Source: Bacteroidota bacterium
GTDB taxonomy: Bacteria > Bacteroidota > Ignavibacteria > Ignavibacteriales > Ignavibacteriaceae
Reading direction: 5' to 3'
Length of the DNA: 64,000 bases
Assembly (NCBI GenBank): GCA_021777835.1
Contig: JAJYDC010000015.1
Location: 1 to 64,000, forward strand
Under the pieces are notes generated by a model that was not told where the DNA came from, made no database searches, and worked only from the letters and a program-made list of their open reading frames with translations. This document shows, in pieces, positions 1 through 64,000 of the stretch (positions within the stretch are counted from its first letter, which is position 1; every line of letters begins with the position of its first letter). The position numbers and the translations under genes are program-made.

Positions 1-2
1 AA

Positions 3-296
3 ACACAGACGAAGTATAAACAGAGCAAATTAAAGAAGCAATTCGGTAGAAGAGCTGCGATAGAGCCGTTAATAGGACATTTGAAGTCAGACCATAGAAT
101 GAAAAGAAATTTTTACAAAGGGATAACTGGTGATTCAATAAATGTCATGTTATCAGCAGCAGCATTTAATTTCAAAAGGATGATGAGAAAATGGGCATCA
201 TCTTTTGGGCTCTATTTTTATCGCCATTTTATTTCGCCAATTATTTCTTTTTTCGATCAGGTTATTTGCTCTCAAAAAAGAAATTTGGGTTTTTAA
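3..296 (+). mobile_element. IS5-like DDE transposase, C-terminal part (cut by window start)
   Basis: The reading frame is open from base 3, so the gene begins before the window. The visible part (about 97 residues) contains RRAAIEPLIGHLKSDHRM followed by KRNFYKG and a basic tail. This is the region around the last catalytic Glu (in IEP) of IS5/IS1182-type DDE transposases. A TTG at 81 could be mistaken for a start, but the family motif lies upstream of it, so it is internal. The AT-rich sequence just after the stop (about 297-312) may hold the right end of the element; I cannot confirm it without the left end. Whether the full transposase is intact is unknown. Confidence 0.8.
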
Positions 297-314
297 GGGC
301 TGACTAATTATGTA

Positions 315-1532
315 TTAACACCTCTTAAGAACTATTTTGAATGTTGTCCCTTCACCCGGGGCAGAGGTCTTAACAAATATTTTCCCTTTATGATAAGACT
401 CTATGATCCTTTTAGATAAACTTAGACCTAGTCCCCAGCCTCTTCGTTTTGTACTATAACCGGGGCGAAAGATATCCCGTCTTCGCTTCATTTCAATGCC
501 TTTGCCGTTGTCTGATACGTCAATTTCAACTTTGCTTTGGTTGGTACTAACGGTAATACTAATTTTACCATTCTTATTTTCAATTGCGTCTAAAGCATTC
601 TTAATAAGATTTTCGATAACCCATTCAAATAATTCGGAATTGATTTCGGCAGAGGCATCCTGATTACCGCTAAGTGTTAACTCAACGCTTTTGCCTGACT
701 GCGGTAGCCTTCGCTGGAAATAATCAACGACTCTTTTCACTTCTTCAAAAACAATCTTTTCTTTTATCTCAGGTTTAGAACCAATTTTAGAGAAGCGGTA
801 AGTAATTTTATTAAGCCGCTGGACATCATTTTCTATTTCGTCAGCAATATCAATTACTTTATCTTGCTCTTTATAGCTCATCTTAAGCATTTCAAGCCAC
901 CCCATTAGACTTGAGATAGGTGTTCCAAATTGATGGGCAGTCTCCTTTGCCATACCAACCCAAATATTACTTTGTTCGCTTCGTTTAATATTGCTAAAGC
1001 CTATATATCCTATTATTATAAAAAGTGCTGCAATTATTATTTGAAGAACCGGATAAAATTTCAATTGGTTTACTAAATCTGAATCGCCGTAATGAATTTT
1101 CTGAAGTACAACACTATCCTTATACATAATAAGAATCGGTTTGTGGAATTTATCCATCTCCTTTATTCGATTTTCAAAAAACCTCTCTAGCCGTCTTTTA
1201 GAAAGCGTAGTATCATATTTAATGTTGCGTATATCTGTTATGTTATATTTATCAGTGATTGATACTTTGTTATGCGGATCAGAATTAATAAGGGGAAAGT
1301 CAATTGGTTTTAATATATTTTCAAATAGAAATGTAATGTCAGATTCTGGAGAAGAGGTATTGGCGACATATTCAATCCCTTTTGCATAGAGCATTGCATA
1401 CTGTCTTTCCTTTTCCTGGAGTTTTCCAACAAGAGATTGAGTGTAAAATAAAGTACCGCCAGCAATAAGAATAGCCAATATTAAAAGGGCAATCTTCATT
1501 CTAAGAGAAGCCGGGCCTCCAGACATTTTCAT
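315..1532 (-). CDS. membrane sensor histidine kinase, orphan
   Basis: A 405-residue two-component sensor kinase. It has an N-terminal membrane segment (about residues 12-31), a periplasmic sensor region of about 130 residues, and a second membrane segment (about 162-180). The dimerisation/phosphoacceptor box is KETAHQFGTP with the likely phospho-His at 200. The ATPase domain shows an N box (NLIKNALDA, Asn312), a G1 box (DNGKGI) and a G2 box (GWGLGLSLSKR). No HAMP or PAS domain is obvious. No response regulator lies beside it, and its neighbour is an IS remnant, so its partner must be encoded elsewhere or has been lost. The ligand cannot be inferred. Confidence 0.9.
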   Translation of the reverse strand: MKMSGGPASLRMKIALLILAILIAGGTLFYTQSLVGKLQEKERQYAMLYAKGIEYVANTSSPESDITFLFENILKPIDFPLINSDPHNKVSITDKYNITDIRNIKYDTTLSKRRLERFFENRIKEMDKFHKPILIMYKDSVVLQKIHYGDSDLVNQLKFYPVLQIIIAALFIIIGYIGFSNIKRSEQSNIWVGMAKETAHQFGTPISSLMGWLEMLKMSYKEQDKVIDIADEIENDVQRLNKITYRFSKIGSKPEIKEKIVFEEVKRVVDYFQRRLPQSGKSVELTLSGNQDASAEINSELFEWVIENLIKNALDAIENKNGKISITVSTNQSKVEIDVSDNGKGIEMKRRRDIFRPGYSTKRRGWGLGLSLSKRIIESYHKGKIFVKTSAPGEGTTFKIVLKRC

Positions 1533-1653
1533 TATTTCTTCCTATTTAATATTTGATAGGGATAAAATTAGTTCACTGATTTTTATGCATCAATAAATAA
1601 ATGAAATATTAATTTACAAAGTTTGTATTATAAATGACTAAAAATCCAGCCAA

Positions 1654-1705
1654 TATTTCAGCATGTTGAAATAATTTTAAGAGCCGTTATTCCAAGGCAT
1701 AACGG
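1654..1705 (-). terminator. hairpin pair downstream of purA
   Basis: Two short inverted repeats follow the purA stop: CCGTTAT (1684-1690) with ATAACGG (1699-1705), and TATTTCA (1654-1660) with TGAAATA (1666-1672). There is no clean T run directly after the first stem on the minus strand, so it may be a weak terminator or an mRNA-end stabiliser. Confidence 0.4.
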
Positions 1706-1718
1706 GGAAGTAGTCAAA

Positions 1719-2999
<1,281 letters not shown>

Positions 3000-3017
3000 T
3001 TAAAGTTTGAACAAAAT

Positions 3018-3047
3018 AAAACTCCGAATTCTGAAACCCGGAGTTTT
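3018..3047 (-). terminator. rho-independent terminator after the STAS gene
   Basis: Read on the minus strand, the stem AAAACTCCG pairs with CGGAGTTTT around a 12-base loop and runs into a TTTTATTTT tract. It sits between the STAS gene stop and the purA start. Confidence 0.8.
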
Positions 3048-3075
3048 ATAATGAAATAAAATAAAATACTGAGGT

Positions 3076-3417
3076 TTATTTTGAAAAGCTTTTAACTGCT
3101 TCTTCAACTGTTTCGAAAGATTCAAAGATTGTGATTAATTTTGTAATCACTAATAAACTTTCGATCTTATCTGTTGTCCGGGCTAATCTAAGTTGACCAT
3201 TTTCCTTTTTCATAGTTGTAAGACCGCTGATTAACATACCTAGACCAGAACTATTCATAAACTTTACTTCAGCTAAATCGATGATAATATTTTTCTTTCC
3301 CTCATCTATAAGCTTATGCAAAAGCTCATTAAACTCTTTAGTATCGTCACCGCCCATAACGTTTCCCTTTAGTTCAATGACTACAGCACCGTATTGTTCC
3401 TGGGTTTTAATTTTCAT
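3076..3417 (-). CDS. STAS-domain anti-sigma factor antagonist
   Basis: A 113-residue single STAS domain of the SpoIIAA/RsbV type. The phosphorylation loop is FMNSSGLGML, with the candidate phospho-Ser at 56 or 57. Such proteins bind an anti-sigma serine kinase when unphosphorylated and so release a sigma factor. No RsbW-like kinase, PP2C phosphatase or sigma factor gene is adjacent, so the partners must lie elsewhere. The gene is monocistronic, with its own terminator. Confidence 0.9.
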   Translation of the reverse strand: MKIKTQEQYGAVVIELKGNVMGGDDTKEFNELLHKLIDEGKKNIIIDLAEVKFMNSSGLGMLISGLTTMKKENGQLRLARTTDKIESLLVITKLITIFESFETVEEAVKSFSK

Positions 3418-3569
3418 TATATCTCCTAAAATTTTGCTGTCAATTTAATTAGTTAGTTTAATTTATGCAAGTAGAAATGGTCAAAATTTGATTTAGTTTA
3501 AGATTTTTTTTGTTAGTTTACATCTATAGCACATGAATATTCACTTTAATAAGGTTTTAAGCTGAGAAT

Positions 3570-4226
3570 CTACCTACTCCAATTCATAATTTGACTGATT
3601 GAATCAAGAACAGGGACGCCGCAGGTAAGTAACCGTTCTCTTGTTTGATGCCCATTAGAAATAAGAAGACAATCCGCTCCAATTTCCTTTGCGACTTCGT
3701 AATCATGTATAGTGTCGCCTATCAAGAGAATATTTTTAAAGTCGATACGCAATTTCTTCATTAGGTCTTTACCTAAGTCAATTTTACTTGCGGCATAAAT
3801 ATTATTTAGTCCGGCAAGGTGCATAAAATATTTATCCACCTTAAAGTGCTTTACAATTTCTACAAGCGTATGATGTGAATATGCAGATAATATTGACTGA
3901 CTAATTTCTGCGTTGCTAATAAAGTCCAACACTTCTAAAGTATCTGGATATAAACTTGTGCTAAATTTAAGTTTCTCATATTCGATCATCCATTCTTGAC
4001 CTAATTCTTCGAAAGGATACAATGAAAAATCAAGTCCGGCTTTTTCATAGTAATTTTTAACAGGGAACGTAAAGATATTTTTATAATCAGAAATGGATAG
4101 GGGTTTAAGACTTCTTTTAGCAAGAATTCCGTTTATTATTTCAGAGCAAATAGAAACATCATTTAGTAAAGTCCCATTCCAATCCCATATAATATGGCTA
4201 TAGTAAGTAATCATATTTTGCAACAT
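3570..4226 (-). CDS. HAD-superfamily hydrolase, DWNGT variant
   Basis: A 218-residue HAD-like phosphatase related to phosphoglycolate phosphatases. Motif I is WDWNGTLLND: the nucleophile Asp15 is present, but the second acidic residue of the usual DxD is Asn17. Later motifs are present: SAYSHHT for motif II, a Lys in the SKIDLGK region for motif III, and GDTIHDYEVAKEIGAD for motif IV. Substrate unknown. The Asp-to-Asn change occurs in a recognised subgroup of HAD proteins and does not by itself mean loss of function. There are two possible Met starts, residues 1 and 5; neither has a strong Shine-Dalgarno sequence. Confidence 0.85.
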   Translation of the reverse strand: MLQNMITYYSHIIWDWNGTLLNDVSICSEIINGILAKRSLKPLSISDYKNIFTFPVKNYYEKAGLDFSLYPFEELGQEWMIEYEKLKFSTSLYPDTLEVLDFISNAEISQSILSAYSHHTLVEIVKHFKVDKYFMHLAGLNNIYAASKIDLGKDLMKKLRIDFKNILLIGDTIHDYEVAKEIGADCLLISNGHQTRERLLTCGVPVLDSISQIMNWSR

Positions 4227-4245
4227 TGAGGGATAAAAAAAATTA

Positions 4246-5682
4246 TTAGAAAATTTTATTTTGAATAAAGTAACTCATTTTTAACAACTCAGCTTCGTTG
4301 AATTGATCAGCCAGAAGCTGCATCCCAATAGGCAGACCCTCTGAATTTTTCCCTACCGGGATGCTTATTCCCGGAATACCGGCAAGATTTGCGGATGTTG
4401 TAAATATATCGCTTAGATACATTTCAAGAGGATCGCTTGTCTTTTCACCAATTCTGAAAGCAGTAAAAGGTGATGTGGGAGTTAAGATTAAATCAACTGT
4501 TTTGAATGCATTGTCAAAGTCATTCTTAATAAGTCGTCTAACTTTCTGAGCCTTGAGGTAGTAAGCGTCATAATAGCCCGAAGAAAGGACATAAGTACCT
4601 AACATTATCCTGCGTTTTACTTCTTTACCGAAGCCATCGGAACGGGATTGCTTATACATATCTAGCAAATTTGATGTTTGTTTAGCACGGAAGCCATATC
4701 TAGCGCCGTCATAACGGGCAAGGTTTGATGAAGCTTCGGCAGTTGTTAAAATATAATATGCCGCAATTGTATATTCAGTATGAGGCAGGCTTATATCAAT
4801 AATTTCGAAGTTATTTTCCTTTAACATCGTGATTATTGAATCAATTGAATTCTTCACTTCAAGAGAAATACCTTCGCCGAAGTATTCCTTGGCAATGCCG
4901 ATTCTAATTTTCTTATCCAGGTTTAAGTCTTTTGAAAATGAAGGTACAGGTAAGTTAGAGGAAGTCGAGTCAAGTTCATCCAAGCCTGATAGGACTTCAA
5001 GAACTAAAGCCATATCTTCGACATTTTTAGCAAATGGTCCAATTGTATCAAAGGAAGATGCAAAAGCAGTTAGGCCAAATCTTGACACTCTGCCGTAAGT
5101 TGGTTTAAGACCATAGACACCACAAAATGAAGCAGGCTGTCTAATCGATCCTCCAGTATCAGTACCTAAAGATACATCGCATAGATCGGCAGCTACAGCG
5201 GCGGCAGAACCTCCGCTTGATCCTCCCGGTACTCTTGTTATATCAACCGGGTTTAGGACATTTCCGAAAGCAGAGTTTTCGTTAGAAGAGCCCATTGCAA
5301 ATTCGTCGCAGTTAGTTTTGCCGATAATTATTGCATCTTCATCTAATAACTTCTGAATAGCGCTAGCTGTATAAATTGAATTAAAATCTTTTAGGATATT
5401 AGACGAGCAGGTAGTAGGCTTATTCTTAATTGAAAGGACATCTTTAACTGCTATTACTAACCCGGCAAGACTACCATACTTCCCATTTCTTATCTTCTCT
5501 TCAATGATTCTGGCGCTGGCTATAGATTCATCATGGAAGGCAAAATTAAAGGCATTAAGATTTTTTTTTACTTCAATTTGAGTAAGAAAATATTTTACAT
5601 TCTCAACTAAAGAAAGTTTACCTTCTTTGATCAGCTTTAACTTTTCGGAATAATTCTTATAAGGCAGCAAACAAAATCCCAA
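4246..5682 (-). CDS. gatA: Asp/Glu-tRNA amidotransferase subunit A
   Basis: The amidase subunit of GatCAB, which releases ammonia from glutamine to amidate misacylated Glu-tRNA(Gln) or Asp-tRNA(Asn). The Lys-cisSer-Ser triad is visible: Lys80 in IAVKD, Ser155 in PGGSSGGS and Ser179 in GTDTGGSIRQP. The length of 478 is typical. The start is TTG at 5682; no upstream Shine-Dalgarno sequence is clear, so the exact start is uncertain. gatB and gatC are not adjacent, which is common in this group. Confidence 0.95.
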   Translation of the reverse strand: MGFCLLPYKNYSEKLKLIKEGKLSLVENVKYFLTQIEVKKNLNAFNFAFHDESIASARIIEEKIRNGKYGSLAGLVIAVKDVLSIKNKPTTCSSNILKDFNSIYTASAIQKLLDEDAIIIGKTNCDEFAMGSSNENSAFGNVLNPVDITRVPGGSSGGSAAAVAADLCDVSLGTDTGGSIRQPASFCGVYGLKPTYGRVSRFGLTAFASSFDTIGPFAKNVEDMALVLEVLSGLDELDSTSSNLPVPSFSKDLNLDKKIRIGIAKEYFGEGISLEVKNSIDSIITMLKENNFEIIDISLPHTEYTIAAYYILTTAEASSNLARYDGARYGFRAKQTSNLLDMYKQSRSDGFGKEVKRRIMLGTYVLSSGYYDAYYLKAQKVRRLIKNDFDNAFKTVDLILTPTSPFTAFRIGEKTSDPLEMYLSDIFTTSANLAGIPGISIPVGKNSEGLPIGMQLLADQFNEAELLKMSYFIQNKIF

Positions 5683-5753
5683 TTAGATAATATAATTAGA
5701 TAATAATATTCTTAATAAAACAAAAGATGCCGTATGAAAAGACAGAGAGCCGT

Positions 5754-5957
5754 TTAAGCTGTTTTATCGTCTGACTTTTTATCCGTATTAGAGGCAGGAG
5801 TTTTTATTTCTTCATCAACATCCTTTAAGGCTTTCTTAAATTCCCGAATACCTTTGCCTAATCCTTGAGCAAGATCCGGTATTTTCTTAGAGCCGAAAAG
5901 TACCATGACTACGAGTAAAATAATTAATAGCTTACCGAAACTTAAATCTTCAAACAT
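5754..5957 (-). CDS. tatA: Sec-independent translocase protein TatA/E (copy 1)
   Basis: A 67-residue protein with a short N-terminal membrane helix (about residues 6-21), the hinge FGSKKIPDLAQGLGKGIREFKK, an amphipathic helix and an acidic/lysine tail, which is the classic TatA/E plan. It forms the pore-like component for folded-protein export. It lies directly beside a second, closely similar tatA gene, so the pair is a recent tandem duplication. No tatC is in the window. Confidence 0.93.
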   Translation of the reverse strand: MFEDLSFGKLLIILLVVMVLFGSKKIPDLAQGLGKGIREFKKALKDVDEEIKTPASNTDKKSDDKTA

Positions 5958-6016
5958 TTAAACACCTATAATTATAAATTCTGTTTGTAACTACACAAAA
6001 ATAATTAGTATAATCG

Positions 6017-6211
6017 TTATTTTTTATCTGACTTATCATCTTTAGGAGTTGAGACTTTAATATCATCTTCAACATCTTTTAGATTCTTCTTGAATTCCCG
6101 AATCCCTTTACCTAAGCCCTGAGCAAATTCGGGTAATTTCTTTGCGCCGAATAAAAGTAAGACGACTACTGAAATTATTACTAATTCTACGGTTCCAATA
6201 TTATCAAACAT
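6017..6211 (-). CDS. tatA: Sec-independent translocase protein TatA/E (copy 2)
   Basis: A 64-residue paralogue of the next tat gene, with the same membrane helix and FGAKKLPEFAQGLGKGIREF hinge, but with Glu near position 8 in the membrane segment and a different N terminus (MFDNIGTVELV). It is separated from copy 1 by about 60 bp. The two may play TatA and TatB/E-like roles, which is an inference. Confidence 0.93.
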   Translation of the reverse strand: MFDNIGTVELVIISVVVLLLFGAKKLPEFAQGLGKGIREFKKNLKDVEDDIKVSTPKDDKSDKK

Positions 6212-6226
6212 ATTATCACCTGAAAT

Positions 6227-6925
6227 TTAATTCATGAAATTCTTAACTATTGCATTGAACACCAAACTACCGTCATTTTTACCTAACACCGGGTTGCATG
6301 CTCTTTCAGGATGAGGCATTAAACCTAATACATTTCCTTCCTTATTAACAATGCCGGCAATATTCAAAATTGAACCGTTTGGATTTGCATCATTATCAGT
6401 TACTCCATCAACGCTAGTATACTTAAATACTATCTGATTATTCTCAACCAACGATTTCAAAGTAACATCATCTGCAAAATAATTTCCTTCACCATGAGCA
6501 ATCGGGAACTTCAAAACTTCGTTCCTAGATAAACCTTTAGTAAAGAAAGTATCATTATTCTCAACTGAAAGATAAACATCTTTACAAACAAATTGAAGTG
6601 ACTTATTTTTCAACAAAACACCCGGAAGTAACTGAGCTTCAAGCAATATTTGGAAGCCATTGCAAATACCAATTAAGCGCCCGCCATTTTGCGAGAATTC
6701 TATAACTGAATTCATTATAGGAGAGAAGCGGGCTATTGCTCCTGTACGAAGATAGTCACCGTAGGAAAAGCCACCGGGCAGCACGATAACATCGCAATTT
6801 TGCAGGTCAGTATCTTTATGCCACAAGAAGGTGACATCAAGTCCGAGAATTTTCTTAAGTGCATAATATGCATCATGGTCACAATTAGAACCAGGAAAAA
6901 CAACTACTCCGAACTTTGGTTTCAT
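6227..6925 (-). CDS. purQ: phosphoribosylformylglycinamidine synthase, glutaminase subunit
   Basis: The class I glutamine amidotransferase subunit of FGAM synthetase. It supplies ammonia to PurL in purine synthesis. The nucleophile Cys88 is in GICNGFQ, and the His/Glu of the triad are in the late MPHPERA motif. The oxyanion-loop region FPGSNCD and [11 protein letters not shown] are present. At 232 residues it is the small, stand-alone form that needs PurS, whose gene overlaps it by 4 bp (ATGA), so the two are translationally coupled. purL is not in the window. Confidence 0.97.
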
Positions 6926-7173
6926 ATTATTTCTTCCAAAGTATATTCATAATCCTCTAAATTTGGATTGATAAGAAGTTTGCCGCAGTATTCAGAAACT
7001 TCCTTTTCGGCAGCAGATTTAACCTTGGTATCTACAGTAAATTCAACATACTTACCGATTCTTGTGTCTTTAATATTATTGAATCCAAGATGTTTAGCAC
7101 CTTTTTCAACTGCCATACCTTGAGGGTCAAGAATAGATGGTCTTCTTTTAACTATTACAATTGCTTTAAACAA
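6922..7173 (-). CDS. purS: phosphoribosylformylglycinamidine synthase subunit PurS
   Basis: An 83-residue protein with the PurS pattern: [13 protein letters not shown] near the N terminus, [14 protein letters not shown] in the middle, and the C-terminal NP..EDYEY. PurS bridges PurQ and the small PurL to channel ammonia. It overlaps purQ by 4 bp. Confidence 0.95.
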
Positions 7174-7209
7174 ATTTATTCCTACTAGTAAAATAAGTTA
7201 GAGAAATGC

Positions 7210-7929
7210 TCAGTTTTTCTTTGAAAACATGTAAAAAATATGCCTAAAAATACCAAATAGAATAATGAAAACAAATATAAAGAAAAGAGCTTTTCCGGAT
7301 GTGACGGCAAGGAGTATAATTGATATTAGCATAAAGGCAAAGTGAAGCGGTTTTTTCTTAAGTTCTTGGATAGTAAACTTCGGAAGAGTATCATATTTTA
7401 TTGTGCTTACCATTAGGAATGACAGCAGAATAACAATAGGGATTATAAGAGCCGAATATGGTTCAGTAAAACCTATAAAAGGATCATAATAAATAAGGAT
7501 AAAGGAAGCTATTGCAATACCTGAAGAGGGTATAGGTAAACCCTTGAAATATGCTTTATCAAAACCGACAAGCTGCGTATTAAATCTAGCCAATCTGAAA
7601 CCGCCTGCGATAACCAAGAGAGAGCTAATTATAATTCCCAATGTGCTGAAATTGAATAGGAATGTTTTGAAAATCAAGAAGGCAGGAGCAGCTCCAAAAC
7701 TAAGCATGTCTGCAAGAGAGTCAAGCTCTACTCCTAACTTACTGCTTGAATTAGTAAGGCGAGCTACTAATCCGTCAAGAGCGTCAAAAACAGCCGCTAT
7801 AATTATGAGCCAGGAGGCATACACATAGGATTTCTCACTTGTATTTATAATCGAATAATAGCCGCAGAATAAATTCATTGCGGTAAAAAGATTTGGAATT
7901 ACTGAAGAAGTATTTCTTGGAGATTTCAT
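7210..7929 (-). CDS. pssA: CDP-diacylglycerol-serine O-phosphatidyltransferase
   Basis: A 239-residue polytopic membrane enzyme that makes phosphatidylserine. The CDP-alcohol phosphotransferase signature DALDGLVAR followed by G66, D70 and D74 is complete (first Asp at 49). Several membrane helices follow. The gene overlaps psd by 4 bp; together they encode the two steps to phosphatidylethanolamine. Confidence 0.95.
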   Translation of the reverse strand: MKSPRNTSSVIPNLFTAMNLFCGYYSIINTSEKSYVYASWLIIIAAVFDALDGLVARLTNSSSKLGVELDSLADMLSFGAAPAFLIFKTFLFNFSTLGIIISSLLVIAGGFRLARFNTQLVGFDKAYFKGLPIPSSGIAIASFILIYYDPFIGFTEPYSALIIPIVILLSFLMVSTIKYDTLPKFTIQELKKKPLHFAFMLISIILLAVTSGKALFFIFVFIILFGIFRHIFYMFSKKN

Positions 7930-8582
7930 TGATTAGCAGATCGCTCGAATAAAATTGTTGCACCGGCAATAACCTTATCACCTGGTATTACTTTAGTATT
8001 CCATGAGGCCGGAGCAATTACATCAACGCGGCTGCCGAACTTAATCATACCGAATCTTTCGCCCATTTTTACACTATCACCTTCTTTAATCTTATAAATT
8101 ATACGTCTGGCTATAAATCCTGCCACTTGGGTAAATAGGATTTTATCATATTTTGCAGTAATACCAAACTCAGCTCGTTCATTTTCATCGGAAGCCTTAT
8201 CTTCAAAAGCAGCCAGATATTTTCCCGAATAATATTTTATATAATCAACCCTGCCGTCAATGGGGATTCTATTTACATGTACATTTAATGGTGACATAAA
8301 AATAGAAATTTGTCGTGATTCACCATTAATAAATTTATTTTCAGTAACATTTTTTACTAAAAGTACTTTGCCGTCTGCGGGAGAAACAATAATATTTTCT
8401 TTCTTAGGAGTAACTCTATCTGGGTCGCGAAAGAAATATAAAGAAAACAATAAAAACACGACTAATAAAGATACAATAAAGAATTTAACGAAAGAATTCT
8501 GGATGAGAAAACTTAGGGAGATAAGAGAAATACAAATAGCAGTTATGGTGCCGAGTGTAGAGTAACCATATTTAGTAAACAT
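7926..8582 (-). CDS. psd: phosphatidylserine decarboxylase, short (PSD-A) type
   Basis: A 218-residue proenzyme with one or two N-terminal membrane helices (about residues 9-50). The RDPDR, SPADGKV and SPLNVHVNR motifs are present, and the self-cleavage site is KFGSRVDV, where Ser184 would become the pyruvoyl group. This is the compact form without the LGST motif of the E. coli enzyme. It is coupled to pssA for phosphatidylethanolamine synthesis. Confidence 0.95.
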   Translation of the reverse strand: MFTKYGYSTLGTITAICISLISLSFLIQNSFVKFFIVSLLVVFLLFSLYFFRDPDRVTPKKENIIVSPADGKVLLVKNVTENKFINGESRQISIFMSPLNVHVNRIPIDGRVDYIKYYSGKYLAAFEDKASDENERAEFGITAKYDKILFTQVAGFIARRIIYKIKEGDSVKMGERFGMIKFGSRVDVIAPASWNTKVIPGDKVIAGATILFERSANQ

Positions 8583-8585
8583 TAT

Positions 8586-9263
8586 TTAGATGCTCGTCAT
8601 ATTTAATAATTTGTCAGTATAATGCCGAATTTCTGCGGAAGTTGATAATTTGAAAGGATCAATTACCCTATCCTCTTTATTCATTGAAATATATTTAATG
8701 CTTCGCGAATTGAATTCATCAACAAGAAAGATCCTGTCATCAGATTTTCCAAAGTAACAACTTACTTCAGCTAACAGATAGCCGCGGCGTTCAAAAAATG
8801 ATTTAAGAACAGCGTTAACTTTTGAGCAAATTCTATAAATAAGTTTCAATTCTTCATTTGTACATAGATCAAAGGAGATTAAATAGCCTTCAGAAACGAC
8901 TGAGTCTTTTTCGTCGCCGTAATGAATTTCAAACACAGGAAGATTAAGCAATTCAGATTCTTTTTTTGCAAAAATCTTGGAAGCTCTTCTATCAACGACA
9001 TTTAAGATTTTAATATGAAAGGGGTACCTTTCATGTTTAGCAAGTTTGATACTATTTTTATCGTGACTTTTAACAACAGCAGCAGGGATATGATATTCTT
9101 TGAAGAAATCAAGGAAAAATAAATTTAGTAAAGCAAGTTTTTCTCCTATCTTTTTTATTCTCAACTTCTTATTGCCATTGACTAACAAAAAGTCCGAGTA
9201 TTCAAGAATTTGATAGTCATTACCATCAAAATGATTCTCCCTTCTTACAACTTCTTCTTGCAT
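8586..9263 (-). CDS. divergent PurC (SAICAR synthetase)-like protein, probably not a SAICAR synthetase
   Basis: A 225-residue protein. From about residue 21 to 193 it follows the order of SAICAR synthetase: a YSDFLLVNGNKKL stretch like the FxDxxTAFNGxKK strand, a KIGEKLALLN helix start, HIPAAVV like GIPT, a long Lys-rich region, EELKLIYRICSKVNAVLKSFF, and DEFNSR in place of DEISPD. Key positions differ: the VVRNxxAGS loop reads KILNVVDRRAS, and the substrate-binding DEISPDTxR reads DEFNSRSIK. The glycine-rich N-terminal ATP loop is not evident. It lies 3 bp from psd, in line with purS-purQ. Homology is my reading by eye; the function is open. Confidence 0.55.
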   Translation of the reverse strand: MQEEVVRRENHFDGNDYQILEYSDFLLVNGNKKLRIKKIGEKLALLNLFFLDFFKEYHIPAAVVKSHDKNSIKLAKHERYPFHIKILNVVDRRASKIFAKKESELLNLPVFEIHYGDEKDSVVSEGYLISFDLCTNEELKLIYRICSKVNAVLKSFFERRGYLLAEVSCYFGKSDDRIFLVDEFNSRSIKYISMNKEDRVIDPFKLSTSAEIRHYTDKLLNMTSI

Positions 9264-9420
9264 AAGTCTCCTGCTTAGTTAAACTTTACAGTTGATTAAA
9301 AATTATGAATGAGAAATTATAAAAAATAGGTATAAAAAGTCAATCATATATGTTATATTTGTAAAAAATTAAAAAAATAATTTATTTTACTTTCGGAAAT
9401 AGTCCAGATAGGAGTCAGGA

Positions 9421-9747
9421 ATGAAAGGTGGCATGCAGGGGATGTTGAAACAAGTGCAGAAAATGCAGGAAGAGATGCAAAAAGTCCAAAGTCAGCTAGG
9501 AAACCTATCGGTTACAGAAGAAGCAGGCGGAGGAATGATAAAAGCTAGTGTAAATGGCAATAAGGAATTACTATCAATACAAATTGACCCTCAGGTCATA
9601 ATACCTGCAGAAAAGGAAATATTAGAAGATTTGATAGTTGCAGCAGTAAACAAGGCACTTCAGTCTGCAAGTAAGCTTGCTGAGGACGAAATGGCGAAGG
9701 TTACAAAAGGAATGCTGCCACCCGGCTTAAACATTCCCGGATTTTAA
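9421..9747 (+). CDS. ebfC: YbaB/EbfC family nucleoid-associated protein
   Basis: A 108-residue DNA-binding protein beginning MKGGMQGMLKQVQKMQEEM, with the family's Met/Gln-rich helix, the central KASVNGNKELLSIQIDP strands and a C-terminal LPPGLNIPGF. A GGAG lies 8 bases before the ATG. It is paired with recR one base downstream, an arrangement conserved across most bacteria. Confidence 0.95.
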   Translation: MKGGMQGMLKQVQKMQEEMQKVQSQLGNLSVTEEAGGGMIKASVNGNKELLSIQIDPQVIIPAEKEILEDLIVAAVNKALQSASKLAEDEMAKVTKGMLPPGLNIPGF

Positions 9748-9748
9748 A

Positions 9749-10345
9749 TTGCAAATTGCAGAACCACTTTTAGCTGCTATTGATGAACTGAGCAAGCTTC
9801 CGAGCATCGGAAAGAAAACTGCGCAAAGACTTGCTCTGCATCTTCTAAAGAGCAACATTGAAGATGTTAATAGTCTTGTAACTGCAATCACAAACCTAAA
9901 AACAAAGATTCATTTCTGTAAGAGATGCTATAATCTTGCAACAGAGGATCTTTGCGATATATGCCAAAATGCAAAACGTGATCAGTCACTGATCTGTGTT
10001 GTAGAAGAAGCAAGTGATGTTATTGCGATAGAAAAAACTCACGAATTTAATGGCGTTTACCATGTATTGGGCGGAGTTCTTTCTCCATTATCCGGGATTG
10101 GACCTGACTCCTTAAAGATTAAAGAATTATTTAAGAGATTTGAAGAAGAAGAAATAAAAGAAATTCTTTTAGCATTGAATCCTGATACAGAAGGTGAAAC
10201 TACTACTCTTTATCTTGCAAAGCTTATTAAACCCCTTGGAATAAAGATTACACGAATAGCGAGAGGATTGCCAATCGGGGGCGATTTAGAATTTGCCGAT
10301 GAAGCAACAATAGGCAGAGCTGTTTTAGGTAGAATATTATTATAA
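9749..10345 (+). CDS. recR: recombination protein RecR
   Basis: A 198-residue recombination mediator that works with RecF/RecO at single-strand gaps. An N-terminal helix-hairpin-helix (LSKLPSIGKKTAQRLALHLL), a zinc finger (Cys57, Cys60, Cys69, Cys72) and a Toprim domain (CVVEEASDVIAIE) are all present. The start is TTG, one base after the ebfC stop. Its stop overlaps the next start as TAATG. Confidence 0.96.
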   Translation: MQIAEPLLAAIDELSKLPSIGKKTAQRLALHLLKSNIEDVNSLVTAITNLKTKIHFCKRCYNLATEDLCDICQNAKRDQSLICVVEEASDVIAIEKTHEFNGVYHVLGGVLSPLSGIGPDSLKIKELFKRFEEEEIKEILLALNPDTEGETTTLYLAKLIKPLGIKITRIARGLPIGGDLEFADEATIGRAVLGRILL

Positions 10346-11079
10346 TGTCTGAATGGTTTATCGATTGGTTTAACTCGGATGATTACTTAACTGTATACAG
10401 ACATCACGATGAAGCAGAGGCAAGAAAATCAGTAGAACTAATCCTCTCAAATATTAAAATAAATCCAAATTCAAAAGTCCTTGATATGGGGAGCGGCGCT
10501 GGAAGACATGCACTTGTTTTTGCCGAAAAAGGATTTGTTGTTACGGCGGTTGATTTAAGCGAGTTCTTAATTAACTTTGCCAGAAAGAATGCAGCTAATG
10601 CAAAATTAAATGTTAATTTTGTACATGCTGATTTTAGAGTATTTAAGACTGGAGATAAATTTGATTTAGCCGTTAATTTATTTTCAAGCTTCGGCTATTT
10701 TGAAAAAGATGAAGAAAACTTTAGAGTTCTTAGTACCATATATAACACTCTTAAACCAGGCGGTTATTTTGTAATGGACTTTCTTAACAGGAATTATATC
10801 GAAAAGAATTTAATTCCTATTTCATTAGATGAAAACAAAGAGCGAACCATAATACAAGAAAGAAGGATTGAAGGAGATAGAGTTATTAAAGAAATTACAA
10901 TTCAAAGAAACGGCAGCATAAAGAGATATTTTGAATCTGTAAGGCTCTATCCCAAAGAAATACTTCAGGATGCGCTTTCTTCAATAGGTTTTGCAGAGAA
11001 AAGGATCCTCGGAGATTTTGATGGTAATAATTTTGACTTAGAAACATCACCACGAATTATTATTATTACTCAGAAATGA
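10345..11079 (+). CDS. class I SAM-dependent methyltransferase
   Basis: A 244-residue protein with methyltransferase motif I VLDMGSGAGRHA, an acidic residue ending the second strand (TAVDLS), and the motif III-like LKPGGYFVMDFL. The N terminus (WFIDWFNSDDYLTVYRHHDEAEA) is typical of a family of small-molecule methyltransferases common in this group. Substrate unknown. It is coupled to recR (TAATG) and to the next lipoprotein gene (ATGA). Confidence 0.85.
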   Translation: MSEWFIDWFNSDDYLTVYRHHDEAEARKSVELILSNIKINPNSKVLDMGSGAGRHALVFAEKGFVVTAVDLSEFLINFARKNAANAKLNVNFVHADFRVFKTGDKFDLAVNLFSSFGYFEKDEENFRVLSTIYNTLKPGGYFVMDFLNRNYIEKNLIPISLDENKERTIIQERRIEGDRVIKEITIQRNGSIKRYFESVRLYPKEILQDALSSIGFAEKRILGDFDGNNFDLETSPRIIIITQK

Positions 11080-11648
11080 AGTATTATGTTTTAATATTAG
11101 CGGTCATATTCAGTGGTTGTGATTTATTTACAACAAGGACTGCTGCGCCTCCTAATCAGCCTAGATCGAATTACCAGCAAGCAGTTACTCCCGATATTTT
11201 AATTCAAAACCTTGTTAACAGTCTTGCAGACAAGAATGTAGAGAATTACATTTCATGTTTTGCTGATCCATCATATTCTCAAAAAGTCTATACATTTACT
11301 GCATCGAGTAGTGCTCAATCACAATATTCTGTATTTTCAGAAGGCTGGGGAATTAAAAACGAAGAGCAATATTTTAATAACATGATATTAAAAGTCTCAG
11401 ATAATTTACAAGTCTCTCTAACATTTTCTAATACTTCAAGCAGTCCTCAGGGTGACAGTTTATTTTATACTGCTTCCTATTTCTTGAATGTACCGACTGG
11501 CGATCCTAACTTTCCTCCCAATTATCAGGGTAATTTGAAATTCAGCATGGTAAGGGACGCGCGTTCACTTTGGACAATTTATTATTGGCAGGATTCACAA
11601 AATAGTAACTTGCCTTCCTGGAGTGATTTAAAAGGGAGGACATATTAA
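11076..11648 (+). CDS. lipoprotein, probable NTF2-like fold (first of a related pair)
   Basis: A 190-residue protein with a short signal ending in a lipobox (VIFSGC, Cys at 15), then a Pro/Asn-rich linker. The rest alternates helix and strand in the way of NTF2/SnoaL-like proteins: LIQNLVNSLADKNVENYISCF, WGIKNEEQYF, paired strands, and LWTIYYWQD at the end. The next gene encodes a similar protein, so this looks like a tandem duplication. Function unknown; it is membrane-anchored in the periplasm or outer membrane. Confidence 0.75.
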   Translation: MKYYVLILAVIFSGCDLFTTRTAAPPNQPRSNYQQAVTPDILIQNLVNSLADKNVENYISCFADPSYSQKVYTFTASSSAQSQYSVFSEGWGIKNEEQYFNNMILKVSDNLQVSLTFSNTSSSPQGDSLFYTASYFLNVPTGDPNFPPNYQGNLKFSMVRDARSLWTIYYWQDSQNSNLPSWSDLKGRTY

Positions 11649-12150
11649 AAACCTTTTTACTATAATTATTTTTGCTTCGCTAATAGTTATAGGCTGCAAG
11701 AATCCTTTTGCTCCTGCTTTGGATAAAAGCTCAAATAATCCCTCTTCAACACTTTCAGATCAGACCACGGTTGACGGTGTATTCCAAAACTTTCAGTATG
11801 CCTATACGTTCAGAGATACCAGTATATACGGAGACCTTATAAGCTCGAACTTTGTTTTTACTTATCATGATTATGATAACGGTTACGATGTTTCCTGGGG
11901 AAGAGATGAGGAAATGAAAACTACTTATGGACTATTTCAAAATTCACAGAATCTAAATTTAATATGGAATAATATTGTCCTTTCGACTCAGGATTCTACC
12001 AGCGCAAATATCATCAGAGGTTTTAATTTGACTATTACATTTAGCCCGACGGACGTAGTGACCTTAAACGGAAGAGTAAATATGTCCTTAGTAAAATCAT
12101 CAAATAATAAATGGCTGATTACTAATTGGGTTGATGAATCAAACTTTTAA
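11644..12150 (+). CDS. lipoprotein, probable NTF2-like fold, apparent ATT start
   Basis: The obvious in-frame start, TTG at 11719, would remove the signal. The frame stays open upstream, and from ATT at 11644 it reads MKNLFTIIIFASLIVIGC, a textbook lipoprotein signal with lipobox VIGC. GGGAGG lies 4-5 bases before this ATT. No ATG, GTG, TTG or CTG fits the signal. The mature part (WGRDEEMKTTYGLF, later LVKSSNNKWLITNWVDE) parallels the preceding lipoprotein. ATT is a rare start codon; a sequencing error of ATG to ATT is the alternative. The gene overlaps the previous stop by 5 bp. Confidence 0.7.
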   Translation: MKNLFTIIIFASLIVIGCKNPFAPALDKSSNNPSSTLSDQTTVDGVFQNFQYAYTFRDTSIYGDLISSNFVFTYHDYDNGYDVSWGRDEEMKTTYGLFQNSQNLNLIWNNIVLSTQDSTSANIIRGFNLTITFSPTDVVTLNGRVNMSLVKSSNNKWLITNWVDESNF

Positions 12151-12188
12151 TATTGTAAATTAGTATCTATAATAATTTAAGATTAATT

Positions 12189-13052
12189 ATGATTTATTTT
12201 TGGGTCAAAGAATCATTCAAGCTTATCCGAAGAGCTAAAGCCTCTTTTTTCTTATCGCTCATTTCAACATGTATATCCGTATTGTTGATTTCGGCTTCAC
12301 TACTTTCTATTAAGTTATCCAATCAGCTGCAGAACGAGCTTAAACAGAATGTAAGTATTAATGTTTTCCTTAAGGATACGCTATCAAACAGTTCAATTGC
12401 CCAAATGAAATCTAATTTGTCGAAAAGAAGATACATCAACAGTATTAACTATATTGATAAAGATGAAGCTGCGAAAAACTTTATTAGAGAAACAGGCGAG
12501 GACTTTAGGAAGCTTCTGGATTATAACCCGCTTCCGGCTTCATTTACAATTACTTTAAAAGAAAATTATGTGGAGAAAGATTCTTTAAAAAGAGTAATTA
12601 GTTCTATATCTAAAATAGGGGGCGTTGACGAAGTAGTGTTCCAGCAGGAGTTTATATACAAACTGCTGAATTATTTGTCTAGAATCAGGAAGTATATATT
12701 CGCAATTACTTTTGTACTTTTATTTATATCAGTATACATTGTTTACAGTACTGTAAAGTTGATAGTAAACGCAAAATACGAGGAGCTTGAAACCATGAAA
12801 CTAGTGGGAGCAAAGCTGTCGACAATAAAAATGCCAATTATACTTAATTGCATTTTTATAGGCATGCTAGCAGGGCTTATAGCTTTGGCGGTATTCAAGG
12901 TTTTTCAATTTTACTTCAGTAACTTTATTCCATTTTACCAGACTCTTAATTTAAATGATCCAATGTATTTGATAATATTGCTTAGCATAGGACCTTTGCT
13001 TGGATTATTTGTTAGCATATTTTCGCTTAGAAAGATAACTCTTAAAATTTGA
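12189..13052 (+). CDS. ftsX: cell division ABC-type permease FtsX
   Basis: A 287-residue membrane protein: one helix near the N terminus (about residues 18-40), a periplasmic domain with the FtsX-type ISVFLKD-like NVSINVFLKDTLS segment, and three C-terminal helices with the ELETMKLVGA coupling segment. FtsEX controls cell-wall hydrolases at the division site. ftsE, normally just upstream, is not in the window. Confidence 0.9.
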   Translation: MIYFWVKESFKLIRRAKASFFLSLISTCISVLLISASLLSIKLSNQLQNELKQNVSINVFLKDTLSNSSIAQMKSNLSKRRYINSINYIDKDEAAKNFIRETGEDFRKLLDYNPLPASFTITLKENYVEKDSLKRVISSISKIGGVDEVVFQQEFIYKLLNYLSRIRKYIFAITFVLLFISVYIVYSTVKLIVNAKYEELETMKLVGAKLSTIKMPIILNCIFIGMLAGLIALAVFKVFQFYFSNFIPFYQTLNLNDPMYLIILLSIGPLLGLFVSIFSLRKITLKI

Positions 13053-13141
13053 AGTAATTCTTAAAATTGCTAATTTTCTGACAAGGATTCGGCGTCATGT
13101 CCTACTGAAATATTAAAAGGGAAATTCGAATACTTTCAGAG

Positions 13142-14737
13142 TTGAAATTCATAAAATTAGTAGCTGTAGTTATTTTACTTTCTTGCCAAGGGGATTTATT
13201 ATTTTCACAAAACCTCCCAAGTTATCAAGAAAGATATTTATCCGCATCCGGCGATTCACTCGCTCTTAAGAATTCTTATATACATACTCAAAACGGAAGT
13301 ATCGATCCTAAGGAATATATTTTAGGTCCGGGAGATAGATTGTTCATTTCGGTCTCAGGTATTCAAGAAATCAAATATGAATTGCTAATTGATCATGAAG
13401 GTTATCTGTTTATCCCCAAAATCGGGCCTGTAAATATTAAAAATCTATCCTTTGCATTAGCTAAAGAAAATATAACCGCCGCAATAAACAAATCTTATAA
13501 GAACGTCGATATTTTTATTTCATTAATTGAATTGAAAAGAGTTAAGACATCTCTTCTTGGAGATGTAAAGAAACCAGGTTCGTATATGCTTCCGGGAAAT
13601 TCGAGATTGAGCGATGTGATAATTCTTTCAGGTTGTATGACCAGTACTTCAAACTTTAGAGATATTGAAATAGTAAACACAGAAGGCATACATAAGCAAT
13701 ATGATATTTTAGAGTATTTAAGGTTCGGAGATAAAAATAACGATCCTATTCTGAAGGATGATGATGCAATATTTGTTGATAAGACGGATAAGATTATTTC
13801 AATTAACGGAGAAGTAAAATATCCGGGAGTATACGAATTTGTAAAAGGCGAAACAGCTCTTGATTTAATAAATCTTGCCGGTGGATATTTAACGGATTCG
13901 AGAATTGACACAATAGAAATAGTAAGGTTTGAGCCTGACGGTAAAAATCAATATAGCCTTTATTATTCGCGTAGTGACTTGATTAAGAGGAAAGTGCAGG
14001 TTAATTATAACGACAGGATTTTTATCAGAAAAATCCCTGACTATTATATTCCAAAATATGTAGAGGTAAAAGGCTGGGTAAAATATCCCGGATTGTATAA
14101 AATTGTCGAAGATAAGACCGCGCTAAAAGATATAATTGAAGAAGCAGGGGGCTTCCGAAAGGATGCTTCACTAAAGGAATCTACACTATTAAGAACTATG
14201 GGCACAGTTGAGCATGATCCTGAATATGAAAGAATAAAGGAAATCCCGAGAAAAGATATGACTGATGACGAGTATGATTATTTTAAAGCGAAGTCACGTG
14301 AAAGAACCGGCAGTGTAGTTGTTGATTTTTCGGAGCTTTTTAGGAATAATAATATGTCTGAAAATGTCATGCTCAAGAGAAACGATATTATAGATGTACC
14401 AGAAGCAAAGAACTATGTTACGCTTATTGGTCAGGTAGTTAATCCGGGTAATATTATTTATAAGAAAGAATTAAATGTAGATGATTATATCAAATTAGCA
14501 GGCGGATTCGGCTGGCGTGCAGTTAAAGGCGATGTAAGGGTAGTGCGATCTACAAGCGGAGAATGGATAGATGCCGGTAATGATATTCAGCTTAATCCCG
14601 GAGATGTAATTTGGATTCCGGAGAATACACCCTCACCGAAATTCTGGGACGTCTTTACTACCTCATTACAAATCGTAGGTGAAGTTGCCTCTATTATTGC
14701 CGCGACAGTTGCTATTATCGTAGCCTCGAGAAGCTAA
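13142..14737 (+). CDS. SLBB-domain polysaccharide export outer-membrane protein (Wza-like)
   Basis: A 531-residue protein starting at TTG, with a signal peptide (MKFIKLVAVVILLSCQ, cleaved around LFSQ). A Poly_export domain follows (YILGPGDRLFISVSG...), then several SLBB repeats marked by G.VKKPG, GEVKYPGVYEF, GWVKYPGLYK and GQVVNPGNI, and a C-terminal hydrophobic helix (residues about 508-528) as in Wza. It would form the outer-membrane channel for the polysaccharide made by the downstream genes. The next gene starts directly after its stop. Confidence 0.93.
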   Translation: MKFIKLVAVVILLSCQGDLLFSQNLPSYQERYLSASGDSLALKNSYIHTQNGSIDPKEYILGPGDRLFISVSGIQEIKYELLIDHEGYLFIPKIGPVNIKNLSFALAKENITAAINKSYKNVDIFISLIELKRVKTSLLGDVKKPGSYMLPGNSRLSDVIILSGCMTSTSNFRDIEIVNTEGIHKQYDILEYLRFGDKNNDPILKDDDAIFVDKTDKIISINGEVKYPGVYEFVKGETALDLINLAGGYLTDSRIDTIEIVRFEPDGKNQYSLYYSRSDLIKRKVQVNYNDRIFIRKIPDYYIPKYVEVKGWVKYPGLYKIVEDKTALKDIIEEAGGFRKDASLKESTLLRTMGTVEHDPEYERIKEIPRKDMTDDEYDYFKAKSRERTGSVVVDFSELFRNNNMSENVMLKRNDIIDVPEAKNYVTLIGQVVNPGNIIYKKELNVDDYIKLAGGFGWRAVKGDVRVVRSTSGEWIDAGNDIQLNPGDVIWIPENTPSPKFWDVFTTSLQIVGEVASIIAATVAIIVASRS

Positions 14738-15883
14738 ATGAATTATCACGATATTATATATATAATCCTTTTTAATAGAACTCCAATTATAAAAATTACT
14801 TTTACCTCAACACTTCTTTTGTTTTTAATATTGCTTTTTGTCTACCCAATTACTTATGATTCGAAAGCTACAATATTGCCTCCTGAGCAGAATAACCAAG
14901 TAGGGAGTCTGGGCGGATTATTATCTGGGCATGATTTAACTAATGTACTCACAAGCGGAGCATCTAATACAAATTCACAACTATTAGCCGAAATACTGAA
15001 GAGCAGGACTGCTGCGATTTATGTAGCAAACAAATTCAATCTTGTCAAATACTATAGTGTAAATAACATTTATGAGGCAGCAAAATTAATAGAAAAAGAC
15101 TTAAATGTTGAGGTTACAAAAGAAGGGATAATAAAAGTCGATGTTGAAGTTAGGACTAAGTTATTCCCGCTTACGCGAAGTGTGAAGGACTCAGCTAGAA
15201 GCCTTGCCGCGGATTTATCTAATGGTTTTGTTGAAGCTCTTGATAAAATAAATAGAGAAAAAATGTCTTCTAAAGCAGGCAAAGTAAGGCAGTATATTGA
15301 AACATTATTAAGTCAAACAAAAGCAAGATTAGACTCAGCCGAAATAAGTCTGACTGAATTTCAGAAGGAACATAAGACAGTCTCTTTGCCCGAACAATTA
15401 AATGCTTCTATTGAAACTGCATCTAAATTAAAATCTGATATTATTAAAAATGAAGTGGAACTTGGGCTTGCACGTACTAGTCTTAGAGAAGACAGCAAAG
15501 AAGTTCAGTCACTGAAGCAGAACCTATATGAACTTCAAAATCAGTACGCGAAAATGGAAGAGGGAAATGATGATTATCTATTATCATTTACAGATGTTCC
15601 TGACTTATCAAAAAGGCTAGCGTCACTTATTAGAGAAGTTAAGATACAAAATGATGTGTATCTCCTCCTTCAGCAGCAATATTATAAAGAGAAAATTCAG
15701 GAGAATCGTGATCTTCCGACAATCCAGATTCTTGATAAAGGTATATTGCCCTTAAAAGCCAGCAGTCCAAGAATTCTATTTTCAACAATTGTAGGTGCAA
15801 TGTTTTTCTTTTTACTTTCATGTTTAATTTTTATAATTGATGGGCGAAAAAATTATTATTATGTATCTAGAAAGGATAAATAA
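14738..15883 (+). CDS. polysaccharide co-polymerase (Wzz/GumC-like)
   Basis: A 381-residue protein with membrane helices near both ends (about residues 19-38 and 345-367) and a long coiled-coil periplasmic region rich in Lys/Glu/Gln (about 170-320). It opens with the Wzz signature of a basic/hydrophobic segment followed by [12 protein letters not shown]. It has no Walker motifs, so the tyrosine kinase of Wzc-type fusions is absent here. It presumably sets chain length between inner membrane and exporter. Confidence 0.9.
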
Positions 15884-15885
15884 AA

Positions 15886-16830
15886 TTGTATAAACCAACC
15901 GCAGTTGTAACCGGAGGAGCAGGATTTTTAGGATCACATTTATGTGATAAGCTTTTAGCAGAAGGCTACAAAGTAATAGCAGTAGATAATCTTATTACCG
16001 GGAACACAAATAACATTGCTCATTTAATTGGTAATGAAAATTTTTCTTTTGTTAAGCACGACATAACAAATTACATTTATCTTCCCGGTAGAATTGATTT
16101 TATACTACATTTTGCATCTCCGGCGAGTCCGATTGATTACCTGAAACTTCCGATACAAACATTAAAAGTAGGTTCGCTGGGAACGCACAAAGTCCTAGGC
16201 TTAGCTAAAGAAAAAAAGGCACGGGTTCTTATTGCTTCAACTTCAGAAGTATACGGTGATCCGGTTGTTCATCCCCAGACTGAAGACTACTGGGGTAACG
16301 TTAATCCGATAGGTCCCCGAGGCGTTTATGATGAAGCTAAAAGATTTGCAGAAGCTATTACTATGGCTTATCACAGGTATCACGGACTTGATACAAGGAT
16401 AGTCCGGATATTTAACACCTACGGTCCGAGAATGAGACTAGACGACGGAAGAGCATTACCTGCATTTGTCGGTCAAGCGTTACGCGGCGAGGATATTACT
16501 GTATTTGGAGATGGCTCTCAGACAAGAAGTTTCTGCTACGTCTCTGATTTGGTTGACGGAATATTTAAGTTATTAATGTCTAATGAAGTTGATCCAGTGA
16601 ATATCGGCAATCCTTCCGAGATAACAATTAAGCAATTTGCTGAAGAAGTTATAAAGCTGACAGGAACTAAAAGCAAAATAGTTTATCAAGAACTACCTGT
16701 TGATGATCCAAAAGTAAGGCAGCCGAACATCGAAAAAGCTAAGAGGATTTTGGGATGGGAACCTAAAGTCGGCAGATCCGAAGGATTAAAAACTACTATT
16801 GATTATTTTAAGAAAGTCATTACTGCTTAA
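15886..16830 (+). CDS. UDP-glucuronate decarboxylase (UDP-xylose synthase)-like SDR
   Basis: A 314-residue extended short-chain dehydrogenase. It has the NAD loop [12 protein letters not shown] at the N terminus, [19 protein letters not shown], the catalytic YDEAKR and the [17 protein letters not shown] stretch typical of UXS enzymes. It likely makes UDP-xylose from UDP-glucuronate for the polysaccharide encoded here. The start is TTG (GTG and ATG are absent nearby), two bases after the previous stop. Confidence 0.9.
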
Positions 16831-16835
16831 ATTAA

Positions 16836-18383
16836 ATGGACAAAAATTTCACGTCTACGTTAGCGGGCGCATCGATTCTATTGACTACCGTAGGCTTAAT
16901 AGGGAAGAGTTTAGGCTTTATTAGGGAAATTGTTTTTGCGGATTATTTCGGTTTAAATACAAGATATAATCTTTATTTAGTCGGAGCAGTCCTTCCGCTT
17001 ACAATCAACTCAATAATATTTTATATAACCCAAAATTATTTCATTCCTAATTATAATAAGCTAAAAGTAGAAAAGTCGGGTGCAGTAAAAGTATTAACGA
17101 GTTCAATATACTGGTTATTTACTGCAGGAGCCGCAGCATTATCTCTTTTACTATACTTCTTTTCAAGAGCAATCATAAGCTTTTATCTTCAAAATCAAAC
17201 ACCATTTGATATTGAAATAGCTCTTAATGTATTCAGAATCTTTTTAATAACAATTCCGCTTAATACTTCATCTGCAGTCTTAGCCGCTTATATGCAAGCT
17301 GAATTAAAGTTCAAATATCCCGCTTACTCGCAGCTGTTTATGAATGCCGCAGTCATCATACTGGTTATGATATTCGCAGTTAATGCCGGTGTTTATACAA
17401 TACCACTAGGATACGCAGCGGGCAGTTTATTTCAATTAGCATTCCTTCTAATTAAAAGCAGGGGCAGTGTTATACTTAATATAAAAGAATTATTTAGAAA
17501 TGAAGAAAAGTTTTTTACCATAAAGACTTCATTTATTATCATAATTATCATTGAATCAATAAGCCAGATGTTTCTATTTGCAGACCGCTATTTTTATAAT
17601 TCAGTAGATAAGGGAGGCATAGCTTCATTGAATTATGCTATGAATATATACATTCTCCCGGTTACTATATTTTCCTTAGCGCTAACTACAGCAATATTTC
17701 CGAAATTATCTTTGCTATATATTAGCAGCAGGACGGAAGATTTGCAGAATACAATTGATAATTTTTATAGTATAAACCTTTTGCTCTTTGTACCTGTCAG
17801 CGTCGTATTATTTTTTTACGGCAATTTAATAATAAGGATTTTATTTCAACGAGGAGAATTTAGTCCAAGTGATACTTTAATGACTTTTAATGTCCTAAGA
17901 TATTACACTCTAAGTCTAATATTTTATTCAACCTATGCAGTTATAAATAAATTATTATACAGTGCTAATTTAGTTAAAAGCCTTTTGGCTATTACTATAG
18001 CCGGATGTTTAATTAAAGCAGTTTTGAATTTTATTCTTGTTGGACATTACAGGCAAACCGGATTAGCAGTAAGTACAACAATAAGCTACCTCTTCTTCTT
18101 TGCCAGTGCCCTAGCTATTGCTTCCTTTAAATTGAAATTAAGCAACACTTACTTCTTTAAGGAATTGTTGTTTAGTGCGGCTAACACCTTATTAAGCATT
18201 TCGATAGCAAATATTTTGATTAGCAGTGACTTAATTAAGAGCCCTTTATTGAATGGAATTATTCGATTGGTCGTATTCTCAATTATTTATTCAATGAATT
18301 TCATAATAAGTAAGCATAACTCACTCAATCTATTTCAAGGCATACTGGGATATTTCAGGCAAAAAGAAGTTAAAGCCTCCTGA
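16836..18383 (+). CDS. MurJ/Wzx-type lipid-linked oligosaccharide flippase
   Basis: A 515-residue protein with about 14 hydrophobic helices. The N terminus (SILLTTVGLIGKSLGFIREIVFADYFG) is the MviN/MurJ family signature, and RGEFSPSDT occurs in the middle. Given its place between sugar-nucleotide and glycosyltransferase genes, it is more likely the polysaccharide-repeat flippase than the essential lipid II flippase; this is an inference. Confidence 0.88.
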   Translation: MDKNFTSTLAGASILLTTVGLIGKSLGFIREIVFADYFGLNTRYNLYLVGAVLPLTINSIIFYITQNYFIPNYNKLKVEKSGAVKVLTSSIYWLFTAGAAALSLLLYFFSRAIISFYLQNQTPFDIEIALNVFRIFLITIPLNTSSAVLAAYMQAELKFKYPAYSQLFMNAAVIILVMIFAVNAGVYTIPLGYAAGSLFQLAFLLIKSRGSVILNIKELFRNEEKFFTIKTSFIIIIIIESISQMFLFADRYFYNSVDKGGIASLNYAMNIYILPVTIFSLALTTAIFPKLSLLYISSRTEDLQNTIDNFYSINLLLFVPVSVVLFFYGNLIIRILFQRGEFSPSDTLMTFNVLRYYTLSLIFYSTYAVINKLLYSANLVKSLLAITIAGCLIKAVLNFILVGHYRQTGLAVSTTISYLFFFASALAIASFKLKLSNTYFFKELLFSAANTLLSISIANILISSDLIKSPLLNGIIRLVVFSIIYSMNFIISKHNSLNLFQGILGYFRQKEVKAS

Positions 18384-18392
18384 GATTCTGTT

Positions 18393-19535
18393 ATGATAGA
18401 ATTCTCAAAATATATTAAAGAAGAATCGGTAGCGGGAAATATTATAAGTATCGTCTTAGGTTGCTTATTTAAGATAATTAGAATTAAGATGTTGCTATCA
18501 GGAGATACGAACTCTAAAGTAGTTATTATTTCATTAAACAAACTTGGTGATACGGTCTTTACGATTCCAGCAGTCAAAACAATAAGAAGCTATTATGATG
18601 AACCTCCCATTATTGTATGCTATGCTGAATCAAAATTAGTCTATCAACTTGTATTTGATGATCTTCAATATGTCATACTAAAAAATGATGATTTCTACTT
18701 TAACGGAAGAATATCAAAAACAATAAATAGGGAAATTGTAAATGAACTAAGGGCAGGTATCATCATTGACTTGACATGCTCTATTAAATCAGCATCTATT
18801 ATTTTTAACAGCACGGCAAAAGAAATTATCGGCAGTAACGATAAATATTTTAGTGCGCTTTATACTAAATATATTCCAGCCAGGAAACTTCCTAATCTTG
18901 TAGATAAATATTTAGATATCGCTAATAAAAAATGCAATGCCTTCCATGAAATTGAATCGAATGAATACGAAGATGAAAATAATAACGACGGTTATATCTT
19001 AATTCATCCATTTGCGGGTTGGAAAGCAAAGGAGTGGGGTTTTAATAAGTTTATAGAAGTTACTCAAAGATTGAGTTCTAATTATAAATGTAAACTTATA
19101 ATTCCCGCAAAATTATTCAATGAAGCAATGGCAGAGAAACTAAATACTTTAAGGATTTCTTATATAATTACGTACAAACTGGAAAAGTTGATCGAAGCAA
19201 TCAAAGGATGTTCTGCTATAATCGGAAACGACTCAGGAGCAATATATATAGCAAGTATCTTAGGTAAAGCAACATTTACAATTTACGGTCCTACTAATCC
19301 ATCATACAGCTTACCTAATGGTGATAGGCATGCTTTTGTAAAGAAGCAGATAAAATGTTCTCCTGAAGTAAATAAACAGTATTGCAATAAAGATGCAGGC
19401 AGGCGATGCTCGTATTTTGAATGTATGGAGCTGTTGCCTGTCCATGAAGTAATGCACAAAGTAGATTTATTCTTAAGTAGTGTTAACGTTCCTAGGAATG
19501 TTTCTAATAAATTAATAGTAAATATTGAAGATTAA
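18393..19535 (+). CDS. glycosyltransferase family 9 (heptosyltransferase-like)
   Basis: A 380-residue GT-B enzyme. VVIISLNKLGDTVFTIPAVKTIR near residue 43 is the GT9 N-terminal loop, and IHPFAGWKAKEWGFNKF begins the second domain. IIGNDSGAIYIASILGKATFTIYGPT is the donor-binding motif. There is a Cys-rich stretch near the C terminus (CSPEV...YC...CSYFEC), common in the family. It transfers a sugar, probably during repeat-unit or core assembly. Confidence 0.9.
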   Translation: MIEFSKYIKEESVAGNIISIVLGCLFKIIRIKMLLSGDTNSKVVIISLNKLGDTVFTIPAVKTIRSYYDEPPIIVCYAESKLVYQLVFDDLQYVILKNDDFYFNGRISKTINREIVNELRAGIIIDLTCSIKSASIIFNSTAKEIIGSNDKYFSALYTKYIPARKLPNLVDKYLDIANKKCNAFHEIESNEYEDENNNDGYILIHPFAGWKAKEWGFNKFIEVTQRLSSNYKCKLIIPAKLFNEAMAEKLNTLRISYIITYKLEKLIEAIKGCSAIIGNDSGAIYIASILGKATFTIYGPTNPSYSLPNGDRHAFVKKQIKCSPEVNKQYCNKDAGRRCSYFECMELLPVHEVMHKVDLFLSSVNVPRNVSNKLIVNIED

Positions 19536-19538
19536 GCT

Positions 19539-20957
19539 GTGCTGAATAGGGTATTAAATAGTGAAACAAACATAATTATTACACCTCTAATATTTACGGT
19601 AATTGCGCTATTGCTTTTACAACACATACTGATTTGCATACTGATATTATTAGCTGCGATTACTCTTATAATAAGAGGCGGCAGGTATATAGCCCCGGTG
19701 TTAATTATTACTTATCTCACTATAACTAGCGACATTTCAGAAAACCTTAGGTTAGCGGTAAATGCATCGGCGTTTATAATCCTCAGCTTTAAGTTTATAA
19801 AAGATTATGGCTTTGACTTTGCGCAATACAAAAGAGTACCCACAAGCATAAAGTATTTTACAGCGTTTACTTTGCTGTCTATGATTGCTTCAACTATAAT
19901 GTCAGAGCAAATCATGGTAAGCTTAATTGAAGTTCTAAGACTTACAGTATTCTTTTATCTGATGTATGTCTTTTATAGTTATTTAAGAGAAACTAAAGAT
20001 GCAATTATTTATTTAGATTCTCTTGTCACTGCCGGTATAATACTCTCATTAGTAATCGCTTATTCGTTCTTATCGTCGAACGACAATATTTCAACACTTA
20101 AGCTGCAGTGGCTAATTCACGAAGGGGGATACATAAAAAATGTTGCGGCAGCAGGAGGAATATTTTCAGTTACAATCCCTTTTAACCTTGCAGCATTATT
20201 TATGGAAAGACTTAGCGTAAGAAAAATTAAGACTTTAATATGGATCTTTCTTATCATACAAGTCATTGCCTTACTTCTCACAAATAGCAGAGCAGCATTC
20301 CTTGCAGTATCAATAAGCACCGTTCTTATATTATTTATTTTGAGCAAATCAATTCTTAAAAGGATTATTTATTCAATAGCCGGCATATCGTTCACGGTGA
20401 TTATTTTCTTTCCAAAAGTATTTGAGATATTTTCGACATTTATAAGAGCAGGGAGAATATTCAAAAACACTCGCTATTATTTGTGGGATATTGCCTTTGG
20501 AGTTATTAGGGGTAACCCGGTGCTGGGATGTGGTCCTGGAATGTTTAAATTTTATATGTATAAATATTTACCTGTAATGCTTGGGAGCTGGACGGAAAGA
20601 CAAATTAACCGTGTATATATTGATGCCGGCACAGGTCATGCTCATAATTTTCTTTTATACAGAGCATCCGAAGGAGGTATATTCGGGCTACTCGGTGCAA
20701 TTGGGATGATTGCTATATTCTTTTACATATCGAAAAGAGTGTATGGCAAGGTGAAGCATAATAGAGACTGGGCTATAATTATAACTACTATTATTGCGGC
20801 GGGTATAGGACTAACTGCGCGTTCCTTTTTCGAGTCTACCGGCTTACTGACTAACGGCTGGATTACTCGTGACCTTCCGTTTTGGACATTATTTCTAATA
20901 GTGATTTTTCTTTATCAGAATTTAATAATTGCAGAAAGAAAAATCGAAGAGCTATAG
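19539..20957 (+). CDS. O-antigen polymerase/ligase-like membrane protein (Wzy/WaaL)
   Basis: A 472-residue protein with about 10-12 membrane helices. The family signature is the periplasmic loop with GNPVLGCGPGMFKFY and GTGHAHNFLLYRASEGGIFGLLG (Wzy_C type). LLTNSRAAFLAVSIS in the middle is also typical. GTG start, 3 bases after the previous stop. It is the likely polymerase of this cluster, but ligases share the fold. Confidence 0.88.
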   Translation: MLNRVLNSETNIIITPLIFTVIALLLLQHILICILILLAAITLIIRGGRYIAPVLIITYLTITSDISENLRLAVNASAFIILSFKFIKDYGFDFAQYKRVPTSIKYFTAFTLLSMIASTIMSEQIMVSLIEVLRLTVFFYLMYVFYSYLRETKDAIIYLDSLVTAGIILSLVIAYSFLSSNDNISTLKLQWLIHEGGYIKNVAAAGGIFSVTIPFNLAALFMERLSVRKIKTLIWIFLIIQVIALLLTNSRAAFLAVSISTVLILFILSKSILKRIIYSIAGISFTVIIFFPKVFEIFSTFIRAGRIFKNTRYYLWDIAFGVIRGNPVLGCGPGMFKFYMYKYLPVMLGSWTERQINRVYIDAGTGHAHNFLLYRASEGGIFGLLGAIGMIAIFFYISKRVYGKVKHNRDWAIIITTIIAAGIGLTARSFFESTGLLTNGWITRDLPFWTLFLIVIFLYQNLIIAERKIEEL

Positions 20958-20980
20958 CGAATGAATGGGAAACAGCTTCA

Positions 20981-22102
20981 ATGAAAATTCTTATCCTAGC
21001 AGATCCTGCTTCACCGCATACAATTAAATGGGTCACTAATCTATCAAAGAAAAACATTGAGATATTTTTATTTGGTTTAACCGGATATAAGACAGGCACT
21101 TATTCAAATCTTCCGAATCTGAAGATTCAAACTTTAGGTATGAAAGGAAAAGTATTTACAAAACCTGACGGCGCGCTTTCTAAAATAAATTACCTTAAAG
21201 CTTTACCGGTTATAAAAAAAATTATCAGAGAATTTAATCCTGATATACTGCATGCTCATTACGCTTCAAGCTATGGACTGCTTGGCGCTTTAAGTAGATT
21301 CCATCCTTTTGTACTTTCCATCTACGGTTCCGATGTTTATACTTTCCCGAGTAAGAATATCTTCACAAAGAAATTGTTTAAGTTCAATTTGCGGGCGGCT
21401 GATAAGATACTTTCTACAAGCAATATAATGGCTGAAGAAATAACGAAGTACACTAAAAAGCAGGTTGAAATAACGCCCTTCGGAATTGACCTAAATATTT
21501 TTCATCCTGCGGTAAGGGAAGAAAACTTATTTAGTGAAAATGACATTGTCGTAGGTACGGTAAAATCATTAGAAGATAAATATGGTATTGAATATTTGAT
21601 CAAGGCATTTAAACTTGTAAAGGATAGACATACGGAGACGTCGTTAAAACTTTTAATAACAGGGAAGGGGACAAAAGAAAGAGAACTGAAAGAACTTGTT
21701 GCTGAATTAAGGATTGGGGATGTAACAACATTTACCGGTTTTGTTGATTATGATAATGTTCATAAATACCAAAACATGATAGATATTGCTGTGTTTATTT
21801 CTACCGAAGACAGCGAGAGCTTCGGCGTATCGGTATTAGAAGCCTCGGCATGTGCAAAGCCAGTAATAGTTTCAGACGCCGGGGGCTTGCCGGAAGCGGT
21901 TGAAAAAAATATTACCGGACTCATAGTAAAGAAGAAAAACATTATGCAGACCGCAGATGCTATTGAGGAGCTTCTGTTTAATAATGAATTGAGATTAAGA
22001 CTTGGAGAGAACGGCAGGAAGAGAGTCAGTAAAAAATATAATCTAGAGGATAATGTGCTTCAAATGTTGGGCATATATAATGACTTCATAAAACACCCGT
22101 GA
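20981..22102 (+). CDS. glycosyltransferase family 4
   Basis: A GT-B glycosyltransferase of about 373 residues. The frame is open upstream to a TTG at 20882, but that would overlap the previous gene by 76 bp. The ATG at 20981 gives the normal family N terminus MKILILADPASPHTIKWV. Motifs include HAHYASSYG, SIYGSDVY, EITPFGIDLNIFHP and the C-terminal donor motif EDSESFGVSVLEASACAKPVIVSDAGGLPEAV. It is the last gene of the polysaccharide operon. Confidence 0.93.
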   Translation: MKILILADPASPHTIKWVTNLSKKNIEIFLFGLTGYKTGTYSNLPNLKIQTLGMKGKVFTKPDGALSKINYLKALPVIKKIIREFNPDILHAHYASSYGLLGALSRFHPFVLSIYGSDVYTFPSKNIFTKKLFKFNLRAADKILSTSNIMAEEITKYTKKQVEITPFGIDLNIFHPAVREENLFSENDIVVGTVKSLEDKYGIEYLIKAFKLVKDRHTETSLKLLITGKGTKERELKELVAELRIGDVTTFTGFVDYDNVHKYQNMIDIAVFISTEDSESFGVSVLEASACAKPVIVSDAGGLPEAVEKNITGLIVKKKNIMQTADAIEELLFNNELRLRLGENGRKRVSKKYNLEDNVLQMLGIYNDFIKHP

Positions 22103-22132
22103 TGATCAAATGAAAATCAAATAAATAGTAAC

Positions 22133-22861
22133 TTATTTTTCCTTCTGTGCACCGAAAGCAGCAAAGCAAGAATTCTTATGAAGAATATCGACACTAACAA
22201 AACCGACTTTCCGTAATAAATCAATTTGATAAGATACAGGACGCGGTGTATCTTCAATATCAATATAACCAAAGACCTTTTTCCTATATTCAGCGCCCCC
22301 AAGACCTTCAAGATAATTGCCGTAACGATTCCACATCATATCATTAACCTCTTGGTTTTCATGACTTACAATATCAGTAATCCAAATACATCCGCCTGGA
22401 GCAGTCAAATCATAAATCCTTGAGAAAGTCATCTCCCAATCGTTATCATCGCGTAAGTGATGCAGCACTGCCGCAGCTAAGATAATATCATAATGATTTT
22501 TAGGCAGGGGAGCAACTCTAATATCATCCTGTATTATGCTGACGGCGCCCTTATTTACTGCCGATATCCTCTGATAAGCCCGGTCAAGCATAGGTTTGCT
22601 GATATCCAAAAGATCGCAATTCAAAGGATTTATATACTGCAAAAGCTTAAGAGTATTATTACCTGCGCCGCATCCTATATCCAGTAAATATTTAGCATTG
22701 GGGTTTGACGCGGCTGCTGCCTTAGTAATTAACTCCATTGATAATGCTGCGTCAATAGTAGCTTGCTGACCGGTCTCTAAATTTGAAAAGCGTTCAACAT
22801 CGTTATCAAATCGTTTTCGTATATCATCTAGAGTAGATTTATTCTCTAATTTAGTTTTCAT
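22133..22861 (-). CDS. class I SAM-dependent methyltransferase
   Basis: A 242-residue protein with motif I LLDIGCGAGNNTLKL, CDLLDISKPML at the second strand, and LAAAVLHHLRDDNDWE followed by LTAPGGCIWITD. The N terminus (RKRFDNDVERFSNLETGQQATIDAALSMELI) belongs to a family of unassigned methyltransferases in Bacteroidota-like genomes. It faces the polysaccharide operon tail to tail and is probably independent of it. Confidence 0.85.
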   Translation of the reverse strand: MKTKLENKSTLDDIRKRFDNDVERFSNLETGQQATIDAALSMELITKAAAASNPNAKYLLDIGCGAGNNTLKLLQYINPLNCDLLDISKPMLDRAYQRISAVNKGAVSIIQDDIRVAPLPKNHYDIILAAAVLHHLRDDNDWEMTFSRIYDLTAPGGCIWITDIVSHENQEVNDMMWNRYGNYLEGLGGAEYRKKVFGYIDIEDTPRPVSYQIDLLRKVGFVSVDILHKNSCFAAFGAQKEK

Positions 22862-22934
22862 CTTTTACAATTATTTTATTTAAATAAAATATAATACCTG
22901 TGCATGATAATTCTTTAAAGGTATCTTCCGGATA

Positions 22935-23444
22935 CTACCATTTATTAGTATGTACACGGTTAATGTTAAACCGTTCTTCATTTTCTATTACTTCAGCAGG
23001 AAAGCCGATTGAAATTGCCGTAACGGGGAGAATACTGTCAGGCAATTCAAATTTCTTTTTTAATCCTGCGATTACATCTTTGTTAGGATAGACACTAAGC
23101 CAAACGGCCCCAAGACCAAGCGAATGAACAGTTACTAAGGCATTCTGAGTAGCAGCCGCACAGTCTTGAACGATATAATCGGTACTCCTTTCAAGCTCTG
23201 TGTCACCGCAAATAATAATTAAGAGAGTAGTTTGTTTAAGCATATCAGCATGCGGGAAAATATTTTGTAATTCGTTAATAACATTCTTTTTATTAACAAC
23301 TATGAAATGCCAGGGTTGATAATTCATAGCCGAAGGGGCATACATAGCTGAACGTAGAATTGTATTTATATTATCCTCAGTGATATTTTGATCAGTATAT
23401 TGACGAATGCTGCGGCGGTTTATAATTGCCTCTATAGTATCCAT
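22935..23444 (-). CDS. nitroreductase family protein
   Basis: An FMN-dependent oxidoreductase-like protein of 169 residues. The frame opens further upstream (to 23495), but the ATG at 23444 is preceded by AAAGGTGAGG and gives the family N terminus MDTIEAIINRRSIRQYTD. YAPSAMNYQPWHFIVVN, QDCAAATQNALVTVHSLGLGAVWL and the C-terminal GFPAEV are typical. Substrate unknown. It is separated from the methyltransferase gene by about 70 bp. Confidence 0.9.
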   Translation of the reverse strand: MDTIEAIINRRSIRQYTDQNITEDNINTILRSAMYAPSAMNYQPWHFIVVNKKNVINELQNIFPHADMLKQTTLLIIICGDTELERSTDYIVQDCAAATQNALVTVHSLGLGAVWLSVYPNKDVIAGLKKKFELPDSILPVTAISIGFPAEVIENEERFNINRVHTNKW

Positions 23445-23967
23445 AACCTCACCTTTAATGTTTCTAATTAATTTTTCGATTACAAACTTAACCAAATAAA
23501 TTAATAGTAGCTTAAATATGGACGGATGGAAAAAAAATTCTGTAAGAAGGATCTTGCCAAGACTTAAAACCGGGACAATATATTTTGAATACCGGGAAGA
23601 GAAATAATGCGAAAAATTATCCTGCGGAAATCATAAAACTAATAGAATAGTTGTCAAAAATAGCAGACTTTATTGAAGAGAGTATTACAGGTACAAGATA
23701 AGAGCAAGATAGGTACAAGATATCAAAAATGAGAATAATGCGAAAATGAAGCAAAAACGAAGTATTTGAGAAATGTAAATTTTACCGTCTGCCAAAATGG
23801 CAGACTCAATAAATACTGAAAGAGGTCAATAAAAATGATAACCTTTTAAGAAAAAGATTAATAACTAATTAAATATACCGATTTTTAGAAAAATAATGAA
23901 ACGTTTCAGTAATTGGCGAGAAACTGAAAATCGATTTTAAGCGGATAATTCAAATTAAGTAAGCTAA
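23445..23967. other. AT-rich intergenic region with small repeats
   Basis: No credible gene. It contains three 11-base tandem units at 23689-23721 (AGGTACAAGAT, AAGAGCAAGAT, AGGTACAAGAT) and a perfect short palindrome at 23787-23805. AATAATGCGAAAA recurs near 23612 and 23737. It is the left border of the REP-rich region. Confidence 0.6.
23787..23805. repeat. perfect inverted repeat GTCTGCCA-AAA-TGGCAGAC
   Basis: Two 8-base arms around AAA. It resembles the REP palindromes downstream in carrying GTCTG/CAGAC, but it differs in length and centre and lacks GTAG at its foot. It is not followed by a T run on either strand. Confidence 0.7.
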
Positions 23968-24202
23968 AATAATTTAATCCTCGTAGCACAGACTATCAGT
24001 CTGTGTCTTAACGTAATGGAAAATGAGAAAGCATTTTAAGAAAAATGAAATAGTAATCTATTTTAGTTAAAAGTTTTGGTGAAATAAATCTCAAGTATCA
24101 GAAACATAAATAACTAGTAAATATCATTTATAAAGGTTAAAATTTATTTAGCCGTAATTAAAACGCACAGAATGATAGTCTGTGCTACGGGGGAAAATTA
24201 TT
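23968..24202. repeat. REP-pair (BIME-like) module 1
   Basis: Bounded by palindromes at 23986-24006 and 24165-24185 (start-to-start 179 bp). The left one is preceded by CGTAG and the right one is followed by CTACG, so the two REPs point toward each other. The outer flanks AATAATTT and AAATTATT are also inverted. The interior of about 158 bp is shared with modules 2, 3 and 4. The right palindrome has one arm mismatch (GAATG for GACTG). Confidence 0.88.
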
Positions 24203-24513
24203 AGTAGTATATGCATAAATATTTTTATGAATGGAAAAGAACATCGCAGAATTGAGGAAGAAATGTTTTATGCTTAATATCGTTAAAGAATAAAATCGAT
24301 TTAATATATAAAATGAGTATTTGTAAAATACTGCAAATTGAATTTAAGGGGCATTTTATTTACGGGTAAGGGTAAATGTATGGTAGCTAGGTAGATCGAG
24401 GCTCTGAGAGGAAAAAACGGGCTAAAACCTACGCTATTTCGTATGGTTTTTTAGGGTTGAGTTATTGAATATACAGCATTAAATATTGAGGGGACAAATC
24501 AAAAATAATTTAA
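24203..24513. other. conserved spacer between REP pairs, copy A
   Basis: About 310 bp without an ORF, nearly identical to 27804-28127 in copy B. It holds GTATGGTAGC...GATCGAGGCTCTGAG and ends in a hairpin with a T run (24424-24452). Conservation without coding potential suggests either a recent duplication or a non-coding RNA; the sequence alone cannot decide. Confidence 0.6.
24424..24452 (+). terminator. terminator-like hairpin inside the conserved spacer (copy A)
   Basis: AAAACCTACG pairs with CGTATGGTTTT (one bulged T) around CTATTT, and the 3' arm runs into TTTTTT. The same hairpin is kept at 28035-28063. Confidence 0.5.
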
Positions 24514-24742
24514 TCTTCGTAGCACAGACTATTAGTCTGTGCCTTAACGTAACGGAAAAAGTGAAAGCACTATAAGGAAAATGAAATAGTAATCTATTTT
24601 GCTTAAATGTTTTGGTAAAATAAATCTCAAGTGTTAGAAGCATAAATAACTAGTAAATATCATTTATAAAGGTTATAATTTATTTAGGTGTAATTAAAAC
24701 GCACAGACTGATAGTCTGTGCTACGGGGGGGGGAAATTATTA
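24504..24742. repeat. REP-pair (BIME-like) module 2
   Basis: Palindromes at 24522-24542 and 24701-24721, again 179 bp apart and facing each other. The left foot reads TTCGTAG instead of CTCGTAG, and the right end is followed by a run of nine G. The interior matches module 1. Confidence 0.88.
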
Positions 24743-25242
24743 GTAGTAAATGAATAAAATGTTTTATGACTAATATCGTTAAAGAATAAAATCGATTTAA
24801 CAAATAATACTGATAATTTTGGGGTATTGCATATCGATTCTACAAAGAATTGACAACGGCACTATAGTAAATATTTATTAAATATTTCTTTTAACAAAGA
24901 GCCTGCAAATATCCAGTATGCAAACTGTATAGTGTGCCATTTTTTATAAGTTCTCTTGTATAGTAGCTAAGAATTATTTAAACTTATGCAATAATTTATT
25001 GGGATAAGGTATTTGGCTTAGCGATGAATACTGAAAATAAATTTCAAATTGATTTAAGTGGGGAAAAGCAGCGATGCTCAACAACTTAATAACTTCCAGC
25101 AAGCACTTCATAAATGTAATTCCGGATAAAGGAATTGTATTCTCATTTCTAAAAAGTAATTCGAAATTCTATAATAAATATTATACATTACAAATAACTT
25201 ACAGGGTTGAAATTATACCCGATCATTTAAGCGGAGGGAATC
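24743..25242. other. intergenic region before the TlpA-like gene
   Basis: The first 70 bases are a degenerate copy of the REP spacer. The rest is AT-rich. A small ORF of 58 codons runs from ATG 25074 (weak GTGGGG before it) to 25250 and overlaps the start of the TlpA-like gene; I do not recognise its product. GGAGGG at 25232-25237 is the Shine-Dalgarno site of the downstream gene. Confidence 0.5.
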
Positions 25243-26874
25243 ATGCGTAGCGTAAAATTTCTTTTAGCCATTATGTTTTCGTTTATAGCTATCGTTCATG
25301 CGCAGACAATTGTTAAAGGTACTCTGCTCGGCTATGACGGAAAACCAATGATAAATGCAAACGTTGTAATAAAACAGCCTTTGGATAATGCGGTTTTCAA
25401 ATCGTATGATGTCGGTAAGGATGGAAAATTTAAATTTAAAGTGGATACTACCGGAATCTGGATATTATATTTTATTGGAGTTAATCATACGGCATATCAG
25501 ACAGCTCTCTATGTTGATAAGCCTGCAACTTTAGATTTAAACGTTCGGCTTAGTACTTATGAATATTTATCTGATTTCAGTCATGCGGAAATTATGGGCA
25601 ATTTTAATAATTGGTTAGCCCCGAATGTTAAGATGGAGAAAAATTCAGATGGCACATATTCAGCAGAGATTGACTCCAAATCTGATTCTGTAATATACAG
25701 GTTGTTAAATGTAGCAAAAGGGGATGCTGTTGAAGGGACAGATGCAAGTAGTTACATCTATAACGATTTCGAAGGTTACAACTCTGTTATTTTATCAAAG
25801 CCCGGGAAAGTTAAAATTGTTTTCGATCCTAAAAAGATTGTTAAATCAACAAGATCAAATGAAGCAACTTTTTCAGATTCAGCTTCTTTAACTGTTCAAT
25901 TTGCAATTACGTATAATAAAATATTAGCAAATAGATTAGCCATAAAGAAGGCTATAATGGAATATCAAAGCTCCGGAAAAGATCTTCATGCATTCAGATA
26001 CGATTGGACAAAAGAGGTTGACTTATTTACATCTGAAATTAAAGCAGAAAAAAATAATCTAATTAGAAATGAGTTATTAACTGGCTACTTAGATCTTGCA
26101 ACCATGACTGCAAAGGTAGACAGTGCTATGGTTGTAAAAGCAATTAAAGATATACCTCCATCCTCATTTTTATGGTCTCTTAATCCAGACATATTACAAT
26201 CTGTCTTCAGTATCGCAGGAGTAAGAGGAGAGAAATATGAAGAAAGTCTGAAGCGATTTGTAAGTGAAAATAAAAACGTAAATGTTAAATCTTTTGCGCT
26301 TTTTTTATTGTTTATGGATGCAAGAACTCAAAAGAAAGAGGACGATGCATCTAAGTATTACAAAACCCTTGTCAGCGAATACGCTAACACTTATATAGGT
26401 GCAATGGTTAAGAAAGGTTTCTCCGATGTAGTCCACATAAAAGTCGGAAGTCCTATTCCGAAATTTTCATTTGTTTCATTAGATGATTCATCTAAGGTTG
26501 TAACAAACGAGTCTCTTAAAGGTAAGAATTATTTGATAGACTTTTGGGCAACCTGGTGCGGACCATGCGTAGGTCAAATGAAGCTACTTAATGATGCATA
26601 CGAAAAATATAAAAATAAAAACTTTACGATAGTAAGCGTATCGTTTGATAGAACTCCGCAGGACATAATAAAATTCAGAAATGAGAAATGGAAGATGCCC
26701 TGGTTCAATTCATTCCTTGCAGCAAACATGCAGTCAAGTATTCAAAAAGAATTTGATATCATGGGCATACCAAATCCCATATTAGTAAACGACAAAGGAA
26801 TAGTTGTTGCGGTATTAGGAGATTTATACGGCGAAAAACTGGATAAAACGCTCGGTAATTTGTTGAATAAATAA
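25243..26874 (+). CDS. secreted TlpA-like thioredoxin-fold protein
   Basis: A 543-residue protein with a signal peptide (cleaved after about IVHAQ). An N-terminal strand-rich part resembles a carboxypeptidase-regulatory-like domain (GTLLGYDGKPMINANVVIK), followed by SHAEIMGNFNNWLAPNVKMEK, which recalls the AMPK-type carbohydrate-binding fold. A helical middle comes next, then a TlpA/ResA-type C-terminal domain with FWATWCGPC (Cys439, Cys442) and the cis-Pro region MGIPNPILVN. It is probably a periplasmic thiol-disulfide protein. It sits between the two large repeat copies and has no operon partner. Confidence 0.85.
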   Translation: MRSVKFLLAIMFSFIAIVHAQTIVKGTLLGYDGKPMINANVVIKQPLDNAVFKSYDVGKDGKFKFKVDTTGIWILYFIGVNHTAYQTALYVDKPATLDLNVRLSTYEYLSDFSHAEIMGNFNNWLAPNVKMEKNSDGTYSAEIDSKSDSVIYRLLNVAKGDAVEGTDASSYIYNDFEGYNSVILSKPGKVKIVFDPKKIVKSTRSNEATFSDSASLTVQFAITYNKILANRLAIKKAIMEYQSSGKDLHAFRYDWTKEVDLFTSEIKAEKNNLIRNELLTGYLDLATMTAKVDSAMVVKAIKDIPPSSFLWSLNPDILQSVFSIAGVRGEKYEESLKRFVSENKNVNVKSFALFLLFMDARTQKKEDDASKYYKTLVSEYANTYIGAMVKKGFSDVVHIKVGSPIPKFSFVSLDDSSKVVTNESLKGKNYLIDFWATWCGPCVGQMKLLNDAYEKYKNKNFTIVSVSFDRTPQDIIKFRNEKWKMPWFNSFLAANMQSSIQKEFDIMGIPNPILVNDKGIVVAVLGDLYGEKLDKTLGNLLNK

Positions 26875-26911
26875 AGTGCTGTTCTATTTAAGTTAGCTAA
26901 AATAATTTAAT

Positions 26912-27127
26912 CCTCGTAGCACAGACTATTAGTCTGTGCCTTAACGTAACTGAAAATGTGAAAGTACTAAGAGAATAATAAACCATTGTATTTATTTTAC
27001 TTAAATGTTTTGGTGAAATAAATTTCAAGTGTCAGAAACATAAATAACTAGTAAATATCATTTATAACGGTTAAAATTTATTTAGCCGTAATTAAAACGC
27101 ACAGACTAATAGTCTGTGCTACGGGGG
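26912..27127. repeat. REP-pair (BIME-like) module 3
   Basis: Palindromes at 26919-26939 and 27099-27119 (180 bp apart). Both arms are perfect: GCACAGACT, three-base centre, AGTCTGTGC. The left foot is CCTCGTAG, and the right end is CTACGGGGG. It lies 37 bp downstream of the TlpA-like stop and 20 bp before the RAYT start. Confidence 0.9.
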
Positions 27128-27146
27128 AGGATGTAAGACTGTAAGC

Positions 27147-27728
27147 ATGAATAGACAATTTCATCGCCGTAATTTGCCACACCTTCATTCTGATGATGGA
27201 ATATATTTCGTTACTTTCCGGCTGGCTAATACTATTCCACACGCTATGCTTGATAAAATTAAGTGCAATAAACCCGATTGGAATTTTGAAGAATATAAAA
27301 AAGCATTTCTTAAATATGATTCATTACTTAATAACAATGAAGCCGGAGTAAGTTACCTTTCTCAAAAAGAAATATCAGATACTTGTAAGATGACTCTCCA
27401 TTATCCTGATGGCAAGGATTATAAACTTATTTGTTATTGCATTATGCCAAATCATATTCATTTTGTGTTTGAGCTTTTGCCGGGCAATAAGGGACTAAGT
27501 AAAATTATGCAAAGTGTAAAAGGCATTTCCTCTAGGGAGTGTAATTTAATTCTGCAAAGAGACGGTAAATTCTGGCAGGATGAAAGCTATGATAGACTGC
27601 TACGCAATGAGGTTGAACTGTATTTTGTTATTAAGTATGTTTTGATAAATCCTGTAGAATCTGGGTTAGTGAATAATTGGCAGGGCTGGGAATATACTTA
27701 TTGCCATAAGGATTATGTCGTTTTGTAA
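27147..27728 (+). CDS. REP-associated tyrosine transposase (RAYT, Y1/HUH family)
   Basis: A 193-residue single-strand transposase-like protein of the IS200/IS605-related Y1 family. The N terminus (YFVTFRLANTIPHAML) is typical. The metal-binding HUH motif is IMPNHIHFVFEL (His103, His105), and the catalytic Tyr is probably Tyr164 in IKYVLINPVESGLV. FWQDESYDRLLR and the C-terminal W.GWEYT also fit RAYTs. The length is complete and the frame intact. Palindromes with GTAG feet flank it closely on both sides, the known partner sequence of RAYTs. These proteins cut and rejoin REP hairpins; whether they mobilise them is still debated. Confidence 0.93.
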   Translation: MNRQFHRRNLPHLHSDDGIYFVTFRLANTIPHAMLDKIKCNKPDWNFEEYKKAFLKYDSLLNNNEAGVSYLSQKEISDTCKMTLHYPDGKDYKLICYCIMPNHIHFVFELLPGNKGLSKIMQSVKGISSRECNLILQRDGKFWQDESYDRLLRNEVELYFVIKYVLINPVESGLVNNWQGWEYTYCHKDYVVL

Positions 27729-27774
27729 AAACATACACTGTACTGATATATTTTTGGCATAGTATAATAGAACG

Positions 27775-27795
27775 GCACAGACTGATAGTCTGTGC
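27775..27795. repeat. single REP palindrome downstream of the RAYT gene
   Basis: GCACAGACT, centre GAT, AGTCTGTGC, followed by CTACGGGGG on the plus strand. It is in the same orientation as the right REP of each pair and forms the right end of the unit inserted in copy B. Confidence 0.9.
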
Positions 27796-27803
27796 TACGG
27801 GGG

Positions 27804-28127
27804 AAGATATTTTAGTAGTATATGCATAAATATTTTTATGAATGGAAAAGAACATCGCAGAATTGAGGAAGAAATGTTTTATGCTTAATATCGTTAAAGA
27901 ATAAAATCGATTTAATAAATAAAATGAGTATTTGTAAAAAACTGCAAATTGAATTTAAGGGGCGTTTTATTTACGGGTAAGGGTAAATGTATGGTAGCTA
28001 GGTAGATCGAGGCTCTGAGAGAAAAAAACGGGCTAAAACCTACGCTATTTCGTATGGTTTTTTATGGTTGAGTTATTGAATATACAGCATTAAATATTGA
28101 TGAGACAAATCAAAATAAATTATCAAG
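27804..28127. other. conserved spacer between REPs, copy B
   Basis: Nearly identical to 24203-24513, including TGCATAAATATTTTTATGAA, the GGTAGATCGAGGCTCTGAGA stretch and the terminator-like hairpin at 28035-28063. No ORF of note. Confidence 0.6.
28035..28063 (+). terminator. terminator-like hairpin inside the conserved spacer (copy B)
   Basis: Same stem, loop and T run as at 24424-24452: AAAACCTACG against CGTATGGTTTT, then TTT. Confidence 0.5.
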
Positions 28128-28352
28128 AATAATTTAATCCTCGTAGCACAGACTATTAGTCTGTGCCTTAACGTAACTGAAAATGTGAAAGTACTATAAG
28201 AACAATGAAATAGTAATCTATTTTAGTTAAATGTTTTGGTGAAATAAATTTAAAGTGTTTGAAAGATAAATGACTGATAAATATCATTTATAAAGGTTAA
28301 AATTTATTTAGCCGTAATTAAAATGCACAGACTAATAGTCTGTGCTACGAGG
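28128..28352. repeat. REP-pair (BIME-like) module 4
   Basis: Palindromes at 28146-28166 and 28325-28345 (179 bp apart), facing each other. The right end reads CTACGAGG instead of CTACGGGGG, and the sequence beyond it no longer matches the other copies, so this is the right border of the repeat region. Confidence 0.88.
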
Positions 28353-28889
28353 TATTTTTAAAATGAGCGATGATTAAAAAAGTTATTATTTCCTTTATCT
28401 CTGCAAATTATGGCTTTTCACTAATAAAATAGATATGGAACAAAATAGTGATGCGATTACTATGTGTAAAATTATTTCTTAGCCTACTTATAAATGTTTT
28501 TCATTATTGATCATCTTTGCCCACTCTGAAACCATGTAAAACAATTAATCCAGATGGAAATTAATCATGTCTATTTGTTATAAATAAGGTATTCAAATGA
28601 ATTTCAAAAATGAAATTTCTGCATTTTGAAGAAGTATTTCATAAATTAAATTCCATTCTTGTTCCTTAAACCCTCTTTTATTAAAATAATCATAATTCAC
28701 TTCAATCTTTTATTAAAATAATAAAAGCTTTATCTATATAATAAAAATAACTGCTTAATTATTCGTTTTTTTACATGTTCCGGCATGGTATATATTTTGA
28801 TCTGTTAAAGTCTTAACTTCTTTGCTATTAGTAGTCACTATTTTCAATATGAATTTAAGTTTACAGATTTAACAGAAAGACTATCTTCT
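28353..28889. other. AT-rich region upstream of the GH3 gene
   Basis: About 540 bp without a credible gene, repeat or clear promoter. It probably holds the control region of the glycosidase gene; nothing specific can be named. Confidence 0.4.
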
Positions 28890-31046
28890 ATGAAAAAAAC
28901 ATTCGCCGCAATTCAGATAACTATTTTGCTCGCCATGCTCTCTTTACCCTCTAAATTATTTGCCCAATCTACTAATACTGTTTATTTAGATCCAAAACAA
29001 CCCGTTGAGGCTAGGGTTAAAGATCTTCTTAGCAGAATGACTTTGGATGAGAAGATAGGGCAGATGACGCAGGTCGATAAAGACGCGGTGATAAATAATA
29101 AATCAGATATTGTTAAGTATTTTATGGGATCAATTTTAAGCGGCGGAGATTCTGATATAGGCGATAATAAAACTGTTACCTGGGCTAATTTATACGATTC
29201 GCTGCAAAGTTATGCTTTGCAGACTAGATTGAAGATTCCTATCATATATGGTATTGACGCTGTACACGGGAATAATAATATTTATGGAGCGACAATATTT
29301 CCTCATAATATAGGTATGGGCTGCACAAGAGATACATCTCTTGTCAAAGAAGAGGGAAGGGTAACGTCGGAAGAGCTTGCTGCTACAGGTATAAATTGGA
29401 CCTTTGCTCCTTGCATTGCTGTTGTAAGAAATGAAAGATGGGGACGTACTTACGAAGGTTTTGGCGAGTCCACTGACTTAGTATCTGAATTTGGCGCTGC
29501 TGAAATTGAAGGCTTCCAGGGTGATACTCTCTCTGGTCATATGAGTATCTTAGCATGCGCTAAACACTATCTCGGCGACGGCGGTACTTTTAACGGAATT
29601 GACCAGGGCAATACTGTAGATGATGAAGCTACTATAAGAAAATTATTCTTGCCTCCTTACATTTCGGCAATTAAAGCGGGCGTAGGAAGCGTTATGGCTT
29701 CTTACAGCAGCATAAATGGTCAAAAGATGCATGGTAGTAAATATTGGCTTACGGATGTTCTAAAGGATGAATTAGGTTTTAAGGGATTCATAGTATCTGA
29801 TTGGAGCGCAATTGATCAATTGGGAAGTAATTTCGAAGATGATGTAGATAAATCAATAAATGCCGGTATTGATATGGTAATGCTGCCTATGAAGTATAAA
29901 GAATTTTATAAGGCAATGAATGTTCTTGTCAGCACAGGTAAAATACCGATGTCACGAATTGATGACGCAGTTTCTAGAATTCTAACTATAAAATTTGAGC
30001 TTGGACTATTTGAGAAGCATTTTGCCGATAGATCATTGATCGATTCGGTGGGTTCATTTAGTCATCGTCAGGTTGCCCGGCAGTGCGTTAGAGAGTCTCT
30101 AGTTCTATTAAAAAGGAAAGATGGAGTTTTACCTATCCCCAAAGAAAATACAAGGATTCTTGTGGCAGGTGATCATGCAGATAATGTCGGTTATCAATGC
30201 GGAGGCTGGACTATTACCTGGCAGGGTAAAGGTGGAAATTTAACTCCGGGAACTACAATACTCCAGGGTATGTTTGCAGCAGCTCCTAATGATAAAATTG
30301 TTTATTCGGAAAACGGAGACTTCTCAAATACAAAAGCAGATTATTCAGTGGTTGTAATTGGGGAAAAGCCATATGCAGAAGGCAGAGGAGATGCATCAGA
30401 TCTAAATCTTTCTAAATCAGATATAGACTTAATCAAGAAGATGAAAAGCTATGGTAATCCTGTCGTTGTTATTCTAATAAGCGGCAGACCTATGATTCTT
30501 GAACCTATATTACACTTCTCTGACGCAATAATAGCCGCATGGCTTCCCGGAACCGAAGGCGAAGGTATCTCAGATGTTCTTTTCGGTGATTATGCGCCAA
30601 AGGGTAGACTGTCTCATTCCTGGTTGAAAAGCATGAGCCAGCTCCCTATTAACGTAGGTGATAGTGTGTATCATCCTTTGTTCCCTTATGGTTACGGTAT
30701 TACAACCTTCAACAATTCTACTAAAGGTTCTGCCCCTGTAATTCTATCCGCGATTGTTAAGAAGGATGGGAAGCATATAGAATTAACATTCAATAAACCA
30801 ATGTCGGATATCTCATTAAACGGAGAAGATTTTAAATTGAATAAGAATGGCTTGCCTATAAAGGAAATGATTGAGCCATATATAAAGAAAGATGATAATA
30901 CCACTATTATTTTATCAGTCAGCAAAGGTTTTGCAGATAATGACACAGTCTCTGTATCTTATAATTCCGGTAAGGTTAAAGCTGCTGATGGCGGTTTGCT
31001 TGAGCATTTTGAAGGATTTAAAATTTATAATTGGGTGTCTAATTAA
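28890..31046 (+). CDS. secreted glycoside hydrolase family 3 (beta-glucosidase-like)
   Basis: A 718-residue protein with a signal peptide (MKKTFAAIQ... cleaved near LFAQ). The (beta/alpha)8 domain shows RMTLDEKIGQMTQ, IPIIYGIDAVHGNN, RWGRTYEGFGES, CAKHYLGDG and the nucleophile Asp304 in GFIVSDWSA. The second domain has LLKRKDGVLPI, PYAEGRGD and AAWLPGTEGEGISDVLFG. A C-terminal strand domain (about residues 620-715: SAIVKKDGKHIELTFNKPM...VKAADGGLLEHF) looks SwmB/Ig-like rather than the usual fibronectin type. It probably releases glucose from beta-glucans in the periplasm or outside the cell. It has no sugar-transporter partner nearby. Confidence 0.93.
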   Translation: MKKTFAAIQITILLAMLSLPSKLFAQSTNTVYLDPKQPVEARVKDLLSRMTLDEKIGQMTQVDKDAVINNKSDIVKYFMGSILSGGDSDIGDNKTVTWANLYDSLQSYALQTRLKIPIIYGIDAVHGNNNIYGATIFPHNIGMGCTRDTSLVKEEGRVTSEELAATGINWTFAPCIAVVRNERWGRTYEGFGESTDLVSEFGAAEIEGFQGDTLSGHMSILACAKHYLGDGGTFNGIDQGNTVDDEATIRKLFLPPYISAIKAGVGSVMASYSSINGQKMHGSKYWLTDVLKDELGFKGFIVSDWSAIDQLGSNFEDDVDKSINAGIDMVMLPMKYKEFYKAMNVLVSTGKIPMSRIDDAVSRILTIKFELGLFEKHFADRSLIDSVGSFSHRQVARQCVRESLVLLKRKDGVLPIPKENTRILVAGDHADNVGYQCGGWTITWQGKGGNLTPGTTILQGMFAAAPNDKIVYSENGDFSNTKADYSVVVIGEKPYAEGRGDASDLNLSKSDIDLIKKMKSYGNPVVVILISGRPMILEPILHFSDAIIAAWLPGTEGEGISDVLFGDYAPKGRLSHSWLKSMSQLPINVGDSVYHPLFPYGYGITTFNNSTKGSAPVILSAIVKKDGKHIELTFNKPMSDISLNGEDFKLNKNGLPIKEMIEPYIKKDDNTTIILSVSKGFADNDTVSVSYNSGKVKAADGGLLEHFEGFKIYNWVSN

Positions 31047-31177
31047 GGTTATAATAGACGGGCTAATCTGTTATATTAAACAAGTTAGTCACTGTTAGAT
31101 AAATAATCTTAGGGTTAGCTGATAGCAGAAGGGCAAGCTTCACTTTAAGATTAGAAATAATTTTCATTGCTTCATAC

Positions 31178-31222
31178 AATATCCCGGAAACAAATTATAT
31201 TTGACAACCGGGATATTTTTTT
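31178..31222 (+). terminator. rho-independent terminator after the GH3 gene
   Basis: AATATCCCGG (31178-31187) pairs with CCGGGATATT (31208-31217), followed by a run of T. Confidence 0.85.
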
Positions 31223-31285
31223 ATAGACTTGCCTATGTGAATTTTGTGTTAGTAGTTACTGAATAAATGGAAAAAAATAAAAGAA

Positions 31286-31771
31286 ATGTACACTAAAGTT
31301 AAAAGTCTAAGTCAAATCGAGATCGTAGAATCATTAGCAAGAGAAATTTGGACTGAACATTATACTCCAATAATAGGGGAAAAGCAGGTCGCTTACATGC
31401 TCGAAAAGTTCCAATCTCAACAGGCCATTGCAAGTCAAATTGACGGCGGCTATGAATACTTTATCATTACAGAAGTGAATAAGTCAATCGGCTATCTCAG
31501 TATAATATCAAAAGTTAACGAACTATTCTTAAGCAAAATATATATTAAATCGACCGAACGCGGCAGAGGGTATGCAAGGCAAGCAATTCAGTTTGTGGAG
31601 GGATTAGCAAAGGACAAGGGATTAAGCAAGATTGCCTTAACAGTCAATAAGAATAACCTCGATACAATTAAAGTCTATAAGAAAATTGGCTTCAAGAATA
31701 TTGGATCAATTGTCCAGGATATTGGTGGTGGCTTCGTTATGGATGACTATGAAATGGTAAAAAATATATAG
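31286..31771 (+). CDS. GNAT-family N-acetyltransferase
   Basis: A 161-residue protein with the acetyl-CoA loop STERGRGYARQAIQFVE and the C-terminal ALTVNKNNLDTIKVYKKIGFK, both typical of GNAT enzymes. LAREIWTEHYTPIIGEKQVAYML near the N terminus belongs to a subgroup frequent in Bacteroidota. Substrate unknown. Confidence 0.9.
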   Translation: MYTKVKSLSQIEIVESLAREIWTEHYTPIIGEKQVAYMLEKFQSQQAIASQIDGGYEYFIITEVNKSIGYLSIISKVNELFLSKIYIKSTERGRGYARQAIQFVEGLAKDKGLSKIALTVNKNNLDTIKVYKKIGFKNIGSIVQDIGGGFVMDDYEMVKNI

Positions 31772-31891
31772 CATTCATATCATCATCCATTTTCAATAAT
31801 CCATATTCCATCCCCCATATCATGCTTTTAGATTCTACTCCTGATCGTTATATTTACGATCACAATAATCAAACTAACGGATACAACTAAG

Positions 31892-32245
31892 ATGAAAAAA
31901 TCAACATCGGATACGCGCAAGTACCGCACAGATATGAACGATAAAATATTGAATTCAGGGTTTAGAGATTATAATAAATTCTTTGCTCTTGACAATAAAG
32001 CATATATCAACGGAGCATTGCCCGCTAAGACAAAAGAATTAATGGGGCTAGTTGCCTCAATGGTTTTGCGATGCAATGATTGCATCTTTTATCATATCGA
32101 CAGATCAATTCAAGAAGGCGCTACGAAGGAGGAGCTATATGAAAGCTTTAATATTGCCCTTATCGTAGGAGGCTCTATTGTAATCCCTCACTTAAGATAT
32201 GCTTTCGAAGTGACAGAAGATATATTTAATGAAGCAAAATCTTAG
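31892..32245 (+). CDS. carboxymuconolactone decarboxylase/AhpD-like protein
   Basis: A 117-residue helical protein with the redox-type motif CNDCIFYH (Cys61, Cys64, His68), preceded by KTKELMGLVASMVLR. This marks the AhpD-like branch that may reduce peroxides. ATG preceded by an AACTAAG stretch rather than a strong Shine-Dalgarno sequence. Partner unknown. Confidence 0.88.
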   Translation: MKKSTSDTRKYRTDMNDKILNSGFRDYNKFFALDNKAYINGALPAKTKELMGLVASMVLRCNDCIFYHIDRSIQEGATKEELYESFNIALIVGGSIVIPHLRYAFEVTEDIFNEAKS

Positions 32246-32294
32246 TAGTATCATTTAGGAAAATTTTCAATTATTTAAAACTTACGGGAGTGTA

Positions 32295-32549
32295 ATGCAT
32301 ATAATAGGGTATATTGGGTTAGTCACTTTGGCAGCAAGCTGGATACCGCAAACATTTGACACAATTAAAGAAAAATATTGCAGAGTAAATGGATATTTTC
32401 TTGTCCTTAACAGCATAGGAAGTTTCTCGCTTATGCTATATTCTTTTTTCTTAGGTGATGTAGTATTTTCTGTACTAAATTCTATGACCTCCGTCGGCGC
32501 ACTTATCAATATTTTTTATAAGATTAGATCCGGGAATTCCAAAAAATGA
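32295..32549 (+). CDS. small PQ-loop (SemiSWEET-like) membrane protein
   Basis: An 84-residue protein with three hydrophobic helices, and a WIPQT PQ-loop motif at the end of the first. The second part (VLNSIGSFSLMLYS) also fits SemiSWEET sugar transporters, which work as dimers of three-helix units. The transported substrate cannot be told. GGGAG lies 6 bases before the ATG. It overlaps rdgB by 4 bp. Confidence 0.7.
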   Translation: MHIIGYIGLVTLAASWIPQTFDTIKEKYCRVNGYFLVLNSIGSFSLMLYSFFLGDVVFSVLNSMTSVGALINIFYKIRSGNSKK

Positions 32550-33121
32550 GGCATTTAATTTTTGCGTCTAAAAATAAAGGAAAAATATTTGAAGTTTCTA
32601 AAATTCTTGGAAAACAAGATTTTGATATTGTCTCTTTATTAGGGATTGATCTCCCCGACATTATCGAAAGCGGTTCGACTTTTGAAGAAAACGCAAAGAT
32701 TAAAGCTGAGACTGTTTTCAATAATTTAGAGATTCCTACTATTGCCGATGATTCCGGGCTGGTAGTCGAGCAGTTAGATGGCAGACCGGGTGTATATTCA
32801 GCTCGCTATTCCGGAGAAGGAGCTACCGATAAGGAAAATAATGAAAAGCTTTTATTAGAACTCCGAAATTTTCCGGGTAAGCATAAAGCTAAATATGTCT
32901 GTGTTGCGGTTTATTATGATGGTAAGAATTATTTTTCGGCTTATGGAGAAATACACGGAGAAATTATTAAAGAAGGAAAGGGCAATAACGGATTTGGTTA
33001 TGATCCTTTATTCGTACCGGATGGATATAAGAAAACAATGGCTCAATTGACTATAGAAGAGAAAAATAAAATTAGTCATAGGGCAATTGCCTTTAATGAA
33101 TTGAAAAAATTAATTAAATAA
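32546..33121 (+). CDS. rdgB: XTP/dITP pyrophosphatase (RdgB/HAM1)
   Basis: A 191-residue house-cleaning enzyme that removes non-canonical purine nucleotides. FASKNKGKIFEV at the N terminus, ADDSGLVVEQLDGRPGVYSARY, GNNGFGYDPLFVP and KNKISHRAIAF are all in place. Confidence 0.96.
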   Translation: MRHLIFASKNKGKIFEVSKILGKQDFDIVSLLGIDLPDIIESGSTFEENAKIKAETVFNNLEIPTIADDSGLVVEQLDGRPGVYSARYSGEGATDKENNEKLLLELRNFPGKHKAKYVCVAVYYDGKNYFSAYGEIHGEIIKEGKGNNGFGYDPLFVPDGYKKTMAQLTIEEKNKISHRAIAFNELKKLIK

Positions 33122-33138
33122 AAAATAAAGGAGTAAAT

Positions 33139-33930
33139 ATGAAAAATAAAATATTATTGTTTGTCGTAATTGCGTCAACAGTTGTATTGCTCAACGCCTG
33201 CAAGTCAAGTAACTCTGTTAATGCAAATGCAGCGGTTGGGACATCAATTTATTTCCCTAATGGCGACGGCAGTAGTTATAAATATGATGTTCAGTCATCT
33301 AATTCATCCGGTTCGGCGACGGGCACTAGATCTACATCTTATAACGGTACTTCCCTTGTCGGCGGGGTTACATTCCAGAAAGAGGTCGATACTTTAGCGT
33401 TTAGTACTGGTATTAGTACTGCTGTTTCTTACTTCAGGGTTTCAAACTCGGAGGTCGATTATTTCCTTGATACTACGGGATTGTCGGCTTCTATCCCGGA
33501 TTCTTTAATTAAATACTTGTCTTTTAGCTCATCATTAAAAGCATTAGAATTTCCTTTCCAAAGCGGGCAGACATGGGATGTCTTTGATATGGCTCTAAAG
33601 ATAGGTTCTTTCAGCGTTCCGGTAATAAATGTAACTGCAAGTTATTTGGGAACACAACCGCTGACTTTAACCCTGAACGGAACACAATCAACATATACTG
33701 CTGCACAAGTTAATTATGTTCTGACTCTAACTATTCCGAATACTTCAAACCCTTTAGCAACTCCTACTAAATCAACTTACTCTGCTCAGGCTTGGTTAGT
33801 CCAAAATATAGGAATTGTAAAGTGGCAAGGAAGCGGTGCAGTGTTCAGTGCTTTCAGCGGTAATGGCGTTAGTCTAGGCGATACGACTACTACCGTAACC
33901 CAGACTTTGGTTTCATATAGTCTCAAATAA
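33139..33930 (+). CDS. lipoprotein of unknown function
   Basis: A 263-residue protein with a lipoprotein signal (VLLNAC, Cys21) after MKNKILLFVV. The mature part is rich in Ser and Thr and appears all-beta (YFPNGDGSSYKYDV..., QSGQTWDVFDM..., TYSAQAWLVQNIGIVKWQG). It resembles small surface lipoproteins found in this group. It has a good Shine-Dalgarno site (AAAGGAG). Confidence 0.7.
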   Translation: MKNKILLFVVIASTVVLLNACKSSNSVNANAAVGTSIYFPNGDGSSYKYDVQSSNSSGSATGTRSTSYNGTSLVGGVTFQKEVDTLAFSTGISTAVSYFRVSNSEVDYFLDTTGLSASIPDSLIKYLSFSSSLKALEFPFQSGQTWDVFDMALKIGSFSVPVINVTASYLGTQPLTLTLNGTQSTYTAAQVNYVLTLTIPNTSNPLATPTKSTYSAQAWLVQNIGIVKWQGSGAVFSAFSGNGVSLGDTTTTVTQTLVSYSLK

Positions 33931-33944
33931 ATTATTTGAAAGCC

Positions 33945-34628
33945 TTACTTTGTTGCAATTATTACTTGCACAATCCCAAGTGTTAAGTAATACTTTTCAA
34001 TTTTTCTAAAGCCCGAATTTTGAAGAAGTTCGGGCAAATTTATTTTCTCATCAAATTCTTCTACTGAATTGGGAAGGTACTTGTATGCTTCCTTATCTCC
34101 TGAAACTACCCCACCTATAAGCGGCAATATCCTTTTGAAGTAAAACTTGTATAACCGCTTGAATATTGGATTAGACGGCATTCTAAATTCTATGACTGTC
34201 GCTTTGCCGTTCTTTTTAAGAGCACTATAAAACGAATTGAAACCTTCCTGTATATCGTAAAAATTTCTAACGCCGAATGCTACTGTTATATTAGTTACGG
34301 ATTCATCCTTCACCGGCATATTCTCAGCAACCATTTGGAAATTGCTTCCGCTTATCCAATTACTTTTTTTAGTAAACAGTCTAAGCATGTTCATTGAGAA
34401 ATCTGCGCCTAAAATTTTTTTGACTCCCTGTCTTCTTGCCTCTATTGCTACATCTCCGGTTCCGCAAGCTACGTCAAGTAGTATTGATTCAGTGCTCAAT
34501 CCCGTTAGCTTAAGTGCTTTTCTTCTCCAATAGTGGTCGGTTCCAAAGCTTAATAAATGGTTTAAGAAATCATAACGGAAAGCTATTGAATCAAAGATCT
34601 TTTTTACTTTATTTTTTTTATCACTCAT
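33945..34628 (-). CDS. menG: demethylmenaquinone methyltransferase (UbiE/MenG)
   Basis: A 227-residue C-methyltransferase for the last step of menaquinone synthesis. KKIFDSIAFRYDFLNHLLSFGTDHYWRRKAL is the signature N terminus. Motif I (LLDVACGTGDVA), VAENMPVKDESVTNITVAFGVRNF and GGVVSGDKEAYKYLPNSVEEF are all present. No ubiquinone genes are near, so menaquinone is the likely target. Confidence 0.94.
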   Translation of the reverse strand: MSDKKNKVKKIFDSIAFRYDFLNHLLSFGTDHYWRRKALKLTGLSTESILLDVACGTGDVAIEARRQGVKKILGADFSMNMLRLFTKKSNWISGSNFQMVAENMPVKDESVTNITVAFGVRNFYDIQEGFNSFYSALKKNGKATVIEFRMPSNPIFKRLYKFYFKRILPLIGGVVSGDKEAYKYLPNSVEEFDEKINLPELLQNSGFRKIEKYYLTLGIVQVIIATK

Positions 34629-34633
34629 AATAT

Positions 34634-35599
34634 TTACTTATTTGGTCTTTTATATAGATCATATTTAAACTCTTCTTTCCCCAACTGCCTCTGCCACCAA
34701 TTAAAGATATACCTTCCGGTCCAGATAGAAAAAATCATAAAGGCTAATCCGCCTATCAAATCAATTACATAATGATACCACAGATAAACTGTAGCAAAAA
34801 TCAAAAGTGTTCCGATTGGTATAAAGAAATAACGTGAGCGGCTTTTTAATTTAACCGAAAGATACATAATAATTAAAGTTATCATTGTGTGCCCGCTAGG
34901 AAATACATCACGTTGTACTATAGCCGCTGGATTTACCGTACCCGCAGGTATTGACTCTCCCGCATCAATAAAATCTCTTAAATATGGTGTAAGCCATAAT
35001 CCGGGTAGTTTTTGATTTAGAAAAGAGAAGTGATGAAGCGTGAATCTAGGCCCTATACCCGGTAACGCGAAATATCCAAGATATGATAAGTAAAATCCGT
35101 AAATAATTGAAAAGACTGCATAATCAAGTTCAAGGTATCGCTTGTCTCTTAAGAAGGCTAAACCCAAAATAATCGGAAGTAAATAAAACATGCTGTATAC
35201 AATCTGCAGAATTTCAGTCAATAGAGGGAATGAATATTTTAATAAAAATGCTGCCGGGTCTCCTCCAAACATCCATCTGTCTATTCTTATAAAAAGCCAA
35301 TCGTAGTCATGCTGTCTAATCGGCTCAACTAGATAATATAATTCCTTGAATGTTAATAGGATTATAGGAGCTATATACCAGTAGTGCATAATGCGCCAGA
35401 ACCTGTTGTCATGCTTAAATTCAAAAAATGCAATTGTAATTGCTAAAACTATTATTAAAAGGTTTACCATATCCCATAACAGCCAGTTAGTTACCTCGTT
35501 ATGGAAGACCAGATTAAGAATAATTAAGAATATATAAAATACAACAACTACTAAGTCATATGCTTTTAGTTTGTAAAGAAAAGTTTTAAGTAAGTTCAT
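34634..35599 (-). CDS. PAP2-superfamily membrane protein
   Basis: A 321-residue protein with about seven to eight membrane helices. The phosphatase motifs PSGHTMITLIIM and WYHYVIDLIGG (HxxxD) lie in the C-terminal half, in the InsPase/AUR1-like arrangement. It may be a lipid phosphatase or a phosphotransferase for phosphoinositol-type lipids; the sequence does not decide. It lies 6 bases from menG in the same direction. Confidence 0.85.
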   Translation of the reverse strand: MNLLKTFLYKLKAYDLVVVVFYIFLIILNLVFHNEVTNWLLWDMVNLLIIVLAITIAFFEFKHDNRFWRIMHYWYIAPIILLTFKELYYLVEPIRQHDYDWLFIRIDRWMFGGDPAAFLLKYSFPLLTEILQIVYSMFYLLPIILGLAFLRDKRYLELDYAVFSIIYGFYLSYLGYFALPGIGPRFTLHHFSFLNQKLPGLWLTPYLRDFIDAGESIPAGTVNPAAIVQRDVFPSGHTMITLIIMYLSVKLKSRSRYFFIPIGTLLIFATVYLWYHYVIDLIGGLAFMIFSIWTGRYIFNWWQRQLGKEEFKYDLYKRPNK

Positions 35600-35632
35600 C
35601 CGCTGAATTGAGTAAAATGTTTTGTAAGTGAT

Positions 35633-36430
35633 TTAGTTATCGTTAAACCGGGATTTTTCATAAGTAAATTTTGTAAGCATTAAAAAGTTATCTATCGTTA
35701 ATTGCTCGGCGCGTAAAGATAAATCAATTCCGCATCCTTCAAAATTTAGGTTTCCAAATATACTATTACTTAATGAATTTTTTAAAGTCTTCCTTCGATT
35801 GCCGAATGCTGCCTTTACAACTTTTATAAAATAAATTTTCTCTTCCGGCAGCAGATCGCAATTCTTAAAGCGAAGATGAATTACAGCAGAAAATACTTTT
35901 GGCTTTGGGTAAAAGACGTTAGGCGAGACCTTAAAGCAAAATTCTACATCGGCGAAATATTGCATTAATACTGCAAGTATGCCGTAGTCTTTTGTCCCTC
36001 GCTTGGCATTTATTCTTTGTGCTACTTCATATTGAATCATTAAAACAGCGTCATTTACGTAATTAGTGTTCTCAATAAGCTTAAAAAGTATGGGTGATGT
36101 TAAGTTGTATGGAATATTACCGGCAACTCTTACTTTTGACTTTTCATCTTTGGATAGTTTTTCTATATCGAAGTCTAATATATCCCGCGTAATTAAATGT
36201 AAACCTGGAAATTTGGCCAGAAGACTTTCAATTACTCTTTCGTCTATTTCAATGGCTATTAAATTGTCTACCTTCTCTATAAGAAATTTAGTCAGTGCGC
36301 CAAACCCGGGACCGATTTCAATTAGCAAATCATCCTTTTTCGGATTAATTTCATCCGCTATCTTCCTTAGTATATTATCATCAGCAAGGTAGTTTTGACC
36401 GAATCTTTTTAAAGGTCTAATATGTTCCAT
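35633..36430 (-). CDS. rsmA: 16S rRNA dimethyladenosine transferase (KsgA)
   Basis: A 265-residue enzyme that dimethylates two adenosines near the 3' end of 16S rRNA. RFGQNYLADDNILRKIADEI, LIEIGPGFGALTKFL, AGNIPYNLTSPILFKL and FYPKPKVFSAVI match the family throughout. Confidence 0.95.
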   Translation of the reverse strand: MEHIRPLKRFGQNYLADDNILRKIADEINPKKDDLLIEIGPGFGALTKFLIEKVDNLIAIEIDERVIESLLAKFPGLHLITRDILDFDIEKLSKDEKSKVRVAGNIPYNLTSPILFKLIENTNYVNDAVLMIQYEVAQRINAKRGTKDYGILAVLMQYFADVEFCFKVSPNVFYPKPKVFSAVIHLRFKNCDLLPEEKIYFIKVVKAAFGNRRKTLKNSLSNSIFGNLNFEGCGIDLSLRAEQLTIDNFLMLTKFTYEKSRFNDN

Positions 36431-36589
36431 TGTTAATTGGTTGTTTTGCTTTGACTAAGTTATTAAAAATGACGCAGCAATAATAATTAAATTTAGACCA
36501 ATTTCTCTTTTGAAAACAAAATTAATATTTGTAATTTATAAATTAACAATCATGTCTTATGTATCCATTTTTTATATTCAGGAGGTTAT

Positions 36590-37564
36590 CTGGAAAAAAA
36601 ATATATTATCAGTATAGATATGGGTGGGACGAAGATTTTAGCCGCTGCAATAAATTCTAAAGAGGGAATTATTGCAAGGGTTAAAATGCCTACTCCCGCC
36701 CATGCCAAACCCGGTGTCCTAATAAAAGCCTTAGCCGGCGTTGTTAATGAAACAATTGCTGAAGCCGGTCTAAAAGTATCAAATATTAAAGCAGTGGCTC
36801 TAGGAATACCTGGCTCACTTAATCCATATACCGGAAGGGTTGGTCTTGCTCCTAATCTAGGTCTAAAGAATTTCTTCATAAAGGATCAGTTAGAAAAATT
36901 AGTCAATATTCCTGTTTTAATTGAAAACGATGTTAACCTTGGAGCATTAGGGGTTAAGGAATTTGGAGTTGGAAAAAATAAAAAGAATATCCTTGTCGTT
37001 TTCGTAGGCACAGGCATTGGAGGGGCTCTCATATTCGATGGAAAAATCTACCGTGGCTCAAGTTTCGCAGCGGGGGAAATCGGTCATATTGTTGTCGATA
37101 AAAATGGTTTCAAGTGCGGCTGCGGAAATTACGGCTGCTTTGAAACCGTCGCTAGCAGACTTGCCATAGTTAGAAATATTCACTCGGACATAAAAGCAAA
37201 AAAGAAAACTATAATCACAAAAATTACCGGCAAAAATAAACCTATTAAGAGTAAAGCCCTCGCTGCAGCCGTAAAAGCTAATGATAAAGTAGTCGTGAAG
37301 CGGATTTCTGATGCTTGTGATGTTATCGGAACTACTCTGGCCAGTTTAACAAATTTATTAAACGTTGACGAAGTAGTCGTAGGTGGCGGATTGATTGAAG
37401 CTCTAGGTCAATTTATGACGCCTAAAATTAGAGCCTCATTTAAAGATAATATACTCGCCGAGACTGCAAAGGCAGCTAAATTAGTTCAAAGCAAGTTAGG
37501 CGATGATGCTGCATTGTATGGCGGCATTGTATTAACGGAAGAGTTTCTTGGTATTAAGGTCTAG
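36590..37564 (+). CDS. ROK-family sugar kinase (glucokinase-like), apparent CTG start
   Basis: The first ATG in frame (36620) falls inside the ATP phosphate loop and would give MGGTKILAA, lacking the preceding strand. Upstream the frame reads KKYIISIDMGGTK from CTG at 36590, four bases after AGGAGG, which restores the normal ROK N terminus. Other features: ALGIPGSLNPYTGRV, ENDVNLGALGVKEFG, GTGIGGALI, GEIGHIVVD and the zinc-type CGCGNYGCFE (residues about 175-184). Function: ATP-dependent phosphorylation of glucose or a related sugar. Its stop shares CTAG with the stop of the opposite ABC-F gene. Confidence 0.85.
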   Translation: MEKKYIISIDMGGTKILAAAINSKEGIIARVKMPTPAHAKPGVLIKALAGVVNETIAEAGLKVSNIKAVALGIPGSLNPYTGRVGLAPNLGLKNFFIKDQLEKLVNIPVLIENDVNLGALGVKEFGVGKNKKNILVVFVGTGIGGALIFDGKIYRGSSFAAGEIGHIVVDKNGFKCGCGNYGCFETVASRLAIVRNIHSDIKAKKKTIITKITGKNKPIKSKALAAAVKANDKVVVKRISDACDVIGTTLASLTNLLNVDEVVVGGGLIEALGQFMTPKIRASFKDNILAETAKAAKLVQSKLGDDAALYGGIVLTEEFLGIKV

Positions 37565-39510
37565 CTGAATTGCTTTTCTACTTCGAGCAATTCTTCTGAT
37601 GCCTTTTCCCATTCCTTTATTTTTTCGGCTAATTTCTTTTTAGTCTCTCCGAATTCGAATGTGGCTTCTCTTGCTCGTTGCGGATTACTGAAAACATCCT
37701 GAAGCGTCAATGAATGCTCTAGTTCTTTTTCTTTCTTTTCAAGAATCTCAATTTGATTCTCGAGGTCACTGACTTTTTTAATCAGATGCTTAGTTGCTGC
37801 GTATCTTTTCTGTCGCTGCTCGGCATCGCTTCTTTTCTGATCCTTCTTAGTAAAGTTCTCATTTGAATTATTCTTATTGCCGGAAAGCTCGGATTCTTTA
37901 TTAACCAATTGCTGCTTCTTTAATAAATAATATTCAATCCCGCCTTCAAATAACTTGACTTCTCCTTTCCTTATCTCTACAACTTTATTGACAATAGGTA
38001 CTAAGAAATCTACATCATGAGATACAAGGATTAATGAGCCGTTGAAATCTATTAAGGCCTTTTGCAATACCTGCTTCGAAGAAATGTCAAGATGGTTTGT
38101 CGGTTCATCAAGTATTATAAAGTTCGCTTTCGTAAGAAGTATCTTTGATAATGCAACCCTGCTCTTCTCTCCGCCTGAAAGAACCCCTACTTTCTTAAAA
38201 ACATCGTCGCCTGTAAATAGAAAAGAACCGAGCAGTGTTCTTAATTGTCCTATTGTTTTATCTTCTGCTATTCCGTCGACTGTCTCAATTATATCAATAT
38301 CCGGATTCAAATTATCAGCTACATCCTGTGCATAATAAGAAATTAATGTATTATGCCCTATTATCCTCTCTCCTTTGTCAAAATCAATTCTGCCTGATAT
38401 GATTTTAGCCAATGTAGTTTTACCTGCTCCGTTTGGTCCTACAAACGCTATCTTATCACCGCGGTTTACCTGAAAGTCTAAACCTAAGAAAATATCCTTT
38501 TCCCCGAAAGATTTATAAATCGACTTTAACTCTAAATTAACTTTCCCGCTCGACGGAGGTTCCGGAAATCTAATTGATATATTCTCTTTACTTTCAGGCA
38601 ATTCAATTAGCTCAATCTTATCAAGCTGCTTTATTCTGCTCTGTACTTGCTTTGATTTTGTAGCTTTATACCTGAATCGTTCTATAAATTTCTCTGTTTC
38701 CTTAATTTTCTTCTGCTGAAGTGTGAATTGATTGGCAAGTTGTATATCGCGGTCATCCTTGAATTTCAAATAAGCATCGTAGTCGCCGCTGAAGGTATAA
38801 AACTTACCCATAAATATTTCAAGCGTCTTAGTAGTCACTCTATTAATAAAATTCTTATCGTGCGAGACAGTCAGCAGTGCTCCTTTATAGCTTTTAAGGA
38901 AGCTTGTAAGCCATTCAAGGGAATCTAAGTCTAAGTGATTTGTAGGCTCATCCATTAACAAAAGGTCGTTCTGCGATATAAGAATTTTTGCTAGTTCAAT
39001 TCTCATCTGCCAGCCGCCTGAGAATTCATTTGTTAATTTCTCAAATTCATCTTCTTCGAAACCTAGCCCTATAAGAATTTTTTCAACCTTAGATGAAGCA
39101 CTGTATGAATCGAGTTCTTCAAGCCTTAAATGAACATTACCGAGCTGACTAATTAAGTCGTCCCTTGTTTCTTCATTCAAATTCTCACTTGCAAGTGCAT
39201 TGGTTATATAAGTTTCCTTTTCCTGCAGCATTATAATATCCGTCAAGGAACTCTTTGCTTCTTCGAGCAATGTCTTCCCTTGATGAACTACCATTTCCTG
39301 CGGCAGGTAACCGATACTGATTCCTTTTTGCTTTAGTATTTTCCCTGACTCGGGCTGTAGGAGTCCGCTAATTATCTTAAGTAATGAGGATTTACCCGTC
39401 CCGTTAGCTCCAACAAGTGAGATTTTATCTCCCGAATTAATCTTGTAATTAATATTCTGGAAAAGATATTTACCATTAAACTGAAGGGATACCCCGGAAA
39501 GATCTATCAT
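37561..39510 (-). CDS. ABC-F family ATPase (Uup/YdiF-like)
   Basis: A 649-residue soluble protein with two ABC domains: Walker A GANGTGKSSLL and GPNGAGKTTLA, signature motifs EFSGGWQMRIEL and LSGGEKSRVALSK, and Walker B LLMDEPTNHLDL and IILDEPTNHLDI. The linker between the domains is basic, and a coiled coil ends the protein (about 560-645: LENQIEILEKKEKELEH). Such proteins act on ribosomes (translation or antibiotic protection). It is convergent with the ROK gene, overlapping by 4 bp. Confidence 0.95.
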   Translation of the reverse strand: MIDLSGVSLQFNGKYLFQNINYKINSGDKISLVGANGTGKSSLLKIISGLLQPESGKILKQKGISIGYLPQEMVVHQGKTLLEEAKSSLTDIIMLQEKETYITNALASENLNEETRDDLISQLGNVHLRLEELDSYSASSKVEKILIGLGFEEDEFEKLTNEFSGGWQMRIELAKILISQNDLLLMDEPTNHLDLDSLEWLTSFLKSYKGALLTVSHDKNFINRVTTKTLEIFMGKFYTFSGDYDAYLKFKDDRDIQLANQFTLQQKKIKETEKFIERFRYKATKSKQVQSRIKQLDKIELIELPESKENISIRFPEPPSSGKVNLELKSIYKSFGEKDIFLGLDFQVNRGDKIAFVGPNGAGKTTLAKIISGRIDFDKGERIIGHNTLISYYAQDVADNLNPDIDIIETVDGIAEDKTIGQLRTLLGSFLFTGDDVFKKVGVLSGGEKSRVALSKILLTKANFIILDEPTNHLDISSKQVLQKALIDFNGSLILVSHDVDFLVPIVNKVVEIRKGEVKLFEGGIEYYLLKKQQLVNKESELSGNKNNSNENFTKKDQKRSDAEQRQKRYAATKHLIKKVSDLENQIEILEKKEKELEHSLTLQDVFSNPQRAREATFEFGETKKKLAEKIKEWEKASEELLEVEKQFS

Positions 39511-39556
39511 TAAAAATTTTGACCGATTTAAATATTATTGAATGAATGACTGAGTA

Positions 39557-41800
39557 TTATTTCCTTATTACCGCAACTTTTGATGTTGTTACATTGTTAC
39601 CTGATTGGTCAAATGCGACTATCAGATAAACACCGGTGTTTACTAGATTTCCGTTTGAGTCTGTACCGTCCCAGTAGGCAAGCCTTCCGCCTGGTGACAT
39701 AAAATCCTTAATCAATTTGCCGCTTATTGAAATAATCTTCAATTCTGAATTTTGTATCAAGCCGTCAATTGTTAATTTGTTGCTTCCGTCCGGCTTCAAT
39801 ACAAATGGACTTGGGTATACAAAAAGTTTAGTGAAGTTATCTACGGGCTTTACTGCCGAGGTCTGAAATGAGGTTAATCCTGCATCTGTTCCTACATATA
39901 CTGTACCTGTGTTTGGGTCAATCGCAAGGCTTATTATATTATCGGATAAAAGCGGACTGTTCTTGGAATCATATTCTGCTAGTAAACTTGTACCGTCTGA
40001 GTTGACTAAAAGTAAACCTTGATTAGTTCCAATCCATTTTTGATTAATCGGATCAACTGCAATACAATTTATAGTTTGAGTCCTTAAAGGAAAAACTGAT
40101 GTTATTATTAACGAGGATTTACCGCCGTTAAAAATACCTTCAGTATTTGATATAATATTTACGCCTATACTTGTTCCTACCCAGATGTCCCCTAATTTAT
40201 CTACTACTACAGAATTAATTGTATTGCTATTAAGACCATCATTGGTGGTTAGATATCCTGACACATCGTCATTTGTGTTATCGTATGTCTTATTTTCGTT
40301 AAAGTAATATAATCCCGGGTAACTTGGGTCGTATGATGAAAACCATTTGGTATCATACTGATCAATTGCAAGGTTAAAGTTTTGCTCGAAATAATGACCG
40401 AATGCTGCAGGAATGGCGTAGTGATACCAAACGCTGTCGGGAGTTAGCATAGCCAGATTCTTTTGATCTGTGCCTCCGTAGTTCAGTATCCATAAGTTAT
40501 TTCTGGAATCCATAGCAAATCCTGAAATTACTAGGAAGTTATTCGATGGGCCTTGAATACCATGCATTCCTGTAAGTGAAGGTGAGAAATATTGAAATTG
40601 GTTGTTTTTTTCTTTTACGAATCCTTGACCCCAATCTCCCAAATAAACTGCACTATCGGGCTCTGCATAAGCTACATGTAAATAATTATTCGGTAATATC
40701 GGAGTGTTGACTGTGTTATAATTTGTCCAAGATTCTCCATTATACTTATAGAACCCCTGACCGGTGCGGTCTCTTCCGCTTGCAGACCATAATGCGCCTG
40801 AATAGTCTACTGTTAAGCTTGGAAATTGATTTACCTGCGGACTGTTAGGAAACTTAAATAAACCTGGATTCTTTATGAGTACAATTCCATTAGCACTCGA
40901 TGCAACTATTCCTGTTGAATTAGAATATGCTAACTGATCTAAGGCTACTGTAGACGAATATCTACTAGACAAATTGCCGTTCGCATATACACTTATTGTG
41001 TTGTTTGATAATATATACAGTGAATCACCGACTGCAATAATATCGTTAACGTTAGAATTACTAAATGATGCCGCAAATGGCTGCCATGATGTTCCGTTGA
41101 ACTGGGATAAACCATTTGATGTGGCTGCTAATAAAGAACCGTTATATATTACAAGCTTATTAATTATGTTTGATGGTAAACCATTGCTTGTAGTATAAAC
41201 ATTCCATGATTCAGGCGCAGATAAGTTGGTAGCATTGCTTACCTGAATCGCAACTCCCGACGAAGTTGCAACATATATTAACCCGGCTTTAAGTAAACTG
41301 TTTACTTGTATGTTGGATGTAAAACTTCCAAATTTGAAAAATGTATCGTAAAAAACTAAATGAACCGGGTCTATCAATGAGATGCCGAAAGCTGTAGCTG
41401 CAAAAATTGTATCACCTGAAGCGCTTAATTGCGTTATTTGCTTTGAAGTATAATTTGAATTATAAATATCAAGTATTACATGAATGGAATTATCCGCAGG
41501 ATTATAAACACTTATTGAACCGTCATTGCTGCCAAACCAAACCTTGCCGTATTTATCTACCGTAACCGCTGAAAGTGATATCCCGAATAAACCGTCAGTC
41601 TTGTGCAAAGTCTTAAATGAATCTGCAGCTGCATTATATAAGAATGCACCCCCGGTAGTAGCTGCCCAAACTCCATTGCCGGATGCTTCTATTGATTGAA
41701 CGTTTTTCATGTCGGTATAATTGTGCCAGTTGAATACTTGTTGAGCATTACTATGCGCCGTAATTACTAGTATTAATAAGATGCCGAGAAGTTTTTTCAT
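39557..41800 (-). CDS. secreted beta-propeller protein with type IX-like C-terminal domain (PorZ-like)
   Basis: A 747-residue protein with a signal peptide (cleaved near AHSNAQ). It is built of propeller blades of the two-component-regulator type (VWAATTGGAFLYN, KVWFGSNDGSISVYN, DIWVGTSIGVNIIS, KWIGTNQGLLLVN, VYVGTDAGLTSF). The last 90 residues (KLFVYPSPF...DSNGNLVNTGVYLIVAF...) form the FlgD-like/Por-secretion domain common in type IX secreted proteins. The plan resembles PorZ, but the C-terminal domain is a general sorting domain, so the role stays open. It overlaps the next gene by 4 bp. Confidence 0.85.
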   Translation of the reverse strand: MKKLLGILLILVITAHSNAQQVFNWHNYTDMKNVQSIEASGNGVWAATTGGAFLYNAAADSFKTLHKTDGLFGISLSAVTVDKYGKVWFGSNDGSISVYNPADNSIHVILDIYNSNYTSKQITQLSASGDTIFAATAFGISLIDPVHLVFYDTFFKFGSFTSNIQVNSLLKAGLIYVATSSGVAIQVSNATNLSAPESWNVYTTSNGLPSNIINKLVIYNGSLLAATSNGLSQFNGTSWQPFAASFSNSNVNDIIAVGDSLYILSNNTISVYANGNLSSRYSSTVALDQLAYSNSTGIVASSANGIVLIKNPGLFKFPNSPQVNQFPSLTVDYSGALWSASGRDRTGQGFYKYNGESWTNYNTVNTPILPNNYLHVAYAEPDSAVYLGDWGQGFVKEKNNQFQYFSPSLTGMHGIQGPSNNFLVISGFAMDSRNNLWILNYGGTDQKNLAMLTPDSVWYHYAIPAAFGHYFEQNFNLAIDQYDTKWFSSYDPSYPGLYYFNENKTYDNTNDDVSGYLTTNDGLNSNTINSVVVDKLGDIWVGTSIGVNIISNTEGIFNGGKSSLIITSVFPLRTQTINCIAVDPINQKWIGTNQGLLLVNSDGTSLLAEYDSKNSPLLSDNIISLAIDPNTGTVYVGTDAGLTSFQTSAVKPVDNFTKLFVYPSPFVLKPDGSNKLTIDGLIQNSELKIISISGKLIKDFMSPGGRLAYWDGTDSNGNLVNTGVYLIVAFDQSGNNVTTSKVAVIRK

Positions 41801-43380
41801 TGTGATTCCTTAAACCTAATAAATTTTCCTTTTGAAAAAGTAAATAGTACCTTATTCTTCAACTCTGTCATTTCAATAGTAAGCCTGCTGCGATTTTCAT
41901 TCATAAAATTGTTAGATTCAAAATTAAGATTTTTCCCGTTATTAAAAAGTATAAAATAATTGTCTTCTATCTGAGACAGGACTAAGTTATTTCCCTGCAC
42001 GAAAGATGAGATACTGTCGCTAAGACTGGCTAAATAGCTTTTTGAGTAAAGATTTACAGTAACCGGCTTCTTAAATCCGCCATAAAAATTGAAAAGTTTA
42101 TCAAACCCAAGTTGAAATATCGGAATGTCGTCTACCTTTGCCGGCACCGTCAAAAAGTTTACTTCGCCGCTCTTTACTATTTCATCTCTACTCTTGTTTA
42201 TACAATCCTTAAGTAGCGAAACCGAAGATTCTGTATTAATAACCCAGCTTTTTTCTTTTAATGCAAGTGAACTTGAATATATTAATAAAATTGCTGCAGC
42301 TAAAATATAAGATAATTTGTAAGAGTTAAACTTTGACATAAAAACTAAGTACGATAGGAATGCAGCAAATCCAACCTCGGGCAGGTATAAATACCATCTT
42401 AAGAATAATCTGCTAGCCGGCGCTATCGTTAATACAATAAAGAGTATAAAAAATAAAAGAAGCAATTCTCTTTGTATCCTCTTAAAAAGAAAATAAATAA
42501 CAGGGATTGCAATTGGCAGTAATAATATCGCAGTCAGCAGTTTGTGTGAAAGAAAAAAATATTGTATCTCTCTAATGAAAAATGGGAATACCAGCAAACC
42601 TGAAAACAGAGAATAATTCTTGATTATATCTATTAGTGTCCCGGACGAATGAGCGTCCTTAGCTGTGAATACGTCATTATTAAAAATTATAATCCGAAGC
42701 AAAATAAATATTCCCATCAAAGCAACATAGGGAAGGGAAGTCAAAATGCTTTTGTAAATTTTCTTACTGTCATTAGTAAAGAAGTAAGTAATTAAGAATA
42801 TTATAAGCGGAAAGCTGAATGCCATTTCTTTAGACATCATGGATAAAAGGAAAAATAGTAAGGAAAGAAACCCGGGCTTTAATTTTTGTTTGATGAAACT
42901 TAATAATCCTGCTAAATAAAAGATCAGCATTAACCTGTCAAATAGATCCGTCTGCCAGAATATTACATAATCGTTCAGAGGAAAGGCAATGAAAAAAAGA
43001 GCTGCAAACATAGCAATTGCTCTTCTCTTATTATTATCGCTTAACAGATAGTATAAGAAATAATAAAGCAATATTCCCGCCGCTGCGTGAAGCAGAATAT
43101 TTAAAATCCTGTAATAAACATAGTCGTAATTAAAAACTAAGGTAGATAATCCCGAAACAAAATTACCGATCGGTCTGTAATAGTAACCGTCGTAATCTTT
43201 CTTATTGAATAAACCGAATAGCTCGCTAATATTAGCTGGCTGATTACGCTGGATAAATGAAATCTCATCATTAACAAAGGGAATTTTTATGGAAGGGGAG
43301 TAGAGTATTAATGTAAAAAAAAAGATAAGTATTATAGGAAAATATTTTTTTTCAAAAATATCTTTATATGAGAAATTCAT
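41797..43380 (-). CDS. polytopic membrane protein, glycosyltransferase-like (PMT/GT39-GT83 fold)
   Basis: A 527-residue protein with about 11-12 membrane helices. An early loop has FVNDEISFIQRN (acidic pair in the first periplasmic loop, as in GT-C enzymes), then YYRPIGNFVSGLSTLVFNYDYVYYRILNILLHAAAGILLY, which resembles TMTC/PMT-like dolichol-type mannosyltransferases. The C-terminal part is soluble. Its stop overlaps the propeller gene start, suggesting a shared surface role. Enzymatic activity is unproven. Confidence 0.65.
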   Translation of the reverse strand: MNFSYKDIFEKKYFPIILIFFFTLILYSPSIKIPFVNDEISFIQRNQPANISELFGLFNKKDYDGYYYRPIGNFVSGLSTLVFNYDYVYYRILNILLHAAAGILLYYFLYYLLSDNNKRRAIAMFAALFFIAFPLNDYVIFWQTDLFDRLMLIFYLAGLLSFIKQKLKPGFLSLLFFLLSMMSKEMAFSFPLIIFLITYFFTNDSKKIYKSILTSLPYVALMGIFILLRIIIFNNDVFTAKDAHSSGTLIDIIKNYSLFSGLLVFPFFIREIQYFFLSHKLLTAILLLPIAIPVIYFLFKRIQRELLLLFFILFIVLTIAPASRLFLRWYLYLPEVGFAAFLSYLVFMSKFNSYKLSYILAAAILLIYSSSLALKEKSWVINTESSVSLLKDCINKSRDEIVKSGEVNFLTVPAKVDDIPIFQLGFDKLFNFYGGFKKPVTVNLYSKSYLASLSDSISSFVQGNNLVLSQIEDNYFILFNNGKNLNFESNNFMNENRSRLTIEMTELKNKVLFTFSKGKFIRFKESQ

Positions 43381-43398
43381 AGAATATACAAATCAGTA

Positions 43399-43860
43399 TT
43401 AAAGTTTTCCCGCAAGATTTGACATCTCGATAGCTGTTATAGCTGCATCCCAACCTTTATTACCGGACTTTGTACCGGCTCTCTCTATTGCTTGCTCAAT
43501 ATTATCTGTCGTTAATACACCGAAGGAAACTGGTATATTATACTTCAAGGAAGTCTGTAATATCCCATTACTTGCCGCTCCTGCTACATAGTCAAAATGA
43601 GGCGTCGCACCTTTTATTACCGCTCCTAAACATATGATAGCATTATACTTTTTACTTTCTGCTAGCTTTGCAGCCGTAAAAGGTATCTCAAAAGCTCCCG
43701 GAACCTTTATTACTGTAATATTACTATCCAAGCATTCATGACGCTTTAAACAGTCAAGTGCGCCTTCTAATAATTTTTGACCTATAAATTCATTAAAACG
43801 GCTTAATACTATCGCATATTTGTTGCTGCCGCAAACTAAGTTGCCTTCGATTATATTCAT
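43399..43860 (-). CDS. ribH: 6,7-dimethyl-8-ribityllumazine synthase
   Basis: A 153-residue riboflavin enzyme. [19 protein letters not shown] at the N terminus, [42 protein letters not shown] and the C-terminal GNKGWDAA all match. No other riboflavin genes lie near. Confidence 0.96.
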
Positions 43861-43889
43861 ATTCTTAATTTAATTTATTAACTAGAAAA

Positions 43890-44738
43890 TTATGCGCTGT
43901 CCTTTAATAACCTTTGTCTCATAGCTTCAACCACTGAAGCACTTGTGTAAAACTTTCCTAAATTATAATCATCTTCTCTTTTGCCGCCATGAAAATCTGA
44001 TCCGCCTGATTCTAGAAGATAATATTCATTGACAATACCCCGGTAGAATTTTACCTGCTGTGCGCTGTTTGATGGGTGTATAACTTCTATTCCGTCAACT
44101 CCGGCAGTAATTAATTCCTTTAATAGCGACTCCGGCATATATCCGGGATGAGCTATGAAGGATAAACCTCCTGCATCGCTTATAATCTTAAATGCGCTTT
44201 GGGGCGATAGATGAACTTTCTTTTCGTAAGCAGGGCAGCCGTTGCCTATATATTTATTGAAAGCTTCATAATATGAGGTAATTAGACCCTTCGCAAGCAT
44301 AGCCTGTGCTATGTGGGGTCTGCCAACTGCAGATATCTTTGATATTGCTAAAACATCTTCTATTGTAATATTAAATCCGAGCGAGTTCAAATTTTCAATA
44401 ATCCTTATTGCTCGCTTCATCCTCTCTTCTCTGAAGAATTGAAGGTATCTTTCAAGTTCTTCATTGAAAGGCTCAATAAAATAAGCAAGTATGTGTACTT
44501 CCTTATCCTCAACATCCGTGCTAATTTCGACACCGGGAATTATCTCTACTCCTATTTGTTTACCGTATTCGAATGCTTCAGTAAAACCAGCTAGATTATC
44601 ATGATCAGTAATGCTTAATACATCTATTCCTGAATCCTTTGCCTTCTTTACCAACTCTGTTGGAGTAAGTGCTCCGTCTGAATGCGAGGTGTGGGTATGT
44701 AAGTCAACTTTACCCATATAACTCTTTAAATTTTTCAT
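43890..44738 (-). CDS. PHP-domain phosphoesterase (RNase AM/YciV-like)
   Basis: A 282-residue protein with metal-binding motifs VDLHTHTSHSDG, ITDHDNLAG, IPGVEIST and SGGSDFHGG of the PHP family. This subgroup includes 3',5'-nucleotide phosphatases and 5'-3' exoribonuclease RNase AM. Starts at residue 1 (44738) or Met8 (44717, giving MGKVDLHTH) are both possible; the second reduces the overlap with the crp-like gene. Confidence 0.9.
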   Translation of the reverse strand: MKNLKSYMGKVDLHTHTSHSDGALTPTELVKKAKDSGIDVLSITDHDNLAGFTEAFEYGKQIGVEIIPGVEISTDVEDKEVHILAYFIEPFNEELERYLQFFREERMKRAIRIIENLNSLGFNITIEDVLAISKISAVGRPHIAQAMLAKGLITSYYEAFNKYIGNGCPAYEKKVHLSPQSAFKIISDAGGLSFIAHPGYMPESLLKELITAGVDGIEVIHPSNSAQQVKFYRGIVNEYYLLESGGSDFHGGKREDDYNLGKFYTSASVVEAMRQRLLKDSA

Positions 44739-45408
44739 AATTTACTATTTTCAACTTTGAACCGTCAAGTTCAACCATCCCTTTTTTCGCAAATGAATGA
44801 AGTGTACGAGAAATCGTTTCTCTTGATGTGCCGGCCATATTTGCTAAATCATGCTGAAATGGCAGCTTCTCAATTTCTACTGTACCTTGCTTAATTTTAC
44901 CTATATCATCAGCTAACTGAAGAATAACTGTTGCAACTTTACCTTCCGCATCCTTAAGTGATAAGGATTTTATCTTCATATCTGCCGAACGTAATCGTTG
45001 TGTTAATTCCTGTAAAAGTGCAATACTAATTTCAGGATGGATCTGAAGCAAATCTAAAAATTCACTTCTCTGAATTATAAATAATTCGGAATCTTCCATC
45101 GCAGTTACGTTTGCCGACCTTGCTAATCCATCTAATATCGCCATTTCGCCAAAGAAATCAGATTCACTTAAAATTGTCAATATAACTTCTTTGCCGTCAT
45201 CGCTTACTCGCGAAACTTTTAATTTACCATTTATAATTACAAACATTGCTGAACCGGTCTCATGCTCAAACAGAACGACTGAATCCCTAGTAAAAGATTT
45301 TCTCATTCCTAATTTTGATATTTGCTCTAATGTGCTGTCACTTAACTCAGAAAATATTGGAACATATTTCAAGAAATCGTTATTTTCTTCCATTTTTACC
45401 CTCTTCAA
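44710..45408 (-). CDS. Crp/Fnr-family transcription regulator
   Basis: A 232-residue protein with an N-terminal cyclic-nucleotide-binding-type domain (FEHETGSAMFVIINGKLKV, FFGEMAILDGLARSANV) and a C-terminal winged helix with HDLANMAGTSRETISRTLHSF. GEMA..DG..RSA resembles the CRP phosphate cassette, so a nucleotide ligand is possible; no Fe-S cysteines of FNR type are seen. Its target genes are unknown. It overlaps the PHP gene. Confidence 0.92.
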   Translation of the reverse strand: MKRVKMEENNDFLKYVPIFSELSDSTLEQISKLGMRKSFTRDSVVLFEHETGSAMFVIINGKLKVSRVSDDGKEVILTILSESDFFGEMAILDGLARSANVTAMEDSELFIIQRSEFLDLLQIHPEISIALLQELTQRLRSADMKIKSLSLKDAEGKVATVILQLADDIGKIKQGTVEIEKLPFQHDLANMAGTSRETISRTLHSFAKKGMVELDGSKLKIVNYEKFKELYG

Positions 45409-46329
45409 TTAATATTTGAACAAAAATATGTTTGATGTCTATTAAAGTCAACTTCTAGACTCATCAAGATTATTAGTATATTCTTTGATAAGAAAAATAA
45501 GTAAACGCACTAACTAATAATTATTCAATTATGTAAATTAAATAAAAACTAGATAGGAAGTTTGAATTATTTGTAATTTCATTCAAATAATTAATGTTTT
45601 TACCTATAATTCCTAATATTGAAACCAAAAATTTAATTCTTACCATGCTTAGACATATATACTAAGTAATTGTTCCAATTAGGACTTCCAACTATAAGAA
45701 TATAATATCTTAGCATTAACTTAATAGAAGTATCAGTAAATAATATAATATCAATTAAAGTATTGCATTTGGGTAGCGAAGGGAAGGCGCAGCCCAACTG
45801 CAGTTACCCCCGTCTAGATTTATTGTATAATCGTTTCTTACCTGGCGAATGGTTTTGTAACAAAATATCTTCCTTTATCTTATTTTTATTATATCTTAGT
45901 CCTTCTCAACTGTAAATATTCTCTCTTCAAGATTTAATGCTATTTTTATCTTGCCTGCTTCTTTTTGACTCATTAATTGAGTTATTAAATAAATAAACTA
46001 AATTCTAAATTTATATAGAATTATTGTATTATTATTCCTGCTTAATTTATGCAATATAAATTGAACAATTATTATTTTGCTTTTTAAAATCTATTTGGGG
46101 AAATTATGATAAGAGAAAGCCATACCTCAATTTCATCCAAGTAAAAATCCATAAGGAATAAGTGTGAATATTTGTCAATTCTATTTTCATATTTTATTCA
46201 GTCAAATACTTTACAAATCTTTTACAATTCTTTGACATAAGAATTTACAATTAGTACGTATTTAATTGTGGTATTTCTATTACTTATTAGTATCTAAAAT
46301 ATATTAAAAACAAACTTGGGGCATATATA
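45409..46329. other. long intergenic region between the Crp-like gene and the radical-SAM cassette
   Basis: About 920 bp of very AT-rich sequence without a long ORF. A small GC-rich island at 45771-45811 can fold (GGGTA with TACCC, inner GGG with CCC, palindrome AACTGCAGTT). TTTTGTAACAAAA occurs near 45852. A 12-codon ORF with TTGGGG before it lies at 46106-46144. No promoter is certain. Confidence 0.5.
45771..45811. other. GC-rich foldable island
   Basis: It stands out in an AT-rich gap: outer GGGTA/TACCC arms, inner GGG/CCC, and the 10-base palindrome AACTGCAGTT. I do not recognise it as a known riboswitch or attachment site. Confidence 0.35.
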
Positions 46330-47637
46330 ATGAATAAAAATGTAGGCTCTAATAACCCTCGTTATTATACTAACTTAAAACTATTTCAGCTTGCTGTAAT
46401 TACTTCTCTTAGAAAACTCAAGACTAGCTATGCTAAGCAAGAGGTCATCTATAAAAATGATAAATCCAACGGCATTTTAGCAACGTTGAGATTCCGCAGA
46501 AAATTAGCACTTACTAAAGTTGTAAAATTTAATAATAAATATTATTCAACACCGACTGTCCCTGGATTCCCGTCTAAAGCATTTGATTACTCTGCTCAAA
46601 ACGGAGGCCTGAACTTTAATTCAGCCGGAACCTTATTAAAGAAACAGATGGACTCTTTATTCTTAGCAATTACCGATAAGTGTGTACTTAACTGTCGACA
46701 TTGTTATGAAAAACATAATATCAATAAAGGTGTAAAAGTTGAACTGGAATATTGGAAGTCAGTAATTAATTTATTTCAGGCCAGGGGAGTAAGTATAATT
46801 ATACTTACAGGAGGTGAACCTCTTTATGATTTTAACAGAACATTAGAATTGCTAAGTTATGGGAATAAAGACCTTTCTGATTTTCATCTTCATACTTCGG
46901 GAATGACTATAACAAAAGATAAAGCAAAAGCTTTAAAGGCTGCCGGTCTGTCAGCTGCAGCTGTAGGGTTAGACCATTACATCCCTGAAAAACATGATGA
47001 GATAAGAGGGAAAGGTTCTTTCAATTCTGCAGTTGAAGCTCTCAAGTTATTTAATGAAGAAGGGATTTTGACGTATGTAAATCTTTGTGCAACAAGAGAT
47101 TTGATCCGATCTGGGGGCTTATGGAAATATTATGAATTGGTGAATAATTTAAACGTGAGCATGATTGAACTGCTTGAACCTAAACCATGCGGCGGATTTT
47201 TCGGTGATGGATTTAAGGAATTAATAACAGCGGAAGATAAAAAAATATTATTAGACTTTACAATTACTGGAAACTCATCCGGAAAATATAAAAATTTTCC
47301 TATCATCTATTACGTCGCACACATTGAAGGTAAAGATCAATTAGGCTGTAATATGGGCGGACTTTCCCTTCTTTATATTGACAGTGCTGGGAATGTTTGT
47401 CCTTGCGTATTTTTCCCTGTTTCATTCGGCAATATAAAAACTGAAAGCGCTGAAGTAATATTTAACAGAATGAGAAAAAGTATACCTCAGCCAATTAAGA
47501 GTGATTGTCCTTCTTTGAAATTTTCTAATGAGTTAAATGAACTTTTAAAAGAGAAAAAATTTATGCCTGTACCATATAACAATTTATGCGAAAGGTCTAA
47601 AAATATTTTGAGCTCTGAAATAATTTTTAGAGAATGA
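46330..47637 (+). CDS. radical SAM/SPASM-like protein
   Basis: A 435-residue radical SAM protein. The [4Fe-4S] motif is CVLNCRHC (Cys118, Cys122, Cys125), followed by LTGGEPLYD. The C-terminal part has clustered cysteines (LGCNMG, NVCPCVFFP, DCPSLK, NLCER), as in SPASM domains that bind extra Fe-S clusters. The first 105 residues are a separate basic/aromatic extension and do not look like a peptide-recognition RRE. TTGGGG lies 9-10 bases before the ATG. Substrate unknown; related proteins modify peptides or cofactors. It opens a three-gene cassette. Confidence 0.88.
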   Translation: MNKNVGSNNPRYYTNLKLFQLAVITSLRKLKTSYAKQEVIYKNDKSNGILATLRFRRKLALTKVVKFNNKYYSTPTVPGFPSKAFDYSAQNGGLNFNSAGTLLKKQMDSLFLAITDKCVLNCRHCYEKHNINKGVKVELEYWKSVINLFQARGVSIIILTGGEPLYDFNRTLELLSYGNKDLSDFHLHTSGMTITKDKAKALKAAGLSAAAVGLDHYIPEKHDEIRGKGSFNSAVEALKLFNEEGILTYVNLCATRDLIRSGGLWKYYELVNNLNVSMIELLEPKPCGGFFGDGFKELITAEDKKILLDFTITGNSSGKYKNFPIIYYVAHIEGKDQLGCNMGGLSLLYIDSAGNVCPCVFFPVSFGNIKTESAEVIFNRMRKSIPQPIKSDCPSLKFSNELNELLKEKKFMPVPYNNLCERSKNILSSEIIFRE

Positions 47638-47681
47638 GTTTAATAATATTAAAATTTAAATAATTAAAAGTGGAGATTAAA

Positions 47682-49565
47682 ATGAAAAAAGTAATTTTAA
47701 TTATCTTCTTAATGGTTGTCCTTTTCAATTATTTTAATGGCTGCATTATCACTAGGACAGAAAAGATAACTAACAATTTTACTAAAGATAAAATAAACGA
47801 AGTTGTCCTTACAAACTATGAACAAATACACTTTGACTATAAGGGTGGTAAATATGTGGTCCATCCTTCAATAATAAAGGGGTTTTCATATAAAGGGATA
47901 CCCTACCGTGTTGATCTGGATTCAGTTAAAGAAATAAGAGAATCAAATCTTCCGTCTATCGAGCCTGATGACCTTGCTCATAAAAATATAACTGAAATAA
48001 TAACAAACCGATATAAACTAATTGAATTTGATTCCGCGGGTGCAGTATACAATAAAAGGGAAAATATGATTGAAGGTAATAATGATCAAGGTATCCCTCA
48101 AAAAATACCTGTGGATGAAACGTGGCAAATACATACAGTAAGACCCACCCTAGTATCATTATCGGATTTAGCTAAATCTAACAATTTGTTCATCGCACAA
48201 ATTGTGGATAGGAATAATTGGGTTTACATATTTGATAAACATGGAGGGAAATTGGTTAAAAAACATTCAGCTATTACGGGCGTAACACGTGAAGGCGTAT
48301 ATGTAGAAGTAAATCCTGATAGTATATTATATGCAAATGTAACTAGAACTAATGTTGCTGAAAGTATCTTTGCAACTACAGGAATTGTACTGGCAGTTGC
48401 AGTAGGCATTGGTGTAATTATTGTCGCTACTAAAGAATCATGCCCGTTTGTTTATTCGTACATTGACGGTAAATATGTTTTTGATGCAGAACCTCTCGGT
48501 GGAGCTACATCCATGGTACTCGAAAGAACTGAGTATTCACGAATGGAACACTTAAAGGAAGTTAACAATAAATATAAAATTATGGTAAGGAACGAGGTTG
48601 AGGAAACTCAATACATAAATGAAATGAGTCTACTATGCATTAAACATGACCCAGATAAACAAGTATATCCAGGTATTAATAGTAATTTCTATCAAATAAA
48701 AGATCCAATAAAACCTCTTGCTGCCTTCGATGAAAAGGGAACGGATCTCAAAAAAGTCGTCTCTTACGATGATCAACTATTTTGGCAGACTAAAATGCCG
48801 GTTAATTCATACCTTTTGAATAAGAATTATCGCCAGACACTCACTTTTGTCTTCCCAAAACCCGATACTGCAAAAACAGTTAAACTAATAATAAATGCCG
48901 GAACGAGCCTTTGGGGATCGAGAATGATAAAGGAGATGCTTCAGTTATATGGTAATTATATTGATACATGGTATTCGAAAATTAATCAGAAAGGTATGGA
49001 ATACTATCAAATGATGAATTTTATTAATTCGGAAGAACTATATCAATTAAAAATATATGTAAAGAATAATAATTCGTGGATTGAAAAAAGTTTAATAAAC
49101 GGCGGCGGTCCCTTAATTAGTGAAACAAGAGTTTATAACCTTGATATTTCTGATATTAAAGGTGATTCCCTCATTATAAAATGTAATCCTCCGTATGGAT
49201 TTTGGACTGTAAATTATACAGCAGTTGAATACAATTATTTTTCAACTCCAGCAGTGGAAACCATACCTCTAATTGAGGCAATAGCAAACTCAAGAACTGA
49301 TATTAAAGATAAAATAATTTCAAGCGACAGCATATATCAAGTTATGCCTAATGTCGGAGATCAATTTTTTGCTGTTTACAAGGCAGAGGGAAACAATAAT
49401 GAAATTGCAAACTGCTATTTTCTTAAAACAACCGGTTATTATAAAATTCATATAGACAAGAATCGTACTTTACAATTTGATAGGCTTAGCAGTTTAACAA
49501 AACCCGGAGAAATTGTAAGATGGTCTAATGAAAATTATCAGAAATGGGTAAACGGGGAAAATTAA
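47682..49565 (+). CDS. large lipoprotein with three internal repeats
   Basis: A 627-residue protein. The frame opens at a GTG (47670) that is itself part of the Shine-Dalgarno sequence GTGGAG; the ATG at 47682 gives MKKVILIIFLMVVLFNYFNGC with a lipobox-like NGC (Cys21). Three beta-rich units of about 55 residues follow (about 35-88, 100-155, 165-222), sharing an I.FD..GG/AGxxY.....I.G....GI pattern. After them comes a hydrophobic segment (about 229-250) and a conserved-looking SCPFVYSYIDGKYVFDAEPLGGATS block. Function unknown. It is placed in one operon with the radical SAM gene. Confidence 0.75.
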   Translation: MKKVILIIFLMVVLFNYFNGCIITRTEKITNNFTKDKINEVVLTNYEQIHFDYKGGKYVVHPSIIKGFSYKGIPYRVDLDSVKEIRESNLPSIEPDDLAHKNITEIITNRYKLIEFDSAGAVYNKRENMIEGNNDQGIPQKIPVDETWQIHTVRPTLVSLSDLAKSNNLFIAQIVDRNNWVYIFDKHGGKLVKKHSAITGVTREGVYVEVNPDSILYANVTRTNVAESIFATTGIVLAVAVGIGVIIVATKESCPFVYSYIDGKYVFDAEPLGGATSMVLERTEYSRMEHLKEVNNKYKIMVRNEVEETQYINEMSLLCIKHDPDKQVYPGINSNFYQIKDPIKPLAAFDEKGTDLKKVVSYDDQLFWQTKMPVNSYLLNKNYRQTLTFVFPKPDTAKTVKLIINAGTSLWGSRMIKEMLQLYGNYIDTWYSKINQKGMEYYQMMNFINSEELYQLKIYVKNNNSWIEKSLINGGGPLISETRVYNLDISDIKGDSLIIKCNPPYGFWTVNYTAVEYNYFSTPAVETIPLIEAIANSRTDIKDKIISSDSIYQVMPNVGDQFFAVYKAEGNNNEIANCYFLKTTGYYKIHIDKNRTLQFDRLSSLTKPGEIVRWSNENYQKWVNGEN

Positions 49566-49579
49566 AATAGGTTGAAATT

Positions 49580-50785
49580 ATGAACAAAAAGATAATTTTA
49601 TTTCCTATGTTATTTTGCTTTATCATAATAAGCAATATTTATTCTCAGGAGGAAAATAATAAATATAACAAATGGGTAAATATTGATAAAGGTTTGTTAT
49701 TTAATCGTGTTATAGTTCAGAATTATGAAGGAAGAACTGTAGAAGGTTTACTATCCGGAATGATTGGAGATTCACTCTATTTAGATCAAAAAAATAAACA
49801 AAATATGATCATCGATCTTCATAAAATTAGATCTTTAATTATATACGACGGAAGATCTTCGAGCGATGGAATTTTATACGGCATGTTAGCAGGTATGTAT
49901 GCTGGAAATCTTATTCTTTCTACTAATAAAAACCCTAATGAAAAATACATTGCTTACAATGGATTGGGCAGTTTAGTATTACTCAATTTATTATACCTAA
50001 CTGCGGGTGGTGCAATTGGATATCCTGTTGACCAATCTTTAGTTAGAGAAAAAATAGTATTCTATTTCTCAGAGAATTTTGAAGAAAATAAATTAAAAAT
50101 TAAATCACTTAAAGAATTTCTTTCTTCAGACAAAAGCAAGGGAAATTTATACATAAATATCGATATGTCTCAAGTATTTACACGTAAATCGTCTTTAAGT
50201 GAGGATAACCAAAGAAATTTATACAATGATTATCCAATTAGGACACGTAGCTTCAATTTACTCAGGAAAATAAGCATAACATATATGTTTTTCCCAAATA
50301 TTGAATTAGGCTGTACAATTTGCTGGTTTGGAGAGCCAAATTTGGACTATTTAACCTTATATAATATAAATAAATGTTGTGACTATAAATATGTCGACAT
50401 AAATGAAACATTTCACGCAATTGGCTATTTCTTTATTGCAAATTATCATCTCTTAAATAATATCCTTCCGTCATTTCTTGAATTCTCAGCAGGTGCAGGT
50501 TTCGGATTAAGTAAAATAGATTATTTGAATAAGTATTCCTCAGATGAATATATCTATCCAAACTCGACACACAATGAAAGAATTATAAATATCAATTTGA
50601 AAAAAATAAGTTATATTATGACATCTCGTATGAATTTATATTTATCCTCAAAATCTTATTTTTCACTAATATGTGACTATGTTTTTGTCCCTGGAAAGAC
50701 ACTTCCGGCAATACCGGAATTGTCTTTGAAAGAAAGACAATTTGGCAATTTTAGTATTGGATTAGGTGTTGGATTTAATTTCTAA
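49580..50785 (+). CDS. secreted/outer-membrane beta-barrel candidate
   Basis: A 401-residue protein with a signal peptide (cleaved near NIYSQ). The N-terminal part (RVIVQNYEGRTVEGLLSGMIGDSLYLDQ) resembles the repeats of the preceding lipoprotein. The C-terminal half alternates aromatic strands and ends NFSIGLGVGFNF, a terminal Phe as in outer-membrane barrels. Function unknown. It is 14 bp from the lipoprotein gene. Confidence 0.65.
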   Translation: MNKKIILFPMLFCFIIISNIYSQEENNKYNKWVNIDKGLLFNRVIVQNYEGRTVEGLLSGMIGDSLYLDQKNKQNMIIDLHKIRSLIIYDGRSSSDGILYGMLAGMYAGNLILSTNKNPNEKYIAYNGLGSLVLLNLLYLTAGGAIGYPVDQSLVREKIVFYFSENFEENKLKIKSLKEFLSSDKSKGNLYINIDMSQVFTRKSSLSEDNQRNLYNDYPIRTRSFNLLRKISITYMFFPNIELGCTICWFGEPNLDYLTLYNINKCCDYKYVDINETFHAIGYFFIANYHLLNNILPSFLEFSAGAGFGLSKIDYLNKYSSDEYIYPNSTHNERIININLKKISYIMTSRMNLYLSSKSYFSLICDYVFVPGKTLPAIPELSLKERQFGNFSIGLGVGFNF

Positions 50786-51051
50786 TTACATGTTTTATAA
50801 AAGTGGGAAAAACACTAATCATTAAAAAAGTATGATTTGATAATTCGAATTAAAACTATATCCCATATACTACATTAATCCCTAAAGTTTCTCAATTCTT
50901 TGATGAGCAAGTTCGGATCAACAATATTTATACTATTATTTATTTTGCACTTAACTGAATAATAAGAGTCAATTAAGATTGCTTTTTTACGGCTATGTAT
51001 CTATTTTTGATCTCTGAAATTTTTCAACTACTAAGTGGAGAATAATGTTTT
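50786..51051. other. intergenic region before ppiD
   Basis: About 266 bp without a gene. It separates the radical-SAM cassette from ppiD. GTGGAG at about 51033-51038 is the likely Shine-Dalgarno sequence for ppiD or a nearby start. No clear terminator is seen. Confidence 0.4.
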
Positions 51052-53136
51052 ATGGGCACAATGTCCAAAATGAGAAGCTTAACTCCGATCTTTATTATCG
51101 GTACAGGTGCTTTCTTTGCGCTGTTTATGATTGTATCAAACTCCGATATAATGGAAGTTTTTGGTGCCAGATCAAATAACGTCGGTTCAATCAACGGTAC
51201 GGAAATTTCCTATCAGGAATTTACAAAAGCTATTGATACTCAAAGAGAAAATCAAAAAGCCCAAACAGGCAAAGATGTTTCCGACGATAACATGGATCAG
51301 TTTAGAGATCAAGTTTGGGACGCCATGATAACAGAAACCTTGTTGCAGCAGCAAATTAAAAAGTATGGTATAACAGTAACCGACCAGGAAATAAAAGATG
51401 TTATCCTTAGCGATAACCCGCCACAATTCCTAAAACAAAATTTTGTCGATTCCACCGGTAAGTTCAATAAACAGTTGTATATGAGCGCTATTATGGACCC
51501 GAGGAATGCTAAGCCTCTTCTTCAAGCTGAAGATTATATTAGACAAAATCTGCTTAATCAAAAACTTCAAAGTATGGTCCTCGCTGCCGTTAACGTAGGA
51601 GAAGCTGAAGTTAAAAAGGAATTTATAAATCAGAATACAAAGATAAATGCACAATATGATTATATAAATATTAGTCAAATCCCTGATTCTGTTATTAAAT
51701 ATAACGACGAAGATTTGAAGAATTATTACAACAATAATCTTGATAAATTTGAAATTAAAGCTCAACGCAAATTAAAGTATGTGATTTTCCCTAATTTGGC
51801 ATCGGCTGAAGACTCGTCAATTGTGAAAAGCACTCTCCAAAGTATAGTAGATGAAATGAAGAATGATACTACTAGTTTCAAGACTCTAGTATCTACTTAT
51901 TCTTCTGTACCTTATTCAAAGGATACTTTAGCGCTAAATGCATTCTCACCTAAAGCCGCTATCTTAATATCTAACGCTAAACCCGGAGAAATTATTGGAC
52001 CCGTTGCATCCCCTCAAGGATATGCTGTCTATCATTTTCTTGGAAGTGTCCCTTCAAATCAACCATTAGTTAGAGCTTCTCACATATTGATAAACGGCGG
52101 TAGCGATCAGCAGAATTATGATAACGCAATGAAAGTCTATAATGAATTAAAAGCTGGTGCTAATTTTGCTAAAGTTGCTGAGCAAGTTTCTAAAGACCCC
52201 GGAAGTGCTAGGAACGGCGGAGACTTAGGCTGGTTCGGAAGAGGACAAATGATCCCTGCATTTGAAAATGCAGCCTTCTCTGGTAAGGTAGGAGAAATTC
52301 AAAAGCCTATTAAAACAAATTATGGCTATCATATTATTATGGTTACCGGTAAATCTGATAAGAAATATGTTGTTGAACAAATTATAAATACTGTCACTCC
52401 ATCAGCTTCAACTAAAGACAATATTCTTAATAAGGCTAAGGACTTTTCATATATTTCAAATAAAGATGGCTTTGACAAAGAAGCTCAGTTAATGAATTAT
52501 CATATTACTGAAACTCCTCCTTTTGAAAAGAACGCAACCTATATACCAGGTATTGGTGCAAATGCCTACCTATTGAACTTCGCGTTCAAGAGTGACTTGA
52601 ATGCCATTAGCGATCCCATCCATACTCAACAAGGATACGTGGTAGCTGAAGTATCAGGAATTATAAAGGAAGGCGTAAAATCATTTGATGAAGTTAAAGG
52701 CTTCGTTAAATCAATGGTCATAAGAGAGAAGAAATTTGAAATTGCAGAGAAAGAAGCAGAATCAATAAAGAATAAAATTGGCGGGGACTTAAGCAAGGCC
52801 CCTTCTATTGATCCTAAAGTTTCTTACGATACAACAGGTTTGTATACTCCGAATACTCCATCTCAAAAGATTAGCTTCGAATATAATTTTATCTCAAATT
52901 CTAAGACACTAAAGGTGAATACAGTTTCTGACCCGGTTAAAGGAGCTAATGGTTATTACTTGATAAAAGTAATATATAGAACTCCTTTTGACTCTACAGC
53001 TTTTCAGAATCAGGAAGCCCAAATTCGTCAAAATCTTCTTCAATCAAGAAGAAATATTTATCTAAGTCAATGGCTGGCTAACTTAAAGAAGAGTGCTGAT
53101 ATAGTAGATAACCGTCAGAAGTTTTTCAACCAATAA
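51052..53136 (+). CDS. PpiD/SurA-like periplasmic peptidyl-prolyl isomerase
   Basis: A 694-residue protein anchored by one N-terminal helix (about residues 10-32). It has a SurA_N-like region (NGTEISYQEFTKAIDTQ), a degenerate first isomerase-like part (about 230-325), and a full parvulin domain (VRASHILI...KDPGSARNGGDLGWFGRGQMIPAFENAAF...NYGYHIIMV, about 340-445). It helps fold exported proteins. A terminator follows, so it is probably transcribed alone. Confidence 0.9.
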   Translation: MGTMSKMRSLTPIFIIGTGAFFALFMIVSNSDIMEVFGARSNNVGSINGTEISYQEFTKAIDTQRENQKAQTGKDVSDDNMDQFRDQVWDAMITETLLQQQIKKYGITVTDQEIKDVILSDNPPQFLKQNFVDSTGKFNKQLYMSAIMDPRNAKPLLQAEDYIRQNLLNQKLQSMVLAAVNVGEAEVKKEFINQNTKINAQYDYINISQIPDSVIKYNDEDLKNYYNNNLDKFEIKAQRKLKYVIFPNLASAEDSSIVKSTLQSIVDEMKNDTTSFKTLVSTYSSVPYSKDTLALNAFSPKAAILISNAKPGEIIGPVASPQGYAVYHFLGSVPSNQPLVRASHILINGGSDQQNYDNAMKVYNELKAGANFAKVAEQVSKDPGSARNGGDLGWFGRGQMIPAFENAAFSGKVGEIQKPIKTNYGYHIIMVTGKSDKKYVVEQIINTVTPSASTKDNILNKAKDFSYISNKDGFDKEAQLMNYHITETPPFEKNATYIPGIGANAYLLNFAFKSDLNAISDPIHTQQGYVVAEVSGIIKEGVKSFDEVKGFVKSMVIREKKFEIAEKEAESIKNKIGGDLSKAPSIDPKVSYDTTGLYTPNTPSQKISFEYNFISNSKTLKVNTVSDPVKGANGYYLIKVIYRTPFDSTAFQNQEAQIRQNLLQSRRNIYLSQWLANLKKSADIVDNRQKFFNQ

Positions 53137-53160
53137 TTAAAAACAAATATTCATTACTCT

Positions 53161-53195
53161 AACCCTCAGCATTTTCCTGAGGGTTTTTATTTTAA
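53161..53195 (+). terminator. rho-independent terminator after ppiD
   Basis: AACCCTCAG pairs with CTGAGGGTT around CATTTTC, followed by a TTTATTTT tract. Confidence 0.9.
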
Positions 53196-53210
53196 GCTGT
53201 TTAAAAGAAT

Positions 53211-53765
53211 ATGAAAAATAATATTATTTATTTAACTGGCTTTATGGGATCTGGCAAGAGTACTATCGGACCCATTCTTGCTAATACTCTTGGATGGGAC
53301 TTTTATGATCTAGATCAGTTGATAGAGCAAAGTTTAGGTAAAAAAATAGTAGATATCTTCAATGATGAAGGTGAGAAGTATTTTAGGCAGGTTGAACAGG
53401 AAACCTTTAAGAAACTATCAAGTCAAGATAAGGTCGTAATAGCATTGGGCGGTGGGGCAATGGCTAACCAACTAAATATTGATTACTTCAAAAAACATGG
53501 GAAAATAATATATCTTAAAATATCACCTGAAGAAGCCTATAAGCGCCTTAAATTTAAAAGGGATAGACCAGTCTTAATTAAAGACGGTACTATTGATCTA
53601 GCAAAACCTGACTTTATACAAAAGTTGCAGGAATTATTAAAGAACCGAAGCCATTTCTATGAACAAGCTGATCTCATCATAGATGTTAATAATGCTGCAA
53701 TCGGTAGAACAGTTGATAAAATTGCTAATATTATCTTAAACAGCAAGTTGTTTGAATCTATTTGA
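53211..53765 (+). CDS. aroK: shikimate kinase
   Basis: A 184-residue P-loop kinase of the aromatic pathway. Walker A GFMGSGKSTIG, DLDQLIEQSLG, FRQVEQETF, ALGGGAM and the lid RDRPVL are all present. It lies 15 bp before aroB in the same direction. Confidence 0.95.
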   Translation: MKNNIIYLTGFMGSGKSTIGPILANTLGWDFYDLDQLIEQSLGKKIVDIFNDEGEKYFRQVEQETFKKLSSQDKVVIALGGGAMANQLNIDYFKKHGKIIYLKISPEEAYKRLKFKRDRPVLIKDGTIDLAKPDFIQKLQELLKNRSHFYEQADLIIDVNNAAIGRTVDKIANIILNSKLFESI

Positions 53766-53780
53766 AAGGAAGAATCCTAA

Positions 53781-54884
53781 GTGAAAAAATTAGAAGTAAA
53801 AAGAATTATTGTACCCTTAAAAGAAAATCCTTACCCGGTTTATATAGGGAACTCTATTTTATCGCAGCTTCCTGAATTAATAGAAGTGTCTTTCCCTCAA
53901 AGGAATATATTTGTTGTTATTGATGGGAATATAGACAGAACCTGGGGCAGGATAATTCGTAAAATTCTTTCTGCGTCTGCTAAAAAAATTACTTTCTATA
54001 AACTGACTCCGGGAGAATCATCCAAAAACTATTTAGAACTGAATAAAATATATACCGCTTTATTAGATGGAAATTACGGCAGAGACACATTATTGATCTC
54101 TATTGGCGGCGGAGTTACAGGTGATTTATCAGGGTTTGCTGCATCATCTTTTATGCGGGGAATAAGTCTTATACATATTCCTACTACTCTTCTTGCGGCA
54201 GTTGACAGTTCTATCGGAGGGAAAACAGGCATAAACTTCCTAAAGAAAAAGAATATGATCGGAGCATTTTATCAGCCTGCTTTTGTCTTTATAGATACTA
54301 ACTTCTTCACTACACTTCCTCATCAGGAGATTATTTCAGGTGCAGGAGAAATTATAAAATATGCATATTTATCTGACAGAAACTTCTTTAACTATCTGCA
54401 GAAGAATTTTGACTCTCTTATTAAATTACAGCCCGATGTTATAAATGAATCAGTTATTAAGTCTGTTTCAATAAAAGCTTCGGTCGTATCTCAAGACGAA
54501 AAAGAAAGCGGTCTAAGGCAAATATTAAATCTTGGGCATACTTTTGCTCACGCATTTGAGACTGGACTAAATTTCAAAATTAAACATGGGGAAGCTGTTG
54601 CAGCAGGAATTATTTCGGCACTAATATTATCTAATAAGCTTGAACTGCTTTCTACTAGAAATATGAATGAGTATTTATCCCTTCCTTCAAAAATAAGACC
54701 TCCCAAAAACCTTGGTAATCTAAAACCGGAAAGCATTTACAATCTTATGCTGACAGACAAAAAAAACAGGGATGGAAAAATTAAGTTTGTATTGTTAAAG
54801 GGAATAGGTGAACTTGTCCTCGGAGCTGAAGCAGCAAAACTGGAAATCTTTACCTCCCTCCAGGAAGCAAAAGAATATTATTAA
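53781..54884 (+). CDS. aroB: 3-dehydroquinate synthase
   Basis: A 367-residue NAD- and metal-dependent enzyme of the shikimate pathway. GGGVTGDLSGFAASSFMRG, PTTLLAAVDSSIGGKTGIN, GAGEIIKYAYL and the metal-binding LNLGHTFAHAFE plus KHGEAVAAG are in order. GTG start with AAGGAAG upstream; it forms an operon with aroK. Confidence 0.96.
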   Translation: MKKLEVKRIIVPLKENPYPVYIGNSILSQLPELIEVSFPQRNIFVVIDGNIDRTWGRIIRKILSASAKKITFYKLTPGESSKNYLELNKIYTALLDGNYGRDTLLISIGGGVTGDLSGFAASSFMRGISLIHIPTTLLAAVDSSIGGKTGINFLKKKNMIGAFYQPAFVFIDTNFFTTLPHQEIISGAGEIIKYAYLSDRNFFNYLQKNFDSLIKLQPDVINESVIKSVSIKASVVSQDEKESGLRQILNLGHTFAHAFETGLNFKIKHGEAVAAGIISALILSNKLELLSTRNMNEYLSLPSKIRPPKNLGNLKPESIYNLMLTDKKNRDGKIKFVLLKGIGELVLGAEAAKLEIFTSLQEAKEYY

Positions 54885-54929
54885 ACAAAATTAGTAGTAA
54901 GCTTACAATCATTACACTTTAAAATGAAG

Positions 54930-54963
54930 AAGCTCTCTGATTTGAGGGAAAATCAGAGAGCTT
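54930..54963. terminator. 14-bp perfect hairpin after aroB
   Basis: AAGCTCTCTGATTT pairs perfectly with AAATCAGAGAGCTT around GAGGGA. There is no long T run after it on either strand, so it may act as an mRNA end or a bidirectional block between aroB and gapA. Confidence 0.6.
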
Positions 54964-56330
<1,367 letters not shown>

Positions 56331-56343
56331 AAAATCTATATAA

Positions 56344-56374
56344 AAGACGGAGCGAAAGCTTCGTCTTTTTTTTA
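56344..56374 (+). terminator. rho-independent terminator after gapA
   Basis: AAGACGGAGC pairs with GCTTCGTCTT (one G-T pair) around GAAA, followed by a run of T. Confidence 0.9.
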
Positions 56375-56438
56375 TTATTGTTCCTGATATTATCCTATTC
56401 GTAAAATATAAAATAACTATTGTTCAAGAGGGCTTAAT

Positions 56439-57635
56439 ATGAAAAAACTATCAATTGATAATCTAAATCTTAAAAATAAAAGAGTCCTTGTAAGAGTTGA
56501 TTTCAATGTCCCGTTGGATGAAAATCTGACTATTACAGACGACAGAAGAATCTCATCCTCACTTCCGACAATCAATAAAATAATTGCCGAAGGCGGCAAG
56601 GCGATCTTAATGAGCCACCTTGGCAGACCAAAAGGAAAAGTAAATCCTAAATACTCATTAAAACCCGTTGCCTCTAAGCTAAGTGAACTTTTAGGACAAC
56701 CCGTTAAGTTGGCTCCCGACTGTGTCGGTGATGAAGTATTAAATTTAGTTAACAATATGGCACCGGGTGATGTTGTACTTCTGGAAAATCTAAGATTCCA
56801 TGAGGAAGAAGAGAAAAATGACTCTGAATTCTCTAAAAACTTAGCAAAGCTCGGAGATGTTTATGTAAACGACGCCTTCGGCAGTGCTCATCGTGCACAT
56901 GCATCAACTGAAGGTGTTACTAAATATGTCAAGCAGAATGCTTCGGGGTATTTAATGCAAAAGGAATTGGATTATCTTGGAAGCGCAATTTCTAATCCGG
57001 CAAGACCATACTGCGCTATTCTTGGCGGTGCTAAAATATCCGGTAAGATAGACGTTATCCAAAATTTGTTGGATAAAGTAGATACTATGATAATAGGTGG
57101 GGGAATGGCATATACTTTCTTTAAAGCCCAAGGAAAAGAAATCGGAAGTTCTCTTTTGGAAGCAGAAAAGATTGACCTTGCAAAGGAATTACTTGTTAAG
57201 TTGAGCAATTCTAAAGTAAAGTTTATGCTGCCTGTTGATGTAATGGTAGCTTCTGAATTTAAGAATGATTCACCCTCCGAAGCCGTTAGCATTGATAACA
57301 TTCCTTCTGATAAAATGGGACTCGATATTGGTCCTAAAACAATTGAACTTTTTAGAAATGAATTATTGAAATCTAAGACTGTTGTGTGGAATGGTCCTAT
57401 GGGCGTATTTGAAATGGATAACTTTGCTAAAGGCACAAATGCTGTAGCTCAGGCATTGGTAGAAGCGACCTCAAAAGGTAGTATTACTATTGTTGGAGGC
57501 GGCGATTCTGCAGCAGCTATCTCAAAAGCAGGGCTTGATGATAAAGTTTCTCATGTCTCTACAGGTGGCGGGGCGTCGTTAGAGTTCTTAGAAGGTAAAG
57601 TGCTTCCGGGAGTCGTTGCTTTAAGTGAGGCTTAA
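56439..57635 (+). CDS. pgk: phosphoglycerate kinase
   Basis: A 398-residue glycolytic enzyme. [62 protein letters not shown] and GGGDSAAAI with [15 protein letters not shown] match along the length. It lies after gapA but past a terminator, so it has at least a partly separate promoter. Confidence 0.97.
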
Positions 57636-57711
57636 ACAACCTGACTATGTTGTAGATTTGTTTAGATGTCCGTATTATTATTTTTGGAAATATATTTAAA
57701 GGAAATGTCTA

Positions 57712-58662
57712 GTGAGTGATAATTATTATAAACCAAGAGGGTTTGGTGGATTTGCTCTTTTCCCGCCTGTTATTAAGAATTTAATTATAATTAATTCTGT
57801 TGTTTTTCTAATTCAGTTAATAGGGCAGCAAGTCGTTACAAGTACCGGCTTAACTTTTGCCGATATAATAACTAAGTATTTTGCGCTTATCCCCTTACAA
57901 GGAGTCCCGGTTCAAAATGCTCTGGGTGCAGTTTCATCTTGGCATTTCTATGCTTGGCAATTAATTACTTATCAGTTTATGCACGGGGGCTTTGCTCACA
58001 TTTTCTTTAATATGTTTGCGCTCTGGATGTTCGGAGTCGAAGTTGAATACTTTATGGGCTCTCGCAAGTTCCTATATTTCTATTTACTTTGCGGAGTTGT
58101 AGCCGGTGTATTCCAGCTATTCTTGCCTCCTCTATTTGGTGAAGCCCTTGCCCCAACTATAGGTGCTTCGGGCGCTATTTTCGGTGTTCTTGTTGCTTTT
58201 GCCATGCTTTTCCCTGATCGCTATATCTTCTTGTATTTCTTGATTCCGATCAAAGCTAAATATCTTATCCCGTTGTTTATCCTGATGGAATTATACTTCG
58301 CAGATACGGGCGGCGGTAATATTGCTCATTTAGCTCACCTTGGAGGAGCCTTGGCAGGATTCGTTTATATATTACTGGATAAAAATTCAGGCGTAAGCTT
58401 TAGCCGTGCTTTTAGAAAATCATCATCCGGTACATATAAAGGAGGAAATATTTTTAACTCCTTCGGAATGCCTTCTAATCCCTTTAAGAAAAAAGACAAC
58501 TCTGTCCAGGATGCCGACTTTTACGACGTGAATAATGATATTAAAGAAATCTCACAATCTGAAATAGATGAGATTTTAGAAAAGATTAGTAAATCAGGCT
58601 ATCAAAACCTTTCAGATAGGGAAAAGAAGATACTTTTTGAAGCAAGTAAAAGAATGAAATAA
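57712..58662 (+). CDS. rhomboid-family intramembrane serine protease
   Basis: A 316-residue protein with six or seven helices. The catalytic Ser153 is in IGASGAIFGVLVAF, the His in NIAHLAHLGGALAGF, and the helix-2 motif is HGGFAHIFFNMFALWMFG. A soluble C-terminal tail (about 230-316) ends in an amphipathic DEILEKISKSGYQNLSDREKKILFEAS segment, common in Bacteroidota rhomboids. GTG start. Confidence 0.93.
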   Translation: MSDNYYKPRGFGGFALFPPVIKNLIIINSVVFLIQLIGQQVVTSTGLTFADIITKYFALIPLQGVPVQNALGAVSSWHFYAWQLITYQFMHGGFAHIFFNMFALWMFGVEVEYFMGSRKFLYFYLLCGVVAGVFQLFLPPLFGEALAPTIGASGAIFGVLVAFAMLFPDRYIFLYFLIPIKAKYLIPLFILMELYFADTGGGNIAHLAHLGGALAGFVYILLDKNSGVSFSRAFRKSSSGTYKGGNIFNSFGMPSNPFKKKDNSVQDADFYDVNNDIKEISQSEIDEILEKISKSGYQNLSDREKKILFEASKRMK

Positions 58663-58688
58663 TTTTTAAACTAAGTTTATTGTTAAAA

Positions 58689-59000
58689 ATGAAAATTAAG
58701 CAAGTTGTAATAATATTAATTATATCTCAAGCTGTACTCTTTGTTTCCTGCTCTAATAAAAATACTATTCCGCAGGATAAGTTTGTTCACCTTTATGCTG
58801 AACTTATTTTTGCCCAGGATACAGCATCAACTCCGGCAACAAAGAAAGATTTCAAAACAGTTATCCTTGCAAGGTACGGTGTAACGGAATTGCAGTATCA
58901 AGCTACAGTAAATTATTATAATCAGGATCCTCAAAGATGGGCAGGGTTCTTTGATAAGGTTACTAAATATGTTTCCGAATTGCAGAAGAAGAAGTCTTAG
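58689..59000 (+). CDS. small lipoprotein, DUF4296-like
   Basis: The frame opens at TTG 58680, but ATG 58689 gives the signal MKIKQVVIILIISQAVLFVSC with lipobox FVSC. The mature part (about 80 residues: QDKFVHLYAELIFAQD...FKTVILARYGVTELQYQATVNYYNQDPQRWAGFFDKV) fits the DUF4296 pattern of Bacteroidota lipoproteins. Function unknown. Its last 38 bp overlap the end of recQ on the opposite strand. Confidence 0.75.
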   Translation: MKIKQVVIILIISQAVLFVSCSNKNTIPQDKFVHLYAELIFAQDTASTPATKKDFKTVILARYGVTELQYQATVNYYNQDPQRWAGFFDKVTKYVSELQKKKS

Positions 59001-61611
59001 ACTTACTCTTAGCTACTACTATTCTAATTAAAGAATAAGTTATCTCTTTTGGTAACTTATTCTTTAAGTCTTTGAGGTCGCTAAATCCCTTTCGAATTTC
59101 ATTTTCTATTAGTTCTAAATGATCATTTTCAAATAGATGAGTAACGTCGGTTGCCGGATAGTATTCAAGTATAGTCTCAACTTGCATTGATATAACTGCC
59201 TCTGATAACTTCCTCATAATGGCAATTTCTTTCAGCGAATACTCTTTATTTAATAACTTAAGCGTCTCATTAACATTAGCCGGAAATTGTGGATCGTTAT
59301 CTGCCTGCTCAGTATCCTTGACAGGAGAAGTATCATCCTTTGATCCGTAATTCTTGATGACTTCTATAAACTCATCACCAACCTTATTGTACATCCTTTC
59401 ATTGAACCCTTTAATCTTAAGTAGCTCATGCCTGCTTGTAGGTCTTAATTGCGCTATCATTCGAAGTGTTTCATCCGGACAAATCAAATAGCTGCTTTGT
59501 ATAAATTTCTTTGAGGCTCTCGATCTTACCTCCCTTAATAAATTAAATAGTTCAAGGTCAGCTTCGTAGTCTACTGTAGGTGATATATAATCTACTGTAG
59601 ATTCAATTTGTTCAATTATATTTTTCCCTTTTGCAGTTAACGATAATTTATTCTTTAATCCGCTTCGCGTACTAATAAAATTTTTCTCAATAAGTTCATG
59701 GAAAATATTTTTTAACTCATCAAGATCATAATTAGCACAGGAGCCGTAACTACCTAAGTTTTTATACTGCGCCGTGTTATCCAATCCCCGGAGAATTGAG
59801 TATAATAACTTTTCGTTTAGCCCGTCTTTAGCTGTGGATATTGTCTTAAGGATTATTTCTTTTATATAATCAGTACTTAATTCATTCATGCCCGTGCCGC
59901 TTTTGCAGTGATCGCATTTGCCGCATCTGTATTCCTCTACTTCCTCACCGAAGTAATTAAGTATAAATTTAAATCGGCAGTCTCCTGAAAATACATAGTC
60001 CACCATCTTATCTATTTTCGTTTGAAGTCTTAAATAGCTCTCGTTTAACTTCTTATAATCGATTCGCAATTTCATTGCCTCAATACGCGGAGTTATTAGA
60101 ATTGCGTTTTCTTTAGCCGAAGTTTTTTTATATGTAATCAATCCAAGATTCTCTAGTATAATTAACGACTCTTCAATATCCTTTTGAGATATGCCGATTT
60201 GTGAAGCTAATTCTGGGATCGCCAATTTTATTTTATCTTGGAAAATATTTCCGCCGAAATTCTTTATCAATTGGAGTACTGTTTCTTTCAATACTGAATT
60301 TGAGGTACTCTTTATAAAGTCCTTAAGCTGATCTTTCCCGGTATTAAATTGTATCTGCGGTTTCCTATCATATTCAGAAATTAGTTTTAAATAACCCGCC
60401 TCTTCCAATATTTTTATGGAAGAGTTAAGTAGTCCGCTAGATATTTTCTTACCGGCAGCACTTGATATAAAGTCCATATTTATTGGGATCTCTTTATCGG
60501 AAATATTTCCAACTGCAATTTTCCCATAATCACAAATGGCATCATAGATACTCTCAATCAGCTTTTTATCAGGGTGCGTTATTGAAAGGAAGAAATTCTG
60601 AATGCTAATGTCATCTTCGTCATGAAGAAGAAATGCGTATGATAATTTCCCGTCTCTACCGGCTCTTCCTATTTCCTGATAATAATTTTCAATTGACCCG
60701 GGTGTATTATAATGGATTATTAACCTAATGTCTTTTTTGTCAATACCCATTCCGAAAGCGTTAGTGGCAACTATAACTTTAATCTTGTCATTTATAAAAT
60801 CTTCCTGGATCTTTTTCCGCTGAAGCGGCAGCATGCCCGCATGATAAAATGCGCAGCTTATGCGGTTAAAATTTAAATACTCAGAAACCTCCTCAGCCAT
60901 TTTCCTTGAAGTTGTGTATATTATTGCTGGCGTTTTGAATGTCGAGATTAACTCCAGACACTTTTCCTTTTTCCTTCTGGTAACAATTGCTGTTAACTCA
61001 AGGTTGTCTCTTTCAAAACCCCTTATAAAATATTTCGGATTCTCCAGCTTAAGCTGCTCGGCTATATCTTTTACCACTTCAGGCGTGGCAGTAGCTGTAA
61101 AAGCGGAAATTTTCTTTATTGAAATGTAATCGGCAAACTCATTTATCTTTCTATAACTCGGTCTGAAATTATGCCCCCACTCGCTTATACAATGCGCTTC
61201 ATCTATAAATAAATATGTAGGCTGAAGCTTCTTAATCCTTTCAGCAAATTCTAAATTTGATAATCTTTCCGGAGCAACATATAATATTTTTACTCTTCCA
61301 TAAGCAATTTTCTGCAGAATATCTTCTGACTCGTAAAAAGTTTGGGTGCTGTTTATGAATGCAGCTGTTTCCTCATTTCGGTTAAGCGCATCAACCTGGT
61401 CCTTCATTAGAGCAATTAACGGGGATATAACTATCGAGAAGTTCTTAGCAATTAAAGCGGGAATTTGATAGCAAAGAGATTTCCCTGCGCCTGTCGGCAG
61501 TACCGATATTGCGTTGTCACCTTTTATTATTGCTTCTATAATTTCTAATTGATTCTGCCGGAATGAATCATAACCGAAATATTTTGATAATGCTTCCTGA
61601 GGACTCATCAA
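58963..61611 (-). CDS. recQ: ATP-dependent DNA helicase RecQ, long form
   Basis: An 882-residue superfamily 2 helicase. Walker A SVLPTGAGKSLCYQ, FIDEAHCISEWGHNFRPSY, SAFTATATPEV, VATNAFGMGIDKKDIR and QEIGRAGRDG are present. Zn-binding Cys lie around CRFKF...YRCGKCDHC, then a winged-helix part and an HRDC domain (about 715-775). It exceeds the usual RecQ length of about 600-730 by a C-terminal extension with a helix-turn-helix-like segment (LNKEYSLKEIAIMRKLSEAVI). Confidence 0.94.
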   Translation of the reverse strand: MMSPQEALSKYFGYDSFRQNQLEIIEAIIKGDNAISVLPTGAGKSLCYQIPALIAKNFSIVISPLIALMKDQVDALNRNEETAAFINSTQTFYESEDILQKIAYGRVKILYVAPERLSNLEFAERIKKLQPTYLFIDEAHCISEWGHNFRPSYRKINEFADYISIKKISAFTATATPEVVKDIAEQLKLENPKYFIRGFERDNLELTAIVTRRKKEKCLELISTFKTPAIIYTTSRKMAEEVSEYLNFNRISCAFYHAGMLPLQRKKIQEDFINDKIKVIVATNAFGMGIDKKDIRLIIHYNTPGSIENYYQEIGRAGRDGKLSYAFLLHDEDDISIQNFFLSITHPDKKLIESIYDAICDYGKIAVGNISDKEIPINMDFISSAAGKKISSGLLNSSIKILEEAGYLKLISEYDRKPQIQFNTGKDQLKDFIKSTSNSVLKETVLQLIKNFGGNIFQDKIKLAIPELASQIGISQKDIEESLIILENLGLITYKKTSAKENAILITPRIEAMKLRIDYKKLNESYLRLQTKIDKMVDYVFSGDCRFKFILNYFGEEVEEYRCGKCDHCKSGTGMNELSTDYIKEIILKTISTAKDGLNEKLLYSILRGLDNTAQYKNLGSYGSCANYDLDELKNIFHELIEKNFISTRSGLKNKLSLTAKGKNIIEQIESTVDYISPTVDYEADLELFNLLREVRSRASKKFIQSSYLICPDETLRMIAQLRPTSRHELLKIKGFNERMYNKVGDEFIEVIKNYGSKDDTSPVKDTEQADNDPQFPANVNETLKLLNKEYSLKEIAIMRKLSEAVISMQVETILEYYPATDVTHLFENDHLELIENEIRKGFSDLKDLKNKLPKEITYSLIRIVVAKSKSKTSSSAIRKHI

Positions 61612-61856
61612 TGCTTTGGTCTTTGTTTAGTGTGATTGAAAATAAACATCCCTTTAAAGATACAAAAATACAAATTCACAGATTCTTTGTCATTATTTTT
61701 ATTCTGACAACTCTTTATGATTGTTCCTATTATATGTTATAACGATTCACCTCAAAGAATCGTTCTGGATGGTTAAGCAGCCTATTTCCTCTATCCAATT
61801 AACGTAGCTTATAGAATTATTGTTGAGATTGCTTATAACATGCAATCTTGTCTCCG
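61612..61856. other. intergenic region with a hairpin, between recQ and the MFS gene
   Basis: No gene. AACGATTC (61741-61748) pairs with GAATCGTT (61757-61764) around CACCTCAA-type sequence. It lies downstream of the MFS gene (minus strand) and upstream of recQ, so it may end the MFS transcript; there is no T run beside it. Confidence 0.45.
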
Positions 61857-63119
61857 TTATTCAGATTCCTCACTTTGCGGTTTGTTCTGGCCCCTAAAAA
61901 ACCTACCATACATTATTAAATAAGCTCCCTGAAATATCGCACCGACGTAAAAGGGAAGCTCTAACTGACCCGTACTGAATAACAACCCGGCAATACTCGG
62001 CCCTACTGACTGCGGCAATTGCATTGACATTGCATTTAGACTAGTTGCTAAACCGCGTCGCTTATCTCGTACTAATCCAACTGTTAGTGCTTGACGAGCT
62101 CCGACTGAGCCCCGGTTAAATGCAGATCTTAATAGATATGCTAATGATGCTAGCCAGAAAAAAGGCATCAATGGAAGTGAGATCAAAAGTAAAAGTCCTA
62201 TAAATCTTGCCCATACTACCGACTTAACAATGCCGATTTTCTCACTTACTCTTCCGGTTAATAAAGACGAAATCCCAGTAAAGAAAAATGTAGCAGCCAT
62301 AATTGGCGCTATTGATGCGGGACCAACTCCAAATCTTATGGCAAACCAATATGAAATGAGCGGACCTGTAAACCCAATAGCAAGTCCGTTAAATGAATTT
62401 AGAAATACAAGCCCCGTAAGCATTTTATTTTCTTTACGCCTTATTTGTTTCTCCTCCTGTTTTTCATCTGCATTATTACCTTGCCTCGAGCCGCTGTATT
62501 TTTCTTCAGCATTAAAAATTAATAATATATTACCAATCGTTGCCGCTGTAACTATCAAAAATAAAGGACGATATGCAATTGCATTAATTGTCATGGGAGA
62601 GTGCCCCTTTCCAATCCAAGCGCTCAAGAATTCAGGTAACATAGCTAGTAAAGCTCCAACCCCCATTCCGAAAAATCCAAACGCAGTATTCATACTGTAA
62701 ACCCAACCTCGCCTTACTGCAGGTACTTCCTCCGCTAACCATGCTTGCTCAACAGGTGAAAAAGGACCTGCAGCGCCATTCGCACCGCGCCCAAATCCTG
62801 CAGCAATTATTGTAATAGATAAAATAACACTCTGTGCAGTTAAGAAAGCTGCAATGCTGCATAAAAATACAATACTTTCATATACTAAAAGGAAAGGTCT
62901 CCGCCGCATTCGATCACTCGCTACTCCAACCCCTAGACTTAAAAATGCTCCAAATAAACCTGCTGCACTAAGTACCAGCCCAATGTGGAATCCATTCCAT
63001 CCCAATGCATGTAAATATAAAGCCAAATCTACAACAAGTGCCCCCTGACCAACACTCCTAAATGCCCGTGCAAGAACCAACCGCTTTGTAGTTGGGTGAA
63101 GATCGTTAATTCTCATCAA
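61857..63119 (-). CDS. major facilitator superfamily transporter
   Basis: A 420-residue protein with 12 hydrophobic helices split by a basic loop (EEKYSGSRQGNNADEKQEEKQIRRKENK, about residues 206-232). The first loop carries GVASDRMRRRPFLL, the MFS motif A. The substrate is unknown. It lies beside an ArsM-like gene, but the intergenic gap and lack of an arsenic-specific signature do not prove a link. Confidence 0.9.
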   Translation of the reverse strand: MMRINDLHPTTKRLVLARAFRSVGQGALVVDLALYLHALGWNGFHIGLVLSAAGLFGAFLSLGVGVASDRMRRRPFLLVYESIVFLCSIAAFLTAQSVILSITIIAAGFGRGANGAAGPFSPVEQAWLAEEVPAVRRGWVYSMNTAFGFFGMGVGALLAMLPEFLSAWIGKGHSPMTINAIAYRPLFLIVTAATIGNILLIFNAEEKYSGSRQGNNADEKQEEKQIRRKENKMLTGLVFLNSFNGLAIGFTGPLISYWFAIRFGVGPASIAPIMAATFFFTGISSLLTGRVSEKIGIVKSVVWARFIGLLLLISLPLMPFFWLASLAYLLRSAFNRGSVGARQALTVGLVRDKRRGLATSLNAMSMQLPQSVGPSIAGLLFSTGQLELPFYVGAIFQGAYLIMYGRFFRGQNKPQSEESE

Positions 63120-63259
63120 TTCATCTTAATTAAAATTGGGAAGTATTATTAATTATTAAGTCGCCTTATTACCAAACGAAAATGTAAATAATAAACTTAG
63201 CTCCTTCTTTACTTCCCTTGTAAAAAATCATCTAAATAAATTTATTAAATAAAATTATT

Positions 63260-64000
63260 TTATCCTTTATATGCAACAACGGTAATGCTGAAAATCCCCT
63301 TGAGGGACTCTCCATTTAAACTCTGTGAGCTATTATTAGAATACATATCTCTATACTCCTTTAGCTCTTGTGCTGAAAGATATTTCGTTAGCAGCTCATC
63401 AGGCAGTTCAATTTTCTTCGTCTTCTTAATCTCAATTCCTTTGAACCCCGCATCTCCTATTATTTGTAAGTATTCAGTTTGCTGTAATGCTCCCGAAACA
63501 CACCCTGCATATAGCTCCGCGGACTTTTTGAGCTCATCAATCATCTCACCGTGCAGCACTACATCGGAAACGCAGAAATGCCCGCCCGGCTTCAAAATCC
63601 TAAATATTTCACTGAATGCTTTCCTCTTATCAGGAACTAGATTAAGTACGCAATTGCTTACTACTACATCAGCATATTCATTTTTCAATGGAATTGCCTC
63701 AATGTCGCCAAGTCTAAACTCTATATTTGTGTATCCTAATTTATTGTTATTTAAATTTGCCTTCTCAATCATCTCTTCTGTCATATCAATCCCCGTAACT
63801 ATGCCTTTGTCTCCAACAATTGCCCTGGCAATAAATACATCGTTTCCGGCACCCGAACCAAGATCAACCACTGAATCACCTTGCTGTATTCCGGCAAATT
63901 CAGTTGGCAATCCGCATCCTAGTCCAAGATCTGCATCTGCTATGTACCCTGATAAATTAGAGGCGTCATCCTTAAATACGGTATAATCCTTTATATCAGT
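63260..64000 (-). CDS. ArsM-like SAM-dependent methyltransferase (5' end outside window)
   Basis: The frame is open to the window edge, so the start is missing. The N-terminal piece DADLGLGCGLPTEFAGI matches the NLGLGCG segment of arsenite methyltransferases, then motif I VVDLGSGAGNDVFIAR, VVVSNCVLNLVPDKRKAF and CVSGALQQTEYL. Two of the cysteines used for arsenic binding in ArsM (in GLGCG and CVSGAL) are present; a third in the C-terminal part is not seen. It may methylate arsenite or another substrate. A TTG at 63910 is an internal codon. Confidence 0.75.
   Translation of the reverse strand, partial: TDIKDYTVFKDDASNLSGYIADADLGLGCGLPTEFAGIQQGDSVVDLGSGAGNDVFIARAIVGDKGIVTGIDMTEEMIEKANLNNNKLGYTNIEFRLGDIEAIPLKNEYADVVVSNCVLNLVPDKRKAFSEIFRILKPGGHFCVSDVVLHGEMIDELKKSAELYAGCVSGALQQTEYLQIIGDAGFKGIEIKKTKKIELPDELLTKYLSAQELKEYRDMYSNNSSQSLNGESLKGIFSITVVAYKG

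Follow-up and report, generated by a model that had tools for sequence, protein, structure and literature searches.

The window, that is the whole stretch of 64,000 nucleotides analysed here, carries a gene for a PurC-like protein that we read, with a probability of about one half, as an old operon PurC that has lost its catalytic residues and acts as a non-catalytic partner in the PssA/Psd step of phospholipid synthesis. The gene is no pseudogene and more than a leader ORF, and its product probably serves phospholipid synthesis in a second, hitherto unrecognised role. The idea of a SAICAR-synthetase fold repurposed for a new role, put forward in the sequence-only reading of this DNA, is supported by the predicted fold, by a separate PurC in the same genome, by purifying selection and by retention in four purine-negative genomes, while the new role itself is what we infer. 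The features concerned are the following.

8586..9263, minus strand: PurC-like pseudo-SAICAR synthetase, 225 aa, ATG start (from the ORF, PF01259, predicted fold and dN/dS)
8748..8825, minus strand: codons of residues 147-172 of the PurC-like protein; SKVNAVLKSFFERR is residues 147-160, the end of the long helix, followed by the strand up to FG
7926..8582, minus strand: psd, phosphatidylserine decarboxylase, short form (NF003678, 249.9 bits, cut-off 225)
7210..7929, minus strand: pssA, CDP-diacylglycerol-serine O-phosphatidyltransferase (TIGR00473, 132 bits, cut-off 107)
6922..7173, minus strand: purS (NF004630, 91.9 bits, cut-off 75)
6227..6925, minus strand: purQ (NF002957, 328 bits, cut-off 212)
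9421..10345, plus strand: ybaB and recR, divergent, the usual upstream neighbours of the locus (neighbour survey)

The locus and its conservation

The PurC-like gene heads the run psd-pssA-purS-purQ, and the same-strand order in the window goes on after purQ with two tatA-like genes and gatA. In the window psd starts 3 nt past the stop codon of the PurC-like gene, and its own stop is overlapped by pssA. The coordinates and the family models thus bear out the neighbourhood of psd/pssA and purS/purQ that had been proposed from the letters alone. The two tatA-like genes lie in tandem at 5754-6211; in relatives, tblastn with both window copies finds them in one or two places, and in three in a few loci.

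When 164 genomes of the order were searched with a profile, 87 gave a match, or 78 after removal of nine weak matches, all of family f2, that fell inside an ordinary long PurC. By family, as tallied by hand from the search tables, the gene is present in 73/80 genomes of the window's own family (f1), in 5/5 of f3 and in 0/79 of f2. In the 42 named Ignavibacterial loci (L033-L074) Psd lies downstream in every case, PssA is found in 40, the two remaining contigs coming to an end, and YbaB lies upstream in 41, the remaining contig starting at the PurC-like gene. The gene is therefore beside psd-pssA wherever we looked and the contig permits, and in most loci purS/purQ are with it. Since homologues with this arrangement of genes occur across the whole family, the ORF is real and not due to chance, and the conservation at this locus, which the sequence-only reading had left to be checked, is evident.

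It should be noted that the gene can be lost, since it is cleanly missing between ybaB and psd in f2 genomes (6/6 looked at) and in G101 and G018; G071 is also without it, and ybaB was not seen there. At least three genomes of the window's family have lost it and yet retain psd-pssA. Because these genomes and f2 (0/79) keep psd-pssA, PssA and Psd have no general need for the PurC-like protein.

A SAICAR-synthetase fold without its active site

The Pfam family SAICAR_synt (PF01259) matches the protein with 59.6 bits (cut-off 20) over profile positions 17-201 of 233, so that homology extends across most of the domain and the protein belongs to this superfamily by descent. With the PurC equivalog model TIGR00081, instead, it scores only 29.3 bits against a cut-off of 189.9. 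A structure model was made with AlphaFold2 from an alignment of 19 sequences (mean pLDDT 88, pTM 0.86). Its best match in the PDB is 3nua (Z 26.3, rmsd 2.4, 222 aligned residues); SAICAR synthetases occupy the top structural matches throughout, the first other folds appearing at Z around 7, and Foldseek also returns a SAICAR synthetase (E 1.7e-19). Structural matches beyond PurC include Rio kinases and ATP-grasp proteins. A sequence-profile search against the PDB likewise gives PurCs as best matches (E 1.8e-25). The Pfam match and the predicted fold agree with the earlier observation that the overall order of a SAICAR synthetase is kept, and the prediction recovers the very fold whose failure to appear would have spoken against it. 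Compared with PurC of the short bacterial type (PF01259 / TIGR00081), the protein has in common the fold, the length and the order of helices and strands; it differs in being without the substrate and ATP residues, in scoring below the equivalog range and in having a second PurC in its genome. This second PurC, full-length and separate (G000:C61), reaches 256 bits with PF01259 and 411 bits with NF010568 (cut-off 251), and hence the PurC-like protein is not the sole PurC of the genome.

In E. coli PurC, according to PMC3261824, Glu179 contacts ADP and Ser100, Arg94, Arg199 and Asp175 contact CAIR, with Lys11 and Lys13 as further contacts, and the first five of these residues are described there as fully conserved even in archaeal PurCs. 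In our alignment Arg94, Ser100, Asp175 and Arg199 correspond to Leu87, Arg93, Glu166 and Lys190 of the window protein, Glu179 to Tyr170, and the Gly-Lys-x-Lys loop reads E-V-V-R; nearly all substrate and ATP residues are gone. The changes in the substrate and catalytic loops that had been noticed from the sequence (KILNVVDRRAS for VVRNxxAGS, DEFNSRS for DEISPDT) are seen in the alignment as well, although the wording DEFNSRS is peculiar to the window copy, aligned relatives usually having DDFTP. An active and merely divergent SAICAR synthetase, kept as a backup PurC, would account for the overall fold and the Pfam membership, but we consider it extremely unlikely, as the five residues said in PMC3261824 to be fully conserved even in archaeal PurCs are replaced, the genome has a full PurC and, as described below, the gene persists in genomes that have lost earlier steps of the pathway.

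Residues were counted over 43 Ignavibacterial rows (the 42 loci and the window) in E. coli numbering. Position 94 is Leu in 36/43, while position 100 is Arg and position 199 Lys in 41/43 each; Asn95 is retained in 42/43, the remaining row having a gap, and a new fixed Asp is found at position 98 in 42/43. On the ATP side Lys11, Lys123, Lys177 and Glu179 have been substituted, for the most part by a mixture of residues, position 179 being most commonly His (11) or Tyr (10). Arg-Arg at 168-169, corresponding to Arg159-Arg160 of the window protein, is present in all 43 rows. The count was extended to ten divergent syntenic copies, one each from L116, L118, L125, L126, L127, L133, L134, L135, L138 and L139 (L136 and L137 were excluded as duplicates of L064 and L074), and here Arg-Arg and Asn95 are found in 10/10 and Asp98 in only 6/10. 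No feature of the PurC-like lineage is more constant in these alignments than Arg159-Arg160.

These patterns bear on whether the protein might still be an enzyme with a new substrate. The SAICAR fold would then carry out a ligase or kinase-like reaction on a molecule related to serine or to phospholipids, with Asp91, Arg92/93, Asn88 and Lys190 in the old active-site cleft. The substrate loop, now a conserved D-K/R-R (Asp in 42/43, Arg93 in 41/43), together with Lys190 (41/43), looks like a new site and not like decay; however, the ATP-side lysines and Glu179 have given way mostly to mixed residues, and the pattern is not conserved in the ten divergent copies (Asp 6/10, Arg 3/10) while Arg-Arg is. 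We regard this alternative as unlikely, though it is the strongest of the competitors.

Selection and survival without purine synthesis

The dN/dS of the PurC-like gene ranges from 0.047 to 0.239 over 13 pairs and lies between 0.047 and 0.127 in 10 of them; the highest values are 0.24 for L126-L127, 0.19 for L116-L118 and 0.17 for L033-L034, the last a pair with few changes. Among the 11 pairs for which it could be computed for both genes, it is under that of Psd in six, with one tie. No internal stop codon occurs in any PurC-like homologue among the matches listed. With its catalytic residues gone and purifying selection continuing, the protein is a pseudoenzyme with a retained function.

It could still be argued that only the translation of the frame matters, as a leader ORF coupling the translation of psd, or that the gene is a slowly decaying relic. 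The distance of 3 nt from psd, the overlap of the two genes in L116 and L118 and the loss in some lineages would fit such an explanation, but dN/dS is far below 1 and within the range of the neighbouring enzymes, the fold is predicted with high confidence and the frames listed are free of internal stops, so that we hold it to be very improbable. Both the active-PurC and the decay readings are thus disfavoured, by the replaced catalytic residues and by a dN/dS well below 1.

The gene is also retained in four genomes, G034 and G066 (one genus) and G090 and G097 (two further genera), in which a search found no full PurC, PurD, PurL or PurE, PurH being missing as well from G090 and G097; their stated completeness is 96, 93, 99 and 90%, respectively, for G034, G066, G090 and G097. 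In all four the locus reads PurC-like-psd-pssA-tatA, with purS/purQ absent from it and no remnant of them found there, and between the purine-negative G034 and G066 the dN/dS of the PurC-like gene is 0.10. G089, of the genus of G090, has likewise lost purS/purQ from the locus and retained the PurC-like gene. Since the gene persists in the purine-negative genomes and in G089 while purS/purQ are gone from the locus, its role is not purine synthesis, and its linkage with psd/pssA is independent of the purine genes, as would be expected of an accessory factor of PssA/Psd.

The same genomes largely refute the hypothesis that the protein regulates or activates purine synthesis, for instance through the full PurC or PurS/PurQ. 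The presence of purS/purQ at most loci and a mild covariation of rates with PurS and PurQ are on its side; however, the gene stays in four genomes without the pathway, purS/purQ having gone from the same locus, and family f2, most members of which carry a full PurC, manages without it (0/79). We see little chance that this hypothesis is correct.

Two observations on purine genes were made in passing. G089 has an atypical purine cluster (G089:C260:14501-22771) with PurH, a 1020-aa PurL-like frame, a 474-aa PurC/PurE frame and PurD, which looks like a re-acquisition or a contamination, its congener G090 being without the purine pathway. PurH (AICARFT) frames are present in the purine-negative G034 (G034:C89:88062-89021) and G066 (G066:C53:2767-3723), where PurH, we suppose, perhaps recycles AICAR from histidine synthesis.

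Origin, erosion and the phospholipid partner

A scan of GTDB genomes gave 32 loci (L075-L105, L108) from Calditrichota, KSB1 and allied genomes, whose PurCs stand in the order purC-psd-pssA, often with purS-purQ next; Psd lies downstream in 31/32, the contig of the other one coming to an end. In a tree of 73 rows, whose inner order is unsure because of long branches, the 22 rows from Ignavibacteria come together as a single clade (100/100) adjoining these operon PurCs, whereas the long PurC of the window genome groups with the second-copy PurCs of KSB1 (100/100), apart from the PurC-like proteins. Judged by the tree and the shared gene order, the PurC-like protein is best taken for the PurC that its lineage had in this operon from the start, and the PurC now at work for one that stems from another lineage. 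It shares with the operon PurC of KSB1 and Calditrichota the gene order, the Arg-Arg helix end and the side of the tree, and differs in that many of the latter still have 13-15 of the 15 catalytic residues and probably work as true SAICAR synthetases. One of these loci, L087, is on a contig titled Deltaproteobacteria bacterium while its PurC falls inside Calditrichota in the tree, and the genome bin is probably misnamed. The second PurCs of KSB1 (L212-L230) fall into several types, one of about 265 aa, one of about 300 aa and longer frames near 470 aa, a variety which suggests repeated acquisition.

KSB1, the phylum of G181 (82 genomes), was read more widely: 30 loci from the first search and 60 further places chosen from its list were taken, the other places listed being mostly second-type copies, and 70 operon-type loci were read; L210 is outside the 70, being a second copy in its genome and not beside psd. 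The catalytic score counts, over 15 positions of our choice, the residues identical to those of E. coli. Some of the positions come from PMC3261824 and from a paper on human PAICS (PMC9376930). We take Gly99, Asp191, Glu192 and Asp196 to be catalytic positions, and Lys123, Asp129 and Glu90 were carried over from the human enzyme, in both cases by alignment.

The scores of the 70 operon copies span 15 to 1, and Arg-Arg at 168-169 is present in every one of the 70. In the 22 copies with nine catalytic residues or fewer Arg-Arg is again without exception, and only Lys157, Leu173 and Gly181 are equally constant there. The same helix ending in Arg-Arg is already carried by the intact operon PurCs of KSB1 and allied genomes. 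If the reading is right, these copies are a natural series in which an enzyme becomes a non-enzyme while one surface stays fixed.

We also compared loci with and without a second PurC in the genome. Genomes being simply counted, single-PurC loci have a median of 15 catalytic residues (n=25) against 10 where there is a second PurC (n=45; one-sided p 3e-7), with exceptions on both sides: 3/25 single-copy loci score below 13 and 9/45 two-copy loci score 13 or more, G238 and G257 being counted as two-copy from short fragments. A tree-controlled test of the same association in KSB1 had only three independent pairs, none of them in favour, with a mean of 0.7 against.

Among the loci fetched outside the Ignavibacteria, those beside psd or pssA gave 84 distinct sequences, of which 79 have RR, three RK and two RH, and two more at contig ends have RR and RK. 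In six Calditrichota rows, of which five are next to psd/pssA and one is at a contig end, Lys or His takes the place of the second Arg. Of 25 PurCs classed as non-adjacent only that of L182 has RR, and its pssA neighbour lay under an over-long ORF call; RR is found in 0/24 of the other fetched PurCs, not beside psd or pssA, and is missing at the aligned positions from E. coli and Bacillaceae PurC. Since operon PurCs share descent, this contrast is not independent evidence, and the constancy of RR during catalytic erosion is more telling.

The mechanism we propose is that the ancestral PurC made SAICAR and also bound or tuned PssA/Psd through the Arg-Arg end of the helix, that SAICAR synthesis then passed to a second PurC, from another lineage, and that the old PurC kept only the second job. 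It would now serve the PssA/Psd step as a subunit without catalysis, for docking, assembly or regulation, and the nearly abutting genes would couple its production to that of psd. In this view a moonlighting function was exapted and has survived the enzyme activity. Linkage, selection and survival without purine synthesis are observations; physical contact with PssA or Psd is what we infer beside them. A wider reading, which we put forward tentatively and with less trust than the one for the window protein, is that in the bacteria around Ignavibacteria, Calditrichota and KSB1 PurC was early on also a structural or regulatory partner in phosphatidylserine/phosphatidylethanolamine synthesis through the Arg-Arg helix, and was stripped of catalysis, and kept as a subunit dedicated to phospholipid synthesis, whenever another PurC took over. 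If true, this would mean a hidden link between purine and membrane-lipid synthesis, laid bare by several lineages, a second function of PurC older than the loss of catalysis, and a protein partner for bacterial PssA/Psd that joins the two pathways; PF01259 would contain a whole non-purine subfamily that annotation by homology would call PurC. A literature search, with subscription journals mostly outside its reach, returned no paper on this gene order or on the PurC-like family.

AdoMet decarboxylase is a pyruvoyl decarboxylase, as is Psd. In trypanosomes it is the active partner of prozyme, a pseudoenzyme activator (PMC5201418), and the likeness is that a catalytically dead member of an enzyme family is retained as the partner of an active enzyme. 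Prozyme is a paralogue of its own partner, whereas the fold of the PurC-like protein is unrelated to Psd and PssA and the partnership with them is a putative one.

Concerning which of the two enzymes is the partner, the evidence leans to PssA over Psd without being decisive. Five KSB1 loci (L174, L178, L179, L182 and L185, in G237, G236, G240, G239 and G238, respectively) have lost psd, and there the PurC-like gene, with 10-12 of 15 catalytic residues, stands immediately before pssA. When distances were controlled for RecR, YbaB and GatA, the partial correlation with the PurC-like protein was 0.67 for PssA and 0.15 for Psd (n=34), but without the divergent lineages the two were alike (0.43 for PssA and 0.47 for Psd, controlled for two genes). 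A mild covariation was seen for PurQ and PurS too, and rate covariation is only suggestive of PssA. PssA is also more divergent where the PurC-like gene was lost (f2, G018/G071), at 0.82-1.08 against 0.59-0.64 in three f3-like loci. In the five loci without psd an ORF resembling purB lies upstream.

Follow-up and report, generated by a model that had tools for sequence, protein, structure and literature searches.

The window, i.e. the whole 64,000-nucleotide stretch of DNA analysed here, contains an intact gene for a REP-associated tyrosine transposase (RAYT) and nine palindromes of the type GCACAGACT-NNN-AGTCTGTGC, seven of them perfect and two with one mismatch, which lie between 23986 and 28345 (at 23986, 24165, 24522, 24701, 26919, 27099, 27775, 28146 and 28325; Table 1). 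With a chance expectation of 0.01 such palindromes per window, and with nine attained in none of 100 shuffles, the original prediction of nine same-type palindromes within 4.4 kb, with a Y1-family RAYT gene between two of them, is confirmed, and so is the predicted arrangement: eight palindromes form four facing pairs with spacings of 179, 179, 180 and 179 bp, corresponding to modules of 206-207 bp, and the ninth, located 49 bp beyond the end of the RAYT coding sequence, closes the RAYT unit. Every palindrome carries GTAG, the classical REP tag, at one foot, and because this tag is asymmetric each REP has a direction. The GTAG ends point outward within all four pairs, an arrangement described as a head-head (HH) dimer (PMC3733652). 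When oriented by the tag, every REP, here and elsewhere in the genome, has the loop AT[TC], and as single-stranded DNA the REP forms a hairpin with 9 bp in the stem and 3 nt in the loop (-9.3 kcal/mol, z -5.6). Scanning the whole 64 kb for GT[AG]G-tagged hairpins gave eight matches, all at the RAYT locus; the one REP outside these matches has a mutated stem base. No Rfam match to a structured RNA was obtained, and an origin from a plasmid or phage was rejected, as there were no phage matches and the plasmid comparison gave five matches, all weak.

Table 1. Features of the RAYT locus in window coordinates
Feature	Position	Strand	Remarks
HH module 1	23983..24188	+	REP dimer, GTAG outward
HH module 2	24519..24724	+	
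HH module 3	26916..27122	+	
HH module 4	28143..28348	+	
REP 1L	23983..24006	+	GTAG-tagged, terminal base mismatch
REP 1R	24165..24188	-	One stem mismatch; 'empty site' REP
REP 2L	24519..24542	+	
REP 2R	24701..24724	-	
REP 3L	26916..26939	+	
REP 3R	27099..27122	-	24 bp upstream of RAYT start codon
RAYT gene	27147..27728	+	193 aa, intact ORF; HUH motif NHIH (N102-H105); Tyr Y164
REP closing RAYT unit	27775..27798	-	Orientation same as REP 3R
REP 4L	28143..28166	+	
REP 4R	28325..28348	-	
Duplicated block A	23961..24726	+	Module, 336-bp spacer, module; without RAYT
Duplicated block B	26895..28350	+	Block A plus RAYT unit

The HUH histidines and Y164 of the RAYT are invariant in 22 sequences, and the protein scores 36.5 bits with the Pfam Y1_Tnp profile (cut-off 23). 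It passes the NCBIfam REP_Tyr_transpos profile narrowly, with 82.2 bits against a cut-off of 80 and a marginal 78 bits in the genome scan, whereas the NCBIfam IS200 equivalog profile gives 27.6 bits, well under its cut-off of 55. A profile of relatives matched a single PDB chain, the E. coli TnpA-REP 4er8, and a structure search with the AlphaFold model (pLDDT 83) likewise had 4er8, in which TnpA-REP sits on a REP hairpin, at the top (E 1.6e-8), followed by the ISDra2/IS608 transposases at 1.7e-5 or weaker. In the RAYT tree E. coli RayT falls inside a 33-row set (97/90), but the branches of both E. coli RayT and the IS200 outgroup are very long. The gene is under purifying selection, since pN/pS is 0.18-0.34 among relatives. 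The genome has one RAYT copy, and the only other Y1 gene found in it encodes a plain IS200-like transposase of 148 aa on C67 (L089:821-1267). About 17 nt before the RAYT start, a G-run after CTAC (GGGGGAGGA, window 27123-27131) resembles a ribosome-binding site; similar G-rich stretches are found downstream of many REPs in the same genome.

The modules are part of two duplicated blocks, A and B, with a TlpA-like gene (25243-26874) between them. After its first module block B holds the RAYT unit (27099-27775, about 676 bp from REP to REP), which consists of the RAYT gene and one further REP and is bounded by REPs of the same orientation, and the two blocks align at 92% over 587 columns after this insertion point and at 89% before it. 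REP 1R, the junction REP of block A, has the left flank of REP 3R together with the loop and right flank of the REP at 27775, and because of these hybrid flanks block A resembles an empty site or an excision product. Originally the pairing was taken as a property of the REP family, to be sought genome-wide as a 215-bp module, but BLASTN with a 249-bp module query returned four copies only, all at the RAYT locus. Nearly all other matches consisted of the REP alone, the 22 REPs away from the locus are single or head-to-tail, REP pairs in relatives have other spacings, and the dimer is thus not dispersed as in a REPIN. From the module alignment and the absence of modules elsewhere, the four equally spaced modules are best read as one dimer that was duplicated locally along with its flanking DNA, rather than as four separate insertions. 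Their inverted ends and their four copies at 88-90% identity are also what one would see if an unrelated DDE transposase had mobilised them as MITEs, the inverted REPs serving as terminal repeats, but the homology continues past the left REP for about 20 bp, the 206-bp module is undispersed in the assembly and REPs lacking the interior are found singly across seven contigs, which leaves hardly any probability for this explanation.

The filled and empty state of the two blocks may be due to the transposase, to recombination between direct REPs or to gain of the RAYT before the duplication. It seems unlikely to us that the enzyme encoded by the RAYT unit (gene and one REP) inserted this unit into an existing REP, or excised it from one, so that blocks B and A would represent two states of a REPtron still moving as a unit; ordinary recombination between direct REPs or divergence after block duplication accounts for the pattern as well. 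The stretches examined for same-genus synteny contained the neighbouring GH3 gene (72-81%) but neither the RAYT nor the TlpA-like and nitroreductase genes, and they gave no clean empty chromosomal site. The same features may furthermore be taken to mean that RAYT and REPs form an ordinary IS200/IS605-like insertion sequence, a 676-bp unit that moves by single-strand peel-and-paste and whose left and right ends are the REPs at 27099 and 27775, since IS200/IS605 end hairpins have the same orientation as well and since block A resembles an unoccupied block B with the junction inside a REP. This is, however, improbable in view of the facts that there is one RAYT copy in the genome, that the orientation of the flanking REPs varies among the RAYT loci of relatives, and that the best fold match is TnpA-REP and not TnpA-IS200. 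In relatives that do have two RAYTs (G042 and G017), matches between the copies reach 74-83% at most and are confined to short stretches, each copy is accompanied by a separate REP family, and no recent transposition is seen there. An IS200 element was rejected as the main reading, as neither a second RAYT copy nor near-identical copies at several sites were found.

REPs of the GTAG family are extragenic, dispersed hairpins of 20-40 bp with GTAG at one foot, and they usually exceed 100 copies per genome, the 'usually' making copy number a soft feature. In the assembly (3.64 Mb, 95 contigs, 98% complete) pattern searches with the core CAGACT-NNN-AGTCTG, allowing at most one mismatch and including the tag, gave a total of 31 REPs on seven contigs, which is below the usual copy number; control patterns with the letters reversed had 0 or 1 match per strand. 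Two subtypes occur across the genome, GTAGCACAGACT and GTAGCCCAGACT. Seven REPs of the latter type form a head-to-tail array with 37-39 bp spacing on C67 (L089:10279-10521, G000:C67), and no RAYT of its own was found for this subtype. Contig C5 has a tandem duplication of about 2,457 bp with identical ORFs of 385 and 225 aa (L088:812-5725, G000:C5), possibly an assembly artefact, with one REP in each copy and a third at 6007. Furthermore, one REP recurs in two species with flanks that are nearly identical (ACCCCCGTAG...CTCCTCTT; L173 at G011:C225:21015, and G000:C77:25), and this REP site may consequently be old and shared.

The REPs at 27099 and 27775 are terminator-like by score on the minus strand, and 29 of the 31 REPs lie outside ORFs of at least 100 aa, both of which would suit hairpins kept mainly for bidirectional transcription termination or as mRNA ends, with the RAYT as an incidental neighbour. 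We consider this very improbable, since a terminator has no need of an asymmetric GTAG and yet 30 of the 31 copies have it in exact form, since the T-run is found on one side only, since head-to-tail arrays of seven are unexpected of terminators, and since across species RAYT genes show a strong enrichment of tagged hairpins, which moreover diverge together with the RAYT. The latter follows from a comparison of 37 RAYT loci, that of the window included, mostly from Ignavibacteria and their order and some from other phyla. Here a GT[AG]G-tagged hairpin lies within 500 bp of the RAYT at 28 loci, on both sides at 14, while dinucleotide shuffles averaged 0.5 loci and never exceeded 3, in no case with hairpins on both sides, and permuted tags gave 1-6. 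The distance between REP stems is furthermore correlated with that between RAYTs (Mantel r 0.726, p 0.0001, n=26 loci), which shows that RAYT and REP stay together by descent and does not prove recognition, as shared descent alone can give co-divergence. The tree groups the window RAYT with L110, L112 and L114 with moderate support (87/78). The window, L110 and L112 have CACAGAC stems and neighbouring RAYTs have CACAGATT, a difference that affects both sides of a pair. No tagged hairpin was found near L114/L198 (G029:C59), the RAYT of which is 53% identical to that of the window and whose tree neighbours have such hairpins. Some RAYT subclades have GTAA (e.g. GTAACACAGATT, GTAACGCAAG) or GTAC as tag in place of GTAG (L039, L191, L190, L192, L197; L193). 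Tag degeneracy has been reported at positions 2 and 3 (PMC3733652), and under the guide-sequence model a change at position 4 would shift the cleavage dinucleotide.

CACAGAYT palindromes are found in seven of the ten genomes with a close RAYT (E < 1e-70) as against 16 of the 69 without (Fisher p 0.005), these 16 having 1-8 copies each and including some genomes of the same genus. GTAG is present in most of the genomes checked for such orphan REPs (G001, G007, G008, G011 and G030) and is lacking from both copies checked in G048. The genome-wide occurrence of the palindromes in genomes without any RAYT had been named beforehand as evidence against the partnership, and this is borne out in part. 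Orphan REPs left after RAYT loss are known from E. coli strains (PMC3733652), so that exclusivity is weakened and the partnership as such is not. Some of the orphans may also stem from incomplete assemblies.

The motifs, profiles and fold of the protein, the enrichment of flanking hairpins and the co-divergence of RAYT and REP thus all support the predicted association of the RAYT with a REP family of its own, and we read the locus, with a probability of roughly 0.9, as a REPtron, in which a conserved RAYT of the Y1/HUH type, present once in the genome, lies among copies of its cognate REP. By analogy with the TnpA-REP proteins of E. coli and S. maltophilia (PMC8266576), from which binding, cleavage, strand transfer and mobilisation are extrapolated, the RAYT would most likely bind the GTAG-CACAGACT-AT[TC]-AGTCTGTG hairpin when this is single-stranded, for example in the lagging-strand template, and would then cleave next to the hairpin through Tyr164 and rejoin or spread REPs, either singly or as inverted dimers. 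The partnership is thereby extended into the Ignavibacteria, a lineage that has received little study and in which each of several species possesses a RAYT and a divergent hairpin of its own, and these pairs form a natural series in which to follow the joint change of a domesticated enzyme of the HUH type and its hairpin. RAYT lineages in the compared set differ in the REP stem and, in some subclades, also in the final base of the GTAG tag, and since the tag is thought to guide the choice of cleavage site, such divergent pairs would test that model directly. In the literature searched, the coverage of which was incomplete, no paper was found to link Ignavibacteria with REP-associated transposases, in agreement with the original prediction. 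Its statement that the partnership is known mostly from Proteobacteria does however understate the literature, as GTAG REPs are on record for Cyanobacteria, Chloroflexi and the PVC group (PMC3733652) and as published RAYT surveys already include Bacteroidetes and Cyanobacteria, where RAYTs of subclass 2.4 with flanking REPs abound (PMC6006769).

Among known systems, E. coli K-12 RayT/TnpA-REP (4er8) shares the HUH Y1 fold, the single copy and the flanking GTAG-tagged hairpins, but it is about 15% identical, and its REPs, of which E. coli has hundreds, are bulged. REPtron Sm of Stenotrophomonas maltophilia (group 3) resembles the present locus in having GTAG directly followed by a perfect 8-bp stem, a 3-nt loop and a single adjacent RAYT, and differs in its stem and in belonging to another protein subclass, with the motif DH[LF]H; for this REPtron cleavage has been measured, at CT (PMC8266576). 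In REPtrons Ma and Mb of Marinomonas sp. MWYL1 the REPs are, as here, concentrated around the RAYT, which has been read as recent arrival and local multiplication (PMC8266576), although this host is a Gammaproteobacterium with another REP and another protein. The HH dimers and REPINs of the GTAG family likewise have inverted REPs with GTAG outward and form clusters in which dimers are repeated with flanking DNA (PMC3733652, PMC3116915), but most have an interior of 20-100 bp as opposed to about 158 bp here, and the window dimer is confined to one locus. By its described features the RAYT appears to be nearest to subclass 2.4, equivalent to RAYT group 4, with which it shares the NH[IFV]H and WQ motifs, GTAG REPs, a non-proteobacterial host and the length (193 aa against 194 aa in the table for that subclass), and the 'double foot' REPs of this subclass are also seen in its close relatives (PMC6006769). 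It differs in the tyrosine motif, YVLINP as compared to YIxNNP, and in that the gene has no internal tagged hairpin, a REP within the RAYT gene being predominant but not universal in subclass 2.4, and Ignavibacteria are unmentioned in the paper describing it (PMC6006769). The locus is thus a known type of domesticated transposase among hairpins that it should recognise, and it extends a known partnership rather than constituting a new kind of system.
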